DNA of 60,506 nucleotides from Actinobacteria bacterium Ga0077541 (lineage in GTDB: Bacteria > Actinomycetota > Thermoleophilia > Miltoncostaeales > Miltoncostaeaceae). The notes below the pieces were generated by a model. That model was not told the DNA's origin. It searched no databases and was given only the letters and a program-made list of their open reading frames with translations. This document shows positions 1 through 60,506 of the stretch, piece after piece. A program made the position numbers and the translations under genes. Numbering within the stretch: position 1 is the first letter of the stretch; each line of letters opens with the position of its first letter. The DNA is taken from assembly GCA_001464995.1 (NCBI GenBank), contig LNEQ01000230.1, positions 1 through 60,506 on the forward strand, written 5' to 3'.

Positions 1-1057
1 GCGGCCGCGCAGGGCGTCGATCGACGCCGACAGCTCGCCGTCGACCCTGACGTAGGTCGTCGGGCGGCACCTCACCGGGGGGGCCGGATCGGAGCCGAGG
101 GCGACCTCGACGGCGCGGCGCGGCATGTCGAGGCCGCTCCGGATGACGAGGCCGACCGACGAGCCGAGGCGGAGGTTGACGTCGTGCACCGCCCAGCGGT
201 CGCCGGTCGCGATCAGGCTGATAGTCGAGGGCCCCCGGTAGTCGGCGACGTCCAGCAGGCGGCCGATCCCGGCGGCGAGCTCGAGCGGGGGCTCGGGGAC
301 CGTCCTCATGACCGACGCGACCCCGGCCGCGCGCGGGTAGTCGCGGTCGATGCGCGACGCGACGAGCTCGAGCCGCCCGTGCGCGTCGCGCACGGACTGC
401 CCCACCCACCGCTGGCCGCGCAGCTCCTCCTGGACGATCACCTCGACGCCCTTCGACAGGAACGCCCCCACCGCGTCGTCGCGCTCGGCGGCGGTCGCCA
501 CCGCCACGACGGCCGGCAGGCCTCCGAGGTCCTCGCCCGAGATGCGGGGCTTCACCACTCCGGGCAGCGCCGGCCAGGGACCGCTCGGACCGTCGCGACC
601 GACGATCACCGTGGCGGGGTGATCGACGCCCGCGAGGGCGGCGGTCTCCGCGAGCCGGCCCTTGTCGCAGAGCGCGGCGTAGGCGGCGGCGTCAGGGCCG
701 ACCAGGGCGGTCGATCCGAGGTCGGGCCGGAGCTCGGCGAGGACGCGCGCCGTGTCCTCGGAGGCGGGCAGCACCACGTCGATGCCCTCGCGCGTCGACG
801 AACCCCTCGGGGTCCCCCGCGGGGGAGGGATAGCGCAGCGGACGCAGGCACGCGGGCGATCGCCCCCCGGTCAGCCGGCCTTCCTGGTGCGCGCCGATCG
901 TCCGGTATCCGGCGGCCTTCAGCGAGCGCACGGCCCAGGGCCCCGCCCGGTATCCGGTGCAGAGGACGAGCGCGCTGGTCTCGGAAGGGGCCCGGCGGAC
1001 CGGCAGGGCGCGTGGCGCGTGGGCGCGCGCCGCCGAGGGGGGGTCGGTGGTGGTCAC
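1..1057 (-). pseudogene. ATP-grasp domain protein (carbamoyl-phosphate-synthase-like), frame-disrupted and running off the left edge
   Basis: GTG at 1057 overlaps the preceding gene's stop region. N-terminus reads ...ALVLCTGYRAGPWAVRSLKAAGYRTIGAHQEGRL...DPEGFVDA in one frame. From ~787 downward the coding continues in another frame: EGIDVVLPASEDTARVLAELRPDLGSTALVGPDAAAYAALCDKGRLAETAALAGVDHPATVIV...VVKPRISGEDLGG...VIVQEELRGQRWVGQSVRD... Confidence 0.7.
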
Positions 1058-1064
1058 GGCGCCC

Positions 1065-2243
1065 TCAGCCCGCATCGATGCGCGCGATGACCTGCGCGAG
1101 GTCGGGCTGGGGGAACGGCGTCCAGAACCGGTTGGCCTCGACGAGCACGGGGCCGCCCCAGCCGATCGAGCGCGTCGGCAGGAAGCGCCGGGCGGCCTCG
1201 AACGCCAGCTCGCATGCCTCGGCCCACAGGGGGACGGCGACGCCCTCGATCGGCGTGCCGGTCGAGGGGACGCAGGCGTGCTCGAGGAACCCGTAGCCGT
1301 CCGGGCGGGCCATCCGCAGCGGGCCCATGAGCCCGGTGGCCGGATCGATCTCGGCGTAGCCGTTGCCGTCGCTGCCGTCGCCGAAGTTGTCGGTGACTCC
1401 GCCACCGATGCCGAGGCGGATCACGCTCTGACTGATCTCCACCGGCCCGGAGCGGGGCACGAACGTGACCAGGCGGATGGTGTGCAGGGCCTCGGAGGGC
1501 ACCGCGCGGGTGAGCGCCTCGTTGTTGCGCAGGCGCTCCTGCACGACGTGCGCCTCGTACTCGGGGTGCTCCGTGATCGCGCGCCAGAGCTCGGCGACGG
1601 AGATGTGACGGCCGTCGGCGAGATCGGTGAAGCCCTCGCCGTCACGGCGCAGCACCCGGACCCCGACGCCCTTGCCGCCACCCGAGGGCTTCACGACGAG
1701 ATCGCGCGGCAGGTCGGCGAGCAGGCGCGCGAAGGCGGGAGGGCCGTCGAGCACGAGGTCGCCCCGGCCCCATCCGGCGGCGCTCCGCGTCACCACGGCG
1801 AAGAGCTCGGGCGTCGGCAGGTCGAGCGCCTGGCAGAGCCGGTAGAAGACCGCCTTCTCGGTGGTCGTCGCCTCGAACGCGCCCGAGTTGACGCGGGCCT
1901 GGGCGATCAGCGCGTGATGCCGCGGGGCGTAGCCCGGCAGGGCGGAGTCGGGGATGGCCGGATCGAGCATCCCGTCCCGGAGAGCCTCGTCGAAGAGGTA
2001 GCCCTGGGCGCGCAGGCGCTGCATGCGGCGGATCGAGGCGATCCTGCCGGCGCCGTGGGCGCGCGCCGCGATGGCGCCGACCCGCATGTACGGGACGACG
2101 TTCCGCGCGAGGGCCGCGGCGGGCCGGAGGCGGTCGCCCAGGCCGCGCGGCGCGGTCGGGGCGGTGCCCGCAGGCGCGCCGTCCGAGGCGCCGGGGGCTC
2201 CGGTGGTGCCTTCGCGGGCAGGGGCCGCGGTCGTCTCGTTCAT
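1065..2243 (-). CDS. Sugar-transfer-associated-type ATP-grasp protein
   Basis: ORF starting MNETTAAPAREG with SD ggagagg; ATP-grasp-like LVVKPSGGGKGVGVRVL and GWGGPVLVEANRFWTP. Confidence 0.75.
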   Translation of the reverse strand: MNETTAAPAREGTTGAPGASDGAPAGTAPTAPRGLGDRLRPAAALARNVVPYMRVGAIAARAHGAGRIASIRRMQRLRAQGYLFDEALRDGMLDPAIPDSALPGYAPRHHALIAQARVNSGAFEATTTEKAVFYRLCQALDLPTPELFAVVTRSAAGWGRGDLVLDGPPAFARLLADLPRDLVVKPSGGGKGVGVRVLRRDGEGFTDLADGRHISVAELWRAITEHPEYEAHVVQERLRNNEALTRAVPSEALHTIRLVTFVPRSGPVEISQSVIRLGIGGGVTDNFGDGSDGNGYAEIDPATGLMGPLRMARPDGYGFLEHACVPSTGTPIEGVAVPLWAEACELAFEAARRFLPTRSIGWGGPVLVEANRFWTPFPQPDLAQVIARIDAG

Positions 2244-2479
2244 GGTCCTCTCCAGGGCCGGGATTGCTCCGCCGGAGCGTCGCGCTCGAGCGGGTGTCGA
2301 TAGTGCAACGGACCGCACGAGCCCGGAAAGACGCGGGTGGGTGGGTCCTCACTGGACCAATGGGCAGTCCAGAGCCGTAAAGAAAATGTGAACGGGTCGA
2401 TGGTCGCGGGCGGGCGGGGCGTCGCGGGTCCCACGGAGCGGGCCCGTCCATCCTCTATCGGCCCGATCCCCGCCGCGCT

Positions 2480-3355
2480 TCAGGCGCCGGCGCCCTCCGC
2501 GGTGCCGCGCACCACCTGCCGCAGCACCGAGGCCCGGGGGAGGTGGTCCTCGCCTCCGCGCGCGACGGCCTCGCGCACGTCCGCCGGAGTGGTCGCGGAC
2601 GCGTCGTAGACGATCACCAGCGACTCGTCCCCCGGCTCGAGGAAGGTGCCCTCGCCGAACGGCGTGTACCGCGTCGCGCCGATTCCCACCACGAGCGTCG
2701 GGGGCCGCCCTGCGGCGACCAGGTACTCGCCGACGGGCTCGAGCGGGCTGTCGTCGGCGCCGGCCTGATCGCGCAGCCGCCCGGCGATCCACTCGAGCAG
2801 CCGGGCGCCGTAGTACGAGTAGCCGCGCAGCGGGCTGTCGATGCCGTACTCGTGGGCCCGGCCCCCGCGGCGCAGCAGGCAGGCGAGCCGGAGGGTGGCG
2901 GTCGGCCCTCCGGGTGCGAGGTCGGTCACCGGGAAGACGCGGCGCGCGATGCCCTTCGAGGCGGGGCCCCAGTTCTTCTTGTGGCTGATCTTGGCCGCAC
3001 CGGGACGGCGGATGGAGCAGTCGTTGAAGGCGGCGAGCGCCACCGGCGCCAGGGAGTCCGCGCGTCCGTCGTCGCCATAGGAGACCGCGCACACCAGTCC
3101 GGCCTCGGGCTCGATCTGCAGGTTCACGTCGCCCGCCGGGCGCGAGAGGAGATCGTGCGAGAGCGGGAAGACGCCGAGGAAGCCCTCGTCCCCCGGCAGG
3201 TACCACGGGAAGATCCCCTTGGGAGCCTCGGCGGACGCCGCGACCACGCCGGCGAAGTCGGCGGCCTCGCCGGCCTGCTCGAGATGCCCGGCGAAGTTGC
3301 CCGCGACGCCGATGCCGGCGGCGGCGCGCAGGTCGTCGAGCACGAGGTCGATCAC
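2480..3355 (-). CDS. DUF5718-like protein (conserved hypothetical)
   Basis: GVAGNFAGHLEQAGEAADF...APKGIFPWYLPG...; family assignment from memory; GTG start directly behind a TAACCT hexamer. Confidence 0.6.
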   Translation of the reverse strand: MIDLVLDDLRAAAGIGVAGNFAGHLEQAGEAADFAGVVAASAEAPKGIFPWYLPGDEGFLGVFPLSHDLLSRPAGDVNLQIEPEAGLVCAVSYGDDGRADSLAPVALAAFNDCSIRRPGAAKISHKKNWGPASKGIARRVFPVTDLAPGGPTATLRLACLLRRGGRAHEYGIDSPLRGYSYYGARLLEWIAGRLRDQAGADDSPLEPVGEYLVAAGRPPTLVVGIGATRYTPFGEGTFLEPGDESLVIVYDASATTPADVREAVARGGEDHLPRASVLRQVVRGTAEGAGA

Positions 3356-3377
3356 GCCCGCAGGTTAGTGTGCGCAC

Positions 3378-4157
3378 GTGCCCCGCGACGAGATCCGCAG
3401 CTGGCTCACCGACATGGACGGGGTGCTCGTCCACGAGGAGCAGGCCATCCCCGGAGCCGCCGAGTTCCTCGGACGGCTGCGCGAGACGGGGACGCCGTTC
3501 CTCGTGCTGACGAACAACTCGATCTACACGCGCCGCGACCTGGCCGCGCGGCTTCGCGCGAGCGGGCTCGAGGTGCCGGAGGACTCGATCTGGACCTCCG
3601 CGCTCGCCACGGCGCGCTTCCTGCGCGACCAGCGGCCCGGGGGCACCGCGTTCACCATCGGCGAGGCCGGGCTGACGACCGCCCTGCACGAGGTCGGCTA
3701 CACGCTGACCGAGCGCTCCCCCGACTACGTGGTGCTGGGAGAGACCCGCACCTACAGCTTCGAGCGCATCACCCAGGCCATCCGCCTGATCGCCGATGGG
3801 GCCCGCTTCATCGCCACCAACCCCGACACCACCGGGCCGACGCCGCAGGGACCGCTGCCGGCGACCGGCGCGGTCGCCGCCCTCATCAGCACGGCGACGG
3901 GCGTCGCCCCCTACTACGTGGGCAAGCCCAACCCGCTGATGATGCGCTCGGCGCTCAACGCCATCGACGCGCACTCGGAGACGACCGCGATGGTGGGCGA
4001 CCGGATGGACACCGACATCGTCTCAGGACTCGAGGCGGGGCTCGAGACCATCCTGGTGCTCACCGGATCGACGGGCCGCGACCAGATCGATCGCTTCCCC
4101 TACCGGCCCTCGCGGGTCGTCGACTCGGTCGCCGACCTGGTGGACCTGATCGGCTGA
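3378..4157 (+). CDS. HAD-IIA family hydrolase (NagD-like)
   Basis: [66 protein letters not shown]. Confidence 0.9.
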
Positions 4158-4186
4158 GGGCCGCCGGCGGGCCGGCGGGGCCGGGT

Positions 4187-5035
4187 TCAGGCGCGCAGGC
4201 TCCAGAAGCCGTCGGCGCCGACGTGGTCCTCGTCGGCGAGACGCCCGAGCTCCTGCCGCGCCTCCTCCACCGGGATGTCGCGCACGACGGCGACCTCCTT
4301 CGTCGCGAGCGGCTCACCGGCCCAGCGCAGCAGCTCCGCGGCATCCGTGGGCGGGCCGGCGCGCGGGAGATCCGGCGCCAGGTTGGCCATCACCACGTCG
4401 TAGACCCGGAACGGCTGGAAGCCCGGGGCGGACAGGTGGGCGCCGTCGGAGACGCGCTCGAACTCGTACGACGGGCAGGTGTAGCGCCTGCCGCCCGACC
4501 AGCCCGCCAGGCGCTCGTCCTGCGCGAGTGCGGCCGCCGTGGGCGCACGGGCGGCGGCCATGTCCTCTGCGAGGGCCGTCTCGGTGGCCGGATCGGCCGT
4601 CCACCGCGCCAGCTCGGCGGGGTCGATGCCCGCGTCGGCGGCCGCCGCGTCGATGACCTGCGGCTCGTCGATCAGCTCGCCGCGGAAGTGCCGGATGCGG
4701 AGGCGGCGCAGTAGGGGGCGCATGCGGCCGGGCGCGTTCAGCCGGGCGGCGACGACGGCGCGGCACGCCGGCACCGAGGCCTCCATGCGGGGCCGCTCCG
4801 CGGTGTCGATCGGCATTCCGTGGTCGCGGGCGATCGTGCGGAACGCCCTCGCCTGCACGTCGGGGGTGAAGCCCATGTCGAGGTAGTGCTGCGGCGAATC
4901 GCTCAGCCCCACGACCCGAACCTGCCACTCGATCGCGTCCCCGTAGAGCCAGTCGAGACGGCGGCGGAAGGGCTCCGCGCTGAAGGCCCACGGGCAGACG
5001 GGGTCGGTGAACTCGGTGATGCGGATGCGGGACAC
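4187..5035 (-). CDS. DsbA-fold / HCCA-isomerase-like oxidoreductase
   Basis: RIRITEFTDPVCPWAFSAEPFRRRL; CPWA instead of CxxC; GTG start preceded by TAGCGT. Confidence 0.75.
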   Translation of the reverse strand: MSRIRITEFTDPVCPWAFSAEPFRRRLDWLYGDAIEWQVRVVGLSDSPQHYLDMGFTPDVQARAFRTIARDHGMPIDTAERPRMEASVPACRAVVAARLNAPGRMRPLLRRLRIRHFRGELIDEPQVIDAAAADAGIDPAELARWTADPATETALAEDMAAARAPTAAALAQDERLAGWSGGRRYTCPSYEFERVSDGAHLSAPGFQPFRVYDVVMANLAPDLPRAGPPTDAAELLRWAGEPLATKEVAVVRDIPVEEARQELGRLADEDHVGADGFWSLRA

Positions 5036-5149
5036 GGTGCACGACGCTAGCAGCGCGGGACCGGCGCCCGCCCCCGCGTGTCGCGGAGGTCCAGCGGGCC
5101 CCGCCGCTGCCGATGGGAAGGGCATGCGGCGACCGCTGCGAGGACAGCC

Positions 5150-5731
5150 ATGAGGGAGCTCACGCGGGGCCGGCTGCTCGGCCGCGCGGCGGTGGGCGGC
5201 GTCGTGCTGCTCGCGGGCGGTCCGGCGCTCGCCGGCGGGCGCGCCGCGGCCGCCGGCGGCGACGCCGGGAGGGTCCGCACGGCCCTCGCCCTCGCGCACA
5301 TCCAGGCGCGCCTCTACTCGCAGGCCGGGCGCGCCGAGGCCCTGCGCCCCGACCTGCTCTTCTTCGCCCGCGCCGCGGCCCGCCACGAGGAGGAGCACGT
5401 CGTCGCCCTCGCGGCGCTGGTGGAGGACGCGGGGGATCCGCCGCGTCCCGACCTCTGGCAGGTGGCCGCCGACGACGCGGCGTTCGCGCACATGGCGGTG
5501 CGCCTCGAGGACCTCACGGTGCGGGCCCTGAACGGCATCGCGGGCGAGCTGAGCCCGGCGGCGCTCGAGACGACCGCGCGGGTCGCCTCGGTGGATGCGC
5601 GCCACGCGGCCTGGGTCCGCGCCCTCGTGGGCGTCACGCCCTCCCACCACGTCTTCGACCGGGGCCGCACCCGCGACGAGGTGGCCGCCGTCCTCACCGA
5701 GGCCGGGCTCGACCCGGACCTCGTGCCGTGA
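5150..5731 (+). CDS. Secreted ferritin-like domain protein
   Basis: N-terminal hydrophobic signal, ALAHIQARLYSQAGR...RHEEEHVVALAALV. Confidence 0.65.
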   Translation: MRELTRGRLLGRAAVGGVVLLAGGPALAGGRAAAAGGDAGRVRTALALAHIQARLYSQAGRAEALRPDLLFFARAAARHEEEHVVALAALVEDAGDPPRPDLWQVAADDAAFAHMAVRLEDLTVRALNGIAGELSPAALETTARVASVDARHAAWVRALVGVTPSHHVFDRGRTRDEVAAVLTEAGLDPDLVP

Positions 5732-6678
5732 CGGCGCGTCTCACCCGCCGGGCCTTCGTCGGCGCGCTCGGCGCCGGCGCCGCGGCCCTGGCGCTGGCGA
5801 CCCCCGCCGCCGGCGAGCAGGGGGGCGACGAGGTCATCCTCAACCACGCCCTGGCCCTCGAGCACCTGCAGGCCGCCCTCTACACCCGCGCGGCGCGCGC
5901 GCCCGCGCTCGGACCGACCGTGGCGCGGATGGCCGGGGCGATGGGCGGGGTCGAGCGGGCTCACGTCGCCGCCCTGACCGAGGCCCTCGGCGACGCCGCG
6001 CTCGCCCCCCCGCTGTTCGACCTCTCGGCGGCCCTCGCGGGCGAGCGGGCCTTCATCCGCCATGCCGCCGCGATCGAGGACCTGGCGGCGGCCGTGCACC
6101 TGCACCATCTCCCCCGCCTGGCCGATCCCGCCCTGCGGGCCCTGCTGGCGTCGATCCACACGGTCGACGCCGGTCACGCGGCCTGGATCCGCCTGCTGGC
6201 GGGTGTCGCCCCGGTCACCGAGGCGCTCGACCGCCCGGTCGACCCGGATGAGGCGACCCGCCTGCTGATCGGGAGCGGCCTCGTGGCGCCGCGGCCGGGG
6301 ACGGCCGACGGCTCCTGGGCGGGCGACGGCCGTGCCGGCCTCCTGGCGGCGTTCCCCCTCGGGCGCCGCCCGGCCACCGACCCGGTGGCGGTCGCCCCCC
6401 GTCCGCCCGCGGGCGCGCCCGCCGCCGTACCCGCCGGGGAGAGCCACCGGTGGGGACTCTGGATCGGGACCACCGCGGGCATCTCGGCGGTCGTCCTCGG
6501 GGGCCTCGGCCTGCGTGCCCGCCGGGGCCCGGCCCCCCGGGTGACGGTGGTCGGCCCCGACGAGGGCCCGGCCGTCGTCCAGCGGGCCGCCGCACCCGCC
6601 GGGGTTGCCGCCGAGCCGGGCGCCGCGCAGACTGCCGGAGTGCCCCGGACCGAGTCCCGCTGGACGCGCCGGCGCTGA
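5728..6678 (+). CDS. Ferritin-like domain protein with C-terminal TM anchor
   Basis: TRRAFVGALGAGAAALALA signal; NHALALEHLQAALYTRAAR...ERAHVAALTEALGD; WGLWIGTTAGISAVVLGGLGLRARRG. Confidence 0.65.
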   Translation: MTARLTRRAFVGALGAGAAALALATPAAGEQGGDEVILNHALALEHLQAALYTRAARAPALGPTVARMAGAMGGVERAHVAALTEALGDAALAPPLFDLSAALAGERAFIRHAAAIEDLAAAVHLHHLPRLADPALRALLASIHTVDAGHAAWIRLLAGVAPVTEALDRPVDPDEATRLLIGSGLVAPRPGTADGSWAGDGRAGLLAAFPLGRRPATDPVAVAPRPPAGAPAAVPAGESHRWGLWIGTTAGISAVVLGGLGLRARRGPAPRVTVVGPDEGPAVVQRAAAPAGVAAEPGAAQTAGVPRTESRWTRRR

Positions 6679-6713
6679 GCGTCGCCCTCGTCACGGCCGC
6701 CGAGGCGCGGCCG

Positions 6714-7559
6714 GTGGACGACGACCTCCCCCCGCTGCTCGAGGCGCTCACCCGCCGCGGCATCGCCCACGCCGTCGTCGACTGGGACGATCCGGGGGTC
6801 GACTGGCACGCCCACGTGCTGGCCGTCGTGCGATCCCCCTGGGACTACACCCGCCGCCACGCCGAGTTCCTGGCGTGGTCCGAGCGGGTCGCGCGCGCGA
6901 CCGCGCTCGAGAACCCCCCGCACCTACTGCGCTGGAGCGCCGACAAGCGCTATCTGCGCGACCTCGACGCGGCCGGCGTGCCGGTGGTGCCGACCTCCTT
7001 CGCCGCGCCGGGGGAGACGATGGACTGGCCCGCCAACGGGGAGATCGTGGTCAAGCCCACGGTCTCGGCCGGATCCCTCGACACGGCCCGGCACCTGGCG
7101 ACCGCGCGTGCCGAGGCCGAGGCCCACGTCGCGCGCCTGCACGCCGCCGGACGTGAGGCGATGGCCCAGCCCTACCTGTCACGGGTGGAGGGCGAGCGCG
7201 GCGAGACGGCGCTCGTCTTCGTCGCCGGCGCGTTCAGCCACGCTGCGCGCAAGGGGCCGATGCTGGTGCCCGGTCTGAGCGTGGTCGGCGGCCTGTTCGT
7301 GGAGGAGGACATCCGGCCCGCCACGCCCACGACCGAGGAGATGGAGGTGGCGGCTGCGGCGCTCGCCGCGATCCCCGCCGGAAATCCTCCGCTCTACGCC
7401 CGGGTCGACCTCGTGCCCGACGATGCCGGCCGGCCGGTGGTGCTCGAGCTGGAGCTCGTGGAGCCCTCGCTCTTCCTCGTCCACGGTGCGGGCGCCGCCG
7501 ACCGGCTGGTCGACGCGATCGCAGGGCGGCTCACGGCGAGGTCCAGCGGCCCAGGGTGA
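6714..7559 (+). CDS. ATP-grasp domain protein (RimK/glutathione-synthetase-like); true start probably further upstream
   Basis: SVALVTAAEARPVDDDLPPLLEAL...IVVKPTVSAGSLDTARH...ARVDLVPDDAGRPVVLELELVEPSLFL. No ATG/GTG/TTG lies immediately before the SVALVTA strand. Confidence 0.7.
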   Translation: MDDDLPPLLEALTRRGIAHAVVDWDDPGVDWHAHVLAVVRSPWDYTRRHAEFLAWSERVARATALENPPHLLRWSADKRYLRDLDAAGVPVVPTSFAAPGETMDWPANGEIVVKPTVSAGSLDTARHLATARAEAEAHVARLHAAGREAMAQPYLSRVEGERGETALVFVAGAFSHAARKGPMLVPGLSVVGGLFVEEDIRPATPTTEEMEVAAAALAAIPAGNPPLYARVDLVPDDAGRPVVLELELVEPSLFLVHGAGAADRLVDAIAGRLTARSSGPG

Positions 7560-8321
7560 GGATCTGACCGGCCGCTGCGCCCATGCGCTGGGCGGCGCTG
7601 CCGCCGTTCACCGCGAGGGCCACCATCCCGTGGCTGTCGATGTGCACGAGCATCCCCTTCGGGGCCGCATCGGCGAAGACACGGCACACCGTCGCGGGGT
7701 GGCGGCGGTCGGTGACCGCGGCCGAGATGCGGTCGCCCATCGTGAAGCCGGCGGCCTCGAGGTCGGCGGGTCCCGCGAGCAGCTCCAGGTTGCCGAACGG
7801 GTCGATCGCGACGATCGGGGCCGCGAGCTCGCCGGGGCGGACCGCCGGGGCGGGCAGGTCGGGCACCAGCAGGCCGGTGAGATCGAACGGCGTGCCGAGG
7901 TCGGAGGGCCGGGCACCGGCCGCCAGGGCCGCCGCGGCCGGCGCGAACAGGTCGCGCCCGTGGAAGGTGGCCGAGGCCCCGTCGGGCAGCGGGTGGAGGG
8001 CCACCGCCTCCACGACGCCGAGCGCCTCGGCGGCGGGCGCGAGCAGCCCGTTGTCGGGACCGACCAGCGCCCCGCCGGTCGCGAGCCCGAGGACCACCGC
8101 GCGGCGCGGACCGCCCACGCCGGGATCGACCACCGCGAGGTGGACGGCGTGCGGCAGCAGGGGCGCGAGGCGGGCGAGCGTCAGGGCTCCGCGACGGACG
8201 TCGCCGGGCGGGATGTCGTGGGCGAGGTCGATCCGCTGCCGATCCGGGCACGCCGCCGCAAGGACCGCGTGGAGGGCTCCGACGTACTCGCTCCCCGCCC
8301 CGAAGTCGGTGAGGAGGGTGA

Positions 8322-8325
<4 letters not shown>
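7531..8325 (-). CDS. SAM hydroxide adenosyltransferase (DUF62 / chlorinase-fluorinase superfamily)
   Basis: MITLLTDFG...GALHAVL..., AVVDPGVGGPRRAV, VGPDNGLL, FHGRDLFAPAAA, IVAIDPFGNLELL. Confidence 0.9.
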
Positions 8326-9845
<1,520 letters not shown>

Positions 9846-10727
9846 GCGCGCACCGCGGCCAGCGCAGCCGCAGCGTCGCGGCCGAGGCCGGCGGGGTCGC
9901 CGATCGGACCGTCGCGCACCACCCGCTCGCCCCGCCGGCCGTCGTCCGACCCGGCGAACGCGACAATCCGCAGCCCGTCGCCGTGCGGCGCGCAGTAGGC
10001 CCCGACCGGCTGCAGGCAGCCTCCTCCGAGGGCGGCCAGCAGCGCGCGCTCGGCGCGCAGGCAGGCGTGCGCGACGGAGTCGTCGAGCACCGCGACGGCC
10101 GCCGACGTCTCCGGGTCGCCGGCGCGCCCCTGCAGCGCCAGCAGGCCCTGACCGGGAGCGGGCGTGGAGACGTCGACCGGCAGGGGGCTCGTCCCCTCCG
10201 GGGCCAGACCGAGCCGCCGCAGCCCTGCGGCCGCGATCACGAGGGCGTCGGCGTCGCCGCGGGCCAGCTTGTCGAGGCGGGTGCCGACGTTGCCGCGGAT
10301 CGGGACGACCCGCAGGTCCGGACGGGCGGCCAGCACCTGGGCGGCGCGGCGCGGGCTGCCGGTGGCCACCGTGGCGCCCGCCGGAAGCGCGTCCAGGCCC
10401 CCCGGGGGGCCCACCAGCACGTCGCGGGCGTCCTCGCGCGCGGGCACGGCGAGCACGGCAAGGCCGTCCGGGAGCTCGCCGGGGAGGTCCTTGGCGGAGT
10501 GGACCGCCAGGTGCGCCCGGCGGTCGAGCAGGGCCTCCTCCAGCTCCTTGACGAACAGCCCCTTGTCGGGCGCCGCCCCGGTGCCCGCGGCGCTCCAGCG
10601 GTCGCCGGTGGTCGTGAGCGGCAGCAGCTCGACCTCGTGTCCGGCCGCCGTCAGCGCGGCGGCGACGAACTCCGTCTGGGCCAGCGCGAGTGGGGAGCGC
10701 CGGGTTGCGAGAACGAGGCGGACGGGC

Positions 10728-12004
<1,277 letters not shown>

Positions 12005-12008
<4 letters not shown>

Positions 12009-12691
12009 GCGTGCACCCCGAGACCCATCTCGCGGCGGGCCAGGTCGCGCGCGCCCTGCTCGTCGCCCTCGGCCAGCAGGCGCACGACGTCGGTCCGCAT
12101 GAGGCGCTCGACGGCCTCCCGCCGGCCCGGCATGTCGGGGTGGCGCTCCTTCAGCTCGCCGCGCATCTCGCGCAGCAGCGCGATCAGCGCCCCCCACTCG
12201 GGCCCGTACATGGTGCCGAGCTGGCGACGGATGTGCTTGGCCACGACGGGGCTCGCGCCTCCGGTGGTGACCGCCAGCGACAGCTCACCGCGCCGGACGA
12301 GCGACGGGACGATGAAGTCACACAGCGATGGTGCGTCGACGACGTTGCAGATCACGTTGCGCGCCTCGGCGTCCTGCCGCACCATCCGGTTGACCTGCTC
12401 GCGGTCGGTCGCGGCGATGACCAGGAAGCACCCCTCGAGGTCCTCGGGACGATAGGTGCGCTCGCGATGATCCACGATCGCGCCCTCGGCGACCATCCGG
12501 GCCAACTCGGAGGTGATCTGCGGACTTACCAACCGCACCACGGCGCCGTGCTCGATCAGCGCGCGGACCCTGCCCTCGGCGATGCCGCCGCCCCCGATCA
12601 CCGCGCACCGGCGCCCCTCGAGGTCCACGAACATCGGGTAGAGCATCCTGTCCGGGCCCGGCGGACCGCTCGGTCCGACGCGGCTGCTCAC
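12005..12691 (-). CDS. Precorrin-2 dehydrogenase / sirohydrochlorin ferrochelatase-type siroheme synthase
   Basis: LYPMFVDLEGRRCAVIGGGGIAEGRVRALIEHGAVVRLVSPQIT...NVVDAPSLCDFIVPSLVRRGELSLAVTTGGASPVVAKHIR. Confidence 0.9.
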
Positions 12692-12882
12692 GTGATGGAC
12701 GCGGGTCCCGGCGCGTCGGCCGTCTCGGGCTCCGACGCGTCGCCGGCGGCGCGCTCGACCAGCAGCGCGAGCAGCTCGGCCTCGCGGGCCATGCGCGCCG
12801 CCTTCAGGCCGACCACGACGACGTACATCAGGAGGGCGAAGATGATGACGCCGTAGGCCGCGGCCACGTACTCGTTGGTCAT
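12688..12882 (-). CDS. ccmD: CcmD-like small membrane protein
   Basis: 64 aa, MTNEYVAAAYGVIIFALLMYVVVVGLKAARMAREAELL, located directly after ccmC. Confidence 0.65.
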   Translation of the reverse strand: MTNEYVAAAYGVIIFALLMYVVVVGLKAARMAREAELLALLVERAAGDASEPETADAPGPASIT

Positions 12883-13574
12883 GCCATCGCCTCCAGGCGC
12901 ATCTTGACGCGGCGCATGGCGCGGTCGGCGCGGCGCTGGATCAGCTCGAGCTGCAGGATCGTCAGGAAGACGCCGACGGTGGCGGCCAGGCTCACGAGGA
13001 ACCAGACCAGCATCGCGTCGGACATGTTCGCGCCGCCGGTCGTGAAGACGACCGGGTGCACGAACGAACGCGCGACGCGGACCGAGTAGAAGGAGAGCGG
13101 CACCGATGCGAAGGCGGCGATCGAGTAGATCGCCGAGTAGCGCAGCCGCAGCTCGCCCTCGACCGAGGAGCGCAGCACGAAGTAGGCGGCGTACAGCAGC
13201 AGGACGATCACGAACGTGACCAGCCGCGGATCGGTCCAGACCCACCAGGTGCCCCAGGAGGCCTTGGCCCAGATCGAGCCGGTGATGACGACCAGCACCG
13301 AGAAGGCCAGGCCGATGCCGATCGCGATGCTCGAGACGTCGTCGAGGTGGGCGTCGCGGGTGCGCAGATAGCGGATGCCGTAGATCGCGCCGACGGCGAA
13401 GGCCACCAGGCCCACCAGCGCGATCGACACGTGGAAGTAGAAGATCTTCTGGATGATCCCCTGGTCGGCGTCCTCGGGGGCGACGAAGAAGATGCCGAAG
13501 CAGGCGACCGCCGTGAGGATCGCGGTCAGCACCCCGGTGATCGCCAGGCGCCGCGTCGAGCGCGTGTCAGTCAT
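12879..13574 (-). CDS. ccmC: Heme exporter permease CcmC
   Basis: QKIFYFHVSIA, GSIWAKASWGTWWVWTDPRL, YSIAAFASVPLSFYSVR. Confidence 0.93.
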   Translation of the reverse strand: MTDTRSTRRLAITGVLTAILTAVACFGIFFVAPEDADQGIIQKIFYFHVSIALVGLVAFAVGAIYGIRYLRTRDAHLDDVSSIAIGIGLAFSVLVVITGSIWAKASWGTWWVWTDPRLVTFVIVLLLYAAYFVLRSSVEGELRLRYSAIYSIAAFASVPLSFYSVRVARSFVHPVVFTTGGANMSDAMLVWFLVSLAATVGVFLTILQLELIQRRADRAMRRVKMRLEAMA

Positions 13575-14265
13575 CGAAGACGTGCTCGTAGGTCGCGTAG
13601 GCCACAAGGCCGAAGATTACCGCATATACCCCCAGAAACAGGCAGTAACCCCGGTACTCGGCGAGGTCGTTCGTCCCCCCCGAGACCGCTTGCGTGGCGC
13701 CTGAGGCGGCGATCACGACGGGCAGCAGCGAGGGCAGGAAGAGCACCGGCAGCAGCAGCTCGCGGGCGCGTGCGAACAGCGCCAGGCAGGCCAGCAGCGA
13801 CCCCAGGACGGAGATCCCGAGGTTCGCGAGGAGGCACACGAGGCCGATCAGCAGCAGGTCGCCGGGCTCCTGCCCGCGGACGAAGAAGATGGTGACGAGC
13901 GGCACCGCGACCACCTCGACGGCGAGCAGATACGCGAAGATCGCCCCCGCCCGCGAGATCAGGAGCAGATCGCGGGGCACGGGCGTGACGAGCAGCCCGT
14001 CGAGCACGCGCTGCTCGCGTTCGGGGACCCACGACCGGCCCACCCCGAGCACCGCGGTGAGGGCGAGCGTCGCCCAGAGGATCCCCCCGGAGACGGCCGA
14101 GAGGTCCTGGCCCCGCCCGCCGAAGGCGAACTGGAAGATCATCATCGCGACGACGGCGAAGAGCACCATCGCCACCAGGGTGTCGCGCGTGCGCAGCTCG
14201 AGGCGCAGGTCCTTGAGCAGGAGGGCGCGCAGCTGACGGAACCAGGAGGGGCGGGCGGCGTTCAC
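13567..14265 (-). CDS. ccmB: Heme exporter permease CcmB
   Basis: LLLKDLRLELRTRDTLVAMVLFAVVAMMIFQFAF, REQRVLDGLLVTPVPRDLLL. Confidence 0.9.
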   Translation of the reverse strand: MNAARPSWFRQLRALLLKDLRLELRTRDTLVAMVLFAVVAMMIFQFAFGGRGQDLSAVSGGILWATLALTAVLGVGRSWVPEREQRVLDGLLVTPVPRDLLLISRAGAIFAYLLAVEVVAVPLVTIFFVRGQEPGDLLLIGLVCLLANLGISVLGSLLACLALFARARELLLPVLFLPSLLPVVIAASGATQAVSGGTNDLAEYRGYCLFLGVYAVIFGLVAYATYEHVFDD

Positions 14266-14948
14266 GCCACCAGCTCCTCGTAGCGGGCGCGGAACGCCGA
14301 GGCCTCGCCCGCGACGGGCTCGTCGAGCACCACCCGCCCCGCCCGCAGCACGAGGACGCGCCCGGCCAGGGAGACACCGCGCTCCACCTCGTGGGTCACC
14401 ATCACGGCGCCCCGGGCGGAGCCGAGATCGGCGAGGACGCCGTCGAGCAGGCGAGCGCCCGCGGCGTCGAGGCCGGAGTAGGGCTCGTCGAGCAGGAGGA
14501 GCACCGGGTCGTGGAGCAGGGCCCGGGCGAGGCCGAGGCGCTGGGCCATGCCGCGGCTGAAGGTGCGCACCGGGTCGAACGATCGCGCCCGCAACCCCAC
14601 GCGGTCGAGCCCGGCGTCGATGCGCTCGCGCGCGTCGGGCAGCCCGTAGAGCGCGGCGTAGAGCTCCAGGTTCTGCCGGGGCGTGAGGTCGAGGTAGACG
14701 AGCGGGTCGTGCCCGAGGTAGCCGATGCCGGCGCGCGCGCGGGTGCGGCCGCCGGGAAGCTCCTGGCCGCAGACCGACAGCGCCCCGGAGTCGGGTCGCA
14801 GCAGCGTCGCCACCATCCGCAGGAGCGTGCTCTTGCCCGCGCCGTTCGGGCCGAGCACGGCGAGGCACTCGCCGGGCGCCAGCGCGATGTCGACCCGGTC
14901 GACGGCGGCGCGGTCGCCGAAGCGCTTCACGAGGCCGCTGCCCCGCAC
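14262..14948 (-). CDS. ccmA: Heme exporter ATP-binding protein CcmA
   Basis: Walker A GPNGAGKSTLL, SRGMAQRLGLARALLHDPVLLLLDEP; position before ccmB. Confidence 0.88.
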   Translation of the reverse strand: MRGSGLVKRFGDRAAVDRVDIALAPGECLAVLGPNGAGKSTLLRMVATLLRPDSGALSVCGQELPGGRTRARAGIGYLGHDPLVYLDLTPRQNLELYAALYGLPDARERIDAGLDRVGLRARSFDPVRTFSRGMAQRLGLARALLHDPVLLLLDEPYSGLDAAGARLLDGVLADLGSARGAVMVTHEVERGVSLAGRVLVLRAGRVVLDEPVAGEASAFRARYEELVA

Positions 14949-14959
14949 CAGGGTGGTCT

Positions 14960-15847
14960 CTACAGCGTCACCTCGGCGACGGTGAAGACCAGGAAGACCA
15001 CGGCGAGCAGGCCGTTCGACTGGGCGAAGGCCGCCTGCACGCGGCGGGTGTCGCCGGGCCGCACGATCGCGTTCTCCACGAGCAGCACGACGGCGCAGAC
15101 CGCGACGCCCGCGAAGTAGACGGCCCCGGCACCCGCAGCGGACCCGGCGCCGGCGAGCAGCGCGATCGCCGCCACGTGGAGGGCCCGGGTGAACCAGAGC
15201 GCCCGCCGCTCGCCGAAGCGGGCCGGGATCGAGTGGACGTCGTTGGCGCGATCGAACTCGACGTCGAGCAGCGCGTAGATCACGTCGAAGCCCGCGATCC
15301 ACGCCGCCACGCCGAGGCCCAGCATGATGGGCGCGGGCCCGAGCTCCCCGGTCACCGCCAGCCAGGCGCCCATCGGGGCGATGCCGATCGTGAGCCCGAG
15401 CGCCAGGTGGCAGAGCCAGCTGACCCGCTTGGCGAGCGGGTAGAGCACGAACGCGGCCACGGGCACGGGCCAGAGCACCCAGGTCTCCTCGGGCAGCTGG
15501 GAGACCGCCACGAGCAGCAGGGCGAGGCTGACGGCGCAGAACGCGGCGACCTGCCCCACCCTGAGGCGCCCCGCGGGGATCTCCCGCGAGGCCGTGCGCG
15601 GGTTCCGCGCGTCGATGTCGGCGTCGATGATGCGGTTGAGCGCCATCGCGAGGCTGCGCGCGCCGACCATGGCCAGCAGGATCCAGCCGAGCGTGGCGAG
15701 GTCCGGGATCGCCATGTCCGCGAGCAGCGCCGCGGAGAGGGCGAAGGGAAGGGCGAAGATCGTGTGCGAGAAGCGCACGAGGCCGAGCAGGGCGGGCACG
15801 AGCCCCAGTCCCGCCGCCTGCGGCGCGGCCCCCGAGGAGGTGGTCAC
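14960..15847 (-). CDS. UbiA-family prenyltransferase (MqnP/UbiA-like, quinone biosynthesis)
   Basis: RFSHTIFALPFALSAALLA, ARSLAMALNRIIDADIDARNPRTASREIPAG, DVIYALLDVEFDRANDVHSIPARFG. Start placed at GTG 15847 because of the TAACAT hexamer 7 nt upstream. Confidence 0.88.
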   Translation of the reverse strand: MTTSSGAAPQAAGLGLVPALLGLVRFSHTIFALPFALSAALLADMAIPDLATLGWILLAMVGARSLAMALNRIIDADIDARNPRTASREIPAGRLRVGQVAAFCAVSLALLLVAVSQLPEETWVLWPVPVAAFVLYPLAKRVSWLCHLALGLTIGIAPMGAWLAVTGELGPAPIMLGLGVAAWIAGFDVIYALLDVEFDRANDVHSIPARFGERRALWFTRALHVAAIALLAGAGSAAGAGAVYFAGVAVCAVVLLVENAIVRPGDTRRVQAAFAQSNGLLAVVFLVFTVAEVTL

Positions 15848-15910
15848 GGTCCCGATGTTACCGGCGATGCGCACCCCTCCATCGATTCCGGCGCCCGGTG
15901 CGGGCGGCGC

Positions 15911-16015
15911 TCAGGCGGCCGCGTCGCCCGGGCGGTGGGTGCCGAAGCTCCAGACGCTGCCGTCGCGGTTGCGGGCGGCGAACCCGCGCGAGCCGTAGTC
16001 CCGGCCGGTGGCTAT
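15911..16015 (-). pseudogene. C-terminal remnant of a VOC/glyoxalase-family protein
   Basis: Reads IATGRDYGSRGFAARNRDGSVWSFGTHRPGDAAA*, resembling the C-terminal signature YGSREF..RDPEGNLWSFGTYRP. No upstream half in any frame. Confidence 0.55.
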
Positions 16016-16710
16016 GCGGCCGGCCCTCCCGGAGGGTCGGCGGGGCCGTAGATCGCCGGGCGGCCGGTCGCGAGCCCCCAGAACTGGTCGCCGTGGTCGT
16101 AGTGCCACCACTCCTCGTGGTAGGCGGTGAAGCCCTGGCCGGCCATGGACCAGAAGAGCAGGCGTCGCAGGCCGCGGGCCTCGCCGGGCACGTCCTCGAG
16201 CGCGCGGGCGGCGGCCTCCTCGACGAAGGCGTCGAAGGAGGTCCCGAGGTCGAGGGGCCGCCCGTCGCCGTCGCCGAGCGTGAGGTCCACGGCGCCGCCG
16301 GTCAGATGTGGCGGCGGCGCGGCCGTCGAGCGGGAGGGCGCCGTGACGTAGCGGGCGGCGGCCTCCTCCAGCGCGGCGGCGGGCCAGTCGTAGTGGACCA
16401 TCGTGAGCTCGTCGAGATAGCCGTTGTAGAGCGCCGCCTGGGTCGCGAGCGGGCGGTAGCCGTCCCAGACGACCAGGCTGCGGCCGTCGGGCAGCCCGGC
16501 GGCCACGGCCGCGAGCCGGTGAGCGACCCCCTCGCGGATCCAGCCCTCGGCAAGGGCGCCCGCGAGCCCCATCGCGTGGTACTGCGGGGAGTCGTGGACC
16601 CGCGGGCCGATGTCGGCGACCCGCACCAGCGGCTCGTCCACCGGCTCGATCTCGACGTCCTGCCAGCCGTGGGTCGACGTCATCATCGGGATCGCCCGTA
16701 GCGAGCTCAC
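16012..16710 (-). CDS. VanX-like D-Ala-D-Ala dipeptidase (peptidase M15D)
   Basis: VWDGYRPLATQAALYNGYL, HLTGGAVDLTL, FTAYHEEWWHYDHGDQFW. Confidence 0.88.
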   Translation of the reverse strand: MSSLRAIPMMTSTHGWQDVEIEPVDEPLVRVADIGPRVHDSPQYHAMGLAGALAEGWIREGVAHRLAAVAAGLPDGRSLVVWDGYRPLATQAALYNGYLDELTMVHYDWPAAALEEAAARYVTAPSRSTAAPPPHLTGGAVDLTLGDGDGRPLDLGTSFDAFVEEAAARALEDVPGEARGLRRLLFWSMAGQGFTAYHEEWWHYDHGDQFWGLATGRPAIYGPADPPGGPAA

Positions 16711-17411
16711 CGCGTCTCCCACTCGGCGGCGTCGATGCGGGCGCCCGGGTCCTTGCCGGCGGCGATGGCGAGGAAGGGCGCGACCACGCGCGAGGGGTGC
16801 GGGACGGTCTGGGGGTCCTCGTCGGGATACGCCGCGGCCCGCATCGCGGTGCGCAGCGGCCCCGGGTTCACGGCGACGCAGCGGATCCCGGCGTCGCGCA
16901 GCTCCTCCCGGAGCATCTGGGTGACCCCCTCGAGCCCGAGCTTCGACACCGCGTACGCCCCCCACCCCGCCCGGCCCGCCGCGCCCGAGGTCACGTTGAT
17001 GATGGCGCCGCCCGGCGACATGGCGGGGATCAGGGCCGACGTCCACTGCACCGTTCCGGTGAGGTTGACCGCCATGACCGCGTCCCAGAGCTCGGCCGGG
17101 TAGTCGGCGATCGGCGTGCGTGCGCCCAGCAGGCTCGCGTTGTTGACCACGACATCGACGCGCCCGAGCACCGCGAGGGTCTGCGCCGCCGCCTCCTGCA
17201 CGCTGCCCGGGTCGGCCAGGTCGAGCGGGACGCCCTGCACCTGCGCACCCCTCTCGCGTACCCGCGACATGGTTCCCTCCAGCCGCCGGACCGCGGTCGC
17301 GGTCACCACCAGGCGGGCGCCCTCGGCGGCGAACGCCTCGGCGAGGGCCCGGCCGAGGCCCCGCGAGGCGCCGGTCACCACGACCCTCATCCCCGCCATC
17401 CGCTCACCCAC
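16707..17411 (-). CDS. SDR-family oxidoreductase
   Basis: VVVTGASRGLGRALAEAFAAEGARLVV, VVNNASLLGA, AYAVSKLGLEGVTQMLREEL. Confidence 0.9.
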   Translation of the reverse strand: MGERMAGMRVVVTGASRGLGRALAEAFAAEGARLVVTATAVRRLEGTMSRVRERGAQVQGVPLDLADPGSVQEAAAQTLAVLGRVDVVVNNASLLGARTPIADYPAELWDAVMAVNLTGTVQWTSALIPAMSPGGAIINVTSGAAGRAGWGAYAVSKLGLEGVTQMLREELRDAGIRCVAVNPGPLRTAMRAAAYPDEDPQTVPHPSRVVAPFLAIAAGKDPGARIDAAEWETR

Positions 17412-17451
17412 CGCAGCCGCTCCTGACCCCCGGGGGCGGGAGCGTCCCCAA

Positions 17452-17895
17452 CTAGTCCTTCAGCTCCTGCCGGGACGGCTCGGGCACCTGCGGGGCCGTC
17501 TGGGCCGGGTAGACGTCGCTCTCGGGCGACGTGCCGGCGACCGACGCGATGTAGGCGGCCACGTTGACGGCGTCCTGGCCCGTCACCAGGTCGCGCGGCA
17601 TCGGGGGCTGGGCCATCTTGATCCACCGCTCGATGGTGCCCTGGAACTGGGAGTCGTCGAACCCGGCCTGGCGCGACGCCCTCCAGGAGTCGTCCAGGTT
17701 CGGGCCGATGGCCGAGGGCGGGGTGCCCGCGTCCTCGAGCGTGTGACAGCTCGCGCACAGGTTCACGAAGCTCGTCTTCCCGGCGTCCAGGTCGGCGGTC
17801 TCCCCGCTGTCGCCACAGGCCGACAGGCCGAATGCGGCGACGCCCACGGCGACGACTGCCGCCAGGCGGCGGCCCCTACGGCGCAGAGACGTCAT
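17452..17895 (-). CDS. c-type cytochrome lipoprotein (oxidase-associated)
   Basis: Lipobox-like GLSACGD; heme motif CASCH; PPMPRDLVTGQDAVNVAAYIASVAG. Confidence 0.88.
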   Translation of the reverse strand: MTSLRRRGRRLAAVVAVGVAAFGLSACGDSGETADLDAGKTSFVNLCASCHTLEDAGTPPSAIGPNLDDSWRASRQAGFDDSQFQGTIERWIKMAQPPMPRDLVTGQDAVNVAAYIASVAGTSPESDVYPAQTAPQVPEPSRQELKD

Positions 17896-18518
17896 ACGAG
17901 GTACACCAGGATGTAGAGCAGGACCCAGACGACATCGACGAAGTGCCAGTAGAGGCTGGAGGCCTGCAGGGGAGTGGACCACTGCGGGGTGAAGTCGTGT
18001 GCCCGCTTGACCCGGATGTAGCAGAGGGTCAGCAGCGTCAGGCCGACGAAGACGTGGAGGCCGTGGAAGCCGGTCAGCGTGTAGAAGGTCGAGCCGAAGG
18101 CCTGGTCCTGCGGGGTGAACCCGAGGTGGATGTACTCGTTCACCTGGATCAGGAGGAACGTGCCGCCCAGGAACATGGTCACCAGCAGGCCCCGCTCGAG
18201 GCCCTTGCGGTCGCCGTAGTGCTTCAGGCGGTGCTCGCCCCAGTGGATGGTGAAGCTCGACGCCACCAGGATGGCCGTGTTCACGCCGGTGATGATCTTC
18301 GGCAGCTCGAAGGGCTCGCCCGCCGAGTTCAGGGGCGGCCACTGGTCGGCCACGTTGAAGCGGACGAAGAAGTAGGCGGCGAACAGCGAGCCGAACAGCA
18401 TCACCTCGGAGCCGATGAAGAACATCATCGACAGCATCCCCATGCTGATCTGGCTGCCCCGCGAGGGAGGCGGCGTCGCCTGCGAGGGCGCGCTGATCGT
18501 GGGCTCGACGGTGGCCAT
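17892..18518 (-). CDS. ctaE: Cytochrome c oxidase subunit III
   Basis: MGMLSMMFFIGSEVMLFGSLFAAYF...FHGLHVFVGLTLLTLCYIR...WHFVDVVWVLLYILVYL. Confidence 0.93.
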   Translation of the reverse strand: MATVEPTISAPSQATPPPSRGSQISMGMLSMMFFIGSEVMLFGSLFAAYFFVRFNVADQWPPLNSAGEPFELPKIITGVNTAILVASSFTIHWGEHRLKHYGDRKGLERGLLVTMFLGGTFLLIQVNEYIHLGFTPQDQAFGSTFYTLTGFHGLHVFVGLTLLTLCYIRVKRAHDFTPQWSTPLQASSLYWHFVDVVWVLLYILVYLV

Positions 18519-18521
18519 CGG

Positions 18522-21284
18522 CTAGCTCCCGGACGGGGAGGCCGGCGCCTCCGCATCGACGACGATCCGCTCCACGGGGACGGTGCCGGCGGCGGCCCGC
18601 ACCGCGGCCAGCGCCTCATCCGACTCCAGGCGTCCGCCGCGCGCGGCGATCACGAGGATCTCGTCGGCCCGGTGCCCCGTCACGGCGATGGTGGCCGCGG
18701 CGGCGGCGTCGCCGTCGAGCACCTCGCCGCGCGACTGCACGCCGACGGCCTGCAGGCCGTCGATGGCGGCGCGGACCCGGTCGAAGGCGGCGGAACGCGC
18801 CTCCTCGGCCTCGTCGGTCCAGCCGGGCCCGGTCAGGTTCATGGGCGAGAGCAGGATGACGCCGATCGGACGGCGGTCGGCGCGCTCGCGCAGCGCGGCG
18901 ACGAGGCCGGCCGTGCCGAGGCCCTCGTCGGCGACCACGGCGACCTGCGAGACGCCCGGCAGGCTCAGGGGCGCGCGCGCGTCCTCGGGACGGACGACCA
19001 CGCGCGTCACGCCCAGGCCGGTGCTCTTGCGAAGCCGGTCGACCATGTCGTCGGCCATCCACGCCGACATGCCCGTCGGGTAGGTGGCGAGCATGACCTC
19101 GTGGACGTCCTCCTCGGCGCTCACGGCGGCGACGGCGGCGAAGGGGTCACCCTCGACGACGGTCCCGGAGGCGTCGATGCCCGACTCGGCCAGAACCGAC
19201 AGGGCGACCTGCAGGCGCCGGTCGGCGGCACGGGAGTCGCCGTCCTCGTTGGCCACGGCGAAGGTGAACCGCCAGAGGCCCTCGGAGGCGCGGTGGCGGA
19301 CCTCGTCGATGAGCGCGGCGGACGCCACGGTCTCGTCGGCGACGACGACGATGGTGCGCTTCTCGGTCTCGGTGAGCTCGCCGCCGATCTCCTCGGGGGC
19401 GAAGACGACCGCGTGGCGCGCGCCGGGGATGCCGTACTGGTACGGGCCGCCGACCACCTGCGGGGTCGCCTCGAAGTTGAAGAGCGACGGGGGCGAGGAG
19501 ACGAGCCACTCGAGGGTGCGCCCGCGCCAGGGGTTCCAGGGCGCCTTCGGCCCGGACCGCCACGAGGTGATCATGTTGTAGAAGAAGACCAGGAACCCGA
19601 GCGTCATCACGATCGACGCGATGCCGATGAACTGGTTCACCGCTTCGAACCGTTCGTCGTAGGCGGAGACGCGGCGGGGCATGCCCTGGATGCCGAGCCA
19701 GTGCATCGGCATGAAGGTGGCATTGAAGCCGATGAAGATGATCCAGAAACTGATCATCCCCAGCGTCTCGTTGTACATCTTCCCGGTCATCTTCGGGAAC
19801 CAGTAATGGACGCCGGCGAAGATGGTGAAGACGCTGCCGCCGACGAAGACGTAGTGGATGTGGGCCACCACGAAGTAGGTGTCGGTCACCTGGATGTCCA
19901 CGGGGATGACGGCCAGCATCACGCCCGAGAGCCCGCCGATGACGAACACCCCGATGAAGCCCATCGCGTAGAGCATCGGCGTCTTGAGGTGGATCTTGCC
20001 GCCCCACATGGTCCCGAGCCAGGAGAAGATCTTCACGCCGGTGGGGATCGCGATGATGATCGTGGTGATCATCATGGGCACGCGCAGCCACGCCGCCATG
20101 CCGCTGACGAACATGTGGTGCGCCCAGACCCCGAAGCCGAGCACGGCGATGGCCACCGTCGAGAACGCGAGCGCCCGGTAGCCGAAGATCGGCTTGCGCG
20201 AGAAGGTCGCGATGATCTCGCTGATGATCCCGAAGCCCGGCAGCATCATGATGTACACGGCCGGGTGGGAGTAGAACCAGAAGATGTGCTGGTAGGCGAT
20301 GACGTCGCCGCCGCCCGCCGGGTCGAAGAACTGCGTCCCGATGACCCGGTCGAAGAGGGTCATGAACTGCGAGCCGGCGATGAACGGCGTGCCGAAGACG
20401 ACGAGCGCCGAGGTGGTCGCGTTGGCCCACACCAGGAGCGGCATCCGCCAGACGGTCATGCCCGGGGCGCGCATCGTGAAGATCGTGACCAGGAAGTTGA
20501 TCGCGGTGGCGATCGAGCTGGCGCCGACGACCTGGACGCCGACCTCGAAGAGGGTCGTGCCGGTGCCGCCCTGGTTGGCGAGCGGGACGTAGGCGGTCCA
20601 GCCGGCCGAGAAGGCGCCGAAGACCGGGCTGAGGATCATCATCAGCCCGCCGGGGATGAGCATCCACACCGACAGGGCGTTCAGACGCGGGAACGCCATG
20701 TCCTTGGCGCCGATCATGATCGGCAGGATGTAGTTCGCCAGGCCGGCGAAGGCCGGGATGACGAACAGGAAGATCATCACCGTCGCGTGGACGCTGAAGA
20801 GGCCGTTGTAGGTCTCGCCGTCGCCGAGGGTCTGGCCCGCGGTGAAGAGCTCGGCGCGCACCGCCTCGGCGAGGAGGCCGGCCAGCACGAAGAAGGTGAA
20901 GACGATGGCCATGTACTGGACACCGATGACCTTGTGGTCCGTGTTCACCTTGAAGTAGTCGCGCCAGCTGTGGGCGCCGTGCATGGAGTGGTCCTCGCCG
21001 TCCACCCGGCGGCCGGTCATCCACTGCCACCACCAGTCGAAGCAGCCGATGCCGATCAGGAAACCGATCGAGGTGAGCGAGGCCGCGGCCGTGACGTAGA
21101 CCTGTGACACCCAGAGCGGATCCATCCCGAAGATGGTCCGCATGAACCAGATGAGCCCGAAGGAGAAGAGGAAGCTGCCGGCCGACCACAGCGTCGCGCG
21201 CTTCCACCAGTAGGAGAGCGGGCGCGGGTCGACGTGGTGGGCGTGGCCCGAGGGGTCGGAGTGCGTGGGTGCGTGGGTGGCCAT
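18522..21284 (-). CDS. ctaD: Heme-copper oxidase subunit I with ~280-aa C-terminal tandem USP-like extension
   Basis: YFKVNTDHKVIGVQYM, HIFWFYSHPAVYIMMLPGFG, VVAHIHYVFVGGSVFTIFAGVHYWFPKMTGKMYNE. After ~19365 two alpha/beta repeats: RTIVVVADETVASAALIDEVRHRASEGLWRFTFAVA and QVAVVADEGLGTAGLVAALRERADRRPIGVILL. Confidence 0.92.
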   Translation of the reverse strand: MATHAPTHSDPSGHAHHVDPRPLSYWWKRATLWSAGSFLFSFGLIWFMRTIFGMDPLWVSQVYVTAAASLTSIGFLIGIGCFDWWWQWMTGRRVDGEDHSMHGAHSWRDYFKVNTDHKVIGVQYMAIVFTFFVLAGLLAEAVRAELFTAGQTLGDGETYNGLFSVHATVMIFLFVIPAFAGLANYILPIMIGAKDMAFPRLNALSVWMLIPGGLMMILSPVFGAFSAGWTAYVPLANQGGTGTTLFEVGVQVVGASSIATAINFLVTIFTMRAPGMTVWRMPLLVWANATTSALVVFGTPFIAGSQFMTLFDRVIGTQFFDPAGGGDVIAYQHIFWFYSHPAVYIMMLPGFGIISEIIATFSRKPIFGYRALAFSTVAIAVLGFGVWAHHMFVSGMAAWLRVPMMITTIIIAIPTGVKIFSWLGTMWGGKIHLKTPMLYAMGFIGVFVIGGLSGVMLAVIPVDIQVTDTYFVVAHIHYVFVGGSVFTIFAGVHYWFPKMTGKMYNETLGMISFWIIFIGFNATFMPMHWLGIQGMPRRVSAYDERFEAVNQFIGIASIVMTLGFLVFFYNMITSWRSGPKAPWNPWRGRTLEWLVSSPPSLFNFEATPQVVGGPYQYGIPGARHAVVFAPEEIGGELTETEKRTIVVVADETVASAALIDEVRHRASEGLWRFTFAVANEDGDSRAADRRLQVALSVLAESGIDASGTVVEGDPFAAVAAVSAEEDVHEVMLATYPTGMSAWMADDMVDRLRKSTGLGVTRVVVRPEDARAPLSLPGVSQVAVVADEGLGTAGLVAALRERADRRPIGVILLSPMNLTGPGWTDEAEEARSAAFDRVRAAIDGLQAVGVQSRGEVLDGDAAAAATIAVTGHRADEILVIAARGGRLESDEALAAVRAAAGTVPVERIVVDAEAPASPSGS

Positions 21285-21304
21285 GGTGGTCCTCGGTTAC
21301 CGGG

Positions 21305-22072
21305 TCACGGCTGGGCGGGTTCGGTGGTCCCCGGCGCCGGCGCCGGGGAGGCCTGGTCGGCGACCTGGGTCTCGGCGTCCGCGAGCCAGTCCTCGTAGTC
21401 GTCGGGCTCCATCACGACGACGCGCGTGCGCATGATCGCGTGGCCGACGCCGCAGAGCTCGGCGCAGATGACCTGGTAGGTGCCGACCCGGTTCGGATCG
21501 AAGACGACGCGAGTCGTGATGCCGGGCACGACGTCCTGCTTCACCCGGAACTCGACCACGTAGAAGTTGTGGATGACGTCCTTGGAGCGCATCCGCAGCT
21601 CCACCTGACGACCGACCGGCACGCGCAGGTCGCCGCTGCCGACCTCGCCGCCGGGGTACGCGAAGGACCACGCGAACTGCTCGGCGGTGACGTCCACGAC
21701 GAGGCGGTCCTGGGCGAGCGCCTCGTTGTCGGAGAGCACCAGGTAGGCCCAGACGGCCATGACGGCCAGGAGGACCGTGGGGACGAGGGTCCACACGATC
21801 TCGAGCTTGGTGTTGCCGTGCACCGGCGGGCCGTCGCTCTCGTCGCCCGGCGCCGCGCGGAAGCGCCATGCGCTGTAGATGAGCACGACGGTCACCAGCG
21901 TGAAGATGGCCACCGAGGCCCACACGACGAACCACATGAGGGAGTCGACGCGCTCCGCCTGCTCGGCGGCCTGGATCGGGATCCAGTCGATCAGCACGGC
22001 GGTCGCCGCCGTCAATCCCCCGATCACGATCGTGAGGATGATGAGCGGGATGGTGTGGCGGCTCCTCAGCAC
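21305..22072 (-). CDS. ctaC: Cytochrome c oxidase subunit II
   Basis: Two TM helices, LEIVWTLVPTVLLAVMAVWAYL, AEQFAWSFAYPGG, CuA site CAELCGVGHAIM. Confidence 0.95.
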   Translation of the reverse strand: MLRSRHTIPLIILTIVIGGLTAATAVLIDWIPIQAAEQAERVDSLMWFVVWASVAIFTLVTVVLIYSAWRFRAAPGDESDGPPVHGNTKLEIVWTLVPTVLLAVMAVWAYLVLSDNEALAQDRLVVDVTAEQFAWSFAYPGGEVGSGDLRVPVGRQVELRMRSKDVIHNFYVVEFRVKQDVVPGITTRVVFDPNRVGTYQVICAELCGVGHAIMRTRVVVMEPDDYEDWLADAETQVADQASPAPAPGTTEPAQP

Positions 22073-22171
22073 GGCGGGGAACCTATCACGCGTTTCGGGC
22101 CGCGAAAGGGGTCCCCGAACGGGTCACACGTCCCTGCGCCAGCGCGATTCGGCCCCAGCGCGATCGCCCCC

Positions 22172-23365
22172 TCACGCGAGGGCGGGACGGCCGACGACCC
22201 GCAGGGCCGCCGCCGCGCAGAGGGCGAACAGCGCGGCCCCGAGTATCAGGGGCACCGCGATGCCCACGTGCTCGAAGAGCACGGTCGCCAGCAGCGGGGC
22301 GCCGATGCGGGCCGCCCCGCCCACGGACGCGCTGAGGCCGAGCACCATGCCCTGCTCGCGCTCGCCCGCGGCGAGCGAGATCAGGGCGGTGGTGGTGGAG
22401 AAGACGAGCCCGGAGGCGATCGCGAGCAGGGCGAGGCCGACCAGCAGCAGCCACAGGTCGTGCGAGACGGCCACGAGCATCAGGCCGGCGGCGGTGCCCC
22501 CGAACCCTGCGATCATCACGCGGCTCTCGCCCCAGCGCTCCACCACGCGCCCCACGAGGTACCCCTGCGAGAAGACGGCCATCACGCCGATGAAGGTGAA
22601 CAGCAGCCCCATCTGGACCGGGCTGTACGAGAAGCGCCTGTCCCCGAAGAGGGCGAAGGTCGTCTCCATGCCCACGAAAGCGAAGGTCGAGACGAACGAC
22701 AGCCACACCAGGGGAGCGAGGTCGCGGCTGGACAGCGCCCGGCGCACGATCGCCAGGCGAGGCACCGGGGCCTCGGGGGCGGTGGCTCCGGGACGGCGCG
22801 ACTCGGGCAGACGGACGTAGGCGATGACGAAGTTCGCCGCGGCGAGGCCCGAGGCGACGAAGAACGGCAGCCGCTGGTCGATCGTCGAGAAGAGGGCCCC
22901 GATCGCCGGGCCCAGCACGAATCCGAGCCCGAAGGCGGCGCCGATCATCCCCATGCCCTTGGCACGGTCCTTCGGCTCGGTGACGTCGGCCACGTACGCC
23001 TGGGCGGCGGCGTAGGAGGCGCCCGCGATGCCCTGCAGCACGCGGGCGATCAGCAGCAGCAGGAGCGAGCCCGCGAGGCCGATGAAGAGGGCGGCCACCG
23101 CGCTGCCCGCGAGGGAGACGAGGATCACGGGCCGGCGCCCATGACGGTCGGACAGGCGCCCCCACACGGGGGCGAACAGGAGCTGCGCCACCGCGTAGGA
23201 GGCGGTGATGATCCCGATCTCCACGGGCGTGGCGCCGATCTCCTCCGCCCAGAGGGGGAGGATCGGCAGCACCAGCCCGAAGCCGATGAGGTCGATGACG
23301 ACCGTCGTGAAGACGATCCCCAGCGGCGTCAGGAAGAACGACGCCCCGCGGCCGGCCCTACCCAC
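22172..23365 (-). CDS. MFS transporter (TetA/multidrug-like)
   Basis: 12-TM pattern; FAPVWGRLSDRHGRRPVILVSLAGSAVAALF. Confidence 0.88.
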   Translation of the reverse strand: MGRAGRGASFFLTPLGIVFTTVVIDLIGFGLVLPILPLWAEEIGATPVEIGIITASYAVAQLLFAPVWGRLSDRHGRRPVILVSLAGSAVAALFIGLAGSLLLLLIARVLQGIAGASYAAAQAYVADVTEPKDRAKGMGMIGAAFGLGFVLGPAIGALFSTIDQRLPFFVASGLAAANFVIAYVRLPESRRPGATAPEAPVPRLAIVRRALSSRDLAPLVWLSFVSTFAFVGMETTFALFGDRRFSYSPVQMGLLFTFIGVMAVFSQGYLVGRVVERWGESRVMIAGFGGTAAGLMLVAVSHDLWLLLVGLALLAIASGLVFSTTTALISLAAGEREQGMVLGLSASVGGAARIGAPLLATVLFEHVGIAVPLILGAALFALCAAAALRVVGRPALA

Positions 23366-23367
23366 GA

Positions 23368-24264
23368 TCAGAACGCGTCGACGGCGAGGGCGACGAAGAT
23401 CAGCGCCAGGTAGAGGAGCGAGTAGTGGAAGGTCGCCTTGGCCCAGCCGATCGCGGGGTCGCGGTACAGCCGCCACGACAGGTAGAGGAAGACGAGCCCC
23501 AGGACCAGCGCGCTCACGAGGTAGAACAACCCCGCGGCGCCCGAGGCGACCGGGAGGATGCTCACGGCGATCATCACGAACGTCCACAGGAGGATCTGCC
23601 GCTTGGTCTCCTCGACGCCGTGCACGACCGGGAGCATGGGCACGCCGGCGGCGGCGTAGTCGCGCTTGAGCATCAGCGCGAGCGCCCAGAAGTGCGGCGG
23701 GGTCCAGTAGAAGACGATCGCGAAGAGGATCCACGCCGACAGCGACAGGTCTCCGGTGACGGCGGCCCACCCGACCAGCGGCGGGACGGCGCCGGCGGAG
23801 CCGCCGATCACGATGTTGTGGATCGAGGTCCGCTTCAGCCAGAGCGTGTAGACGCCCACGTAGAGCACCAGGCCGAGCAGCGCGAGCGCCGCCGCGAGCC
23901 AGTTCGACGACAGCCCGATGACGAGGGCGCTCGCCACGCCGAGGGCGATGCCGAACGCGAGGGCGCGACCCGGGGTCACGCGGCCGGTCACCACGGGGCG
24001 GGCGTCGGTGCGGTGCATGACGTCGTCGATGTCGCGGTCGATGTACTGGTTGATCGCGTTGGCGCCGCCGGCGGCGAGGTAGCCGCCGATCAACGTCCAC
24101 AGCACCAGCCACCAACCGGGATTGCCGCCCTCGGCGACGAACATCGCCGCGCCGGTGGTGAACAGCAGGAGGGAGATGACGCGCGGCTTGGTGAGCCGGA
24201 TGTAGTCGACCACCACCGCAAGGGGTCCTGCGGCGACGCCCGCCGGCATGGCGCGGGTCGTCAT
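23368..24264 (-). CDS. ctaB: Protoheme IX farnesyltransferase
   Basis: YIRLTKPRVISLLLFTTGAAMF, NAINQYIDRDIDDVMHRTDARPVVTGRV, WTPPHFWALALMLKRDYAAAGVPMLPVV. Confidence 0.95.
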   Translation of the reverse strand: MTTRAMPAGVAAGPLAVVVDYIRLTKPRVISLLLFTTGAAMFVAEGGNPGWWLVLWTLIGGYLAAGGANAINQYIDRDIDDVMHRTDARPVVTGRVTPGRALAFGIALGVASALVIGLSSNWLAAALALLGLVLYVGVYTLWLKRTSIHNIVIGGSAGAVPPLVGWAAVTGDLSLSAWILFAIVFYWTPPHFWALALMLKRDYAAAGVPMLPVVHGVEETKRQILLWTFVMIAVSILPVASGAAGLFYLVSALVLGLVFLYLSWRLYRDPAIGWAKATFHYSLLYLALIFVALAVDAF

Positions 24265-24449
24265 GCGGCGGCCGAGTAGGCGATCAGCGCCACCAGGAAG
24301 ACCACCGGGACGATCGCCCAGACGGTCTCGAGGCGGCGGTGGGCGGCGGTCTCCTCCGGGTCGGCGGCGGGCGCCGGCCCCCGGTGGAAGACGGCGAGCA
24401 CGGCGGGCAGCGCGAACAGGACCGCGAGCACCAACGCCGTCGTCCTCAT
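24261..24449 (-). CDS. 62-aa two-TM protein resembling the CoxII transmembrane hairpin
   Basis: MRTTALVLAVLFALPAVLAVFHRGPAPAADPEETAAHRRLETVWAIVPVVFLVALIAYSAAA; overlaps ctaB start. Confidence 0.65.
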   Translation of the reverse strand: MRTTALVLAVLFALPAVLAVFHRGPAPAADPEETAAHRRLETVWAIVPVVFLVALIAYSAAA

Positions 24450-24576
24450 CGCTGTGTCTCCCGATGCGTCAACCCGCGCGAGCATAGCCGAGGCGGGCCG
24501 GGGGGCACCCCTGACAGACGTACGCGTGAGACGGGTACCGGAAGCCCCCCGCGCCCGCCGGGGTAGGTTTCGCCCC

Positions 24577-25857
24577 GTGGAGCGAGCCGACGCCGTGGTG
24601 CTGGGAGCGGGGCCCGCCGGCCTCGGCGCGGCGCTGGCGCTGGTCCGGGCGGGCGCCCGCGTGGTCGTGGCCGACCCGGCCCCCGAGCCCGGCGGGCTCT
24701 GCGTCACCCGCCGGCGGGACGGCTTCGCCTACGACGTCGGTGGCCACATCCCGTTCGTGCGCGACGCCCCCCGGCGCGCCTGGCTCGAGGACCTGCTCGG
24801 CGACGACCTGCGCTGGGTCGGCCGCCCGGTCGCCTGCGTGCGCGACGGCGCGGTCGTGCGCGGGCGCTACCTCGACCAGCGGCCCGCCGGGCCGGAGGCC
24901 GCGGGGCCCCACGACGCGACGGCCCGCGGCGAGCTTGCCTCGCGGTTCGGCGCCGCCTTCGTCGACCGCGTCATGCGGCCGTACCTCGAGAAGGTCGACG
25001 GGGTCGCCCTCGAGAGCATCCCCGGCGACCGGGCGCGGCGCCTGCTGGAGGGCCAGGCGGCGCCCGACGGCTTCTTCTTCCCCGCACGCGGGATCGGCCA
25101 GCTGATGGACGCGATGGCGGCCGCCGCGCGCGACGCCGGCGCCGACATCCGGCTCTCCACGGCGGCCGAGGCGATCCACGCGCCCGGTGGGCGCGTCGCC
25201 GGCGTGCGGTTGGCGGGCGGCGCCGGGGTTGCGGCGCCGCAGGTCGTGGTCGCGATGCCCGCGGCGGCGGCGGCGCGCCTCGTCTCCCCCGGCCCCCCGG
25301 CGGGCGTGCTCGGCCCCGTGCGGATGAGGGCCGTGGCGATCGTGTACCTCGCCCTCGACCGGCCCCGGCTCACCGAGGAGACCTGGATCCAGGTCGACGA
25401 CGCGCGCGTGCCGTTCGCGCGCGCCTTCGAGATCGCCAACTGGAGCCCGCTGCTCGCGCCGGAGGGGCGGACGCTGATCGGCTTGGAGTGCTACTGCCGC
25501 GCCGACGCCGCGGATCCGGTCTGGGGCCTCGGCGACGCGGCCCTCGCACAGGCCTGCGCCCGCGCCCTCGGGGATCCGCTCGGCCTGCTCGACGACCCCG
25601 CGGGGGCGGTGGCCGTGGAGGTGCTGCGGATCCCGCGCGCCTACCCGGTCGCCGACCTCGCCCAGGTGCCCGCGGTCCGGGCGCCGGCGGTCTGGCTCGA
25701 CGGCCTGGAGGGGGTGCACCTCGCGCCCGGCGCCGCGGTGATCGAGGCCGTCGAGGCGGGCGAGCGCGCGGCGGCCGCGGCACTCGGCGCCGGGCGGCCC
25801 GCACCGGGCGCCGCGGGTGTCGCGGGCGGACGGACCGGAGCCCCCGGGGTGAGGTAG
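24577..25857 (+). CDS. FAD-dependent amine-oxidase / UDP-galactopyranose-mutase-like oxidoreductase
   Basis: AVVLGAGPAGLGAALALVRAGARVVVADPAPEPGGLCVTRRRDGFAYDVGGHIPF. Confidence 0.82.
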   Translation: MERADAVVLGAGPAGLGAALALVRAGARVVVADPAPEPGGLCVTRRRDGFAYDVGGHIPFVRDAPRRAWLEDLLGDDLRWVGRPVACVRDGAVVRGRYLDQRPAGPEAAGPHDATARGELASRFGAAFVDRVMRPYLEKVDGVALESIPGDRARRLLEGQAAPDGFFFPARGIGQLMDAMAAAARDAGADIRLSTAAEAIHAPGGRVAGVRLAGGAGVAAPQVVVAMPAAAAARLVSPGPPAGVLGPVRMRAVAIVYLALDRPRLTEETWIQVDDARVPFARAFEIANWSPLLAPEGRTLIGLECYCRADAADPVWGLGDAALAQACARALGDPLGLLDDPAGAVAVEVLRIPRAYPVADLAQVPAVRAPAVWLDGLEGVHLAPGAAVIEAVEAGERAAAAALGAGRPAPGAAGVAGGRTGAPGVR

Positions 25858-25867
25858 CCTCACGAGG

Positions 25868-27313
25868 GTGGCGACCACACAGGCACCGGCCGTCCGGGAC
25901 CGGTTCGCGGCGCTGCTGGACCCGGGGCGCGTCATCGACCACCCCCTCGAGCGTCGCCTCTACGGCCGCGACGGCTCCATCGCCCAGGGCGACTGCGGGC
26001 TGGTGGTCCTGCCCGAGACCACGGCCGAGGTGGTCGCGTGCATGCGCCTCGCGCACGACCTCGGCATCCCGGTGGTGCCGCGCGGCTCGGGCACCGGGCT
26101 CTGCGGGGGGGCCGTCCCGCTCGACGGCGCCCTGGTGCTCTCGGTGGCGCGCATGTCGCGCATCCTCGAGGTCGACCCGTCGGTGCCCTGCGCCCGCGTC
26201 GAGCCGGGCGTCCTCAACCTCGACCTGTCGACCGCCGTGCGCCACCTCGGCCTGCACTACGCGCCCGACCCCTCCAGCCAGCAGGCGTGCTCGATCGGCG
26301 GCAACGTCGCCACCAACGCGGGCGGTCCGCACTGCCTGGCCTCGGGGGTGACGGCCCAGCACATCCTCGGCATGGAGATCGTCCTCGCCGACGGCGAGGT
26401 GCTGCGCCTCGGCGGCACGGCGCCCGACCCGCCGGGCTACGACCTGCGCGGGTTCGTCGTGGGCGGCGAGGGCACGCTGGGCGTGGTCACCGAGATCACG
26501 GTGCGCCTCAGCCGCAACCCGCCCCACGTGACGACGATGCTCCTCGACTTCCCCACCGTGGCCGCGGCCGGGGCGGCCGTGGGCGGCATCATCGGCGCCG
26601 GGGTCATCCCCGCGGCGATGGAGATGATGGACCAGAAGATGGTGGTCGCCGTCGAGGCCTTCGTGAGGGCCGACCTGCCGGTGGAGGCGGCGGCGCTGTT
26701 GCTGGTGGAGGTGGACGGCACGGCGGCCGAGGTCGCCTCGCACACCGCGGTCGTCGAGCGGGTGGGCGCCGAGACCGGAGCCGGGCGCGTGCGGGTGGCC
26801 CGCGACGAGGCCGAGCGGGCCCTGTTCTGGAAGGCCCGCAAGAGCGCCTTCGGCGCCGTCGCGCGGATCGCCCCCAACTACTACCTGCACGACTGCGTCG
26901 TGCCGCGCACGCGTCTGGTGGAGATCCTGGCGCGCATCTACGAGATCGGCGCCGAGCTCGACCTCGTGATCATGAACGTCTTCCACGCCGGCGACGGCAA
27001 CCTGCACCCCCTGATCGCCTTCGACCGCCGCGACCCGGAGCAGGTGGAGCGGGTGCACGCGGCGGGCACCCTGATCATCGAGGCCTGCGTCGCCGTCGGC
27101 GGGGTGCTGTCGGGCGAGCACGGCATCGGCCTGGAGAAGCGCGACTTCATGCCGCTCACCTTCTCCGCGACCGATCTCGAGGCGCAGGCGTGCGCCCGGG
27201 AGGCCTTCGACCCGGAGGGCCGGATGAACCCGGCCAAGGTGCTGCCGATCGGCAGCCGCTGCGGGGAGATCGTGCTCGATGCCGGCTCCCTGCCGGAGGG
27301 CACCTGGCTGTGA
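25868..27313 (+). CDS. glcD: FAD-linked glycolate/lactate oxidase subunit
   Basis: VVPRGSGTGLCGGAVPLDGALVLSVARM, QQACSIGGNVATNAGGPHCLASGVTAQHILGMEIVLADGE, GVLSGEHGIGLEKRDFM. Confidence 0.92.
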   Translation: MATTQAPAVRDRFAALLDPGRVIDHPLERRLYGRDGSIAQGDCGLVVLPETTAEVVACMRLAHDLGIPVVPRGSGTGLCGGAVPLDGALVLSVARMSRILEVDPSVPCARVEPGVLNLDLSTAVRHLGLHYAPDPSSQQACSIGGNVATNAGGPHCLASGVTAQHILGMEIVLADGEVLRLGGTAPDPPGYDLRGFVVGGEGTLGVVTEITVRLSRNPPHVTTMLLDFPTVAAAGAAVGGIIGAGVIPAAMEMMDQKMVVAVEAFVRADLPVEAAALLLVEVDGTAAEVASHTAVVERVGAETGAGRVRVARDEAERALFWKARKSAFGAVARIAPNYYLHDCVVPRTRLVEILARIYEIGAELDLVIMNVFHAGDGNLHPLIAFDRRDPEQVERVHAAGTLIIEACVAVGGVLSGEHGIGLEKRDFMPLTFSATDLEAQACAREAFDPEGRMNPAKVLPIGSRCGEIVLDAGSLPEGTWL

Positions 27314-28359
27314 CGACCGTCCTCGCGCCCCGGACGCCGGGCGAGGCCGCGCAGGCGCTGTCCGAGGCCACCGCGGCGCGGGCGAGCGTGACGGTGGCCG
27401 GCGGGGGCACCCGCTCGCGCCGGGGGCGGCCCGGGCCGCCGGCCGACCGCGAGCTGCGCACGACCGGCATGGACCGGGTGGTGGCGCACGAGCCCGCCGA
27501 CCTGACCCTCACCGTGGAGGCCGGCGTGCCGGTGACCGAGGCCGTCCGCATCGCGGCGAGCGCGGGGCAGGCATGGCCTCAGGCCGAGGTGCGCGAGGGA
27601 TCCACGGTGGGCGGGGTGCTGGCGGCGGCCGCGAGCAGCCGCCAGCGGCTCCGTTCGGGCGCGGTGCGCGACTCGCTGCTGGAGGTGGTGATCGCCACCG
27701 GCGACGGGCGCCTGGTCACCGCGGGTGGTCGCACCGTCAAGGGCGTGTCCGGCTACGACATCCCGCGCCTGGCGGTGGGATCGCTCGGAACGCTCGGCGT
27801 CATCGTGCAGGCCACGCTGAAGCTGTGGCCGCTGCCCCCGGCGCGGGCGTGGTTCGGAGCCGGGGGGCCGCTCGCCGACCGCATCGCGGCGGCGGAGCGC
27901 GCGCTCACCGGCGGCGTCCGCCCCAGCTCGGTGCTGCTGGGCCCGGGCCGGCTCGCGGTGGAGCTGGCCGGCCCGGAGGACGACGTCCGCGCGCCGGAGG
28001 GCCTCGCGCCGCTGACCGAGGCGCCGGCGGAGCCCGCCGGCGAGGGCCTGGTGGAGGCCGGCGTCTCGCCGGCGCTGCTGGGCGAGCTGGCCGTCCGGCT
28101 GGAGGAGGCGGGGCTGCCCTACGAGGCCTGGATGGGCGTCGGGATCTGCCGGGTGGCGGTCGGCTCGGCCGGCGACGTCGCGCGTGTGCGCGGCTGGGCA
28201 CTGGCCCTCGGCGGGCACGCGTCGGTGATCGACGGCCCCGACCACCTCCGCGCCGACCCCTGGGGGCCCGAGCCGCCGGGCGTGCACCTGATGAAGCGGC
28301 TGCGAGAGCGGTTCGACCCGGCCGGCATCCTCAACCCGCGGATGCTGGTGTGGGCGTGA
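27310..28359 (+). CDS. glcE: Glycolate oxidase FAD-binding subunit
   Basis: VAGGGTRSRRG, STVGGVLAAAASSRQRLRSGAVRDSLLEVVIATGDGRLVTAGGRTVKGVSGYDIPRLAVGSLGTLGVI. Confidence 0.9.
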   Translation: MTTVLAPRTPGEAAQALSEATAARASVTVAGGGTRSRRGRPGPPADRELRTTGMDRVVAHEPADLTLTVEAGVPVTEAVRIAASAGQAWPQAEVREGSTVGGVLAAAASSRQRLRSGAVRDSLLEVVIATGDGRLVTAGGRTVKGVSGYDIPRLAVGSLGTLGVIVQATLKLWPLPPARAWFGAGGPLADRIAAAERALTGGVRPSSVLLGPGRLAVELAGPEDDVRAPEGLAPLTEAPAEPAGEGLVEAGVSPALLGELAVRLEEAGLPYEAWMGVGICRVAVGSAGDVARVRGWALALGGHASVIDGPDHLRADPWGPEPPGVHLMKRLRERFDPAGILNPRMLVWA

Positions 28360-29558
28360 GCGCGTCCAACTGGGATCCCTCGCGCCCGGCGCCGCTCGAG
28401 GAGGACGTCGTCAAGTGCGTCGCGTGCGGCCTCTGCCTGCCGCACTGCCCGACCTTCCGGCTCACCGGCCGCGAGACCGCCTCGCCGCGCGGCCGCATCG
28501 CGGCCATGCGCGCGGTGGAGGAGGGCCACGCCGTGGTCGACTCCTCGTTCACCACGATGATGGACGAGTGCCTCGCCTGCCGCGCCTGCGAGGCGGCCTG
28601 CCCGAGCGGCGTGCCCTTCGGCCGGATGATCGAGGGCGCCCGCGCGCAGGCCGAGCCCACCCGCCCGGTGGCCGCGCGCGGCATCCGTCGCGCCGGGCTC
28701 ACCGGCGTGCTGCCGCGGCCGCGGCTGGTGATGGCCGCCGGCTGGCTGCTCGGCATCGCGCGCGCCCTGCGGCTCGACCGCCTCGCGCCCGCCGCCCACC
28801 GGGCCTCCTCCCCGCCGGTCTCGCTGACCGAGCTGCGCCGGCCCATCCCGCGGACGCTCGGGGAGGGGCCCCTGGCGCGCGTCCTGTCGGGCTGCGTGAT
28901 GGACGTCGCCTTCCGCCCGACGCAGCGGGCGACGATGCGGGTCGTGGCCGCGGCCGGCTACACGGCGTCCCGCACCACGCCGGCCGGCTGTTGCGGAGCG
29001 CTGGCGATGCACTACGGGCAGCCCGAGGCGGCCCGGGCGATGGCACGGGCCCGGATCGCCGAGATGGAGGACGCCGAGATCGTGGTCGCCAACGCCTCCG
29101 GGTGCAGCGCCCACATCCGCACCTACGGCGAGCTGCTCGCCGACGACCCCGCCTGGGCCGCACGGGCCGAGCAGGTCGCCGCGCGCACGCGCGACCTGAT
29201 CGAGCTGCAGCCGCCGCCGCGCGACGCGGGCCTCGGGACCGTCGCGGTCCATGACGCCTGCCACCACCTCCACGCCCAGGGCATCGGCCCGCGGGGACTG
29301 CTGGCCGGGGCCGGCGCCCACTGCGTCGACCTGGGCGACGGCGGCCGCTGCTGCGGCGCGGCCGGGCTCTACAGCGTGCTGCAGCCCGAGATGGCGGCGC
29401 GGCTGCGGCGCCAGAAGGCCGAGGCCGTGGCCGCCACGGGCGCGCCCGTCGTGGCGGTCGCCAACCCGGGCTGCGCCATCCAGATCGCCGCCGGCCTGCG
29501 CGAGCTGGGCTCGTCCGTGCGCGTCGCCCACCCCGCCGAGCTGATCTCGCCCGAGTAG
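28356..29558 (+). CDS. glcF: Glycolate oxidase iron-sulfur subunit
   Basis: CVACGLCLPHCPTF, CLACRACEAACPSGVPFG, two Cys-rich CCG motifs (AGCCGALAMHYGQ, GRCCGAAG). Confidence 0.92.
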   Translation: MSASNWDPSRPAPLEEDVVKCVACGLCLPHCPTFRLTGRETASPRGRIAAMRAVEEGHAVVDSSFTTMMDECLACRACEAACPSGVPFGRMIEGARAQAEPTRPVAARGIRRAGLTGVLPRPRLVMAAGWLLGIARALRLDRLAPAAHRASSPPVSLTELRRPIPRTLGEGPLARVLSGCVMDVAFRPTQRATMRVVAAAGYTASRTTPAGCCGALAMHYGQPEAARAMARARIAEMEDAEIVVANASGCSAHIRTYGELLADDPAWAARAEQVAARTRDLIELQPPPRDAGLGTVAVHDACHHLHAQGIGPRGLLAGAGAHCVDLGDGGRCCGAAGLYSVLQPEMAARLRRQKAEAVAATGAPVVAVANPGCAIQIAAGLRELGSSVRVAHPAELISPE

Positions 29559-29726
29559 GCCCCCGCCCCGGGCGAAGACCCGGACCTCACGGTCGCCCGT
29601 GTGACGAATGGGTTGCACGCCTCGGGCGCGACGTTCGCCGCGCCAGGCGCTCATCCGCGTGGCCATGCTGCTGCGCGCCCGGCCAGGCCTCGGCGCTCCC
29701 GGTTTCGACGGGGTGAAGATGGTGTT

Positions 29727-29739
29727 GGAACGTCGTTCC
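29727..29739. promoter_or_regulatory. Candidate operator: inverted repeat GGAAC-GTC-GTTCC
   Basis: ggaacgtcgttcc just upstream of TTGAGC (29744-29749) / 18 nt / TACGTT (29768-29773) / 7 nt / ATG 29781. Confidence 0.45.
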
Positions 29740-29780
29740 CCCGTTGAGCCGGCGGTGGGAAGAGCCTTACGTTCGGGGCG

Positions 29781-30674
29781 ATGCCGATCAACGGACGACT
29801 CACAGCCTCGCCAGGCCCCGCGATCGCCCTGAGCGGCGGCACACTGCCGCGCATCCGGGCGCTCGAGCCCTCGCTGCGACCGGCTGACAAGAAGTTCGCC
29901 CGCCTCGTCCTCAGCGACCCGGCCTCGCTCATACACGTCACGGTCAGCGAGGCCGCCGCCCTCGCCGGCACGGGCACGGCGACCGTGGTGCGCTGCTGCC
30001 AGGAGCTCGGCTTCCGCGGCTTCCACGACCTGAAGCTGGCCCTGGCGACCGAGCTGGTCCCGACCGGCCAGGCGGTGCCGGACGACATCGGCCCGGCCGA
30101 CTCGCCGTCCGAGATCGTCCGAAAGGTGCTGACCGCCGACGCGGACGCCGTCCGGGACACCCTCTGGATCCTGGATACGGCCGCCTTCGAGAGGATCGTC
30201 GCGGCGCTCCACGGCGCCAGGAGGATCCTGTTCGTGGCAGTCGGCTCCTCGGCGCCCCTCGCCCAGGACGCGGCCTACCGCATGGTCACCATCGGGGCGG
30301 GCGCCGAGGCTCCCGCGGACGCCCACGTGCAGCACGTCGCGGCCAGCCTGCTCACCCCCGCCGATGTCTGCTTCGCGGTCAGCCACACCGGGTCGACGCG
30401 CGAGACGGTCGCGGCGGCGACCGCCGCCCGGGACGCCGGAGCCCGGGTCGTCGCGGTGACGAGCTTCGCGCGGTCCCCGCTGACCGAGGTCACACACGAG
30501 CACCTGGTGGTCGCGAGCCGCGAGACGCGCTTCCGGATCGAGGCGATGGCGAGTCGGATCGCCCACCTGAGCGTCCTCGACGCGCTGGTCGTCTCCCTCG
30601 CCCTCAGCGGCCGTGCGGCCGCCGAGGCCTCACTCGAGCGCTCAGGGCGCGCGTTGTCGGAGCATCGGTTCTGA
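29781..30674 (+). CDS. MurR/RpiR-family transcriptional regulator
   Basis: VSEAAALAGTGTATVVRCCQELGFRGFHDLKLALA (HTH_6) plus SIS domain ILFVAVGSSAPLAQDAAYRM, AVSHTGSTRETVAAATAARDAGARVVAVT. Confidence 0.92.
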   Translation: MPINGRLTASPGPAIALSGGTLPRIRALEPSLRPADKKFARLVLSDPASLIHVTVSEAAALAGTGTATVVRCCQELGFRGFHDLKLALATELVPTGQAVPDDIGPADSPSEIVRKVLTADADAVRDTLWILDTAAFERIVAALHGARRILFVAVGSSAPLAQDAAYRMVTIGAGAEAPADAHVQHVAASLLTPADVCFAVSHTGSTRETVAAATAARDAGARVVAVTSFARSPLTEVTHEHLVVASRETRFRIEAMASRIAHLSVLDALVVSLALSGRAAAEASLERSGRALSEHRF

Positions 30675-30745
30675 CGGGCACGACCGCCACGCCGGTTGGT
30701 GGCGCCAGGCTCTCGGCCCGCGCAGCTCGCAGGCTCGGTGAGCAC

Positions 30746-31600
30746 GTGCTCGGGTGGCTGCTGCTGGCGCCCGCCCTCACGATGCTGGCCGCCTTCGTGC
30801 TCGTCCCGATGGTCCTCAACGTCGTCATCTCCTTCCAGGACCGCACGCTGACGACGCCGGAGTGGGATTGGGTGGGTCTCGACAACTGGCGGCTCCTGCT
30901 GGAGGACGGCTCCCTGCGCTCGGTGGTGCAGTTCACCGCCCTCTACACGGCCGTCACGGTGACGGGCGCGGTCGCGCTCGGCCTGGCGTGCGCGCTCGCC
31001 CTCTTCGACCGGCCCTGGCTGCGGCGGGTCGTCGGAACGCTCATCCTCCTCCCGCTCGCGACCTCCCTGGTCATCGCGGCTGCGGGCTGGCGGCTGGTGT
31101 TCGACCTGGCCGGGGTGCTCAACGAGGCCCTGCGCGCGATCGGGGTGGACGGACCGAACTGGCTCAACGAGCCGCGGCCCGCACAGGCGGCCGTGATCAT
31201 CGTCGGGCTCTGGGCCCAGGTCGGCTTCTCGCTGCTGCTCTATCAGGCCGCACTGGCCCAGGTCCCGGGCAGCCTGGTTGACGCGGCCCGCCTCTACGGC
31301 TCGTGGCGGGGGATCGCGGTCAAGGCGCGGCTGTTCGTGCCGCTCATGCGCCGGACGACGGTGGTCTGCGTGGTGATCAGCACGATCATCGCGATCCGGG
31401 CGTTCGATCAGGTGTACGCGCTCACTCAGGGCGGCCCCTTCGGGGAGAGCCGCACTCTCGCGTACCTCTCCTGGGAGCAGAGCTTCCAGTTCTTCAACCT
31501 CGGCGCCGGTGCGGCCGCCTCGAGCGCCCTCGTGGCGCTGGTACTGGTGGTCACGGCACTCGAGCTCGCCGTTCTGGGCCGGACGAGGCGACGCAGGTGA
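30746..31600 (+). CDS. Carbohydrate-type ABC transporter permease (UgpA/MalF-like); start may lie ~70 nt upstream
   Basis: GWLLLAPALTMLAAFVLVPMVLNVVISFQ...EAA-like loop VDAARLYGSWRGIAVKARLFVPLMRRTT. Confidence 0.88.
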   Translation: MLGWLLLAPALTMLAAFVLVPMVLNVVISFQDRTLTTPEWDWVGLDNWRLLLEDGSLRSVVQFTALYTAVTVTGAVALGLACALALFDRPWLRRVVGTLILLPLATSLVIAAAGWRLVFDLAGVLNEALRAIGVDGPNWLNEPRPAQAAVIIVGLWAQVGFSLLLYQAALAQVPGSLVDAARLYGSWRGIAVKARLFVPLMRRTTVVCVVISTIIAIRAFDQVYALTQGGPFGESRTLAYLSWEQSFQFFNLGAGAAASSALVALVLVVTALELAVLGRTRRRR

Positions 31601-32412
31601 CCGCCGTGCGGGAGGTCCTCACCCGGGCGGGGCTGATCGCCTTCGGGGCGCTCTTCGCGGTGCCGTACGCGCTGATCCTGACGGCATCGTTCCGTCCGTC
31701 CGAGTCTGTGGCGCGGGCGCCGCTCGACATCTTCGGAGGCGGCTGGTCGCTGGGCAACTACCGCGCCGTGCTCGCCGACAACGACGTCCTCGGCTTCTAC
31801 GTCAACTCCGTGATCGTCACCACCGCGATCGTCGCGGCGGAGGTCGTCCTCGGAGCGGCTGCGGCGATCGCGCTGGGGCACCTCCGGCCGGCGGGCGGCC
31901 GCGTCGTCGGCGCGCTCGTGGTCGCGACGATCAGCGTCCCGATCCAGGCGATCGCGGTGACCAACTACCTCACCATCGACCGCCTCGACCTCGTCAACAC
32001 CCGCCTGGGCCTGATCGTCCCCTTCGCGGCGAGCGCGTTCGGGATCTACCTGATGACCGAATACGCCGCCGCGGTCCCCGCGAGCCAGCTCGACTCGGCG
32101 CGTGTGTTCGGCCTGGGTCCGCTCTCGCGGATACGCCACATCGTCCTGCCGCACATGCGGCCCGGGATCGTGGCGTTCGCCGCCTTCGCGTTCGTGGGCT
32201 GGTGGAACGAGTTCTTCTGGCCCTTCATCGTCCTCCAGGGCCCGGAGCTCGCCACCGTGCCCTTCTCGATCCAGACCTACATCGTGAACCCGGGTGGCCT
32301 CCCCGACTGGGGGCCGATGATGGCGGCCGGAGCGCTCGCGCTGCTGCCGCTGATGATCCTCCTCGTCCTCGTGCAGAGGTCCTTCGTCCGAATGTTCGCC
32401 TTCTCGTCCTGA
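31597..32412 (+). CDS. Carbohydrate-type ABC transporter permease (UgpE/MalG-like)
   Basis: LDSARVFGLGPLSRIRHIVLPHMRPGIVAFAAFAFVGWWNEFFWPFIVL. Confidence 0.9.
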   Translation: MTAVREVLTRAGLIAFGALFAVPYALILTASFRPSESVARAPLDIFGGGWSLGNYRAVLADNDVLGFYVNSVIVTTAIVAAEVVLGAAAAIALGHLRPAGGRVVGALVVATISVPIQAIAVTNYLTIDRLDLVNTRLGLIVPFAASAFGIYLMTEYAAAVPASQLDSARVFGLGPLSRIRHIVLPHMRPGIVAFAAFAFVGWWNEFFWPFIVLQGPELATVPFSIQTYIVNPGGLPDWGPMMAAGALALLPLMILLVLVQRSFVRMFAFSS

Positions 32413-32489
32413 ACCACGCGGTGCGCACCCCGCGCCGCGCCCTCAGCGCCGTCCGATCAAAACGCTCTCGTCAAGAGAAAGGCTCCTCC

Positions 32490-33767
32490 ATGCTCCGAGA
32501 CGCCTCACCGCCCACGCGCACCGTCCGTGGCCTCACCGGGACCGCGGTCATCGCGGCGGCGGCCCTGCTCCCCCTCGCCGGGACCGCGACGGCGGCCCCC
32601 GTGGACGCCAAGAACCCCATCACCGTGGTCATGCCCTACGGGGACTTCTTCAAGCCCGCCGTCGACCGGGGACTGGCGATCTGCGCCCAGCGAACGGGGA
32701 TACCGGGTCGCGCGATCACCGACCCCGCGACGTACGACGAGCTGAACCTCAAGCTCCAGGTCCAGGCCGCCGCGGGCAAGGCGCCCGACGTGGCTGTGCA
32801 GGGCCTGAACGAGGTCATCTCGATGGGCGACAACCGCTACGTGACCAACCTGGCCCCGTTCGTGCGCGGCAAGCGCGCCTATTCGGCCCGGGTGCAGCCG
32901 ACCCTGTCGGCAGGTCGCGTGAAGGGCCGTCAGGTCGCCATCCCCTGGGGGATCTCGATGCCGGTGATCTTCGTCAACACCGAGATCTTCCGCGACGCGG
33001 GCCTGAATCCGAACGCCCCCTTCCGCACCTGGCGGGACGCGGCGGCCGCGGCGAAGCGCCTCACCGACACCTCCGCCGGTCGCTCCGGCATCGTCTTCGC
33101 CGAGCAGGAGGGCTGGATCCCTCTCCAGTTCCTCCTGAACGCGGGCAGCAACTTCGTGGACTCGTCGGGGAAGCCGCGCTTCAACGACGCGGCCGGCAAG
33201 CGGGCGGCGGGCTTCCTGAACGACCTCTTCACCACGAAGGCCGCGGCCGCGGTCACCGAAGACCAGGCGAAGGACCTCTTCATCAAGGGCGAGAGCGCGA
33301 TGTTCGTCGGGAGCACCAGCTTCATCCCGGCGTTCGCCGACACCGACTTCTCGTGGGTGACCCTCAAGTTCCCGGTGCTGGACGCCTCCGTCCCGACGAG
33401 GATCGCGGCGGGCGGCGCGGGAATCGCCGTCTTCGCCACGCCGGAGCGGCGGGCTGCGGCCACGCGCGTCGTGGACTGCATGATGGACCTGCGCGTCATC
33501 AAGGTCGTCGTCGAGAAGCTCGGCTACATGCCGGTGCGCACCGATGCCCGGAAGGTCCTCAAGAAGGGGCTGCTGACCCGCTCGCCCTTCAAGGCACCCA
33601 GCTCGCAGTTCAGCGCGGTCGTCCCCTGGTACGCGTTCCCCGGACGCAACGGCGCCCAGGCGCGCAAGCTCTTCAGCGACTCCTGGGCACGGGCGACGCA
33701 GGCCTCGAGCGACCCGGACCCGCTCCTCGATCAGGCAGCCTCCCGGATCGGGTCGTTGCTGAGGTGA
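32490..33767 (+). CDS. ABC transporter extracellular solute-binding protein (family 1/UgpB-like)
   Basis: Sec-type signal ending GTATAAP, ITVVMPYGDFF...APDVAVQGLNEVISMG...IPWGISMPVIFVNTEIFRDAGL...IKGESAMFVGSTSFIP. Confidence 0.88.
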   Translation: MLRDASPPTRTVRGLTGTAVIAAAALLPLAGTATAAPVDAKNPITVVMPYGDFFKPAVDRGLAICAQRTGIPGRAITDPATYDELNLKLQVQAAAGKAPDVAVQGLNEVISMGDNRYVTNLAPFVRGKRAYSARVQPTLSAGRVKGRQVAIPWGISMPVIFVNTEIFRDAGLNPNAPFRTWRDAAAAAKRLTDTSAGRSGIVFAEQEGWIPLQFLLNAGSNFVDSSGKPRFNDAAGKRAAGFLNDLFTTKAAAAVTEDQAKDLFIKGESAMFVGSTSFIPAFADTDFSWVTLKFPVLDASVPTRIAAGGAGIAVFATPERRAAATRVVDCMMDLRVIKVVVEKLGYMPVRTDARKVLKKGLLTRSPFKAPSSQFSAVVPWYAFPGRNGAQARKLFSDSWARATQASSDPDPLLDQAASRIGSLLR

Positions 33768-34864
33768 GCGGAGGTGGCGTGGTGACGACCGCGCCGGAGG
33801 ATCCCTCGAGCGCCCCCGCGACCCTCGCGGTCGCGGGGGCCGGTCGTCGCTTCGGGACCGTCCCGGCGCTCGACGAGGTGGACCTGCGCGTCGAGCAGGG
33901 CGAGATCCTCGCCCTGCTCGGCCCCAGCGGGTGCGGCAAGACGACGCTCCTGAGAAGCGTGGCCGGACTCGAGCGGCTCGATCGAGGCCGCGTCGAAGTC
34001 GGCGGGCGCGATGTGACCGGCTGGGCTCCCGAGGATCGAGGGGTCGCCATGGTCTTCCAGGACGCCGGGCTGTTCCCGCATGTGCGGGTGCGAACCAACA
34101 TCGCCCTGCCGCTGCGGGCCGCGCGGCGCGCGAAGCGCGCGTACGCCGAGGGTGTCGTCGAGACCATCTCGGCAACGCTCCGGATCGGACATCTACTCGA
34201 TCGGTACCCCCACGAGCTCTCCGGTGGAGAGCGCCAGCGCGTCGGTATCGCACGGGCCCTGGTGGTGCGGCCGGCCCTCCTGCTGATGGATGAGCCCTTC
34301 GCCGCGATCGACGCCGACCTGCGCCTCGAGCTGCGTCGCGAGATCCGGCGCCTTCACCGGGCGGCCGACCTCGCCGACACGCTGTTCGTCACCCACGACC
34401 AGACCGAGGCCCTGGCCATCGCCGACCGGGTCGCCGTGATGTTCTCGGGCCGGATCGAGCAGGTCGATACTCCCGCCCGGCTTCTGGCCCAGCCCGCGAC
34501 CGTCCGCGTCGCCCGCTTCCTGGGGGTGCCCCGGATCAACCTGCTGCCCGAAGCGAAGGGCCAGATCGTCGCCGTGCGCCCGAGCGACCTGCGCCTCGAC
34601 GGCGGCCCGTTCGCGACGACGGGAAGGGTCGTCGACTCCGAGCCCTTCGCGGGCGGCTGGCTCGCGACGCTCAGGACGACGAGCGGCATCGAGCTCGAGG
34701 TCCTCGTCGACCGCGAGCCGGTGCCCGACTCGGCGCTGAGGTGCGGATGCGCGCCGGAGGCACTCCACCGGTTCGACGCGGAGAGCGGTGCACGGCGCCC
34801 CGCCGACCTCTCGGCGGCGCGCGACCTCTGGAGGGCCCTCGACCTCGACGGCGGGCCGGAGTGA
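33764..34864 (+). CDS. ABC transporter ATP-binding protein (UgpC/PotA-like); alternative start 33782
   Basis: LLGPSGCGKTTLLRSVAGLE, HELSGGERQRVGIARALVVRPALLLMDEP, C-terminal TOBE-like region. Confidence 0.92.
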   Translation: MSGGGVVTTAPEDPSSAPATLAVAGAGRRFGTVPALDEVDLRVEQGEILALLGPSGCGKTTLLRSVAGLERLDRGRVEVGGRDVTGWAPEDRGVAMVFQDAGLFPHVRVRTNIALPLRAARRAKRAYAEGVVETISATLRIGHLLDRYPHELSGGERQRVGIARALVVRPALLLMDEPFAAIDADLRLELRREIRRLHRAADLADTLFVTHDQTEALAIADRVAVMFSGRIEQVDTPARLLAQPATVRVARFLGVPRINLLPEAKGQIVAVRPSDLRLDGGPFATTGRVVDSEPFAGGWLATLRTTSGIELEVLVDREPVPDSALRCGCAPEALHRFDAESGARRPADLSAARDLWRALDLDGGPE

Positions 34865-36387
34865 CCCCACCCACCGGGGGCGCCGTCCTCAGGATCGGAG
34901 TCGTGTCAGACCCCCACGTCCGGGTCGGGGACGGACCTGGGGTCGTGTGGCACAACCGCCTGCTCCTGGAGGACTCGCTGGCCAGGCTCGATTCGGCGGT
35001 CGCCGACCTCGCCCGCCGGGGCGCGGATCTGATCGTCGTCGCCGGCGACCTGACGCACGACGGCGATCGCGCGGCTGCGGAGGCGGCCCTCGGCGCTCTC
35101 CGTGCGTCGCCCGTCCCCGTATTCGTCGTCCCCGGCAACCACGACCTGGTCGGCGGCGCGTGCATGATGCGCGAGCTGGTCGGTCCGGGAGCAGGCCGTA
35201 TCCGGCTCGCATCGGGGGCGGGCGAGATCGTCCTACCGGGACTCCGGATCGCGGGTGCCTCGATGCTGCGGGGCCGCGATGATCTCTGGGCGTCAGGTGC
35301 ACCGGACGTCGCCGGCTGGGGCGCGGACCTCGTCGTGTTCCTCTCCCACTTCCCGGTGATCTCCCTGGGGCAACGCTGCGAGCGGGCGGATCTGCGCTAC
35401 GCGGGGGACGCGGCCGATCGCGCGCAGACGGAGGCCCTCATCGCGGTCCGTCCCGGCCCGACGATCGTCGTGAGCGGCCATACCCACGTCCGGGACGTGG
35501 TCGCCGCCGGGTCCCTCATCCAGTGCAGCTGCCCGGCGCTCGTGGAGCCCCCCGCCGAGGTGGCGCTCCTCACGGTGCGCCCGGCCCGCCTCGGCGGGGG
35601 GCTGCGTCTCGATCTGGACCATCACGGCGTGGCTGCGGACGCGCCGGTGAGGCTGCCGGTGCTCGCCCCACGGGCGAGCAGCTGGCGGCACCTCGGCACG
35701 GCCGGATGGACGGTGGCGCAGGCACCGCGGACGCCCTCCGCCCGACGGCCGGGGGCGACCCGATCCGAGGGTGTCGCCATGCTGGCCTGCGACTGGAACG
35801 GAACGCTGACCGATGACGCCGAAGAGGCCCGGCACGCCACCAACGCCGTCCTGCGCACCCAGGGGCGCGCCGATCTCTCGCGCGCCGGGTTCCGCGCAGC
35901 GTTCCGCCTGCCCCTGTCCGCGTTCTTCGCGGAGGTCGGCGACCCGGGCTCCGCAGAGGCCGCGACCCGGCTCTGGGACGAGCAGATGGCGCTGGCACGG
36001 CCACCGCTTCAGCCCAACGCCGAGGCTCTGTTGCGCGGCGCCGCCGAGCTCGGTGTCCGAGTCGGAATCGTGAGCGCCGCGGCGCCCGAGGTGGTGGACG
36101 CGCAGATCGCCCACCACAACCTGTCCGACCTGGTGGATTTCGTGGACGCAGGCGCGAGAGTCAAACGCGCCACCCTTGCGGCCCTCGTCGCGGCCCATCC
36201 CGGAAGGGTCATGTACATCGGCGACACGGAGTTCGACGTCCGCGAGGCGATCGCGGCGGGCGCCCGGGCCATCGGCTACGGGCAGGGCTATCGGCCGGGC
36301 GCAGCGCTCCGGGCCGCCGGCGCGGAGATCGTCGTGGACGACCTGGCGGCGGTACTGCGCCGGCTTCAGCTCCCGCCGCGGGGCTGA
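34861..36387 (+). CDS. Metallophosphoesterase-HAD phosphatase fusion
   Basis: MPE motifs VVSDPHVRVGDG, VVAGDLTHDGD, VPGNHD, SHFP, VSGHTHV; then HAD motifs LACDWNGTLTDD and YIGDTEFDVREAIAAGARAIGYGQGY in one ORF. Confidence 0.85.
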   Translation: MTPPTGGAVLRIGVVSDPHVRVGDGPGVVWHNRLLLEDSLARLDSAVADLARRGADLIVVAGDLTHDGDRAAAEAALGALRASPVPVFVVPGNHDLVGGACMMRELVGPGAGRIRLASGAGEIVLPGLRIAGASMLRGRDDLWASGAPDVAGWGADLVVFLSHFPVISLGQRCERADLRYAGDAADRAQTEALIAVRPGPTIVVSGHTHVRDVVAAGSLIQCSCPALVEPPAEVALLTVRPARLGGGLRLDLDHHGVAADAPVRLPVLAPRASSWRHLGTAGWTVAQAPRTPSARRPGATRSEGVAMLACDWNGTLTDDAEEARHATNAVLRTQGRADLSRAGFRAAFRLPLSAFFAEVGDPGSAEAATRLWDEQMALARPPLQPNAEALLRGAAELGVRVGIVSAAAPEVVDAQIAHHNLSDLVDFVDAGARVKRATLAALVAAHPGRVMYIGDTEFDVREAIAAGARAIGYGQGYRPGAALRAAGAEIVVDDLAAVLRRLQLPPRG

Positions 36388-36414
36388 CTCACGGCAGGAT
36401 GTCCGGCGGGCGCA

Positions 36415-37863
36415 TCACCGGCGACCGGCGTCCACGGGAGCGAGGACGGCGGAAGCGGGGGCGCCGAGCAGGGCACGGGCGCGCAGGGCGAGGGCGAGGG
36501 CGAGGCGCACGTCCGGGTCGTCGAGGTCGCGGCCGGTGAGCTCCCGCGCCCGCTGCAGCCGATAGAGGAGCGTGTTCACGTGCACGCCGCGGCGGCGCGC
36601 CGCCGCGCGGGGGCTCCAGCTGACGCTCACGAGCGCCTCGGTGGTCGCGACGAGGGGGGCGGCCGACCTGCCGCGCGCCTCCTGCCGCTGGAGGGGCCCC
36701 AGCCACTCCTCGACGAAGTCGGCGAGGCTCCCGGCGGGGGCCACGGCGAGCAGCAGCCGCTCCACGCCGAGGCGCCGGAAGGGGTGCGCCTCGCCCGTCC
36801 GGTGCAGCCGGCGGCCCACGCGCACGGCGAGCCGCGCCTGCTCCATCAGCTCGTGGAGCTCGGCGGGCCCGCCGGGACGGCCGCCGATGCCGCAGGAGAA
36901 GGACGCGCCGCCGGTCGCCCCGCCCGCGGCCACCAGCACCGAGCGGGCGCAGACCTCGGCCTCCTCCGCGGTGGTGGGCCCGGGCACGAGGATCACCAGC
37001 GTCCCGGCGCGGGCGACGACGATCGCCCCGGGGTGCCGCGACCCTGCGGCCTCCGACACCGCGCGGAACACGCGCTCGGCGCTCGCGCCATCGACGAGGG
37101 CCCGTGCCGCCGCCGGCTCGTCGGCCTCCAGCACCAGCACCCACATGTCCTGCCGCAGCCGGTGGCCGAGCGGGCCGGCAGTCCGTCCGGGCCGGGAGGG
37201 GCGATGCGCTCGCCGTCCGGATCGAAGAGCGCCGCCGCCCCTCCGGCCTGGCGGCCGATCTCCTCGCAGACGGCCGCGACGCCGCCCCCCGGTGAGCGCG
37301 AGGTCGGTGAAGCGCCGGTGCACCTCCTCCGAGCTGCGCAGGTCGCGGACCTGCGCCTCGAGGCGCGCCTGCATCCCGGAGGGCTCCAGCGCGCCTGCCA
37401 GCTGCGCGGCTATGGCGGCCATGAAGGTCACCTCGTCGCGGTTGAAGTGGTGCGGCTCCTCGGTCTGCACGTTGAGGACGCCCACCAGGCGGCCGGCCGA
37501 GATGATCGGCACCGAGCAGATCGAGACGAAACGCGCCTGGTCGACGCCGGCCAGCCAGCAGAAGCGCGGCTCGCCGGGCACGTCGTCCACCACCACCGGG
37601 GCCCGCTCGGCGGCCGTCGTGCCCGTGACCCCCTCGCCGACGCGCAGGCGCACGCGGCCGACGCCGCCCTGCGAGAGGCCGTTGGTCGCCGACCGCACCA
37701 GCGACCGCCCACCGGGCTCGGTGAGGTAGACCGAGCAGACGTCGACGCCCATCGCCTCCGTCGTCTCCGCGATGACCAGGCGCACGAGCGACGGCGGATC
37801 GAGGGTCTGGGCCGCGGTCAGGGCCAGGCGCTGGAGGTACTCCAGCTCGCGAACGGTGTCCAC
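36415..37863 (-). CDS. GAF domain - PucR-type helix-turn-helix regulator, with an internal stretch out of frame
   Basis: GAF: VCSVYLTEPGGRSLVRSATNGLSQGGVGRVRLRVGEGVTG...ICSVPIISAGRLVGVLNVQTEEPHHF; C-term VHVNTLLYRLQRARELTGRDLDDPDVRLALALAL. Middle ~38 codons (~37170-37290) make sense only in a shifted frame. Confidence 0.75.
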   Translation of the reverse strand: MDTVRELEYLQRLALTAAQTLDPPSLVRLVIAETTEAMGVDVCSVYLTEPGGRSLVRSATNGLSQGGVGRVRLRVGEGVTGTTAAERAPVVVDDVPGEPRFCWLAGVDQARFVSICSVPIISAGRLVGVLNVQTEEPHHFNRDEVTFMAAIAAQLAGALEPSGMQARLEAQVRDLRSSEEVHRRFTDLALTGGRRRGRLRGDRPPGRRGGGALRSGRRAHRPSRPGRTAGPLGHRLRQDMWVLVLEADEPAAARALVDGASAERVFRAVSEAAGSRHPGAIVVARAGTLVILVPGPTTAEEAEVCARSVLVAAGGATGGASFSCGIGGRPGGPAELHELMEQARLAVRVGRRLHRTGEAHPFRRLGVERLLLAVAPAGSLADFVEEWLGPLQRQEARGRSAAPLVATTEALVSVSWSPRAAARRRGVHVNTLLYRLQRARELTGRDLDDPDVRLALALALRARALLGAPASAVLAPVDAGRR

Positions 37864-37992
37864 TCGCGCCGAGGATGACCGCCGCCGAGGACCCCTTCCT
37901 TCGCCGCCCGGACAGTCATGCGGCCCGCGACGTGGGCCCGCCGTACCGACACCGCCGGGGACCGGGCCGGCGGCCCGGCCCCCGACGGCCGG

Positions 37993-38784
37993 CTACGGAA
38001 GGATGTCGACCGGGGAGCCGGCGGGCACCGTGCGGCCGATGCGCGTCGCCACGCTGTTCGCCAGGCGCACGCACCCGTGGCTGACGGCCTGGCCGAGCAG
38101 CTCCGGCCGGTTGGTGCCGTGCAGCGCGACCCGCCCGTCCCCACCGTCGAACTCGGACAGCTTCTCCGAGTGGGCGCTGAGGGTGAGGATGTAGGTGCCG
38201 AAGAAGCCGGCGGGGTTGCGCTGCCGGACGATCTCGCTGAGCGCGAACGCCCCCGTCGGAGTCGGGTTCTCGCGGGTGCCGACGGCGACGGTCCAGGAGC
38301 CGACCACCTTCCCGGCCCTGCGCAGCTCGAGCTTCCGGGCGCCGAGGCGGACGGTCACGCGCCACGGCGTGCGCTCGACGCGCACGGCCTCGGCCGGCAC
38401 CCAGCCGGCGGCGTCGTTGGGGCGGCTGTTGAGCAGCACCCGGTACCAGACGCCGTGCGCCTTCGTGGCGCGGGCGCCGATCACCAGCAGGACGTTCGGA
38501 CCGTTGTTGTACGGCGCGGTGGGTCCGAGCTTGGAGGTCTTGCGGGCGCTCGCACGGGGGGCCGACCGGGTGTGCACGGGAAGCAGCACCCGGGCCGTCC
38601 AGGCCTCCCTGGTCGTGGGCCGGCTGGCGATCGCCCGTGGGGTCGCAGCCGTCTGGGTGGACGCCTTGGCGCCCCCCGCGGAGGGGGCCGCTCCGGCGGC
38701 GCCGGCGGTCGCCGCCAGCGCGCAGGCGGCCACCCCCCCGGCCAGCCAGAGGGTCAGCGGGCGCCTGCGCGCGTGGAGGCCCAT
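37993..38784 (-). CDS. L,D-transpeptidase (YkuD domain)
   Basis: VVGSWTVAVGTRENPTPTGAFALSE...VALHGTNRPELLGQAVSHGCVRLAN. Confidence 0.93.
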   Translation of the reverse strand: MGLHARRRPLTLWLAGGVAACALAATAGAAGAAPSAGGAKASTQTAATPRAIASRPTTREAWTARVLLPVHTRSAPRASARKTSKLGPTAPYNNGPNVLLVIGARATKAHGVWYRVLLNSRPNDAAGWVPAEAVRVERTPWRVTVRLGARKLELRRAGKVVGSWTVAVGTRENPTPTGAFALSEIVRQRNPAGFFGTYILTLSAHSEKLSEFDGGDGRVALHGTNRPELLGQAVSHGCVRLANSVATRIGRTVPAGSPVDILP

Positions 38785-40202
38785 CAGCCCGTCACGCCCC
38801 CGGCACGCGCCACCGGCACCGGCCCGACGACGCGGGTGACCGCGGTCGAGCGGCGCGGCGGCAGGCCGTCGGCCGTGACCGTCGCCGTGTTGCGGATGGT
38901 GCCCGTGACGTTCGGGTTGACGCGCACGTTCATGCGGAGCGTGCGGCTCGCGCCCGCCCGCATGTCACCCACCACCCAGGTGACCACGCCGTTGCGGATG
39001 GTGGCCCCCGAGGGGATCGACACGAGGGTCAGGCTCACCGGCACGAGGTCGGTCACCTGCACGTTGCGCGCGACGAAGGCGCTGCGGTTGCGCACCACGA
39101 TCGAGTACTGGAAGGTCGCGCCCGCCCGGGCGGTCGCGGGGCCGCGCTTGGCGATCGTCACGTTGGGCGCGGGCCCGCCGGAGATCGTGGCGCCGTTGCC
39201 GCTGATCAGCCCGAAGTTGTTGTTCGGGCGGCCCTGACCCGAGGTGATCGGGATGTTCGTGATGGTGCGCGCGGTGGTGGCCGTGAGGCCACCGGGGACG
39301 GCCATGGCCACCGCGTACGTACCGGGCAGCAGGCCGTCGAAGCTGTAGCTGCCGTCGGCCGCCGAGAGGATCTCGCGGGTGGCGACCGTGATCGCGCCGG
39401 GGCGCGTGCCGGTCAGCGTCAGCCGGACGCCGGCGCGGCCGACCTCGCCCGCGTCGCGGATGCCGTTGCGGTTGGTGTCGATGTAGACCACGCCGCTGAT
39501 CGGGGCGGGGCGGACGTTGCCGGCGACGAACGTGCCGAGGCCGCCCGCCGGAACCGTGACCTGCCCGACCGGCGGGGTGATCGCTGCCCAGAGCGGGTCG
39601 ACGACCTCCTCGACGGTCCACACGCCCGCCGGCACGCTGCCCACCGTCACCGAGCCGTCGGCGCCGGTGGAGATGACGCTGCCGTTCTGCTGCGGGTTGG
39701 TGAGGCGGAAGGTCCACCCGGGGACACCGGGCTCACCCGACTCGCGGATGCCGTTGCCGTTGATGTCCTCGAACTTGATCACCTGCAGGGTGCCGAGCTG
39801 GTCGGCGACGTCGAAGACGACGAGGGCGGAGCTCTCGAGCGTGCCCGGCGACGAGAAGAAGTCGACCGTCGCCCGGTAGCGGCCGAGCGGCGCGGCGGCG
39901 GAGGGGCTGAAGGTGCGCTGGGCGTTGATGGGGCTCGGGACGCCCGCGACGCTCTGCGTCTCCTGCTGCACGATCGCGCTCAGGGGATCGGTGAAGCGCA
40001 GCGACCAGCTCGACGCGACGGTCTGGTACGTGATCGAGAAGTCGACGGCCTGCGTGCCGCCGCCGCGCTGGATCGCCGACGGCGGGGCCGGCGCGCGGTT
40101 GAGGGTGATGCCGATCGCGGACGCCACCGCCGGCATCGCCATGACCGCCGCCAACGTCACGAGCAGGAGGCGGCGCCACCCGCCCAGAGGTCCTCGTCTC
40201 AT
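38784..40202 (-). CDS. Secreted SdrD-B/Cna-B-like plus DUF11-like repeat protein
   Basis: Signal peptide; FEDINGNGIRESGEPGVPGWTFRLTNP, YIDTNRNGIRDAGEVGRAGVRLTLTG...DGSYSFDGLLPGTYAV; DUF11-like ATFQYSIVVRNRSAFVARNVQVTDLVP. Confidence 0.8.
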   Translation of the reverse strand: MRRGPLGGWRRLLLVTLAAVMAMPAVASAIGITLNRAPAPPSAIQRGGGTQAVDFSITYQTVASSWSLRFTDPLSAIVQQETQSVAGVPSPINAQRTFSPSAAAPLGRYRATVDFFSSPGTLESSALVVFDVADQLGTLQVIKFEDINGNGIRESGEPGVPGWTFRLTNPQQNGSVISTGADGSVTVGSVPAGVWTVEEVVDPLWAAITPPVGQVTVPAGGLGTFVAGNVRPAPISGVVYIDTNRNGIRDAGEVGRAGVRLTLTGTRPGAITVATREILSAADGSYSFDGLLPGTYAVAMAVPGGLTATTARTITNIPITSGQGRPNNNFGLISGNGATISGGPAPNVTIAKRGPATARAGATFQYSIVVRNRSAFVARNVQVTDLVPVSLTLVSIPSGATIRNGVVTWVVGDMRAGASRTLRMNVRVNPNVTGTIRNTATVTADGLPPRRSTAVTRVVGPVPVARAGGVTG

Positions 40203-40320
40203 CTCCACGCCTTCCCTCGACTCCGCTCGGACCACCGGACGTGATCCATGGGCGCAGCTTTCCCTGCAAACGGGGCGGCGTGAACCCCGGGAGGGTGAGC
40301 GAACCTACGACAACCTGCCG

Positions 40321-40334
40321 CTGCAACGTTGCAG
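40321..40334. repeat. 14-bp perfect palindrome CTGCAACGTTGCAG
   Basis: ctgcaacgttgcag in the batB / SdrD-B-like intergenic region. Confidence 0.7.
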
Positions 40335-40353
40335 GTGGCCTTTCAAACGCAAG

Positions 40354-41328
40354 TCAAGCGGTGCGCGCGCCCCGCAGGCGGTCGCCGCGCGGGTGCGCGA
40401 GCCCGGCCAGCAGGGCGGCGATCACGAGCAGCACGAGAGCGACGGCGGCCACCCACACCGTCAGCTCGCGCAGCTCGGGCACCGGCGCCACGATCGATCC
40501 GATGTCGGCGAACACCGCCTGGAGGTCCTCGGTGGTGGTGGTCTGGGCGAAGAGTCCGCCGGTGCGCGTGGACATCGCGGCGAGGGTCTCGGAGGGCAGC
40601 GGCTGATCGGGGCGTCCGGGGTCGTTGCCCAGGAGGATGGTGTAGACGGGGACGCCGGCCGACGCCGCGCGCTCGGCGGCGGCCTCGGGCGTGGTCGCCC
40701 GGCGGATCGAGTTGGCCCCGTCGGTCAGCACCAGGATCCGGCCGGCCGAGTCGGACGGGTCGGCCGGAGGGGTCTCGGGAATGGCCCCGGAGGCATCGAG
40801 CGCGGCGAGCGAGGTGGTGACGGCGGTGCCGAGGGCGGTGCCGATGCGAGTCTGGGTGACCCCCTCCAGCGCCTCGCCCAGGGCGGCGCGATCGGTGGTC
40901 GGCGCGAGCACCACCTCGGCGCTCTCGGCGAAGGTGGTCACGCCGATCGCCGTGTCCTCGGGCGCCTCGTCGGCGAAGCGCTCGGCCGCGTCGATGGCCG
41001 AGCCGAGCCGGCTCGGCTGCAGGTCGGTCTTCACCATCGACTCGGAGACGTCGATGGTGATCATCACGCTGCTGCGGCGCTCCTCGGCCGTCGCGTCGAC
41101 CGACGGCCGGGCCATCGCCACGACGCCGGCCGCGACCGCGAGCAGCGCGACGGCCGCGGCCGCGGCCCGCATGGTCCGCGCGCGGCGGGTGGGCCCGACG
41201 GCCATGACGGCCGGATCCGCCCATCGCTCGCCGGCGCTGCGCCGCTCGTTCGCCCACGCGAGCAGGCCCGCGGCCAGCGGGATCAGCAGGAGGAGGGCCC
41301 ACAGCCACCCGGGCGACTGGAAGCTCAT
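40354..41328 (-). CDS. VWA-domain membrane protein (BatB-like)
   Basis: SVMITIDVSESMVKTDLQPSRLGSAIDAAERF, ILVLTDGANSI, flanking TM helices. Confidence 0.85.
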   Translation of the reverse strand: MSFQSPGWLWALLLLIPLAAGLLAWANERRSAGERWADPAVMAVGPTRRARTMRAAAAAVALLAVAAGVVAMARPSVDATAEERRSSVMITIDVSESMVKTDLQPSRLGSAIDAAERFADEAPEDTAIGVTTFAESAEVVLAPTTDRAALGEALEGVTQTRIGTALGTAVTTSLAALDASGAIPETPPADPSDSAGRILVLTDGANSIRRATTPEAAAERAASAGVPVYTILLGNDPGRPDQPLPSETLAAMSTRTGGLFAQTTTTEDLQAVFADIGSIVAPVPELRELTVWVAAVALVLLVIAALLAGLAHPRGDRLRGARTA

Positions 41329-42266
41329 GAGAGGCGCGGCCCAAGCCGCCAGGCGGCGACGCCGGCCATCACCAGCAGCAGGGCCCCGAGGCCGGCGGCC
41401 CAGGCGGTGACCTCGCCCTTCACCCGCTCGGTCCCGATGAAGGTGCCGAGCTGCGCGTAGACCGAGCGCACCGACTCGGCGTCGGTGCTCTCGAAGGCGT
41501 CGCCCCCGGTGATGTCGGCGATCTGCTGCAGCCCCTCGGGGTCGGGCGGCACCGGGGTGCCGTCCGAGAGCGTGCCGGAGGAGGTGCCGAGCGCCACGGT
41601 GAACACCGGCACGCCGGCGGCCTCGGCGTCGTCGGCGGCCAGCGAGGGCGGGATGCCGACGGTGGTGGCGCCGTCCGAGAGCACCACGATCCGGGCCGCC
41701 TCGAGCGTGCCGTCCTCGGTGGCGCCCGGCTGGGTGGCGCGGATCGCCTCGAGAGAGGTCGCGATGGCCTCGCCGACGGCCGTCGCGCCCTCGGGGCGCA
41801 GGCCCTCGATCGCGCGCGCCAGCGCGTCGCGGTCGGTGGTCGGCGCGACGAGCAGGTTGGCCTGGCCGGAGAAGCTGACGAGGCCCACCTGGTACTGGCG
41901 CGGCACCTCCTCGGCGAAGGTCAGCGCGGCATCTTGGGCGGCGCGGAGCCGGTAGGGGTCGACGTCGGTCGCCGACATCGACCCGGAGACGTCGATGGCG
42001 AGCATGATCGTGGCGCGCTCGCGCGGCTCGTCGCGGTAGGCCTCGGGCCGCGCCAGGGCGACGGTGAGGGCCGCGAGCGCCAGCAGGGCCAGCACGAGCG
42101 GGAGATGACGGCGGCGGCGCGGGCCGGGATCGGCCCGCGCGATCAGGTCGAGGTCGGGGTACGCGACGCCCTCCACCGGGCGCTGGCGGCGCCACCAGGC
42201 GACCGCCGCCGCGACGAGCGGCACGGCCAGGAGGGCGAGGAGGACGAGCGGCTGCTGGAAGCTCAC
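41325..42266 (-). CDS. VWA-domain membrane protein (BatA-like)
   Basis: TIMLAIDVSGSMSATDVDPYRLRAAQDAALTF, RIVVLSDGATTVG. Confidence 0.87.
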   Translation of the reverse strand: MSFQQPLVLLALLAVPLVAAAVAWWRRQRPVEGVAYPDLDLIARADPGPRRRRHLPLVLALLALAALTVALARPEAYRDEPRERATIMLAIDVSGSMSATDVDPYRLRAAQDAALTFAEEVPRQYQVGLVSFSGQANLLVAPTTDRDALARAIEGLRPEGATAVGEAIATSLEAIRATQPGATEDGTLEAARIVVLSDGATTVGIPPSLAADDAEAAGVPVFTVALGTSSGTLSDGTPVPPDPEGLQQIADITGGDAFESTDAESVRSVYAQLGTFIGTERVKGEVTAWAAGLGALLLVMAGVAAWRLGPRLS

Positions 42267-43193
42267 GCGTGCGACGCCCGTCGCCGGACCACCGGACGGC
42301 CGAGCGCGCGCGCCAGCGGCAGCACCCAGTCGTCGCCGGTACGGGCGATCACGTGGCGCACCCCGGCGCGCGCGAACATCGCATCGCGGGCGCGGTCGGT
42401 CGCCTCGACCGCGGCGGCGAAGCGGCTCTGGAAGCGGGGGTCGGCGGTGTCGACCAGGTGGCGGCGGCCGGTCTCGAGGTCACGCAGGTGCACCGGGCCC
42501 ACGTCGGGCAGCTCGCGCTCGCGCGGGTCGCGGATCTCGATGGCGATCACCTCGTGGCGGCGGCCGAGCGCACCGATGGCGCGCTCCAGGCCCGGCTGCA
42601 GGGGGAAGTCGGAGATGACCACCAGGGCGCCCCGGTGGCGGGCGATGCGGCCGGCCGACGTGACGGCGCGTGCGAGGTCGGTGCGGCCGTCGCCCTCCTG
42701 CGGGGCGGCGACCCGCTCGAGCGCGGCGAGGGCGGAGATCAGCCCGCGGCGGTCGGCGCGCGGCGGGCGCACGAGGTCGATGTCGCCGGCGGCGGTGGCG
42801 AGCAGACCGAGGCGGTCGCCGCGGCGGCGCATGACGACGCCGACGCCGGCCAGCACGTCGCGGGCCAGGTCGATCTTGGTCTGCGACCGGGTGCCGAAGT
42901 GCATCGACGGGGAGCAGTCCACCAGGGCCCAGGCGGTCAGCACGGGCTCGATCTCCGGTACGCGCACCATGGGCTCGCCCAGGCGCGCGCTGAGCGGCCA
43001 GTCGACCCAGCGCACGTCGTCGCCATCCTCGTAGGAACGCGTCAGCGACGGCTCGCCGCCGGGGCCGGGCCGCCGACCGCGCCGCTCGCCCTGGAGCAGG
43101 CCGTCGAGGCGCCGGCCGATGCGGAGCTCCACGCGGCGCAGCAGGGCCTCCGGGGTGGAGGCGGCGCGAGCGGGCGTCGTGCCGGGCTCCCGG

Positions 43194-43213
<20 letters not shown>
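42263..43213 (-). CDS. DUF58 domain protein
   Basis: SYEDGDDVRWVDWPLSARLGEPMVRVPEIEPVLTAWALVDCSPSMHFG. Confidence 0.88.
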
Positions 43214-44231
<1,018 letters not shown>

Positions 44232-44256
44232 GTGTCTGGCGTCCTGGGTCGTGGGG

Positions 44257-45183
44257 TCAGGGGGCGCTCTCGACCATCGCCCGCACCCGCGAGGCGGGGA
44301 CGGCGAAGCCGATTCCGACGTTGCCCGAGATCGGGCCGAAGATCGAGGTCGGGATGCCGACGAGGCGGCCGCGGAGGTCGAAGAGGCCCCCGCCCGAGTT
44401 CCCGGGGTTGATCGGGGCGTCGATCTGGATCATCGGGACGCCCTCGGGGTTGGTGCGGCCGACGGCGCTGACGATGCCGGCGGTGACGGTGTTCTGCAGG
44501 CCGAACGGGCTTCCGATCGCGAAGACCTGGTCGCCCTGGCGCAGGCCGGCGTCGGGCTCGTCGGCGAGCTCGGCCCCGCGGCCGACCTCGCCCTGCGGCT
44601 CGAGGATCGCGAGGTCCTGGCGCTCGTCGCGGTTGACGATCGTCGCCGGCACCCGCAGGCCGCCGGCCGTGATGAGCGTGACCGACCCGGCGTTCTGGAT
44701 GACGTGGTAGTTGGTTACCACCAGGCCCGACGGGCTGAGGATGACGCCGCTGCCCTGGCTGCCGACGTCGGTCTGCACCTCGACGACGGTGGGCGCGACG
44801 CGGGCGACGGCATCGGTCAGGCCGGGCTCGGTGTCGGCCGGCGGCGTGACCGTGGCGGTCACCCGCGGCGACTCGGCGGCCACCGTGACGGGCGCCGGGT
44901 CGTCGTCGAAGACGCGGGCCGAGACGCCGCCGACGGCGCCGGCGGCCACCACGGCGAGCGTCACCACCGCGGCGGTCCGCAGCCCTCGCGGGGCGCGGCG
45001 CACCGGGCGGGCCGGGGGCGGAAGGGGCCGCGTCGGCTCGTCGGCGAAGGGGGGCAGCGCCCCCGGGCGGGGGGGCGCGGTCTCGAGAGGAGGGAGGTTG
45101 CCCTGCCGGGCCTCGCGGGGGGCGACCGGCGGGAGCCCCTCGGAGCGCGGGCGGGGCTCGAGGGGTGGGAGTTCGTTGCTCAC
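44257..45183 (-). CDS. HtrA/DegP-like trypsin-type serine protease (S1C), no PDZ seen
   Basis: TM anchor; VVEVQTDVGSQGSGVILSPSGLVVTNYHVI, DLAILEP, PINPGNSGGGLFDLRG. Confidence 0.9.
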   Translation of the reverse strand: MSNELPPLEPRPRSEGLPPVAPREARQGNLPPLETAPPRPGALPPFADEPTRPLPPPARPVRRAPRGLRTAAVVTLAVVAAGAVGGVSARVFDDDPAPVTVAAESPRVTATVTPPADTEPGLTDAVARVAPTVVEVQTDVGSQGSGVILSPSGLVVTNYHVIQNAGSVTLITAGGLRVPATIVNRDERQDLAILEPQGEVGRGAELADEPDAGLRQGDQVFAIGSPFGLQNTVTAGIVSAVGRTNPEGVPMIQIDAPINPGNSGGGLFDLRGRLVGIPTSIFGPISGNVGIGFAVPASRVRAMVESAP

Positions 45184-45298
45184 GGGGACAGTTTGTACCG
45201 GCCGAAGGTGAAGGAAGGGTTAGGCGGTGCTTAGAGCACCTCCCGCGCAACCTGTGGATCCGCTGTGAGCCGTGCGCAGACCACCCCGCGCCGCCGGC

Positions 45299-45556
45299 CT
45301 ATCGATGCGTCGCGGTGTTCCTCCGCAGGCGTTCCCGCTGCACGTCGGCCATCTGGTCGGCCAGCTCGTCGGCCATGCGGGCCCGCCCGGCGGCGCGGGT
45401 GCAGCGCATGCGCAGCACGACCAGCCGGCCGCGGCCCTCCTCGTCGAGCTCGCCGAGGGCCTCGATCTCCTCGAGGGCGGCGACGCGGGCGGCCATGGTG
45501 CGCACGCGCGCCCAGAGCGCGTCGGCGACCGCCTCGGAGCGGTCGGTGGTGCTCAC
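45299..45556 (-). CDS. Small charged hypothetical protein (85 aa)
   Basis: ATGA-type overlap with the helicase stop; helical charged composition. Confidence 0.55.
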   Translation of the reverse strand: MSTTDRSEAVADALWARVRTMAARVAALEEIEALGELDEEGRGRLVVLRMRCTRAAGRARMADELADQMADVQRERLRRNTATHR

Positions 45557-48084
45557 GCGGTGGGCGCCTCGGGCGGAGGCGCGCCCCCGGACCCCGCGCT
45601 GCGGGGACGGCGGCGCCGGCGGCGGCGCTTACGGGCGGGCGCCCCGTCGGCTGCGGCGCCCTCGGGGGGCGGCGTGGCGGCCGGGTCGCGGCGCTCCTCG
45701 CGCCGGGGCGGAGGCCCGTCGGTGGGCGTCGCGGGCGCTCCCTCGGGGCCCGCGTCCACGCGCAGGCGACGACGGCGGCGGCGGCGCGGGCGCCCCGGAG
45801 CGGGCGCGCCCTCCTCCGCTCCGGCCCGCTTGCGCGGCTCGCCGCCGACGCCCACCACCTCGGGCTCGGGCAGGCGGGGCAGGCGGGTGCGGAGCGCGTT
45901 CCAGGCCCGGCGCGAGAGCAGCGCCTTCGGCTGGACCGCTCCGACGGCCGCGCGGAGGGCGCGGCGGGCGTCCGGGCTCGAGAGGTCGAGCGCGTCGAGG
46001 TGGCCGCGCAGCTGCGCCCACCCCCCCACGGCTCCGGCGGCGCGCCCCGCCAGGCGCAGGTGCTCGCTGCGCGCCGGCACGTCGCCGGGGCCGAGCACCA
46101 CCAGCAGACGCGCCGCCTGGCCGAGGCGCAGCACCGAGGGGTCCTCGGGTGCGACGGGGTCGGGGGGCGGCTCGCCCGCGGCGCGCAGCCAGAGGCCGAT
46201 CAGCGCGAGCTCGCCGCCGTTGGAGATCAGGTGGTGCGCCTCCCAGGCGGCGATGCGCGCCACCTCCTGGTTGCGGCCGGGGCGCGTGCCGTCGGCGAGG
46301 ACGCGCGAGACGTCCCACGCCCAGCTGGGCGCCCAGACCGACGCCTCGTCGAGGGCCGACCAGCGGCGGCGGCGGTCGCTGGAGCGGCCGAGCTGCTCGA
46401 GCGTGGCGAGCCGCTCCCAGCGGTCGGTCTGGTCGGCGTGCCACCAGAGCGCCCGCAGGCGCTCGCGGGAGGTCATGCGCAGCCGGTCGAGCACGCGGCG
46501 CGGCACGTCGTCGGGGAGGGCGCGCCGCAGGTCGGGCTGCACGAGCAGCGCCGTGGCCCACGCCCGCCAGAGGGGCTGGTCGGCCCCGTCCTGCATGCGC
46601 CGCGCCACGAGGCCGCTGAGCGCCCACCAGGGAACGGCGGCCAGCGGATCGATGCCGGCGGTGACGCGATCGATCAGCTCGTCGACCGTGACGTCGAAGC
46701 TCGCGGCCTGGACCCACTCCTCCATGAGGTTGACGGGGAGGAGGCCCGGGTCGGCCTCGCGCCAGCCGCCGTCGGCGAGACCGGCGGCGATGAGGCCGGG
46801 GGCCGCGGCGGGGTTGACGAGCTTGGCCGAGTCGCCGTCGCGGTCGGCGAGGACCGCCGCGGCCTTGGCGAGCTTGCCGCGCTCGCCGCCCTCGGGCGGG
46901 CCGGCCACGCGGCCGAGCGGCTTGTACCAGCCGAGCCCGAAGACCTCGTGGCTGGTCTGCACCCCCATCGGGTCGCCGGCCGGGAGGAACTCGACCGACA
47001 CGGCCTCCTTGTCGGGGGCCGGGCGCATCACCCGTCCGAGGCGCTGCACGAAGACCCGCTCCGAGGTCGTCGGGGCGAGGTGCATCACCACGGCGGCGCG
47101 CGTCTCGTCCCACCCCTCCGTCAGCAGGTCGGCGTTGCAGAGCACGTCGATCCGGTCGGAGGCGAAGTCGAAGAGCACGCGCTGGAGCTCCTTGGGGGGC
47201 GTCTGCCCCGACACCGCGGCGGCGCGCACGCCGCGCTCGGTGAGCTCCTCGGCGAGCGCGTGCGCCTGTGCGACGGTGGCGGTGTAGGCGACGCCGGCCA
47301 GCTTCAGCGGCTGGAAGTGCTCCACCCAGACCTCGGCGCAGGCGCGGTGCCAGCGCGCGCGATCGAGGGCACGGCCGAGGCTCGCCTGGTCGAAATCGCC
47401 GCGCACGCGGGCCACGTCGGAGAGGTCGACGGCCCGCTCCACGCGCAGCGAGCGCAGGGGGCAGAGGATGCCGCGCTCGATCGCCGAGGCCCGGTCGAGG
47501 GTGGCGGCGACCGGGCCGAACACCTGCTCCACATGGCCGGTGGTGGTGGCGCCCGTCGCCGTGAAGCCCACGACGACCGCGTTGCGCGCCCGGTCGAGCA
47601 GCTTGCGGGTCTGCGCCCCGAGGGTCGCGTGGGCCTCGTCGCAGATCAGCAGGGTCACCGCGTCCCAGTCCATCCGGTCCTGGTGGCGCAGGGCCGCCTG
47701 GTAGGTGCAGACCGTGACCCCGGGCTTTCCGGCCGCGTCGGGTCCCTCGGGGTTGGAGGGGACCGCCGTGAAGTGGCGGGCCAGGCCCGCCGCGGTCTGC
47801 TCGGCCAGGTTCCGCCGCGGCACCAGGACCACCGTGCTGCCCCCGAGCGCCTGGGCCAGCGCCAGGAACATGATCGTCTTGCCCGACCCGGTCGGCGCGT
47901 CGACCCAGGTCCGCATCGTGCCGTGCGTCAGCCGACCGGCCAGCTCGTCGAGGGCCTCGATCTGATGCTCGCGGAGCACGACGTCCGGCCAGGCGGTCGC
48001 CGGTTCGGCGAGCGCGCGCGCGAGTGCCTCGCCGGGCGACGCGGTGGCGGGCGATTCGGTCATCGGATGCGGTGCTTCGGGCAT
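45553..48084 (-). CDS. SF2 DEAD/DEAH-box helicase with Arg-rich disordered C-terminal tail
   Basis: LREHQIEALDEL, VDAPTGSGKTIMFLALAQAL, LLICDEAHATLG, VVGFTATG, VLCNADLLTEGWDE, QRLGRVMRP; tail RPRRRRRRRLRVD ... ARKRRRRRRRPRSAG. Confidence 0.88.
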   Translation of the reverse strand: MPEAPHPMTESPATASPGEALARALAEPATAWPDVVLREHQIEALDELAGRLTHGTMRTWVDAPTGSGKTIMFLALAQALGGSTVVLVPRRNLAEQTAAGLARHFTAVPSNPEGPDAAGKPGVTVCTYQAALRHQDRMDWDAVTLLICDEAHATLGAQTRKLLDRARNAVVVGFTATGATTTGHVEQVFGPVAATLDRASAIERGILCPLRSLRVERAVDLSDVARVRGDFDQASLGRALDRARWHRACAEVWVEHFQPLKLAGVAYTATVAQAHALAEELTERGVRAAAVSGQTPPKELQRVLFDFASDRIDVLCNADLLTEGWDETRAAVVMHLAPTTSERVFVQRLGRVMRPAPDKEAVSVEFLPAGDPMGVQTSHEVFGLGWYKPLGRVAGPPEGGERGKLAKAAAVLADRDGDSAKLVNPAAAPGLIAAGLADGGWREADPGLLPVNLMEEWVQAASFDVTVDELIDRVTAGIDPLAAVPWWALSGLVARRMQDGADQPLWRAWATALLVQPDLRRALPDDVPRRVLDRLRMTSRERLRALWWHADQTDRWERLATLEQLGRSSDRRRRWSALDEASVWAPSWAWDVSRVLADGTRPGRNQEVARIAAWEAHHLISNGGELALIGLWLRAAGEPPPDPVAPEDPSVLRLGQAARLLVVLGPGDVPARSEHLRLAGRAAGAVGGWAQLRGHLDALDLSSPDARRALRAAVGAVQPKALLSRRAWNALRTRLPRLPEPEVVGVGGEPRKRAGAEEGAPAPGRPRRRRRRRLRVDAGPEGAPATPTDGPPPRREERRDPAATPPPEGAAADGAPARKRRRRRRRPRSAGSGGAPPPEAPTA

Positions 48085-48310
48085 CGCGTGCCAACCTCCA
48101 GGGCACGGGCGCAAGCCGGGTCTGATGTCCGGCGCGTCAGCGGTCGCGGTCCGCGCGCGTTCGTCTCGTCACCGGCGAGGGACCGTTTTTCCGTTCGCCG
48201 GCAGCGCGGAGAGATGCGACCGGCCGCAACCCTATCACCGGGCCCGGCGGAGATCACAATCCCTGACGACCGGGGTGGGGGGTAGCATCGCGGGCGGTGA
48301 CACGGACTCC

Positions 48311-48874
48311 ATGACTCCCGAGACCGACACGGTCCCGCCCGAGCGCCCGGAGGGCGGCGGCTGGATCCGCCCGGTGGCCCTCGTCGCCTCGTGCCTGGTG
48401 ATCGGCTTCGTCGGCGGCTGGGTGCTGCGCGGCGACGAGGGCCCGGTGACGGTGCTCGCCCCCGCGGCGCCGGTCGACACGGGCGAGACGGGGTCGGTGA
48501 CGACCGGCGGTACGTCCACCGCGCCGGCCGCCACCACGAGCACGGCCCCCACCACCGCGCCGGCCGCCCCGGCGCCGCCTCCCGACCGCTCCGACATCCG
48601 GCTCGTGGTGCTCAACGGCACCAACGAGAACGGCCTCGCCGGACGCATCGCGGCCCAGGCCGAGAGCCTCGGATACAGCGGCGTGACGGCGGGCAACGCA
48701 CCCACCTCCACGAGCCCGTCGGTCACCTACTTCACCCCCGGCCAGCGGCCCGCGGCGCAGCGCGTCGCCCGCGACCTCGAGATCGAGGCCATCGAGGCGC
48801 TGCCCACCTCGGGCGCACTGGCGGCGGCCACGCCCGAGGGCACCGACGTGGCGCTCGTCCTCGGCCCCGGGTAG
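48311..48874 (+). CDS. LytR C-terminal-domain membrane protein
   Basis: N-terminal TM, Thr/Ala/Pro linker, IRLVVLNGTNENGLAGRIAAQAESLGYSG. Confidence 0.8.
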   Translation: MTPETDTVPPERPEGGGWIRPVALVASCLVIGFVGGWVLRGDEGPVTVLAPAAPVDTGETGSVTTGGTSTAPAATTSTAPTTAPAAPAPPPDRSDIRLVVLNGTNENGLAGRIAAQAESLGYSGVTAGNAPTSTSPSVTYFTPGQRPAAQRVARDLEIEAIEALPTSGALAAATPEGTDVALVLGPG

Positions 48875-48881
48875 ATGCCGG

Positions 48882-51317
48882 GTGGGCGGCCGCCGCCCCT
48901 CGATCGGGGTCCGGATCCCCCAGTACGGGTCGAGCTGGCCCGAGATCCGCGCGGCGGCGGTCCGCGCCGAGCAGCTGGGCTTCGACGGCGTCTGGGCGAA
49001 CGACCACTTCCAGTCGCCGGGGAGGGTGAAGCAGGACACCGCCTTCGACGCGTTCGTCACCCTGAGCGCCCTCGCCGAGGCGACCGAACGGGTGCGGCTC
49101 GGCACCGTGGTGCTCTCGGCCGCCTACCGCCCCCCGGCCGTCGCGGCCAAGATGGCCACGGTCCTCGACGTCATCTCGGGCGGGCGGCTGGTGGTGGGCC
49201 TCGGGGCGGGGTCGAACGTCGAGGAGCACCGGGCCTTCGGCATCCCCTTCGGCACGCCCCCCGAGCGCACCGAGGGCCTCCGCGAGGCGCTCGACACGAT
49301 GCGGGCGATGTTCGACGGCGACACCTCCGGCGGGGCGCCGCCCAACCGCCCGCCCCCGGCGCAGCCCGACGGGCCGCCGATCTGGGTGGCGGCCCACCGG
49401 CGGCGGCTGCTGCGGCTGGCCGGGGAGCGCGCCGACGGGATCGTCGCCGCCTTCCACGGCCCCGGCGTGGTCGCCGCGCGCCTCGCGATCGCCGACGAGG
49501 CGCGCCGGGCCGCCGGGCGCCCACCGCTCGCCTGCGCTTTCTACACCTTCGTGCTGGTCGCCCCCACGCGGCGCGAGGCGGAGTCCTGGGTGGCCGCCGA
49601 GGCGCGGCAGCTCGGGACCACTCCGGCCGGCTACCTGCGCTGGATGCGGACCACCGGGGTCGTCGCCACCCCGGCCGAGATGCGCGACGCGATCTCCGCC
49701 TACGGGGCCGCCGGCGTCACCGACATGGTCATGGTGCTCCCCTCCCGGGTGCCCCCCGAGGCGATGGAGGCGCTCGCCGAGGCGTCGCTTCCGGAGCCCC
49801 TGCCGGCCCCGCGCCCGCCCGGCCCGCGGGTCGCCGCCGGAACCGATCCATCGCACAACCTCGTGAACCTGCTGGTGGAGCGCCAGGCCGAGGCCGGGCT
49901 CGACGCCCAGGACGCGGTGGTGGACGACGACGGCGCGTGGACCTACGCCGAGCTCTCGCGCGCCGCCGCCCGCGGGGCGGGTGCGTTGCGCGACGCGGGG
50001 GTGGGGCGCGGCGACCGGGTGGTGGTCGCGCTCCGCGACGGCCGTCCGTGGTTCCAGGCCTTCCTCGGTGCGGCCCGCCTGGGGGCGGTGCCCGTGCCCG
50101 TCGACCCCGCCGGCGACCCCGCGCGGCTGGTCGGCCTGATCGACGACTGCGAGCCGGCGGCCGTCGTGGCGGAGGAGGACGTCGCGGGGGTCCCCGCCGG
50201 GCCCCGCCTGCTCCGGCCGGAGGCGCTCGAGGCCGGAGCGGAGCAGCCGCTGCGGGCGGTCCACCCCGAGGACCTCGCCTACCTCATCTACTCCTCCGGC
50301 TCGACCGGCCGGCCGAAGGGGGCCATGCACGCCCACCGCGACATGCGCGTGGGGATCGACACCTACGCGCGCGAGGTCCTCGGCCTGACGCCCGGCGACC
50401 GGTGCCACTCGATGGCGCGCCTGTTCACGTCGCTCGGCTTCGGCAACGGGTTCTTCCGGGTGCTCGGCCGCGGGGCGACGGCCGTCGTCTCGGGGCTGCT
50501 GCCGACGCCGCGTGCGGTGCTCGGTACGGTCGCGCGCGGTCAGGTGACCGTTCTCACGGGCGTGCCGACCTTCTGGTCGCAGCTCGCGCGCTTCCTCGAG
50601 CGCCATCCCGACCGGGAGGCCCTCGCCGGCGTCCGGCTGGCCGTGTCGTCGGGCGACAGCCTGCCCGCCTCGGTGGCCGCCCGCCTGCGCTCGGTGACCG
50701 GCATCGACCTGATCGAGGGCCTCGGCTGCTCGGAGTGCTCGAACGTCGTCATCTCGACCCGCCCGGGCGAGCCGGTCCGGCCGGGGACGCTCGGCCGCAC
50801 GGTGGCGGGCGTGGAGATCCGGCTGGCCGACGACGACGGCCGGCCCGTCCCGGCGGGCGATCCGGGCCGGCTGTGGATCCGCAGCGAGTCGAACACCACC
50901 GGCTACTGGCGCCGCTCGGACGAGACGCGGGAGCTCGTGATGGGGCCCTGGCTGAGGATGGGGGACGTGCTCGCCGAGGAGGACGGCGTCTACCGGCACC
51001 TGGGTCGCTCGGACGACCTCTTCAAGGTGGACGCGCGCTGGGTGAGCCCCTCCGAGGTGGAGGCCGCGCTGGTCGGCCACGACGCGGTGTCGGAGGCGGC
51101 CGTCGTCGGGCGAGCCGACGAGGAGGGCCTGATGAAGCCCGCCGCCTACGTCGTGCTGTCGCCCGGAGCGAGCGAGGAGGGCCTCGCCGCCGAGCTGCGC
51201 CGCCACGTGGCGCGTGCGCTCGGCCCGCACACGGCCCCGCGCACGGTCACCGTGCGGGCGGAGCTCCCCCGTTTGCCGTCCGGGAAGCTCGATCGGCGGT
51301 CTCTACGCGGGGCCTGA
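48882..51317 (+). CDS. LLM-class flavin-dependent monooxygenase fused to benzoate-CoA-ligase-like adenylating enzyme
   Basis: N: IGVRIPQYGSSWPEIRAAAVRAEQLGFDGVWANDHF...GRLVVGLGAGSNVEEHRAFGIPF; C (~49850 on): NLVNLLVERQAEAG...WTYAELSRAAARGAGALRDAGVGRGDRVVV, LIYSSGSTGRPKGAMHAHRD, GCSECSNVVIS, YRHLGRSDDLFKVDARWVSPSEVE, LPRLPSGKLDRRSL. Confidence 0.88.
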   Translation: MGGRRPSIGVRIPQYGSSWPEIRAAAVRAEQLGFDGVWANDHFQSPGRVKQDTAFDAFVTLSALAEATERVRLGTVVLSAAYRPPAVAAKMATVLDVISGGRLVVGLGAGSNVEEHRAFGIPFGTPPERTEGLREALDTMRAMFDGDTSGGAPPNRPPPAQPDGPPIWVAAHRRRLLRLAGERADGIVAAFHGPGVVAARLAIADEARRAAGRPPLACAFYTFVLVAPTRREAESWVAAEARQLGTTPAGYLRWMRTTGVVATPAEMRDAISAYGAAGVTDMVMVLPSRVPPEAMEALAEASLPEPLPAPRPPGPRVAAGTDPSHNLVNLLVERQAEAGLDAQDAVVDDDGAWTYAELSRAAARGAGALRDAGVGRGDRVVVALRDGRPWFQAFLGAARLGAVPVPVDPAGDPARLVGLIDDCEPAAVVAEEDVAGVPAGPRLLRPEALEAGAEQPLRAVHPEDLAYLIYSSGSTGRPKGAMHAHRDMRVGIDTYAREVLGLTPGDRCHSMARLFTSLGFGNGFFRVLGRGATAVVSGLLPTPRAVLGTVARGQVTVLTGVPTFWSQLARFLERHPDREALAGVRLAVSSGDSLPASVAARLRSVTGIDLIEGLGCSECSNVVISTRPGEPVRPGTLGRTVAGVEIRLADDDGRPVPAGDPGRLWIRSESNTTGYWRRSDETRELVMGPWLRMGDVLAEEDGVYRHLGRSDDLFKVDARWVSPSEVEAALVGHDAVSEAAVVGRADEEGLMKPAAYVVLSPGASEEGLAAELRRHVARALGPHTAPRTVTVRAELPRLPSGKLDRRSLRGA

Positions 51318-51465
51318 GCCGGGTGGGGAGGCGCAGCACGCGCATCTCGCGGTCGGCCGTCACCTCGTAGAGCATGAAGTCGCCCGCCAGCAGATGCGTC
51401 AGCTTCCGACGCGCCTCGGCGGCGTCGCACGCGTCCCCCCAGCCCCGCTCCGAATGCTCCGGCAT
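51247..51465 (-). CDS. Possible small protein (72 aa), antisense overlap with the fusion gene's 3' end
   Basis: MPEHSERGWGDACDAAEARRKLTHLLAGDFMLYEVTADREMRVLRLPTRLRPR; coding character only. Confidence 0.3.
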   Translation of the reverse strand: MPEHSERGWGDACDAAEARRKLTHLLAGDFMLYEVTADREMRVLRLPTRLRPRVETADRASRTANGGAPPAR

Positions 51466-51647
51466 CGCTCCGCTCCCGGCGGTCGTGGTGTCCACACCCC
51501 CACAACGCCGGCACCGAGCACGCACCACGGCCCAAATGTTCGGGAATTGTTAAGAGCCACTCACGAACCAGGAGACCCGACAGGGCGCAGTTGACCTCCG
51601 GATCGTCCCTCGCCGCGCAGACACGTGGTCACGGGACGGAGGCAGGC

Positions 51648-51670
51648 ACCGGACGGACGATCCGTCCGGT
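51648..51670. repeat. Perfect inverted repeat ACCGGACGGA-CGA-TCCGTCCGGT
   Basis: 10-bp arms, 3-bp spacer, in a ~430-580 bp intergenic region; no U-tract follows. Confidence 0.7.
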
Positions 51671-51895
51671 CTCGCGGACGTGAACGTCCCATGCGGCCAT
51701 CCCTGAAAGCGCAGGGCACTCGGTGTTTCGACGGCCATTCCCGGCGCAAGCCGGTGCCGTCAGATGCGAATCGCCCTGCTAAGGGCGTCGACGCACGTCC
51801 TGGACGCGGCGCCCTGCGGACGCACAGGCGATCGTCCCCAGCCAAGGCACCGTGACCACGCCGAAGCGCGGCGAGGCACCGAGACCACTTCGGCC

Positions 51896-52762
51896 TCAGA
51901 GAGAGCCGAGGAAGTCCAGGAGGAGCTCGTTGACGCGGTCAGGGACCTCCTGCTGCACCCAGTGGCTCACTCCCGGGAGGCGCTCGATCCGCAGGGGCCC
52001 CGTAACGGTGGCCGCCGAGCGCTCCAGCAGCACCGGGTCCATGTATGCGTCGGCCTCGCCCCAGATGATCATCGTGGGCACGGGGACGGGCGGCGGGTCG
52101 GGGGGGTCGCGCAGCCAGGAGGCGGGCGGCATGTTGGCCCGGTAGTAGTTGAGCGCCGCGGTGAGGGCCCCGTCGCGCCGCAGCGCCTCGACGAAGACCT
52201 CGCGCTCCTCGTCGGGGAACGTCCCCGGAGCGGCGGTGTCGAACACGAACTGGCGCAGGTTGGCGAAGTCGTCGGCCGACAGCCAGGCCTCCGCGACGCC
52301 GGGGAACTGGAACAGCAGCATGTACCAGCTCTTCGCGCGCTGGGCGGGGTCCTCGCGGCGCAGCCGCGCCGACACCGGCCCGACGGGGGCGTTCAGGATG
52401 GTCAGCGACCGCACCATGTCGGGCAGGTTGCCCGCGAGCCCCCAGGCGAGGCCACCGCCCCAGTCGTGCCCCACCACGTGCGCGCTCTCGTGACCGAGCG
52501 CGCGGATCAGCCCGGCGACGTCGCCCACGAGCTTCGGCGCGGCGTAGGCGTCGACCGCCGCGGGCCGGTCCGATCCGCCGTAGCCGCGGAGGTCCGGCGC
52601 GACGGCGTGGAACCCGGCGGCCGCGAGGGCCGGCAGCTGATAGCGCCACGAGTGCCCGATCTCCGGGAAGCCGTGGAGCAGGACGACCGGCTCACCGGCG
52701 GGATCCCCGGCCTCCGTGATCGCGAGGCGGACCTCGCCGACGTCGATGCGGCGCGTGCTCAT
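51896..52762 (-). CDS. Alpha/beta hydrolase (epoxide-hydrolase-like)
   Basis: VVLLHGFPEIGHSWRYQLPAL, APDLRGYGGSDRP, VVGHDWGGGLAWGLAG. Confidence 0.9.
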   Translation of the reverse strand: MSTRRIDVGEVRLAITEAGDPAGEPVVLLHGFPEIGHSWRYQLPALAAAGFHAVAPDLRGYGGSDRPAAVDAYAAPKLVGDVAGLIRALGHESAHVVGHDWGGGLAWGLAGNLPDMVRSLTILNAPVGPVSARLRREDPAQRAKSWYMLLFQFPGVAEAWLSADDFANLRQFVFDTAAPGTFPDEEREVFVEALRRDGALTAALNYYRANMPPASWLRDPPDPPPVPVPTMIIWGEADAYMDPVLLERSAATVTGPLRIERLPGVSHWVQQEVPDRVNELLLDFLGSL

Positions 52763-52816
52763 GACCGGAGACTATCGGGGCTCGTCAGCCCGGCGGCCGA
52801 GGGGTACGGTTGCTCC

Positions 52817-53068
52817 ATGGCCAACACCCCGGACGTCGCACTGGAGACCGAGATCCTCGAGGCCCTGCGCCGCGCGGGCGAGCCGGTGCGGGAGGCGGCC
52901 CTCTACGAGCGCGTGGTCGCCAGGGGATCCGACGCGACCCCGGAGCACTTCCTGGCCGCGGCCGCGCGGCTCGAGACGCTCGGGCACCTGCACCTCACGG
53001 TCGATCACGACACGCCCGCCCGCGACCCGGAGCCGTTCGAGCCACGGTACCTGCGCGTCGTGCGCTGA
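52817..53068 (+). CDS. Small hypothetical protein (83 aa, winged-helix-like)
   Basis: ALETEILEALRRAGEPVREAALYERVVARGSDATPEHFLAAAARLETLGHLHLTVD; ATG directly behind TACGGT hexamer. Confidence 0.6.
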   Translation: MANTPDVALETEILEALRRAGEPVREAALYERVVARGSDATPEHFLAAAARLETLGHLHLTVDHDTPARDPEPFEPRYLRVVR

Positions 53069-53071
53069 CGG

Positions 53072-53668
53072 CTACCCCGGGCCCTCGACGTCGGCGCGGG
53101 TGAGCGGCGGGTCCACGATCACGCCCTCGCCTCCGATCGACTCGACGCGCTCGCCGTCGATGAGGAACCGGACGGACTCCGCCGTGGGGAACCCGGTCAG
53201 CGTGTAGACGACCTGGGCGACGCGGGTCAGCATCGAGAGGCTGCCGCCGCCGGAGGCGAACTCGCCCGACAGGTCGACCTCGGCCACGCCGTCGGCGATC
53301 CGCAGTCCCAGCAGTGAGGTGCCCGCGGGGATCGAGGTCGAGAGGCCGCCGGCCGTCTCGTCCTCGCCGGGCCCCTGCAGCAGCTCGGTCATCGCGGCGC
53401 GGGCGACGGCCGGCGGGACGACGGAGCGCGACGCGGCGGCGATGCGCTCGTCGCGCACGAACCAGACGTCGATGTCCACCTGCTCCGGGGCGGGGGCGGT
53501 CGTGCCGGGCGCGGTCGTGGTGGGCGCGGTCGTGGTGGGCGCGGTGGCGGTGGCCGGCGGGGCCACCGTGGTCGCGGCCTCGTCGTCGTCCCCGCACGCG
53601 GCGAGCGCGAGCGAGGCCAGCAGGACGGTCACGATCAGGGCGGCGGTGCTCGGACGGCGCAGGCGCAT
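53072..53668 (-). CDS. GerMN-domain lipoprotein
   Basis: Lipobox SLALAACGDDD; Thr/Ala/Pro repeat; VWFVRDERIAAASRSV...ALTELLQGP-like; VAEVDLSGEF. Confidence 0.75.
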   Translation of the reverse strand: MRLRRPSTAALIVTVLLASLALAACGDDDEAATTVAPPATATAPTTTAPTTTAPGTTAPAPEQVDIDVWFVRDERIAAASRSVVPPAVARAAMTELLQGPGEDETAGGLSTSIPAGTSLLGLRIADGVAEVDLSGEFASGGGSLSMLTRVAQVVYTLTGFPTAESVRFLIDGERVESIGGEGVIVDPPLTRADVEGPG

Positions 53669-53737
53669 CGGTCCCTCCCATCGGGGTCGTTCACAGGCTA
53701 GCCCGCCTTCGTCCGTGCCCGGGTCTAGGCTGCCCGC

Positions 53738-54163
53738 ATGAACCCGACGACGCGCGGCTCCCACCGTCTGCTCGCGCTCGCGCTCGCCGGGGCGCTGGCG
53801 GCGCTCCTCCTGGCGGCCGCCACGGCGCACGCCCGCACGGCGACGCCGATCGAGCGGCCGGCGATGATCGCCGCCTGGTACGACGCGAACGACCTCGACG
53901 AGCCGGTGCGCTGTCGCAACACGTGGGTGACGCGGGTCTCGGCCTACCGCCCCCGGACGGGGATCATCTACGCCAACTCCCAGCTGCGCGAGAAGCGCGG
54001 CTGCAGCATCGGCGACGGCTACGGGGTGCTGCGCCGGCCGACCCGCACGAGCACCCGGTGGCGGGTCGTCTACCAGGGCTCCGACGTGCCGCCCTGCCGG
54101 CTCATCACCGCCCGGATGGCCCGCGAGCTGGGCCTCGGCTTCGTCTGCGACCCGAGAGGATGA
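53738..54163 (+). CDS. Secreted hypothetical protein
   Basis: Signal peptide; CRNTWVTRVSAYRPRTGIIYANSQLREKRGC; TAGGCT 6 nt before ATG. Confidence 0.65.
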   Translation: MNPTTRGSHRLLALALAGALAALLLAAATAHARTATPIERPAMIAAWYDANDLDEPVRCRNTWVTRVSAYRPRTGIIYANSQLREKRGCSIGDGYGVLRRPTRTSTRWRVVYQGSDVPPCRLITARMARELGLGFVCDPRG

Positions 54164-54954
54164 GCGTGGATCTGAACGACGCGCACGTGCTGATCACCGG
54201 CGCCTCCCGGGGGGTCGGCGCGGGCCTCGCCCGCGAGTTCCGGTCGAAGGGGGCGAGGGTGACCCTCGTGGCCCGCTCGGCCGGGCCGCTCGAGGAGCTG
54301 GCCGCCGAGCTCGGCGGCGTGGCGATCGTGGCCGACCTCATCGATCCGGCGGGTCGCGACGGGCTGATCGCCCGCGCCGAGGAGCAGGCCGGCCCGGTGG
54401 ACGTGCTGGTCAACAACGCGGGCATCGACGCCACCGGGGGGTTCACGGATCTCTCCGCCGACGCGCTGGCGCGCCTCGTGGCGCTCAACGTACTCACGCC
54501 GATGGAGCTCTCGCGCCAGGTGCTGCCCGGGATGGTCGCGCGCGAGCGGGGCCACCTCCTGATGATCTCCTCGCTCGCCGGCGTCGCCGTGCTGCCGGGC
54601 ATGACCGCCTACGCGTCGAGCAAGTCGGCGCTCACGCACTTCACGTCGGGGCTCCGTGCCGAGCTGCGCGGCCTGCCGGTCGGCACGACGGTCGTCGAGG
54701 TGGGTCTGATCCCGACCGAGATGAGGGACGCCGTCGTCGCCTACGCCCCCACCGCGGCCGCCTTCCGCCGCTTCTACCGCCTCGGCGTGCTGACCGACAC
54801 GTCGCTCGAGAAGGTCTGCCGGGCCTCCGTCGCCGCCGTCGCGCGCGGCAGGCGCCACGTCCGGTATCCGCGCCGTGCGCTCACGTTCCCCCTGCTGGCC
54901 GAGGCGCCGCGGCGCATGACCGAGCTCATCCTGTCGGGGGTGCCTCCCCGCTGA
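54160..54954 (+). CDS. SDR-family oxidoreductase
   Basis: VLITGASRGVGAGLAREFRSKGARVTLVAR, VDVLVNNAGIDATGG, AYASSKSALTHFTSGLRAEL. Confidence 0.9.
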   Translation: MSVDLNDAHVLITGASRGVGAGLAREFRSKGARVTLVARSAGPLEELAAELGGVAIVADLIDPAGRDGLIARAEEQAGPVDVLVNNAGIDATGGFTDLSADALARLVALNVLTPMELSRQVLPGMVARERGHLLMISSLAGVAVLPGMTAYASSKSALTHFTSGLRAELRGLPVGTTVVEVGLIPTEMRDAVVAYAPTAAAFRRFYRLGVLTDTSLEKVCRASVAAVARGRRHVRYPRRALTFPLLAEAPRRMTELILSGVPPR

Positions 54955-56275
54955 GCCGCCCGGGATCGTCGTCGCCGCCGGTGATCAGGCGGGCGCCGCG
55001 GCCGCGGGTGAGGAAGCTGACGGTCCAGCGCACGAAGACCAGGAACCGGTTCTGGAGGCCGGTCAGGTAGAAGAGGTGGATGAAGAGCCAGCCGAGCCAG
55101 GCGATCGTGCCGCTCAGGCGCAGGCCCTTTATCTCGCCGACCGCCTTCATACGGCCGATCGTCGCCAGGTTGCCCTTGTCGACGTAGCGGAAGGGCTTCG
55201 GGGGCTCCCCGCCGGCCAGCCGGGCGCGGATGACCTTCGCCGCGTGACGGCCCTGCTGCATCGCGGCGGGCGCCACACCCGGGAGCGGGATCTGGCCACC
55301 CTCGCCGTCGGACACGCGCACCATGTCGCCCAGCACGAACACCTCGGGGCGGCCCGGCAGCGAGAGGTCGGGCTCCACGGTGACGCGGCCGGCCCGGTCG
55401 AGGGGGGCGCCGGTCGCCTCGGCGAGCTGCGCCGCGAGCGGCGAGGCGGCGACCCCCGCGGCCCACACGATCGTGCGCGAGGCGAGCCGCTCCTGCGCGT
55501 CGCCGCCGGCCGCCTTCAGGGTCACACCCTCGGCGTCCACGTCCACCACGAACAGCTCGGTGCGGACCGTGACGCCCAGCGTGCGCAGCTGGCGTTCGGC
55601 CTTCGCCGACAGCGACGGCGGGAAGGCGGTGAGCACCCGGTCGGCCCCCTCCACCAGGATGATCGACGCGGTGGTGGGATCGATGTGGCGGAAGTCGCGC
55701 TTCACGGTGTCGCGTGCGATCTCGGAGATCTGACCGGCCAGCTCGACCCCGGTGGGCCCGGCGCCGACGACCACGAACGTGAGCAGCGCCCGCTGGATCT
55801 CCGGGTCGGGCTCGATCTCGGCGGCCTCGAATGCCGACAGCACCCGCCGCCGCAGCTCCAGGGCGTCCTCGAGCGACTTCAGCCCCGGCGCGTGGGCCGC
55901 CCAGTGGTCGTTGCCGAAGTACGAGTGGCCCGCGCCGGCGGCCACCACCAGGGTGTCGTAGGAGATCTCCGCACGGCGCTCGCCGGCCTGGCTCACGGCG
56001 ATCGTGCGCCCCTCGAGGTCGATGCCGGTCACGTCGCCCATCACCACGGTGGCGTTGCGGTGGCGCTTCAGCACGCCCCGAAGAGGCGAGGCGATCTCGC
56101 CCGGCGAGAGCGCGCCGGTCGCGACCTGGTAGAGCAGCGGCTGGAACAGGTGGAAGTTGCGGCGGTCGACCAGTGTCAGGGCGACGGGCGCCCTACGGAG
56201 CCTCTGGGCCACCTGGAGGCCGCCGAAGCCGCCTCCGACGATGACGACGCGGTGGGGCTGGGGGGATTCGTCCAT
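54926..56275 (-). CDS. ndh: Type II NADH dehydrogenase
   Basis: RVVIVGGGFGGLQVAQRLRRAPVALTLVDRRNFHLFQPLLYQVATG, FVVVGAGPTGVELAGQISEI, VFVLGDMVR, C-terminal membrane-binding helix. Confidence 0.92.
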   Translation of the reverse strand: MDESPQPHRVVIVGGGFGGLQVAQRLRRAPVALTLVDRRNFHLFQPLLYQVATGALSPGEIASPLRGVLKRHRNATVVMGDVTGIDLEGRTIAVSQAGERRAEISYDTLVVAAGAGHSYFGNDHWAAHAPGLKSLEDALELRRRVLSAFEAAEIEPDPEIQRALLTFVVVGAGPTGVELAGQISEIARDTVKRDFRHIDPTTASIILVEGADRVLTAFPPSLSAKAERQLRTLGVTVRTELFVVDVDAEGVTLKAAGGDAQERLASRTIVWAAGVAASPLAAQLAEATGAPLDRAGRVTVEPDLSLPGRPEVFVLGDMVRVSDGEGGQIPLPGVAPAAMQQGRHAAKVIRARLAGGEPPKPFRYVDKGNLATIGRMKAVGEIKGLRLSGTIAWLGWLFIHLFYLTGLQNRFLVFVRWTVSFLTRGRGARLITGGDDDPGRLSGEAPPTG

Positions 56276-56424
56276 CTCACGAGTATCGCCCAATGGGACG
56301 CCGGCACGACCGCCGGGGCAACGCGCACGCGATCGGGGGTGCGTCACGACGCGGGCTCTCGACCCGCGAGGGTCACCGCTTGTATTTTCCGGCACGCACA
56401 CCGACCGCTCCCGGAGAGGACGAG

Positions 56425-56925
56425 ATGGCCGACGAGACCACCCACGAGGTGCGCGTTCACCTCACCCGCGAGAAGCCCCCGATCCGACGGGCCGTGCTCG
56501 AGATGACGGGCGACGAGGTGACCTTCGGGACCCCTGGATGGCAGGGCGAGCACTACGGCTTCGCACCGGGGTCGGTTCCCGAGCACCCCGGCACGCTCGA
56601 CTATCTGGTGGCGTCGGTGGCGGGTTGCCTGATCGGGACCTACGGCGGCGCGCTGAAGGCCCGAGGCATCGACAGCGCCGGCGACCGCCTGACGGCCGAC
56701 GCGATCGGAGAGGTGGTGGTCGATCCCGACGGCGTGCTGCGGCTGCGCTCGATCGTGGTGCGGTACACGCTCCACGCGCCGGAGGACAAGCGCGACGCCG
56801 CCGAGCGCGCCAACGCCCACCACGCCGCCCATTGCCCGAACGCCCGGTCGGTGGCCGCGGCGATCGACATCACCACCGAGCTCGACTTCCAGCCCCTCCG
56901 GGAGACCGCCGCCGCCCCGGGCTGA
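56425..56925 (+). CDS. OsmC-family protein
   Basis: GTLDYLVASVAGCLIGTYGGALKARGI...VRYTLHAPEDKRDAAERANAHHAAHCPNARSVA. Confidence 0.85.
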   Translation: MADETTHEVRVHLTREKPPIRRAVLEMTGDEVTFGTPGWQGEHYGFAPGSVPEHPGTLDYLVASVAGCLIGTYGGALKARGIDSAGDRLTADAIGEVVVDPDGVLRLRSIVVRYTLHAPEDKRDAAERANAHHAAHCPNARSVAAAIDITTELDFQPLRETAAAPG

Positions 56926-56973
56926 GCCCGAGCTGCATGGCGTCCCCCGCGCGGCCGCCGGCCGCGCGGGGGG

Positions 56974-58431
56974 TCATCCCACGGGGATCGCCCGGCTGCG
57001 GGCGCTGCTGCAGCGGTTGACCGAGATCTGCGCCTGATCGGCGGCGATCCGGCCGCCGGCGCGGGCGGTGATCCGGAGGCGGTGCTCACCGATCGCCGCA
57101 ACCTGCACGCGCCACACGTGGGGACCCGGCGCCAGGCGCGCGCGGCGGAGCGACACCTGGCGGCCGCCCCGGGTCATCCGCAGCGTCACGTCAGCGCGCT
57201 CGGAGACCGTGAAGCGCAGCGCCACCGGACGGGGCGGGCAGGCGACCCGGATGCGCGTCACGAGGCCCGCGCCGCCGCGCTGGATCGGCCGGCGGAACGA
57301 GATCGCGAGCAGCCGCCGCGGAGGCGGCGATCCGGTCGCGGCCGGCAGCGCGGCCGCCACGAACCGGATGCGGTTCGAGAAGGTGTCCGCGATGAGGAAC
57401 CCGCCGCCCGCGGCCGCGGCGACGCCGCCGGGCTTCCAGAGCGTCGCGTCCTGGGCCGGCCCGGCGTCGCCGGAGATGTTCCCTCGCCCGGTTCCGGCCA
57501 CGGTGACGATGACCCCGTCGGGGCGCACGCGCCGGACCTGGTTGACGCTCGCGATCAGCAGGCCGCCGTCGGGGGTCGCCGCGACGCCGGTGGGTCGCGG
57601 CACGCCGGCTGACGTCGCGGGCCCGCCGTCGCCGCGCGCCCGGGCCGAGCCGTCCCCGGCGACCGTCGTGATCACGCCGTCGGCACCGACGCGGCGGACG
57701 CGGTTGGAGCCGTCGGCGATGAGGAACGCGCCGTCGGGCGCGCTCGCCACGCCGACCGGGCGCGCGAGCCGTGCCGCCACGGCGGGGCCGCCGTCGCCCG
57801 CGAAGCCGCGCACCCCGTCGCCTGCGACCACGGTGACCACACCGGAGCGGCTCACGTGGAGCACGCGGTTGTTCAGGCGCTCCACGACCAGCACGCCCCC
57901 GTCCGCGGCGGCCGCGACCCCGTCGGGCCAGCGCGCCTCGACAAGGGTCGTGATCGTCCCCCCGGCATCCACCAGCCGCACGCGGTTGTTGCGCTGATCG
58001 GCGATCGCGATCGCGCCGTCGGCCAGAACCGCGACGCCGCTCGGGTAGTTGATCCGGGCCGCCGTGGCCGGCCCTCCGTCGCCGCTCAGCCCGGCGCGGC
58101 CCGTGCCGGCCACGGTGGTGATGACGCCGGCGGGCGAGACACGCCGGATGCGGCTCGCGTACTGGTCGGAGACGAGGAAGCCCCCGTCGGGGGTCGCCGC
58201 GACGCCGGTGGGGAAGTCGAGCGGGGCGACTCCCGCGGGCCCGCCGTCGCCGAGCGGTGCCCGGTAGGTGATCTGGTCGCCGAAGAAGAGCCCGGTGCCG
58301 GCCACCGTGTGGATGGTCCCCGTCTCCTCCGGCAGCGTCGGCGCGGTCGCCGATTGCGCCATCGCACCGGCGCACAGAACCGCACCCGCGGCGACGGCGG
58401 CCCCCGCCATCCGGCGACGGAACCTGGTCAT
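56974..58431 (-). CDS. Secreted NHL-repeat (beta-propeller) protein
   Basis: Repeated GVITTVAGTG..GLSGDGGPATAARINYPSGVAVLADGAIAIADQRNNRVRLVD units. Confidence 0.88.
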   Translation of the reverse strand: MTRFRRRMAGAAVAAGAVLCAGAMAQSATAPTLPEETGTIHTVAGTGLFFGDQITYRAPLGDGGPAGVAPLDFPTGVAATPDGGFLVSDQYASRIRRVSPAGVITTVAGTGRAGLSGDGGPATAARINYPSGVAVLADGAIAIADQRNNRVRLVDAGGTITTLVEARWPDGVAAAADGGVLVVERLNNRVLHVSRSGVVTVVAGDGVRGFAGDGGPAVAARLARPVGVASAPDGAFLIADGSNRVRRVGADGVITTVAGDGSARARGDGGPATSAGVPRPTGVAATPDGGLLIASVNQVRRVRPDGVIVTVAGTGRGNISGDAGPAQDATLWKPGGVAAAAGGGFLIADTFSNRIRFVAAALPAATGSPPPRRLLAISFRRPIQRGGAGLVTRIRVACPPRPVALRFTVSERADVTLRMTRGGRQVSLRRARLAPGPHVWRVQVAAIGEHRLRITARAGGRIAADQAQISVNRCSSARSRAIPVG

Positions 58432-58465
58432 GACACGGACGCTACTCCTCCCGCGCCGCGCCCTC

Positions 58466-58678
58466 CTATCCGCTCGGGGCGGGACCCTCGTAGGTGTTGC
58501 CCTTGTCCGGCTCCGCGTCGGGCCGGTCGGGATCGGCCTCGTCGCGCGGGCGCGTCTCACCGGTGTCCGGACCGGGCGGATCGTCTGCCGGGCGCTCCTC
58601 GTCCGGCGCGGCGCCGGGCACGGTGGGGTCGGTGTAGTCCCGCTTCTCCCCGTCCTCGTCGGGCGTGCGTGTGCTCAT
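58466..58678 (-). CDS. Small acidic disordered hypothetical protein (70 aa)
   Basis: MSTRTPDEDGEKRDYTDPTVPGAAPDEERP...; SD-like aggggga upstream. Confidence 0.45.
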   Translation of the reverse strand: MSTRTPDEDGEKRDYTDPTVPGAAPDEERPADDPPGPDTGETRPRDEADPDRPDAEPDKGNTYEGPAPSG

Positions 58679-58774
58679 GCCGTCCCCCTGCCGCTCGGAC
58701 TCCCTGTCCCGCGGGTGTACCCGGGGCGGGGTCGCGTCAGACCTGGAAGCTGCGCACGAACGCCTGAACCCAGT

Positions 58775-59962
58775 TCACGTCGTCGTGTCGAGCTGGAGTT
58801 GAGCCGGCGAAAGTTCGAACGGATCCTCTTCCGCCCGAGGCGGGCGCGAAGCTCTGATGCCTTGCCAGATGCCGTGCATGCGCTCGGAGCCCACGTAGAC
58901 ACGAGCGCGGCGTTCTCCCGAGGGGACGAGGAGGCCAGCATCCACTAGTTCCTTCAGATCCCGGGTGGCAGTGAGCGGAGCAATCTCCTCGCCGTCAGCC
59001 AGTCTGACGGTCGCGATGTAGCCGGCACGGCGAATCCGGAGCCCCTGCGCCGCATCCATCAGCGCGTTCAGGGCTCGCTCCGGCAGGTCGTTCTTCTCTA
59101 CGAGGTCCGTGCAGGCCAGCCACAGGTGCTCCGTGGCCTCGACGCGACGGAGCAACGTCCTGGCCTGCCTGTAGTGGGCCGTGAGGCAGAAGCGAACCCA
59201 CGGTCGGGCGTCGTTCTCGGGATGCCACGAGCCCTGGCCCACCTGCTCGAGGATCTGGTAGTACGCCGCGGTGTTGCGCCCCAGGTACTCCTCGATGCTT
59301 GAGAAGACTGGCGCGATGATCTTGTCGCGGGCGAGCACCAGGGTCTGCAGCGCGCGACCCATCCTCCCGTTGCCATCGCTGAACGGGTGGATCATCACGA
59401 GGTTCAGATGGGCCATCGCTGCGCGAACCATCACGGGTGCCTCGTCACCCTCCAGCTCTTCGAGAAGGTTCCGGATCAACGAAGGGACTTCCTCGTACGG
59501 CGGCCCCTCATAGACCGTCTCGCCACTCGGCTCGCGGCGGACGAAGATGGCCCCTGGACGCCACCTGCCCGGGTTCTTCGAGAGGTCGTGCTTGATCATC
59601 ATGAAGTGCAGGGACTTGAGCAGTCCTTCATCTACCGTCAAGACGGTGTCCTCTTGGGCAAGCTGGAGGACATAGGTCATCGCGTCCTGGTAGCCGCCAA
59701 GGGCTCGCTGCGTCTCGCGGCTCGCGTCGAGAGGCTCCTCCCCTCCCTCGACCGCCAAGACATCGTCCAGGCTGGCCTCATAACCCTCGATGCTGTTCGA
59801 GCCCTGAACGGCGCGCGCCAGGGTCTGGCGTCGCAGTCGACCGACCCAGCGCCGAGGCTGGCGCACCTGGTACTCAAGCTCGTTCCGCAGGGCATCGATG
59901 CTTGTAACCACCCGGCGCTCGTCTTCCGAGACGAGGGGGGTCTTGTAGACCGGATAGGCCAT
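58775..59962 (-). CDS. Fic/DOC family protein with N-terminal inhibitory motif
   Basis: Fic motif HPFSDGNGRMGR; inhibitory-type SNSIEG; WRPGAIFVRREPSGETVYEGPPYEEVPSL; visibly lower GC than neighbours. Confidence 0.93.
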   Translation of the reverse strand: MAYPVYKTPLVSEDERRVVTSIDALRNELEYQVRQPRRWVGRLRRQTLARAVQGSNSIEGYEASLDDVLAVEGGEEPLDASRETQRALGGYQDAMTYVLQLAQEDTVLTVDEGLLKSLHFMMIKHDLSKNPGRWRPGAIFVRREPSGETVYEGPPYEEVPSLIRNLLEELEGDEAPVMVRAAMAHLNLVMIHPFSDGNGRMGRALQTLVLARDKIIAPVFSSIEEYLGRNTAAYYQILEQVGQGSWHPENDARPWVRFCLTAHYRQARTLLRRVEATEHLWLACTDLVEKNDLPERALNALMDAAQGLRIRRAGYIATVRLADGEEIAPLTATRDLKELVDAGLLVPSGERRARVYVGSERMHGIWQGIRASRPPRAEEDPFELSPAQLQLDTTT

Positions 59963-59971
59963 GATGTTTTG

Positions 59972-59998
59972 ATACTAGCATTCGATCTTGAGCGTCAA
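59972..59998 (-). promoter_or_regulatory. Candidate promoter of the fic gene
   Basis: Minus strand TTGACG - 15 nt ending TGC (extended -10) - TAGTAT, 9 nt upstream of ATG 59962. Confidence 0.5.
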
Positions 59999-60225
59999 CC
60001 CCTTGGAAAAGCCGCTTCCGCGCTAGTGATACTTAGATTTAGTCATTTTCCGAAGGCAGGGGGTGGGTGGGGTCAGGTCGAGTCCGTGAGGCGTCGCACG
60101 CGCCAGGCGCGCGCCAGCGAGCGCGAGAAGAGAGCGGACTCCTGCGGCCCGAAGCGGAAACGACAGCAGGCCTCCTGGCTGCCGAGATCGCCGTCGATGC
60201 CTGGCGGTTCGCCTTACAGAAGCGA

Positions 60226-60273
60226 TGCCCCCGGCAAGAATCGAACTTGCGACACCAGGTTTAGGAAACCTCG
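60226..60273 (-). tRNA. 3' fragment of a tRNA, probably tRNA-Arg(CCT): att-site remnant, not a complete tRNA
   Basis: Minus strand GAGGT-TTCCTAA-ACCTG anticodon arm, T-arm GCAAGTTCGATTCTTGC, acceptor CGGGGGC-A. No matching D-arm; integrase CDS lies where the 5' half should be. Confidence 0.65.
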
Positions 60274-60284
60274 GGGCCTTCCGG

Positions 60285-60506
60285 TCAGATTCCACTGTCC
60301 ATACGCCTTTCGGGGGCCGCCTCAATCTCCCGCAACGTGTCCCGCAACGTCTCGGCGGCTGGAGCGGGGTCGAAGACGGCGGCCGCATCATCGAGCTGGC
60401 TGTCCGACAGGAGGTGCGCGTAGACCTGCGCAGTGATGTTGGGGTTGGCGTGCCCCAGTTGGCGCGACACGACGATCAGCGGCACACCGCGCGAGAGCAT
60501 GATCGA
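60285..60506 (-). CDS. Tyrosine recombinase/integrase, C-terminal part (runs off right edge)
   Basis: MLSRGVPLIVVSRQLGHANPNITAQVYAHLLSDSQLDDAAAVFD: LGH...T...Y.HL box with catalytic Tyr. Confidence 0.85.
   Translation of the reverse strand, partial: SIMLSRGVPLIVVSRQLGHANPNITAQVYAHLLSDSQLDDAAAVFDPAPAAETLRDTLREIEAAPERRMDSGI

Follow-up and report, generated by a model that had tools for sequence, protein, structure and literature searches.

The window analyzed here, the whole 60,506-nt stretch of DNA, belongs to a 3.16-Mb draft genome that is 93% complete (G000). On its forward strand it contains an open frame with a GTG start, whose translated product of 811 aa consists of an N-terminal luciferase-like monooxygenase (LLM) half and a C-terminal half of the ANL superfamily of adenylating enzymes (Table 1). 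Pfam yields three domain matches only: Bac_luciferase (PF00296) at residues 15–244, with 158.8 bits against a cutoff of 27.9, AMP-binding (PF00501) with 247.6 bits, and AMP-binding_C (PF13193) with 68.7 bits; no carrier protein or condensation domain was found in this search. Of the hallmarks of the ANL superfamily, PF00501 and PF13193 together with motifs A3, A5, A7, and A10 including the catalytic Lys are present.

An earlier reading made from the letters of the sequence (hereafter, the sequence-only reading) had described this frame as a complete LLM enzyme fused to a complete ANL enzyme through a Pro-rich linker of about 25 aa, with no carrier domain, and had contrasted it with NRPS-associated LLM fusions. 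This description agrees well with the domain set and with the residues found to be invariant in both halves. The motifs quoted in it, YSSGSTGRPKG, the hinge segment GRSDDLFKVDARWVSP (residues 708–723), and PSGKLDR, which contains Lys802, were all located in the translation, and the linker comprises about 20–25 aa (residues ~303–326), is rich in Pro and Ala, and appears flexible. MupA-type NRPS/PKS proteins are a known case of LLM and adenylation domains within the same chain. A fusion of this NRPS/MupA type was considered and rejected, as the score with TIGR04020 is 42.4 bits against a cutoff of 244, and both carrier and condensation domains are absent.

The AlphaFold2 model of the LLM half has pLDDT 89.8 and pTM 0.88. 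The full-length model has a pTM of 0.58 and gives no indication that the halves pack in a fixed way, and the linker, with pLDDT below 50, is predicted to be disordered. An 832-aa antisense frame opposite the fusion gene (48732–51230, minus strand) is an unsupported shadow ORF of high-GC DNA.

Table 1. Features at the fusion locus (positions in the window).
Feature	Position	Strand	Evidence and remarks
LytR_C gene, membrane-anchor-like N-terminus (by eye)	48044..48874	+	PF13399; ends 7 nt before fusion start
LLM-ANL fusion gene	48882..51317	+	Translation, Pfam, orthologs with 54–72% identity
LLM domain, residues ~7–305, TIM-barrel-like model	48900..49796	+	PF00296; AlphaFold2; Foldseek PDB matches to LLM/F420 enzymes
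His42 of N-D-H motif, LLM half	49005..49007	+	N40, D41, H42 invariant columns; aligns with "DH" of Mer and fHMAD
Interdomain linker, residues ~306–326	49797..49859	+	pLDDT <50 at 306–319
AMP-binding (N-terminal ANL) domain, residues 334–676	49881..50909	+	PF00501; top PDB match benzoate-CoA ligase 2v7b
ANL motif A3 (P-loop) YSSGSTGRPKG, residues 470–480	50289..50321	+	S471–G476, P478, K479 invariant in 21 proteins
ANL motif A5 G-C-S-E, residues 615–618, then C-S-N	50724..50735	+	Sequence, alignment
ANL motif A8/hinge RSDDLFKVDA, residues 709–718, Ala718 for usual Gly	51006..51035	+	Motif definition from PMC8388817
AMP-binding_C domain, residues 725–802, up to catalytic Lys802 (motif A10)	51054..51287	+	PF13193; K802 invariant
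Alpha/beta hydrolase, epoxide-hydrolase-like by eye (VGHDWGG), convergent	51896..52762	-	PF00561/PF12697

The LytR_C gene is a conserved upstream neighbor of the fusion in many relatives, not in all. In several relatives of genus g12 (L074–L086) the two genes overlap by 4 nt, which suggests coupled translation. A functional operon of LytR_C and the fusion was considered and set aside, as LytR_C is not recognized beside the fusion in five genomes (G019, G020, G010, G003, and G001), and for this reason we treat it as a neighbor and not as a part of the enzyme. A helicase-like gene (identified by eye) is also a conserved neighbor, while genes of the same cluster as the downstream alpha/beta hydrolase occur at 15 of 34 compared loci, with a HAD hydrolase in its place in genus g12. 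Farther upstream, VWA proteins, a DUF58-like protein, and a MoxR-type ATPase stand in a row by eye (41325–44231 and 44257–45183, both on the minus strand); the row adjoins a trypsin-like (HtrA-type) protease, and the order is kept in relatives. No pathway genes were seen around the fusion, in line with the initial impression that there is no obvious surrounding pathway.

Conservation, Distribution and Origin of the Fusion

Orthologs with 54–72% identity read through the joint in a single frame in dozens of genomes, which rules out a chance ORF; recurrence of the in-frame fusion across genomes of the family likewise rules out an assembly joint as its source. In 21 aligned fusions, N40, D41, H42, and many other residues are invariant in the LLM half, and K479, E618, D695, R709, and K802 in the ligase half. 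Loss of catalytic residues in either half, named beforehand as an observation that would speak against a working fusion, is thus not seen, and judging by the residues retained both halves look active. Moreover, dN/dS measured in ten pairs of close relatives amounts to 0.10–0.20 for the LLM half and 0.11–0.19 for the ligase half, so that purifying selection is similar on the two. The linker, by comparison of 28 fused proteins, varies in length from 18 to 49 aa and is not conserved in sequence.

Among 42 genomes of Miltoncostaeaceae (class Thermoleophilia), 35 carry the fused gene (some of these copies are cut by contig ends), three have the halves as separate genes (G005, G006, and G015, with a helicase-like gene between the halves in G015), three lack it (G004, G016, and G021), and one (G037) could not be assigned owing to contig breaks. 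At the thresholds used, no fused copy was found in 399 genomes of the class and 397 genomes of the phylum outside the family. A scan of 84,980 species, which detects close relatives only, yielded such relatives almost exclusively in Miltoncostaeaceae contigs, and among plasmid records 116 hold a relative of some part of the protein and none covers 80% of it. By these searches the fusion is a signature of Miltoncostaeaceae, though the same two domains may have been joined independently in other groups. Three MAG contigs with the fusion are labelled Bifidobacterium breve or Acidobacteria (L020, CAMCDF010000005.1; L035, CAMAVU010000052.1; L019, JAGWYY010000031.1); mislabelling or contamination of the bins is the probable cause.

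The fusion ligases group as a single clade, sister to a second one that also consists of Miltoncostaeaceae ligases. In the maximum-likelihood ligase tree the separate-gene members (G015, and G005 together with G006) branch first, with UFBoot values of 77 and 84, and this basal position makes separate genes the likely ancestral state, followed by one fusion. Most likely, then, a single fusion of an adjacent gene pair, LLM followed by ligase, occurred within early Miltoncostaeaceae. In a quick tree of the LLM halves, built with no support values, the separate genes are not basal. A similar gene pair from G170 (L071) was considered as the ancestor and rejected as an independent pairing, given that its LLM passes TIGR03619 and its ligase groups elsewhere.

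The fusion is thus real and conserved; taken singly, its halves are unremarkable representatives of large superfamilies. We have not found such an LLM–ligase fusion described in the literature searched; the possibility, raised at the outset, that it is an already characterized enzyme found no match there, and the protein is apparently previously undescribed.

Ligase Half and Related Loci

The best PDB relatives of the ligase half are the benzoate-CoA ligases 2V7B, 4WV3, and BadA, and its best NCBIfam match is the model of this family, TIGR02262, with 369.9 bits, just under the cutoff of 375.25; a standalone relative, the ligase of L126, scores 474.7. With the benzoate-CoA ligase family (2V7B of Paraburkholderia xenovorans and 4EAT, BadA) it shares the ANL fold and motifs A3, A5, A7, and A10, but differs in the predicted pocket stretches, in the Ala of motif A8, and in the attached LLM domain. 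Namely, S-L-G replaces A-Y-G after the A4 region, and after A5 the fusion ligase has C-S-N-V versus M-L-H-I, so that the L-H-I-F stretch of benzoate-CoA ligases reads S-N-V-V; these replacements are largely conserved in the fusion clade. The A-Y-G and M-L-H-I stretches presumably line the acid pocket, as in BadA-type structures. Given the sub-cutoff score and the differing predicted pocket residues, benzoate is not supported as the substrate, nor is another known aromatic acid, as the family also lacks the 2-aminobenzoyl-CoA monooxygenase/reductase; an aromatic acid, as suggested earlier, is possible but unsupported. Substrate-site residues are known to vary even between enzymes of the same substrate (PMC8388817).

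The A8 motif, Rx(D/K)x6G, is incomplete: R709 and D711 are kept, and Ala718 stands for Gly in nearly all fused members. The Gly is retained in the separate-gene proteins of G005 and G015, and single members of the sister clade carry Ala. As the A8 motif has been linked to the pantetheine tunnel (PMC8388817), and the Gly replaced by Ala718 lies beside this tunnel, the CoA step could be altered. This is a single deviation and does not put membership in the ANL superfamily in doubt.

The sister clade is represented in the window's own genome by a paralogous ligase with 42% identity (G000:C246:31914–33413; L129 6349–8382, minus strand). Downstream of the ligase gene, the sister clade has an SDR dehydrogenase gene; a 4HBT thioesterase gene lies between the two in L066 and in L129 (G000), where it was assigned by position and sequence and the three genes form an apparent operon. 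This arrangement looks like an oxidoreductase acting on a CoA ester.

In other Actinobacteria, an LLM gene is located directly upstream of a benzoate-CoA-ligase-family gene in 6 of 41 loci (L111, L126, L135, L142, L147, and L071) and within a few kilobases of the ligase in three further ones, the rate being inflated since some loci were chosen for matches running upstream of the ligase. Four of them (L111, L126, L135, and L142) are clusters of the 2-aminobenzoyl-CoA (anthranilate) type, in which the LLM gene stands between the ligase and a homolog of the bifunctional salicylyl/2-aminobenzoyl-CoA hydroxylase-reductase (PRK08255-type). The likeness to the fusion lies in the LLM directly upstream of the ligase; the differences are that the clusters have separate genes, that in the LLM tree their LLMs lie far from the fused one, and that they contain the PRK08255-type enzyme. 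In Miltoncostaeaceae no homolog of the 2-aminobenzoyl-CoA monooxygenase/reductase was found, a lone match in G001 spanning the OYE part only. Given this absence and the distant lineage of the cluster LLMs, membership of the fusion in an anthranilate-CoA pathway was rejected. In some LLM/ligase clusters elsewhere, genes for acyl-CoA dehydrogenase, enoyl-CoA hydratase, and RidA-type proteins are present as well. As their LLM lineages are distant, such loci argue by analogy only, and in this way favor a cooperation between LLM enzymes and ligases of this family.

LLM Half and Its Cofactor

The LLM half scores under the cutoff of every F420 subfamily, the best being TIGR03560 with 141.4 bits against 231.4, and belongs to no curated subfamily; in the LLM tree it forms a branch of its own. 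Still, its top NCBIfam neighbors (TIGR03560, TIGR03621, and TIGR03619) are labelled F420-dependent, and its best PDB sequence matches are the F420-dependent Mer and fHMAD, with the alkanal monooxygenase alpha chain also among the best; in sequence it is closer to the F420 enzymes than to most FMN monooxygenases. With TIGR03560 (F420_Rv1855c), Mer (1F07), and FGD2/fHMAD (9FP4) it shares the TIM-barrel LLM fold, the D-H motif, whose His42 we equate with the active-site His of FGD/LuxA, and the L-A-G-x-x-A-D-G loop; it differs from TIGR03560 in the score and in its occurrence in genomes without F420 biosynthesis genes. Foldseek matches the model to 3RAO (E = 6e-20) and FGD2 (3e-19), with TM about 0.8, and the best fold matches are a mixture of F420 and FMN enzymes that does not separate the cofactors. 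The FMN-dependent MsuD, SsuD, SfnG, and bacterial luciferase have the fold in common with the model (TM-score about 0.75–0.8), but identity to them is low, 19–24%, and the fusion to a ligase is peculiar to the Miltoncostaeaceae protein. In this superfamily the F420- and FMN-dependent enzymes are related to each other, with F420 use regarded as derived from FMN use (PMC6279831).

The sequence-only reading had named F420 or FMN as the cofactor and had proposed a check of co-occurrence with F420 biosynthesis. In Miltoncostaeaceae the biosynthesis genes are patchy, being found in about two thirds of genomes (CofH and CofE exceed the cutoff in 27 of 42 each) and missing in several near-complete ones. 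CofD, CofE, and CofH over the cutoff are all absent from G000, G019, G014, G012, G011, and G018, six fusion carriers counted as near-complete, of which G019 is one contig with 99% completeness. Sub-cutoff CofH matches near 300 bits were set aside; we assume them to be the related MqnC/MqnE of the futalosine pathway. The three genomes that lack the fusion, G004, G016, and G021, have F420 genes. The absence of these genes from six fusion carriers, the window's genome and the single-contig one included, turns the co-occurrence check against F420, makes this cofactor unlikely, and points to FMN as the more likely one.

Proposed Reaction and Its Alternatives

Our leading reading, which we hold tentatively and at somewhat less than an even chance, is a single-chain bifunctional enzyme of one fusion origin, in which the ligase would make a CoA thioester and an FMN-type LLM half would oxidize the same skeleton. 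The C-terminal half would act as an ATP-dependent acyl (possibly aryl) CoA ligase, adenylating a carboxylic acid at the site formed by motifs A3, A5, A7, A8, and A10, and after rotation about the hinge the acyl group would pass to CoA. The N-terminal LLM-fold flavoenzyme, using FMN reduced elsewhere, would act on the carbon skeleton of that acid, with the CoA thioester as the most likely form to be oxidized, and the disordered tether may hold the two active sites together with no fixed interface. Retention, in nearly every sampled species of the family, of a fusion found nowhere else argues that the two steps are probably linked and act on one molecule. We infer ligase first as the best-supported order from the sister ligases, including one in G000, that precede an SDR with 4HBT and thereby resemble a system with a CoA-ester oxidoreductase; the opposite sequence of steps is almost equally open.

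In that reverse order, possible if doubtful as a complete account, an FMN-dependent LLM half would use O2 to make a carboxylic acid, either from an aldehyde, as bacterial luciferase does, or by oxidative cleavage of a C-C, C-S, or C-N bond, and the ligase half would capture the acid as a CoA thioester. It agrees with the presence of MsuD, SfnG, and SsuD among the closest folds and of the alkanal monooxygenase alpha chain among the best sequence matches, as well as with the LLM standing upstream of the ligase in all fused copies and in same-strand pairs of adjacent genes; however, gene order says little on the order of reactions, and the sister ligases accompany enzymes for which CoA esters are the expected substrates. 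A rather improbable alternative retains F420, the LLM half being an F420-dependent hydride transferase supplied with the cofactor from elsewhere in the non-producing lineages. The F420 labels of the top NCBIfam neighbors, Mer and fHMAD as top PDB sequence matches, and CofE in 27 of 42 genomes fit this, whereas the six near-complete carriers with no CofD, CofE, or CofH over the cutoff, one of them a single contig, the F420 genes of the fusion-less G004, G016, and G021, and the lack of any F420-family model at cutoff are against it, as is a word search of the F420 review PMC8498797, in which the term "uptake" was not found.

The remaining alternatives separate the halves from CoA or from each other. 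Transfer of the acyl-adenylate to a non-CoA acceptor (a free carrier protein or an amine), or direct oxidation of the adenylate, would account for Ala718 in place of the A8 Gly beside the pantetheine tunnel in nearly all fused members (PMC8388817), but we consider it very improbable, as the closest solved relatives are CoA ligases, Gly persists in G005 and G015, Ala occurs in the sister clade as well, and no nearby carrier protein gene was recognized. Even less credit is given to the possibility that the two halves have substrates with no relation to each other, the fusion having arisen incidentally when neighboring genes lost a stop codon. Separate genes in G005, G006, and G015, in the last with the helicase-like gene in between, and the lack of a pathway context could be explained in this way; preservation of the fusion in most genera, despite the large divergence within the family, the comparable dN/dS values of the halves, and recurrence of LLM genes beside related ligases elsewhere could not easily be.

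A more specific form of the preferred ligase-first reading, which we regard as unlikely though worth stating, is a two-site enzyme of one family that activates an acid new to benzoate-type ligases and oxidizes its CoA ester through an LLM domain that uses FMN but stems from F420-type enzymes. If true, it would mean a new oxidation of a CoA ester and a switch of the cofactor back to FMN.

The protein offers a concrete starting point for assigning a substrate to an LLM enzyme, a class in which many members lack one, and for testing whether an LLM of the F420 type works where the host cannot synthesize F420. The fixed pairing of an LLM with a ligase, kept in nearly every sampled Miltoncostaeaceae genome, even in those of ~1.5 Mb, suggests a two-step reaction of importance to this little-studied family.
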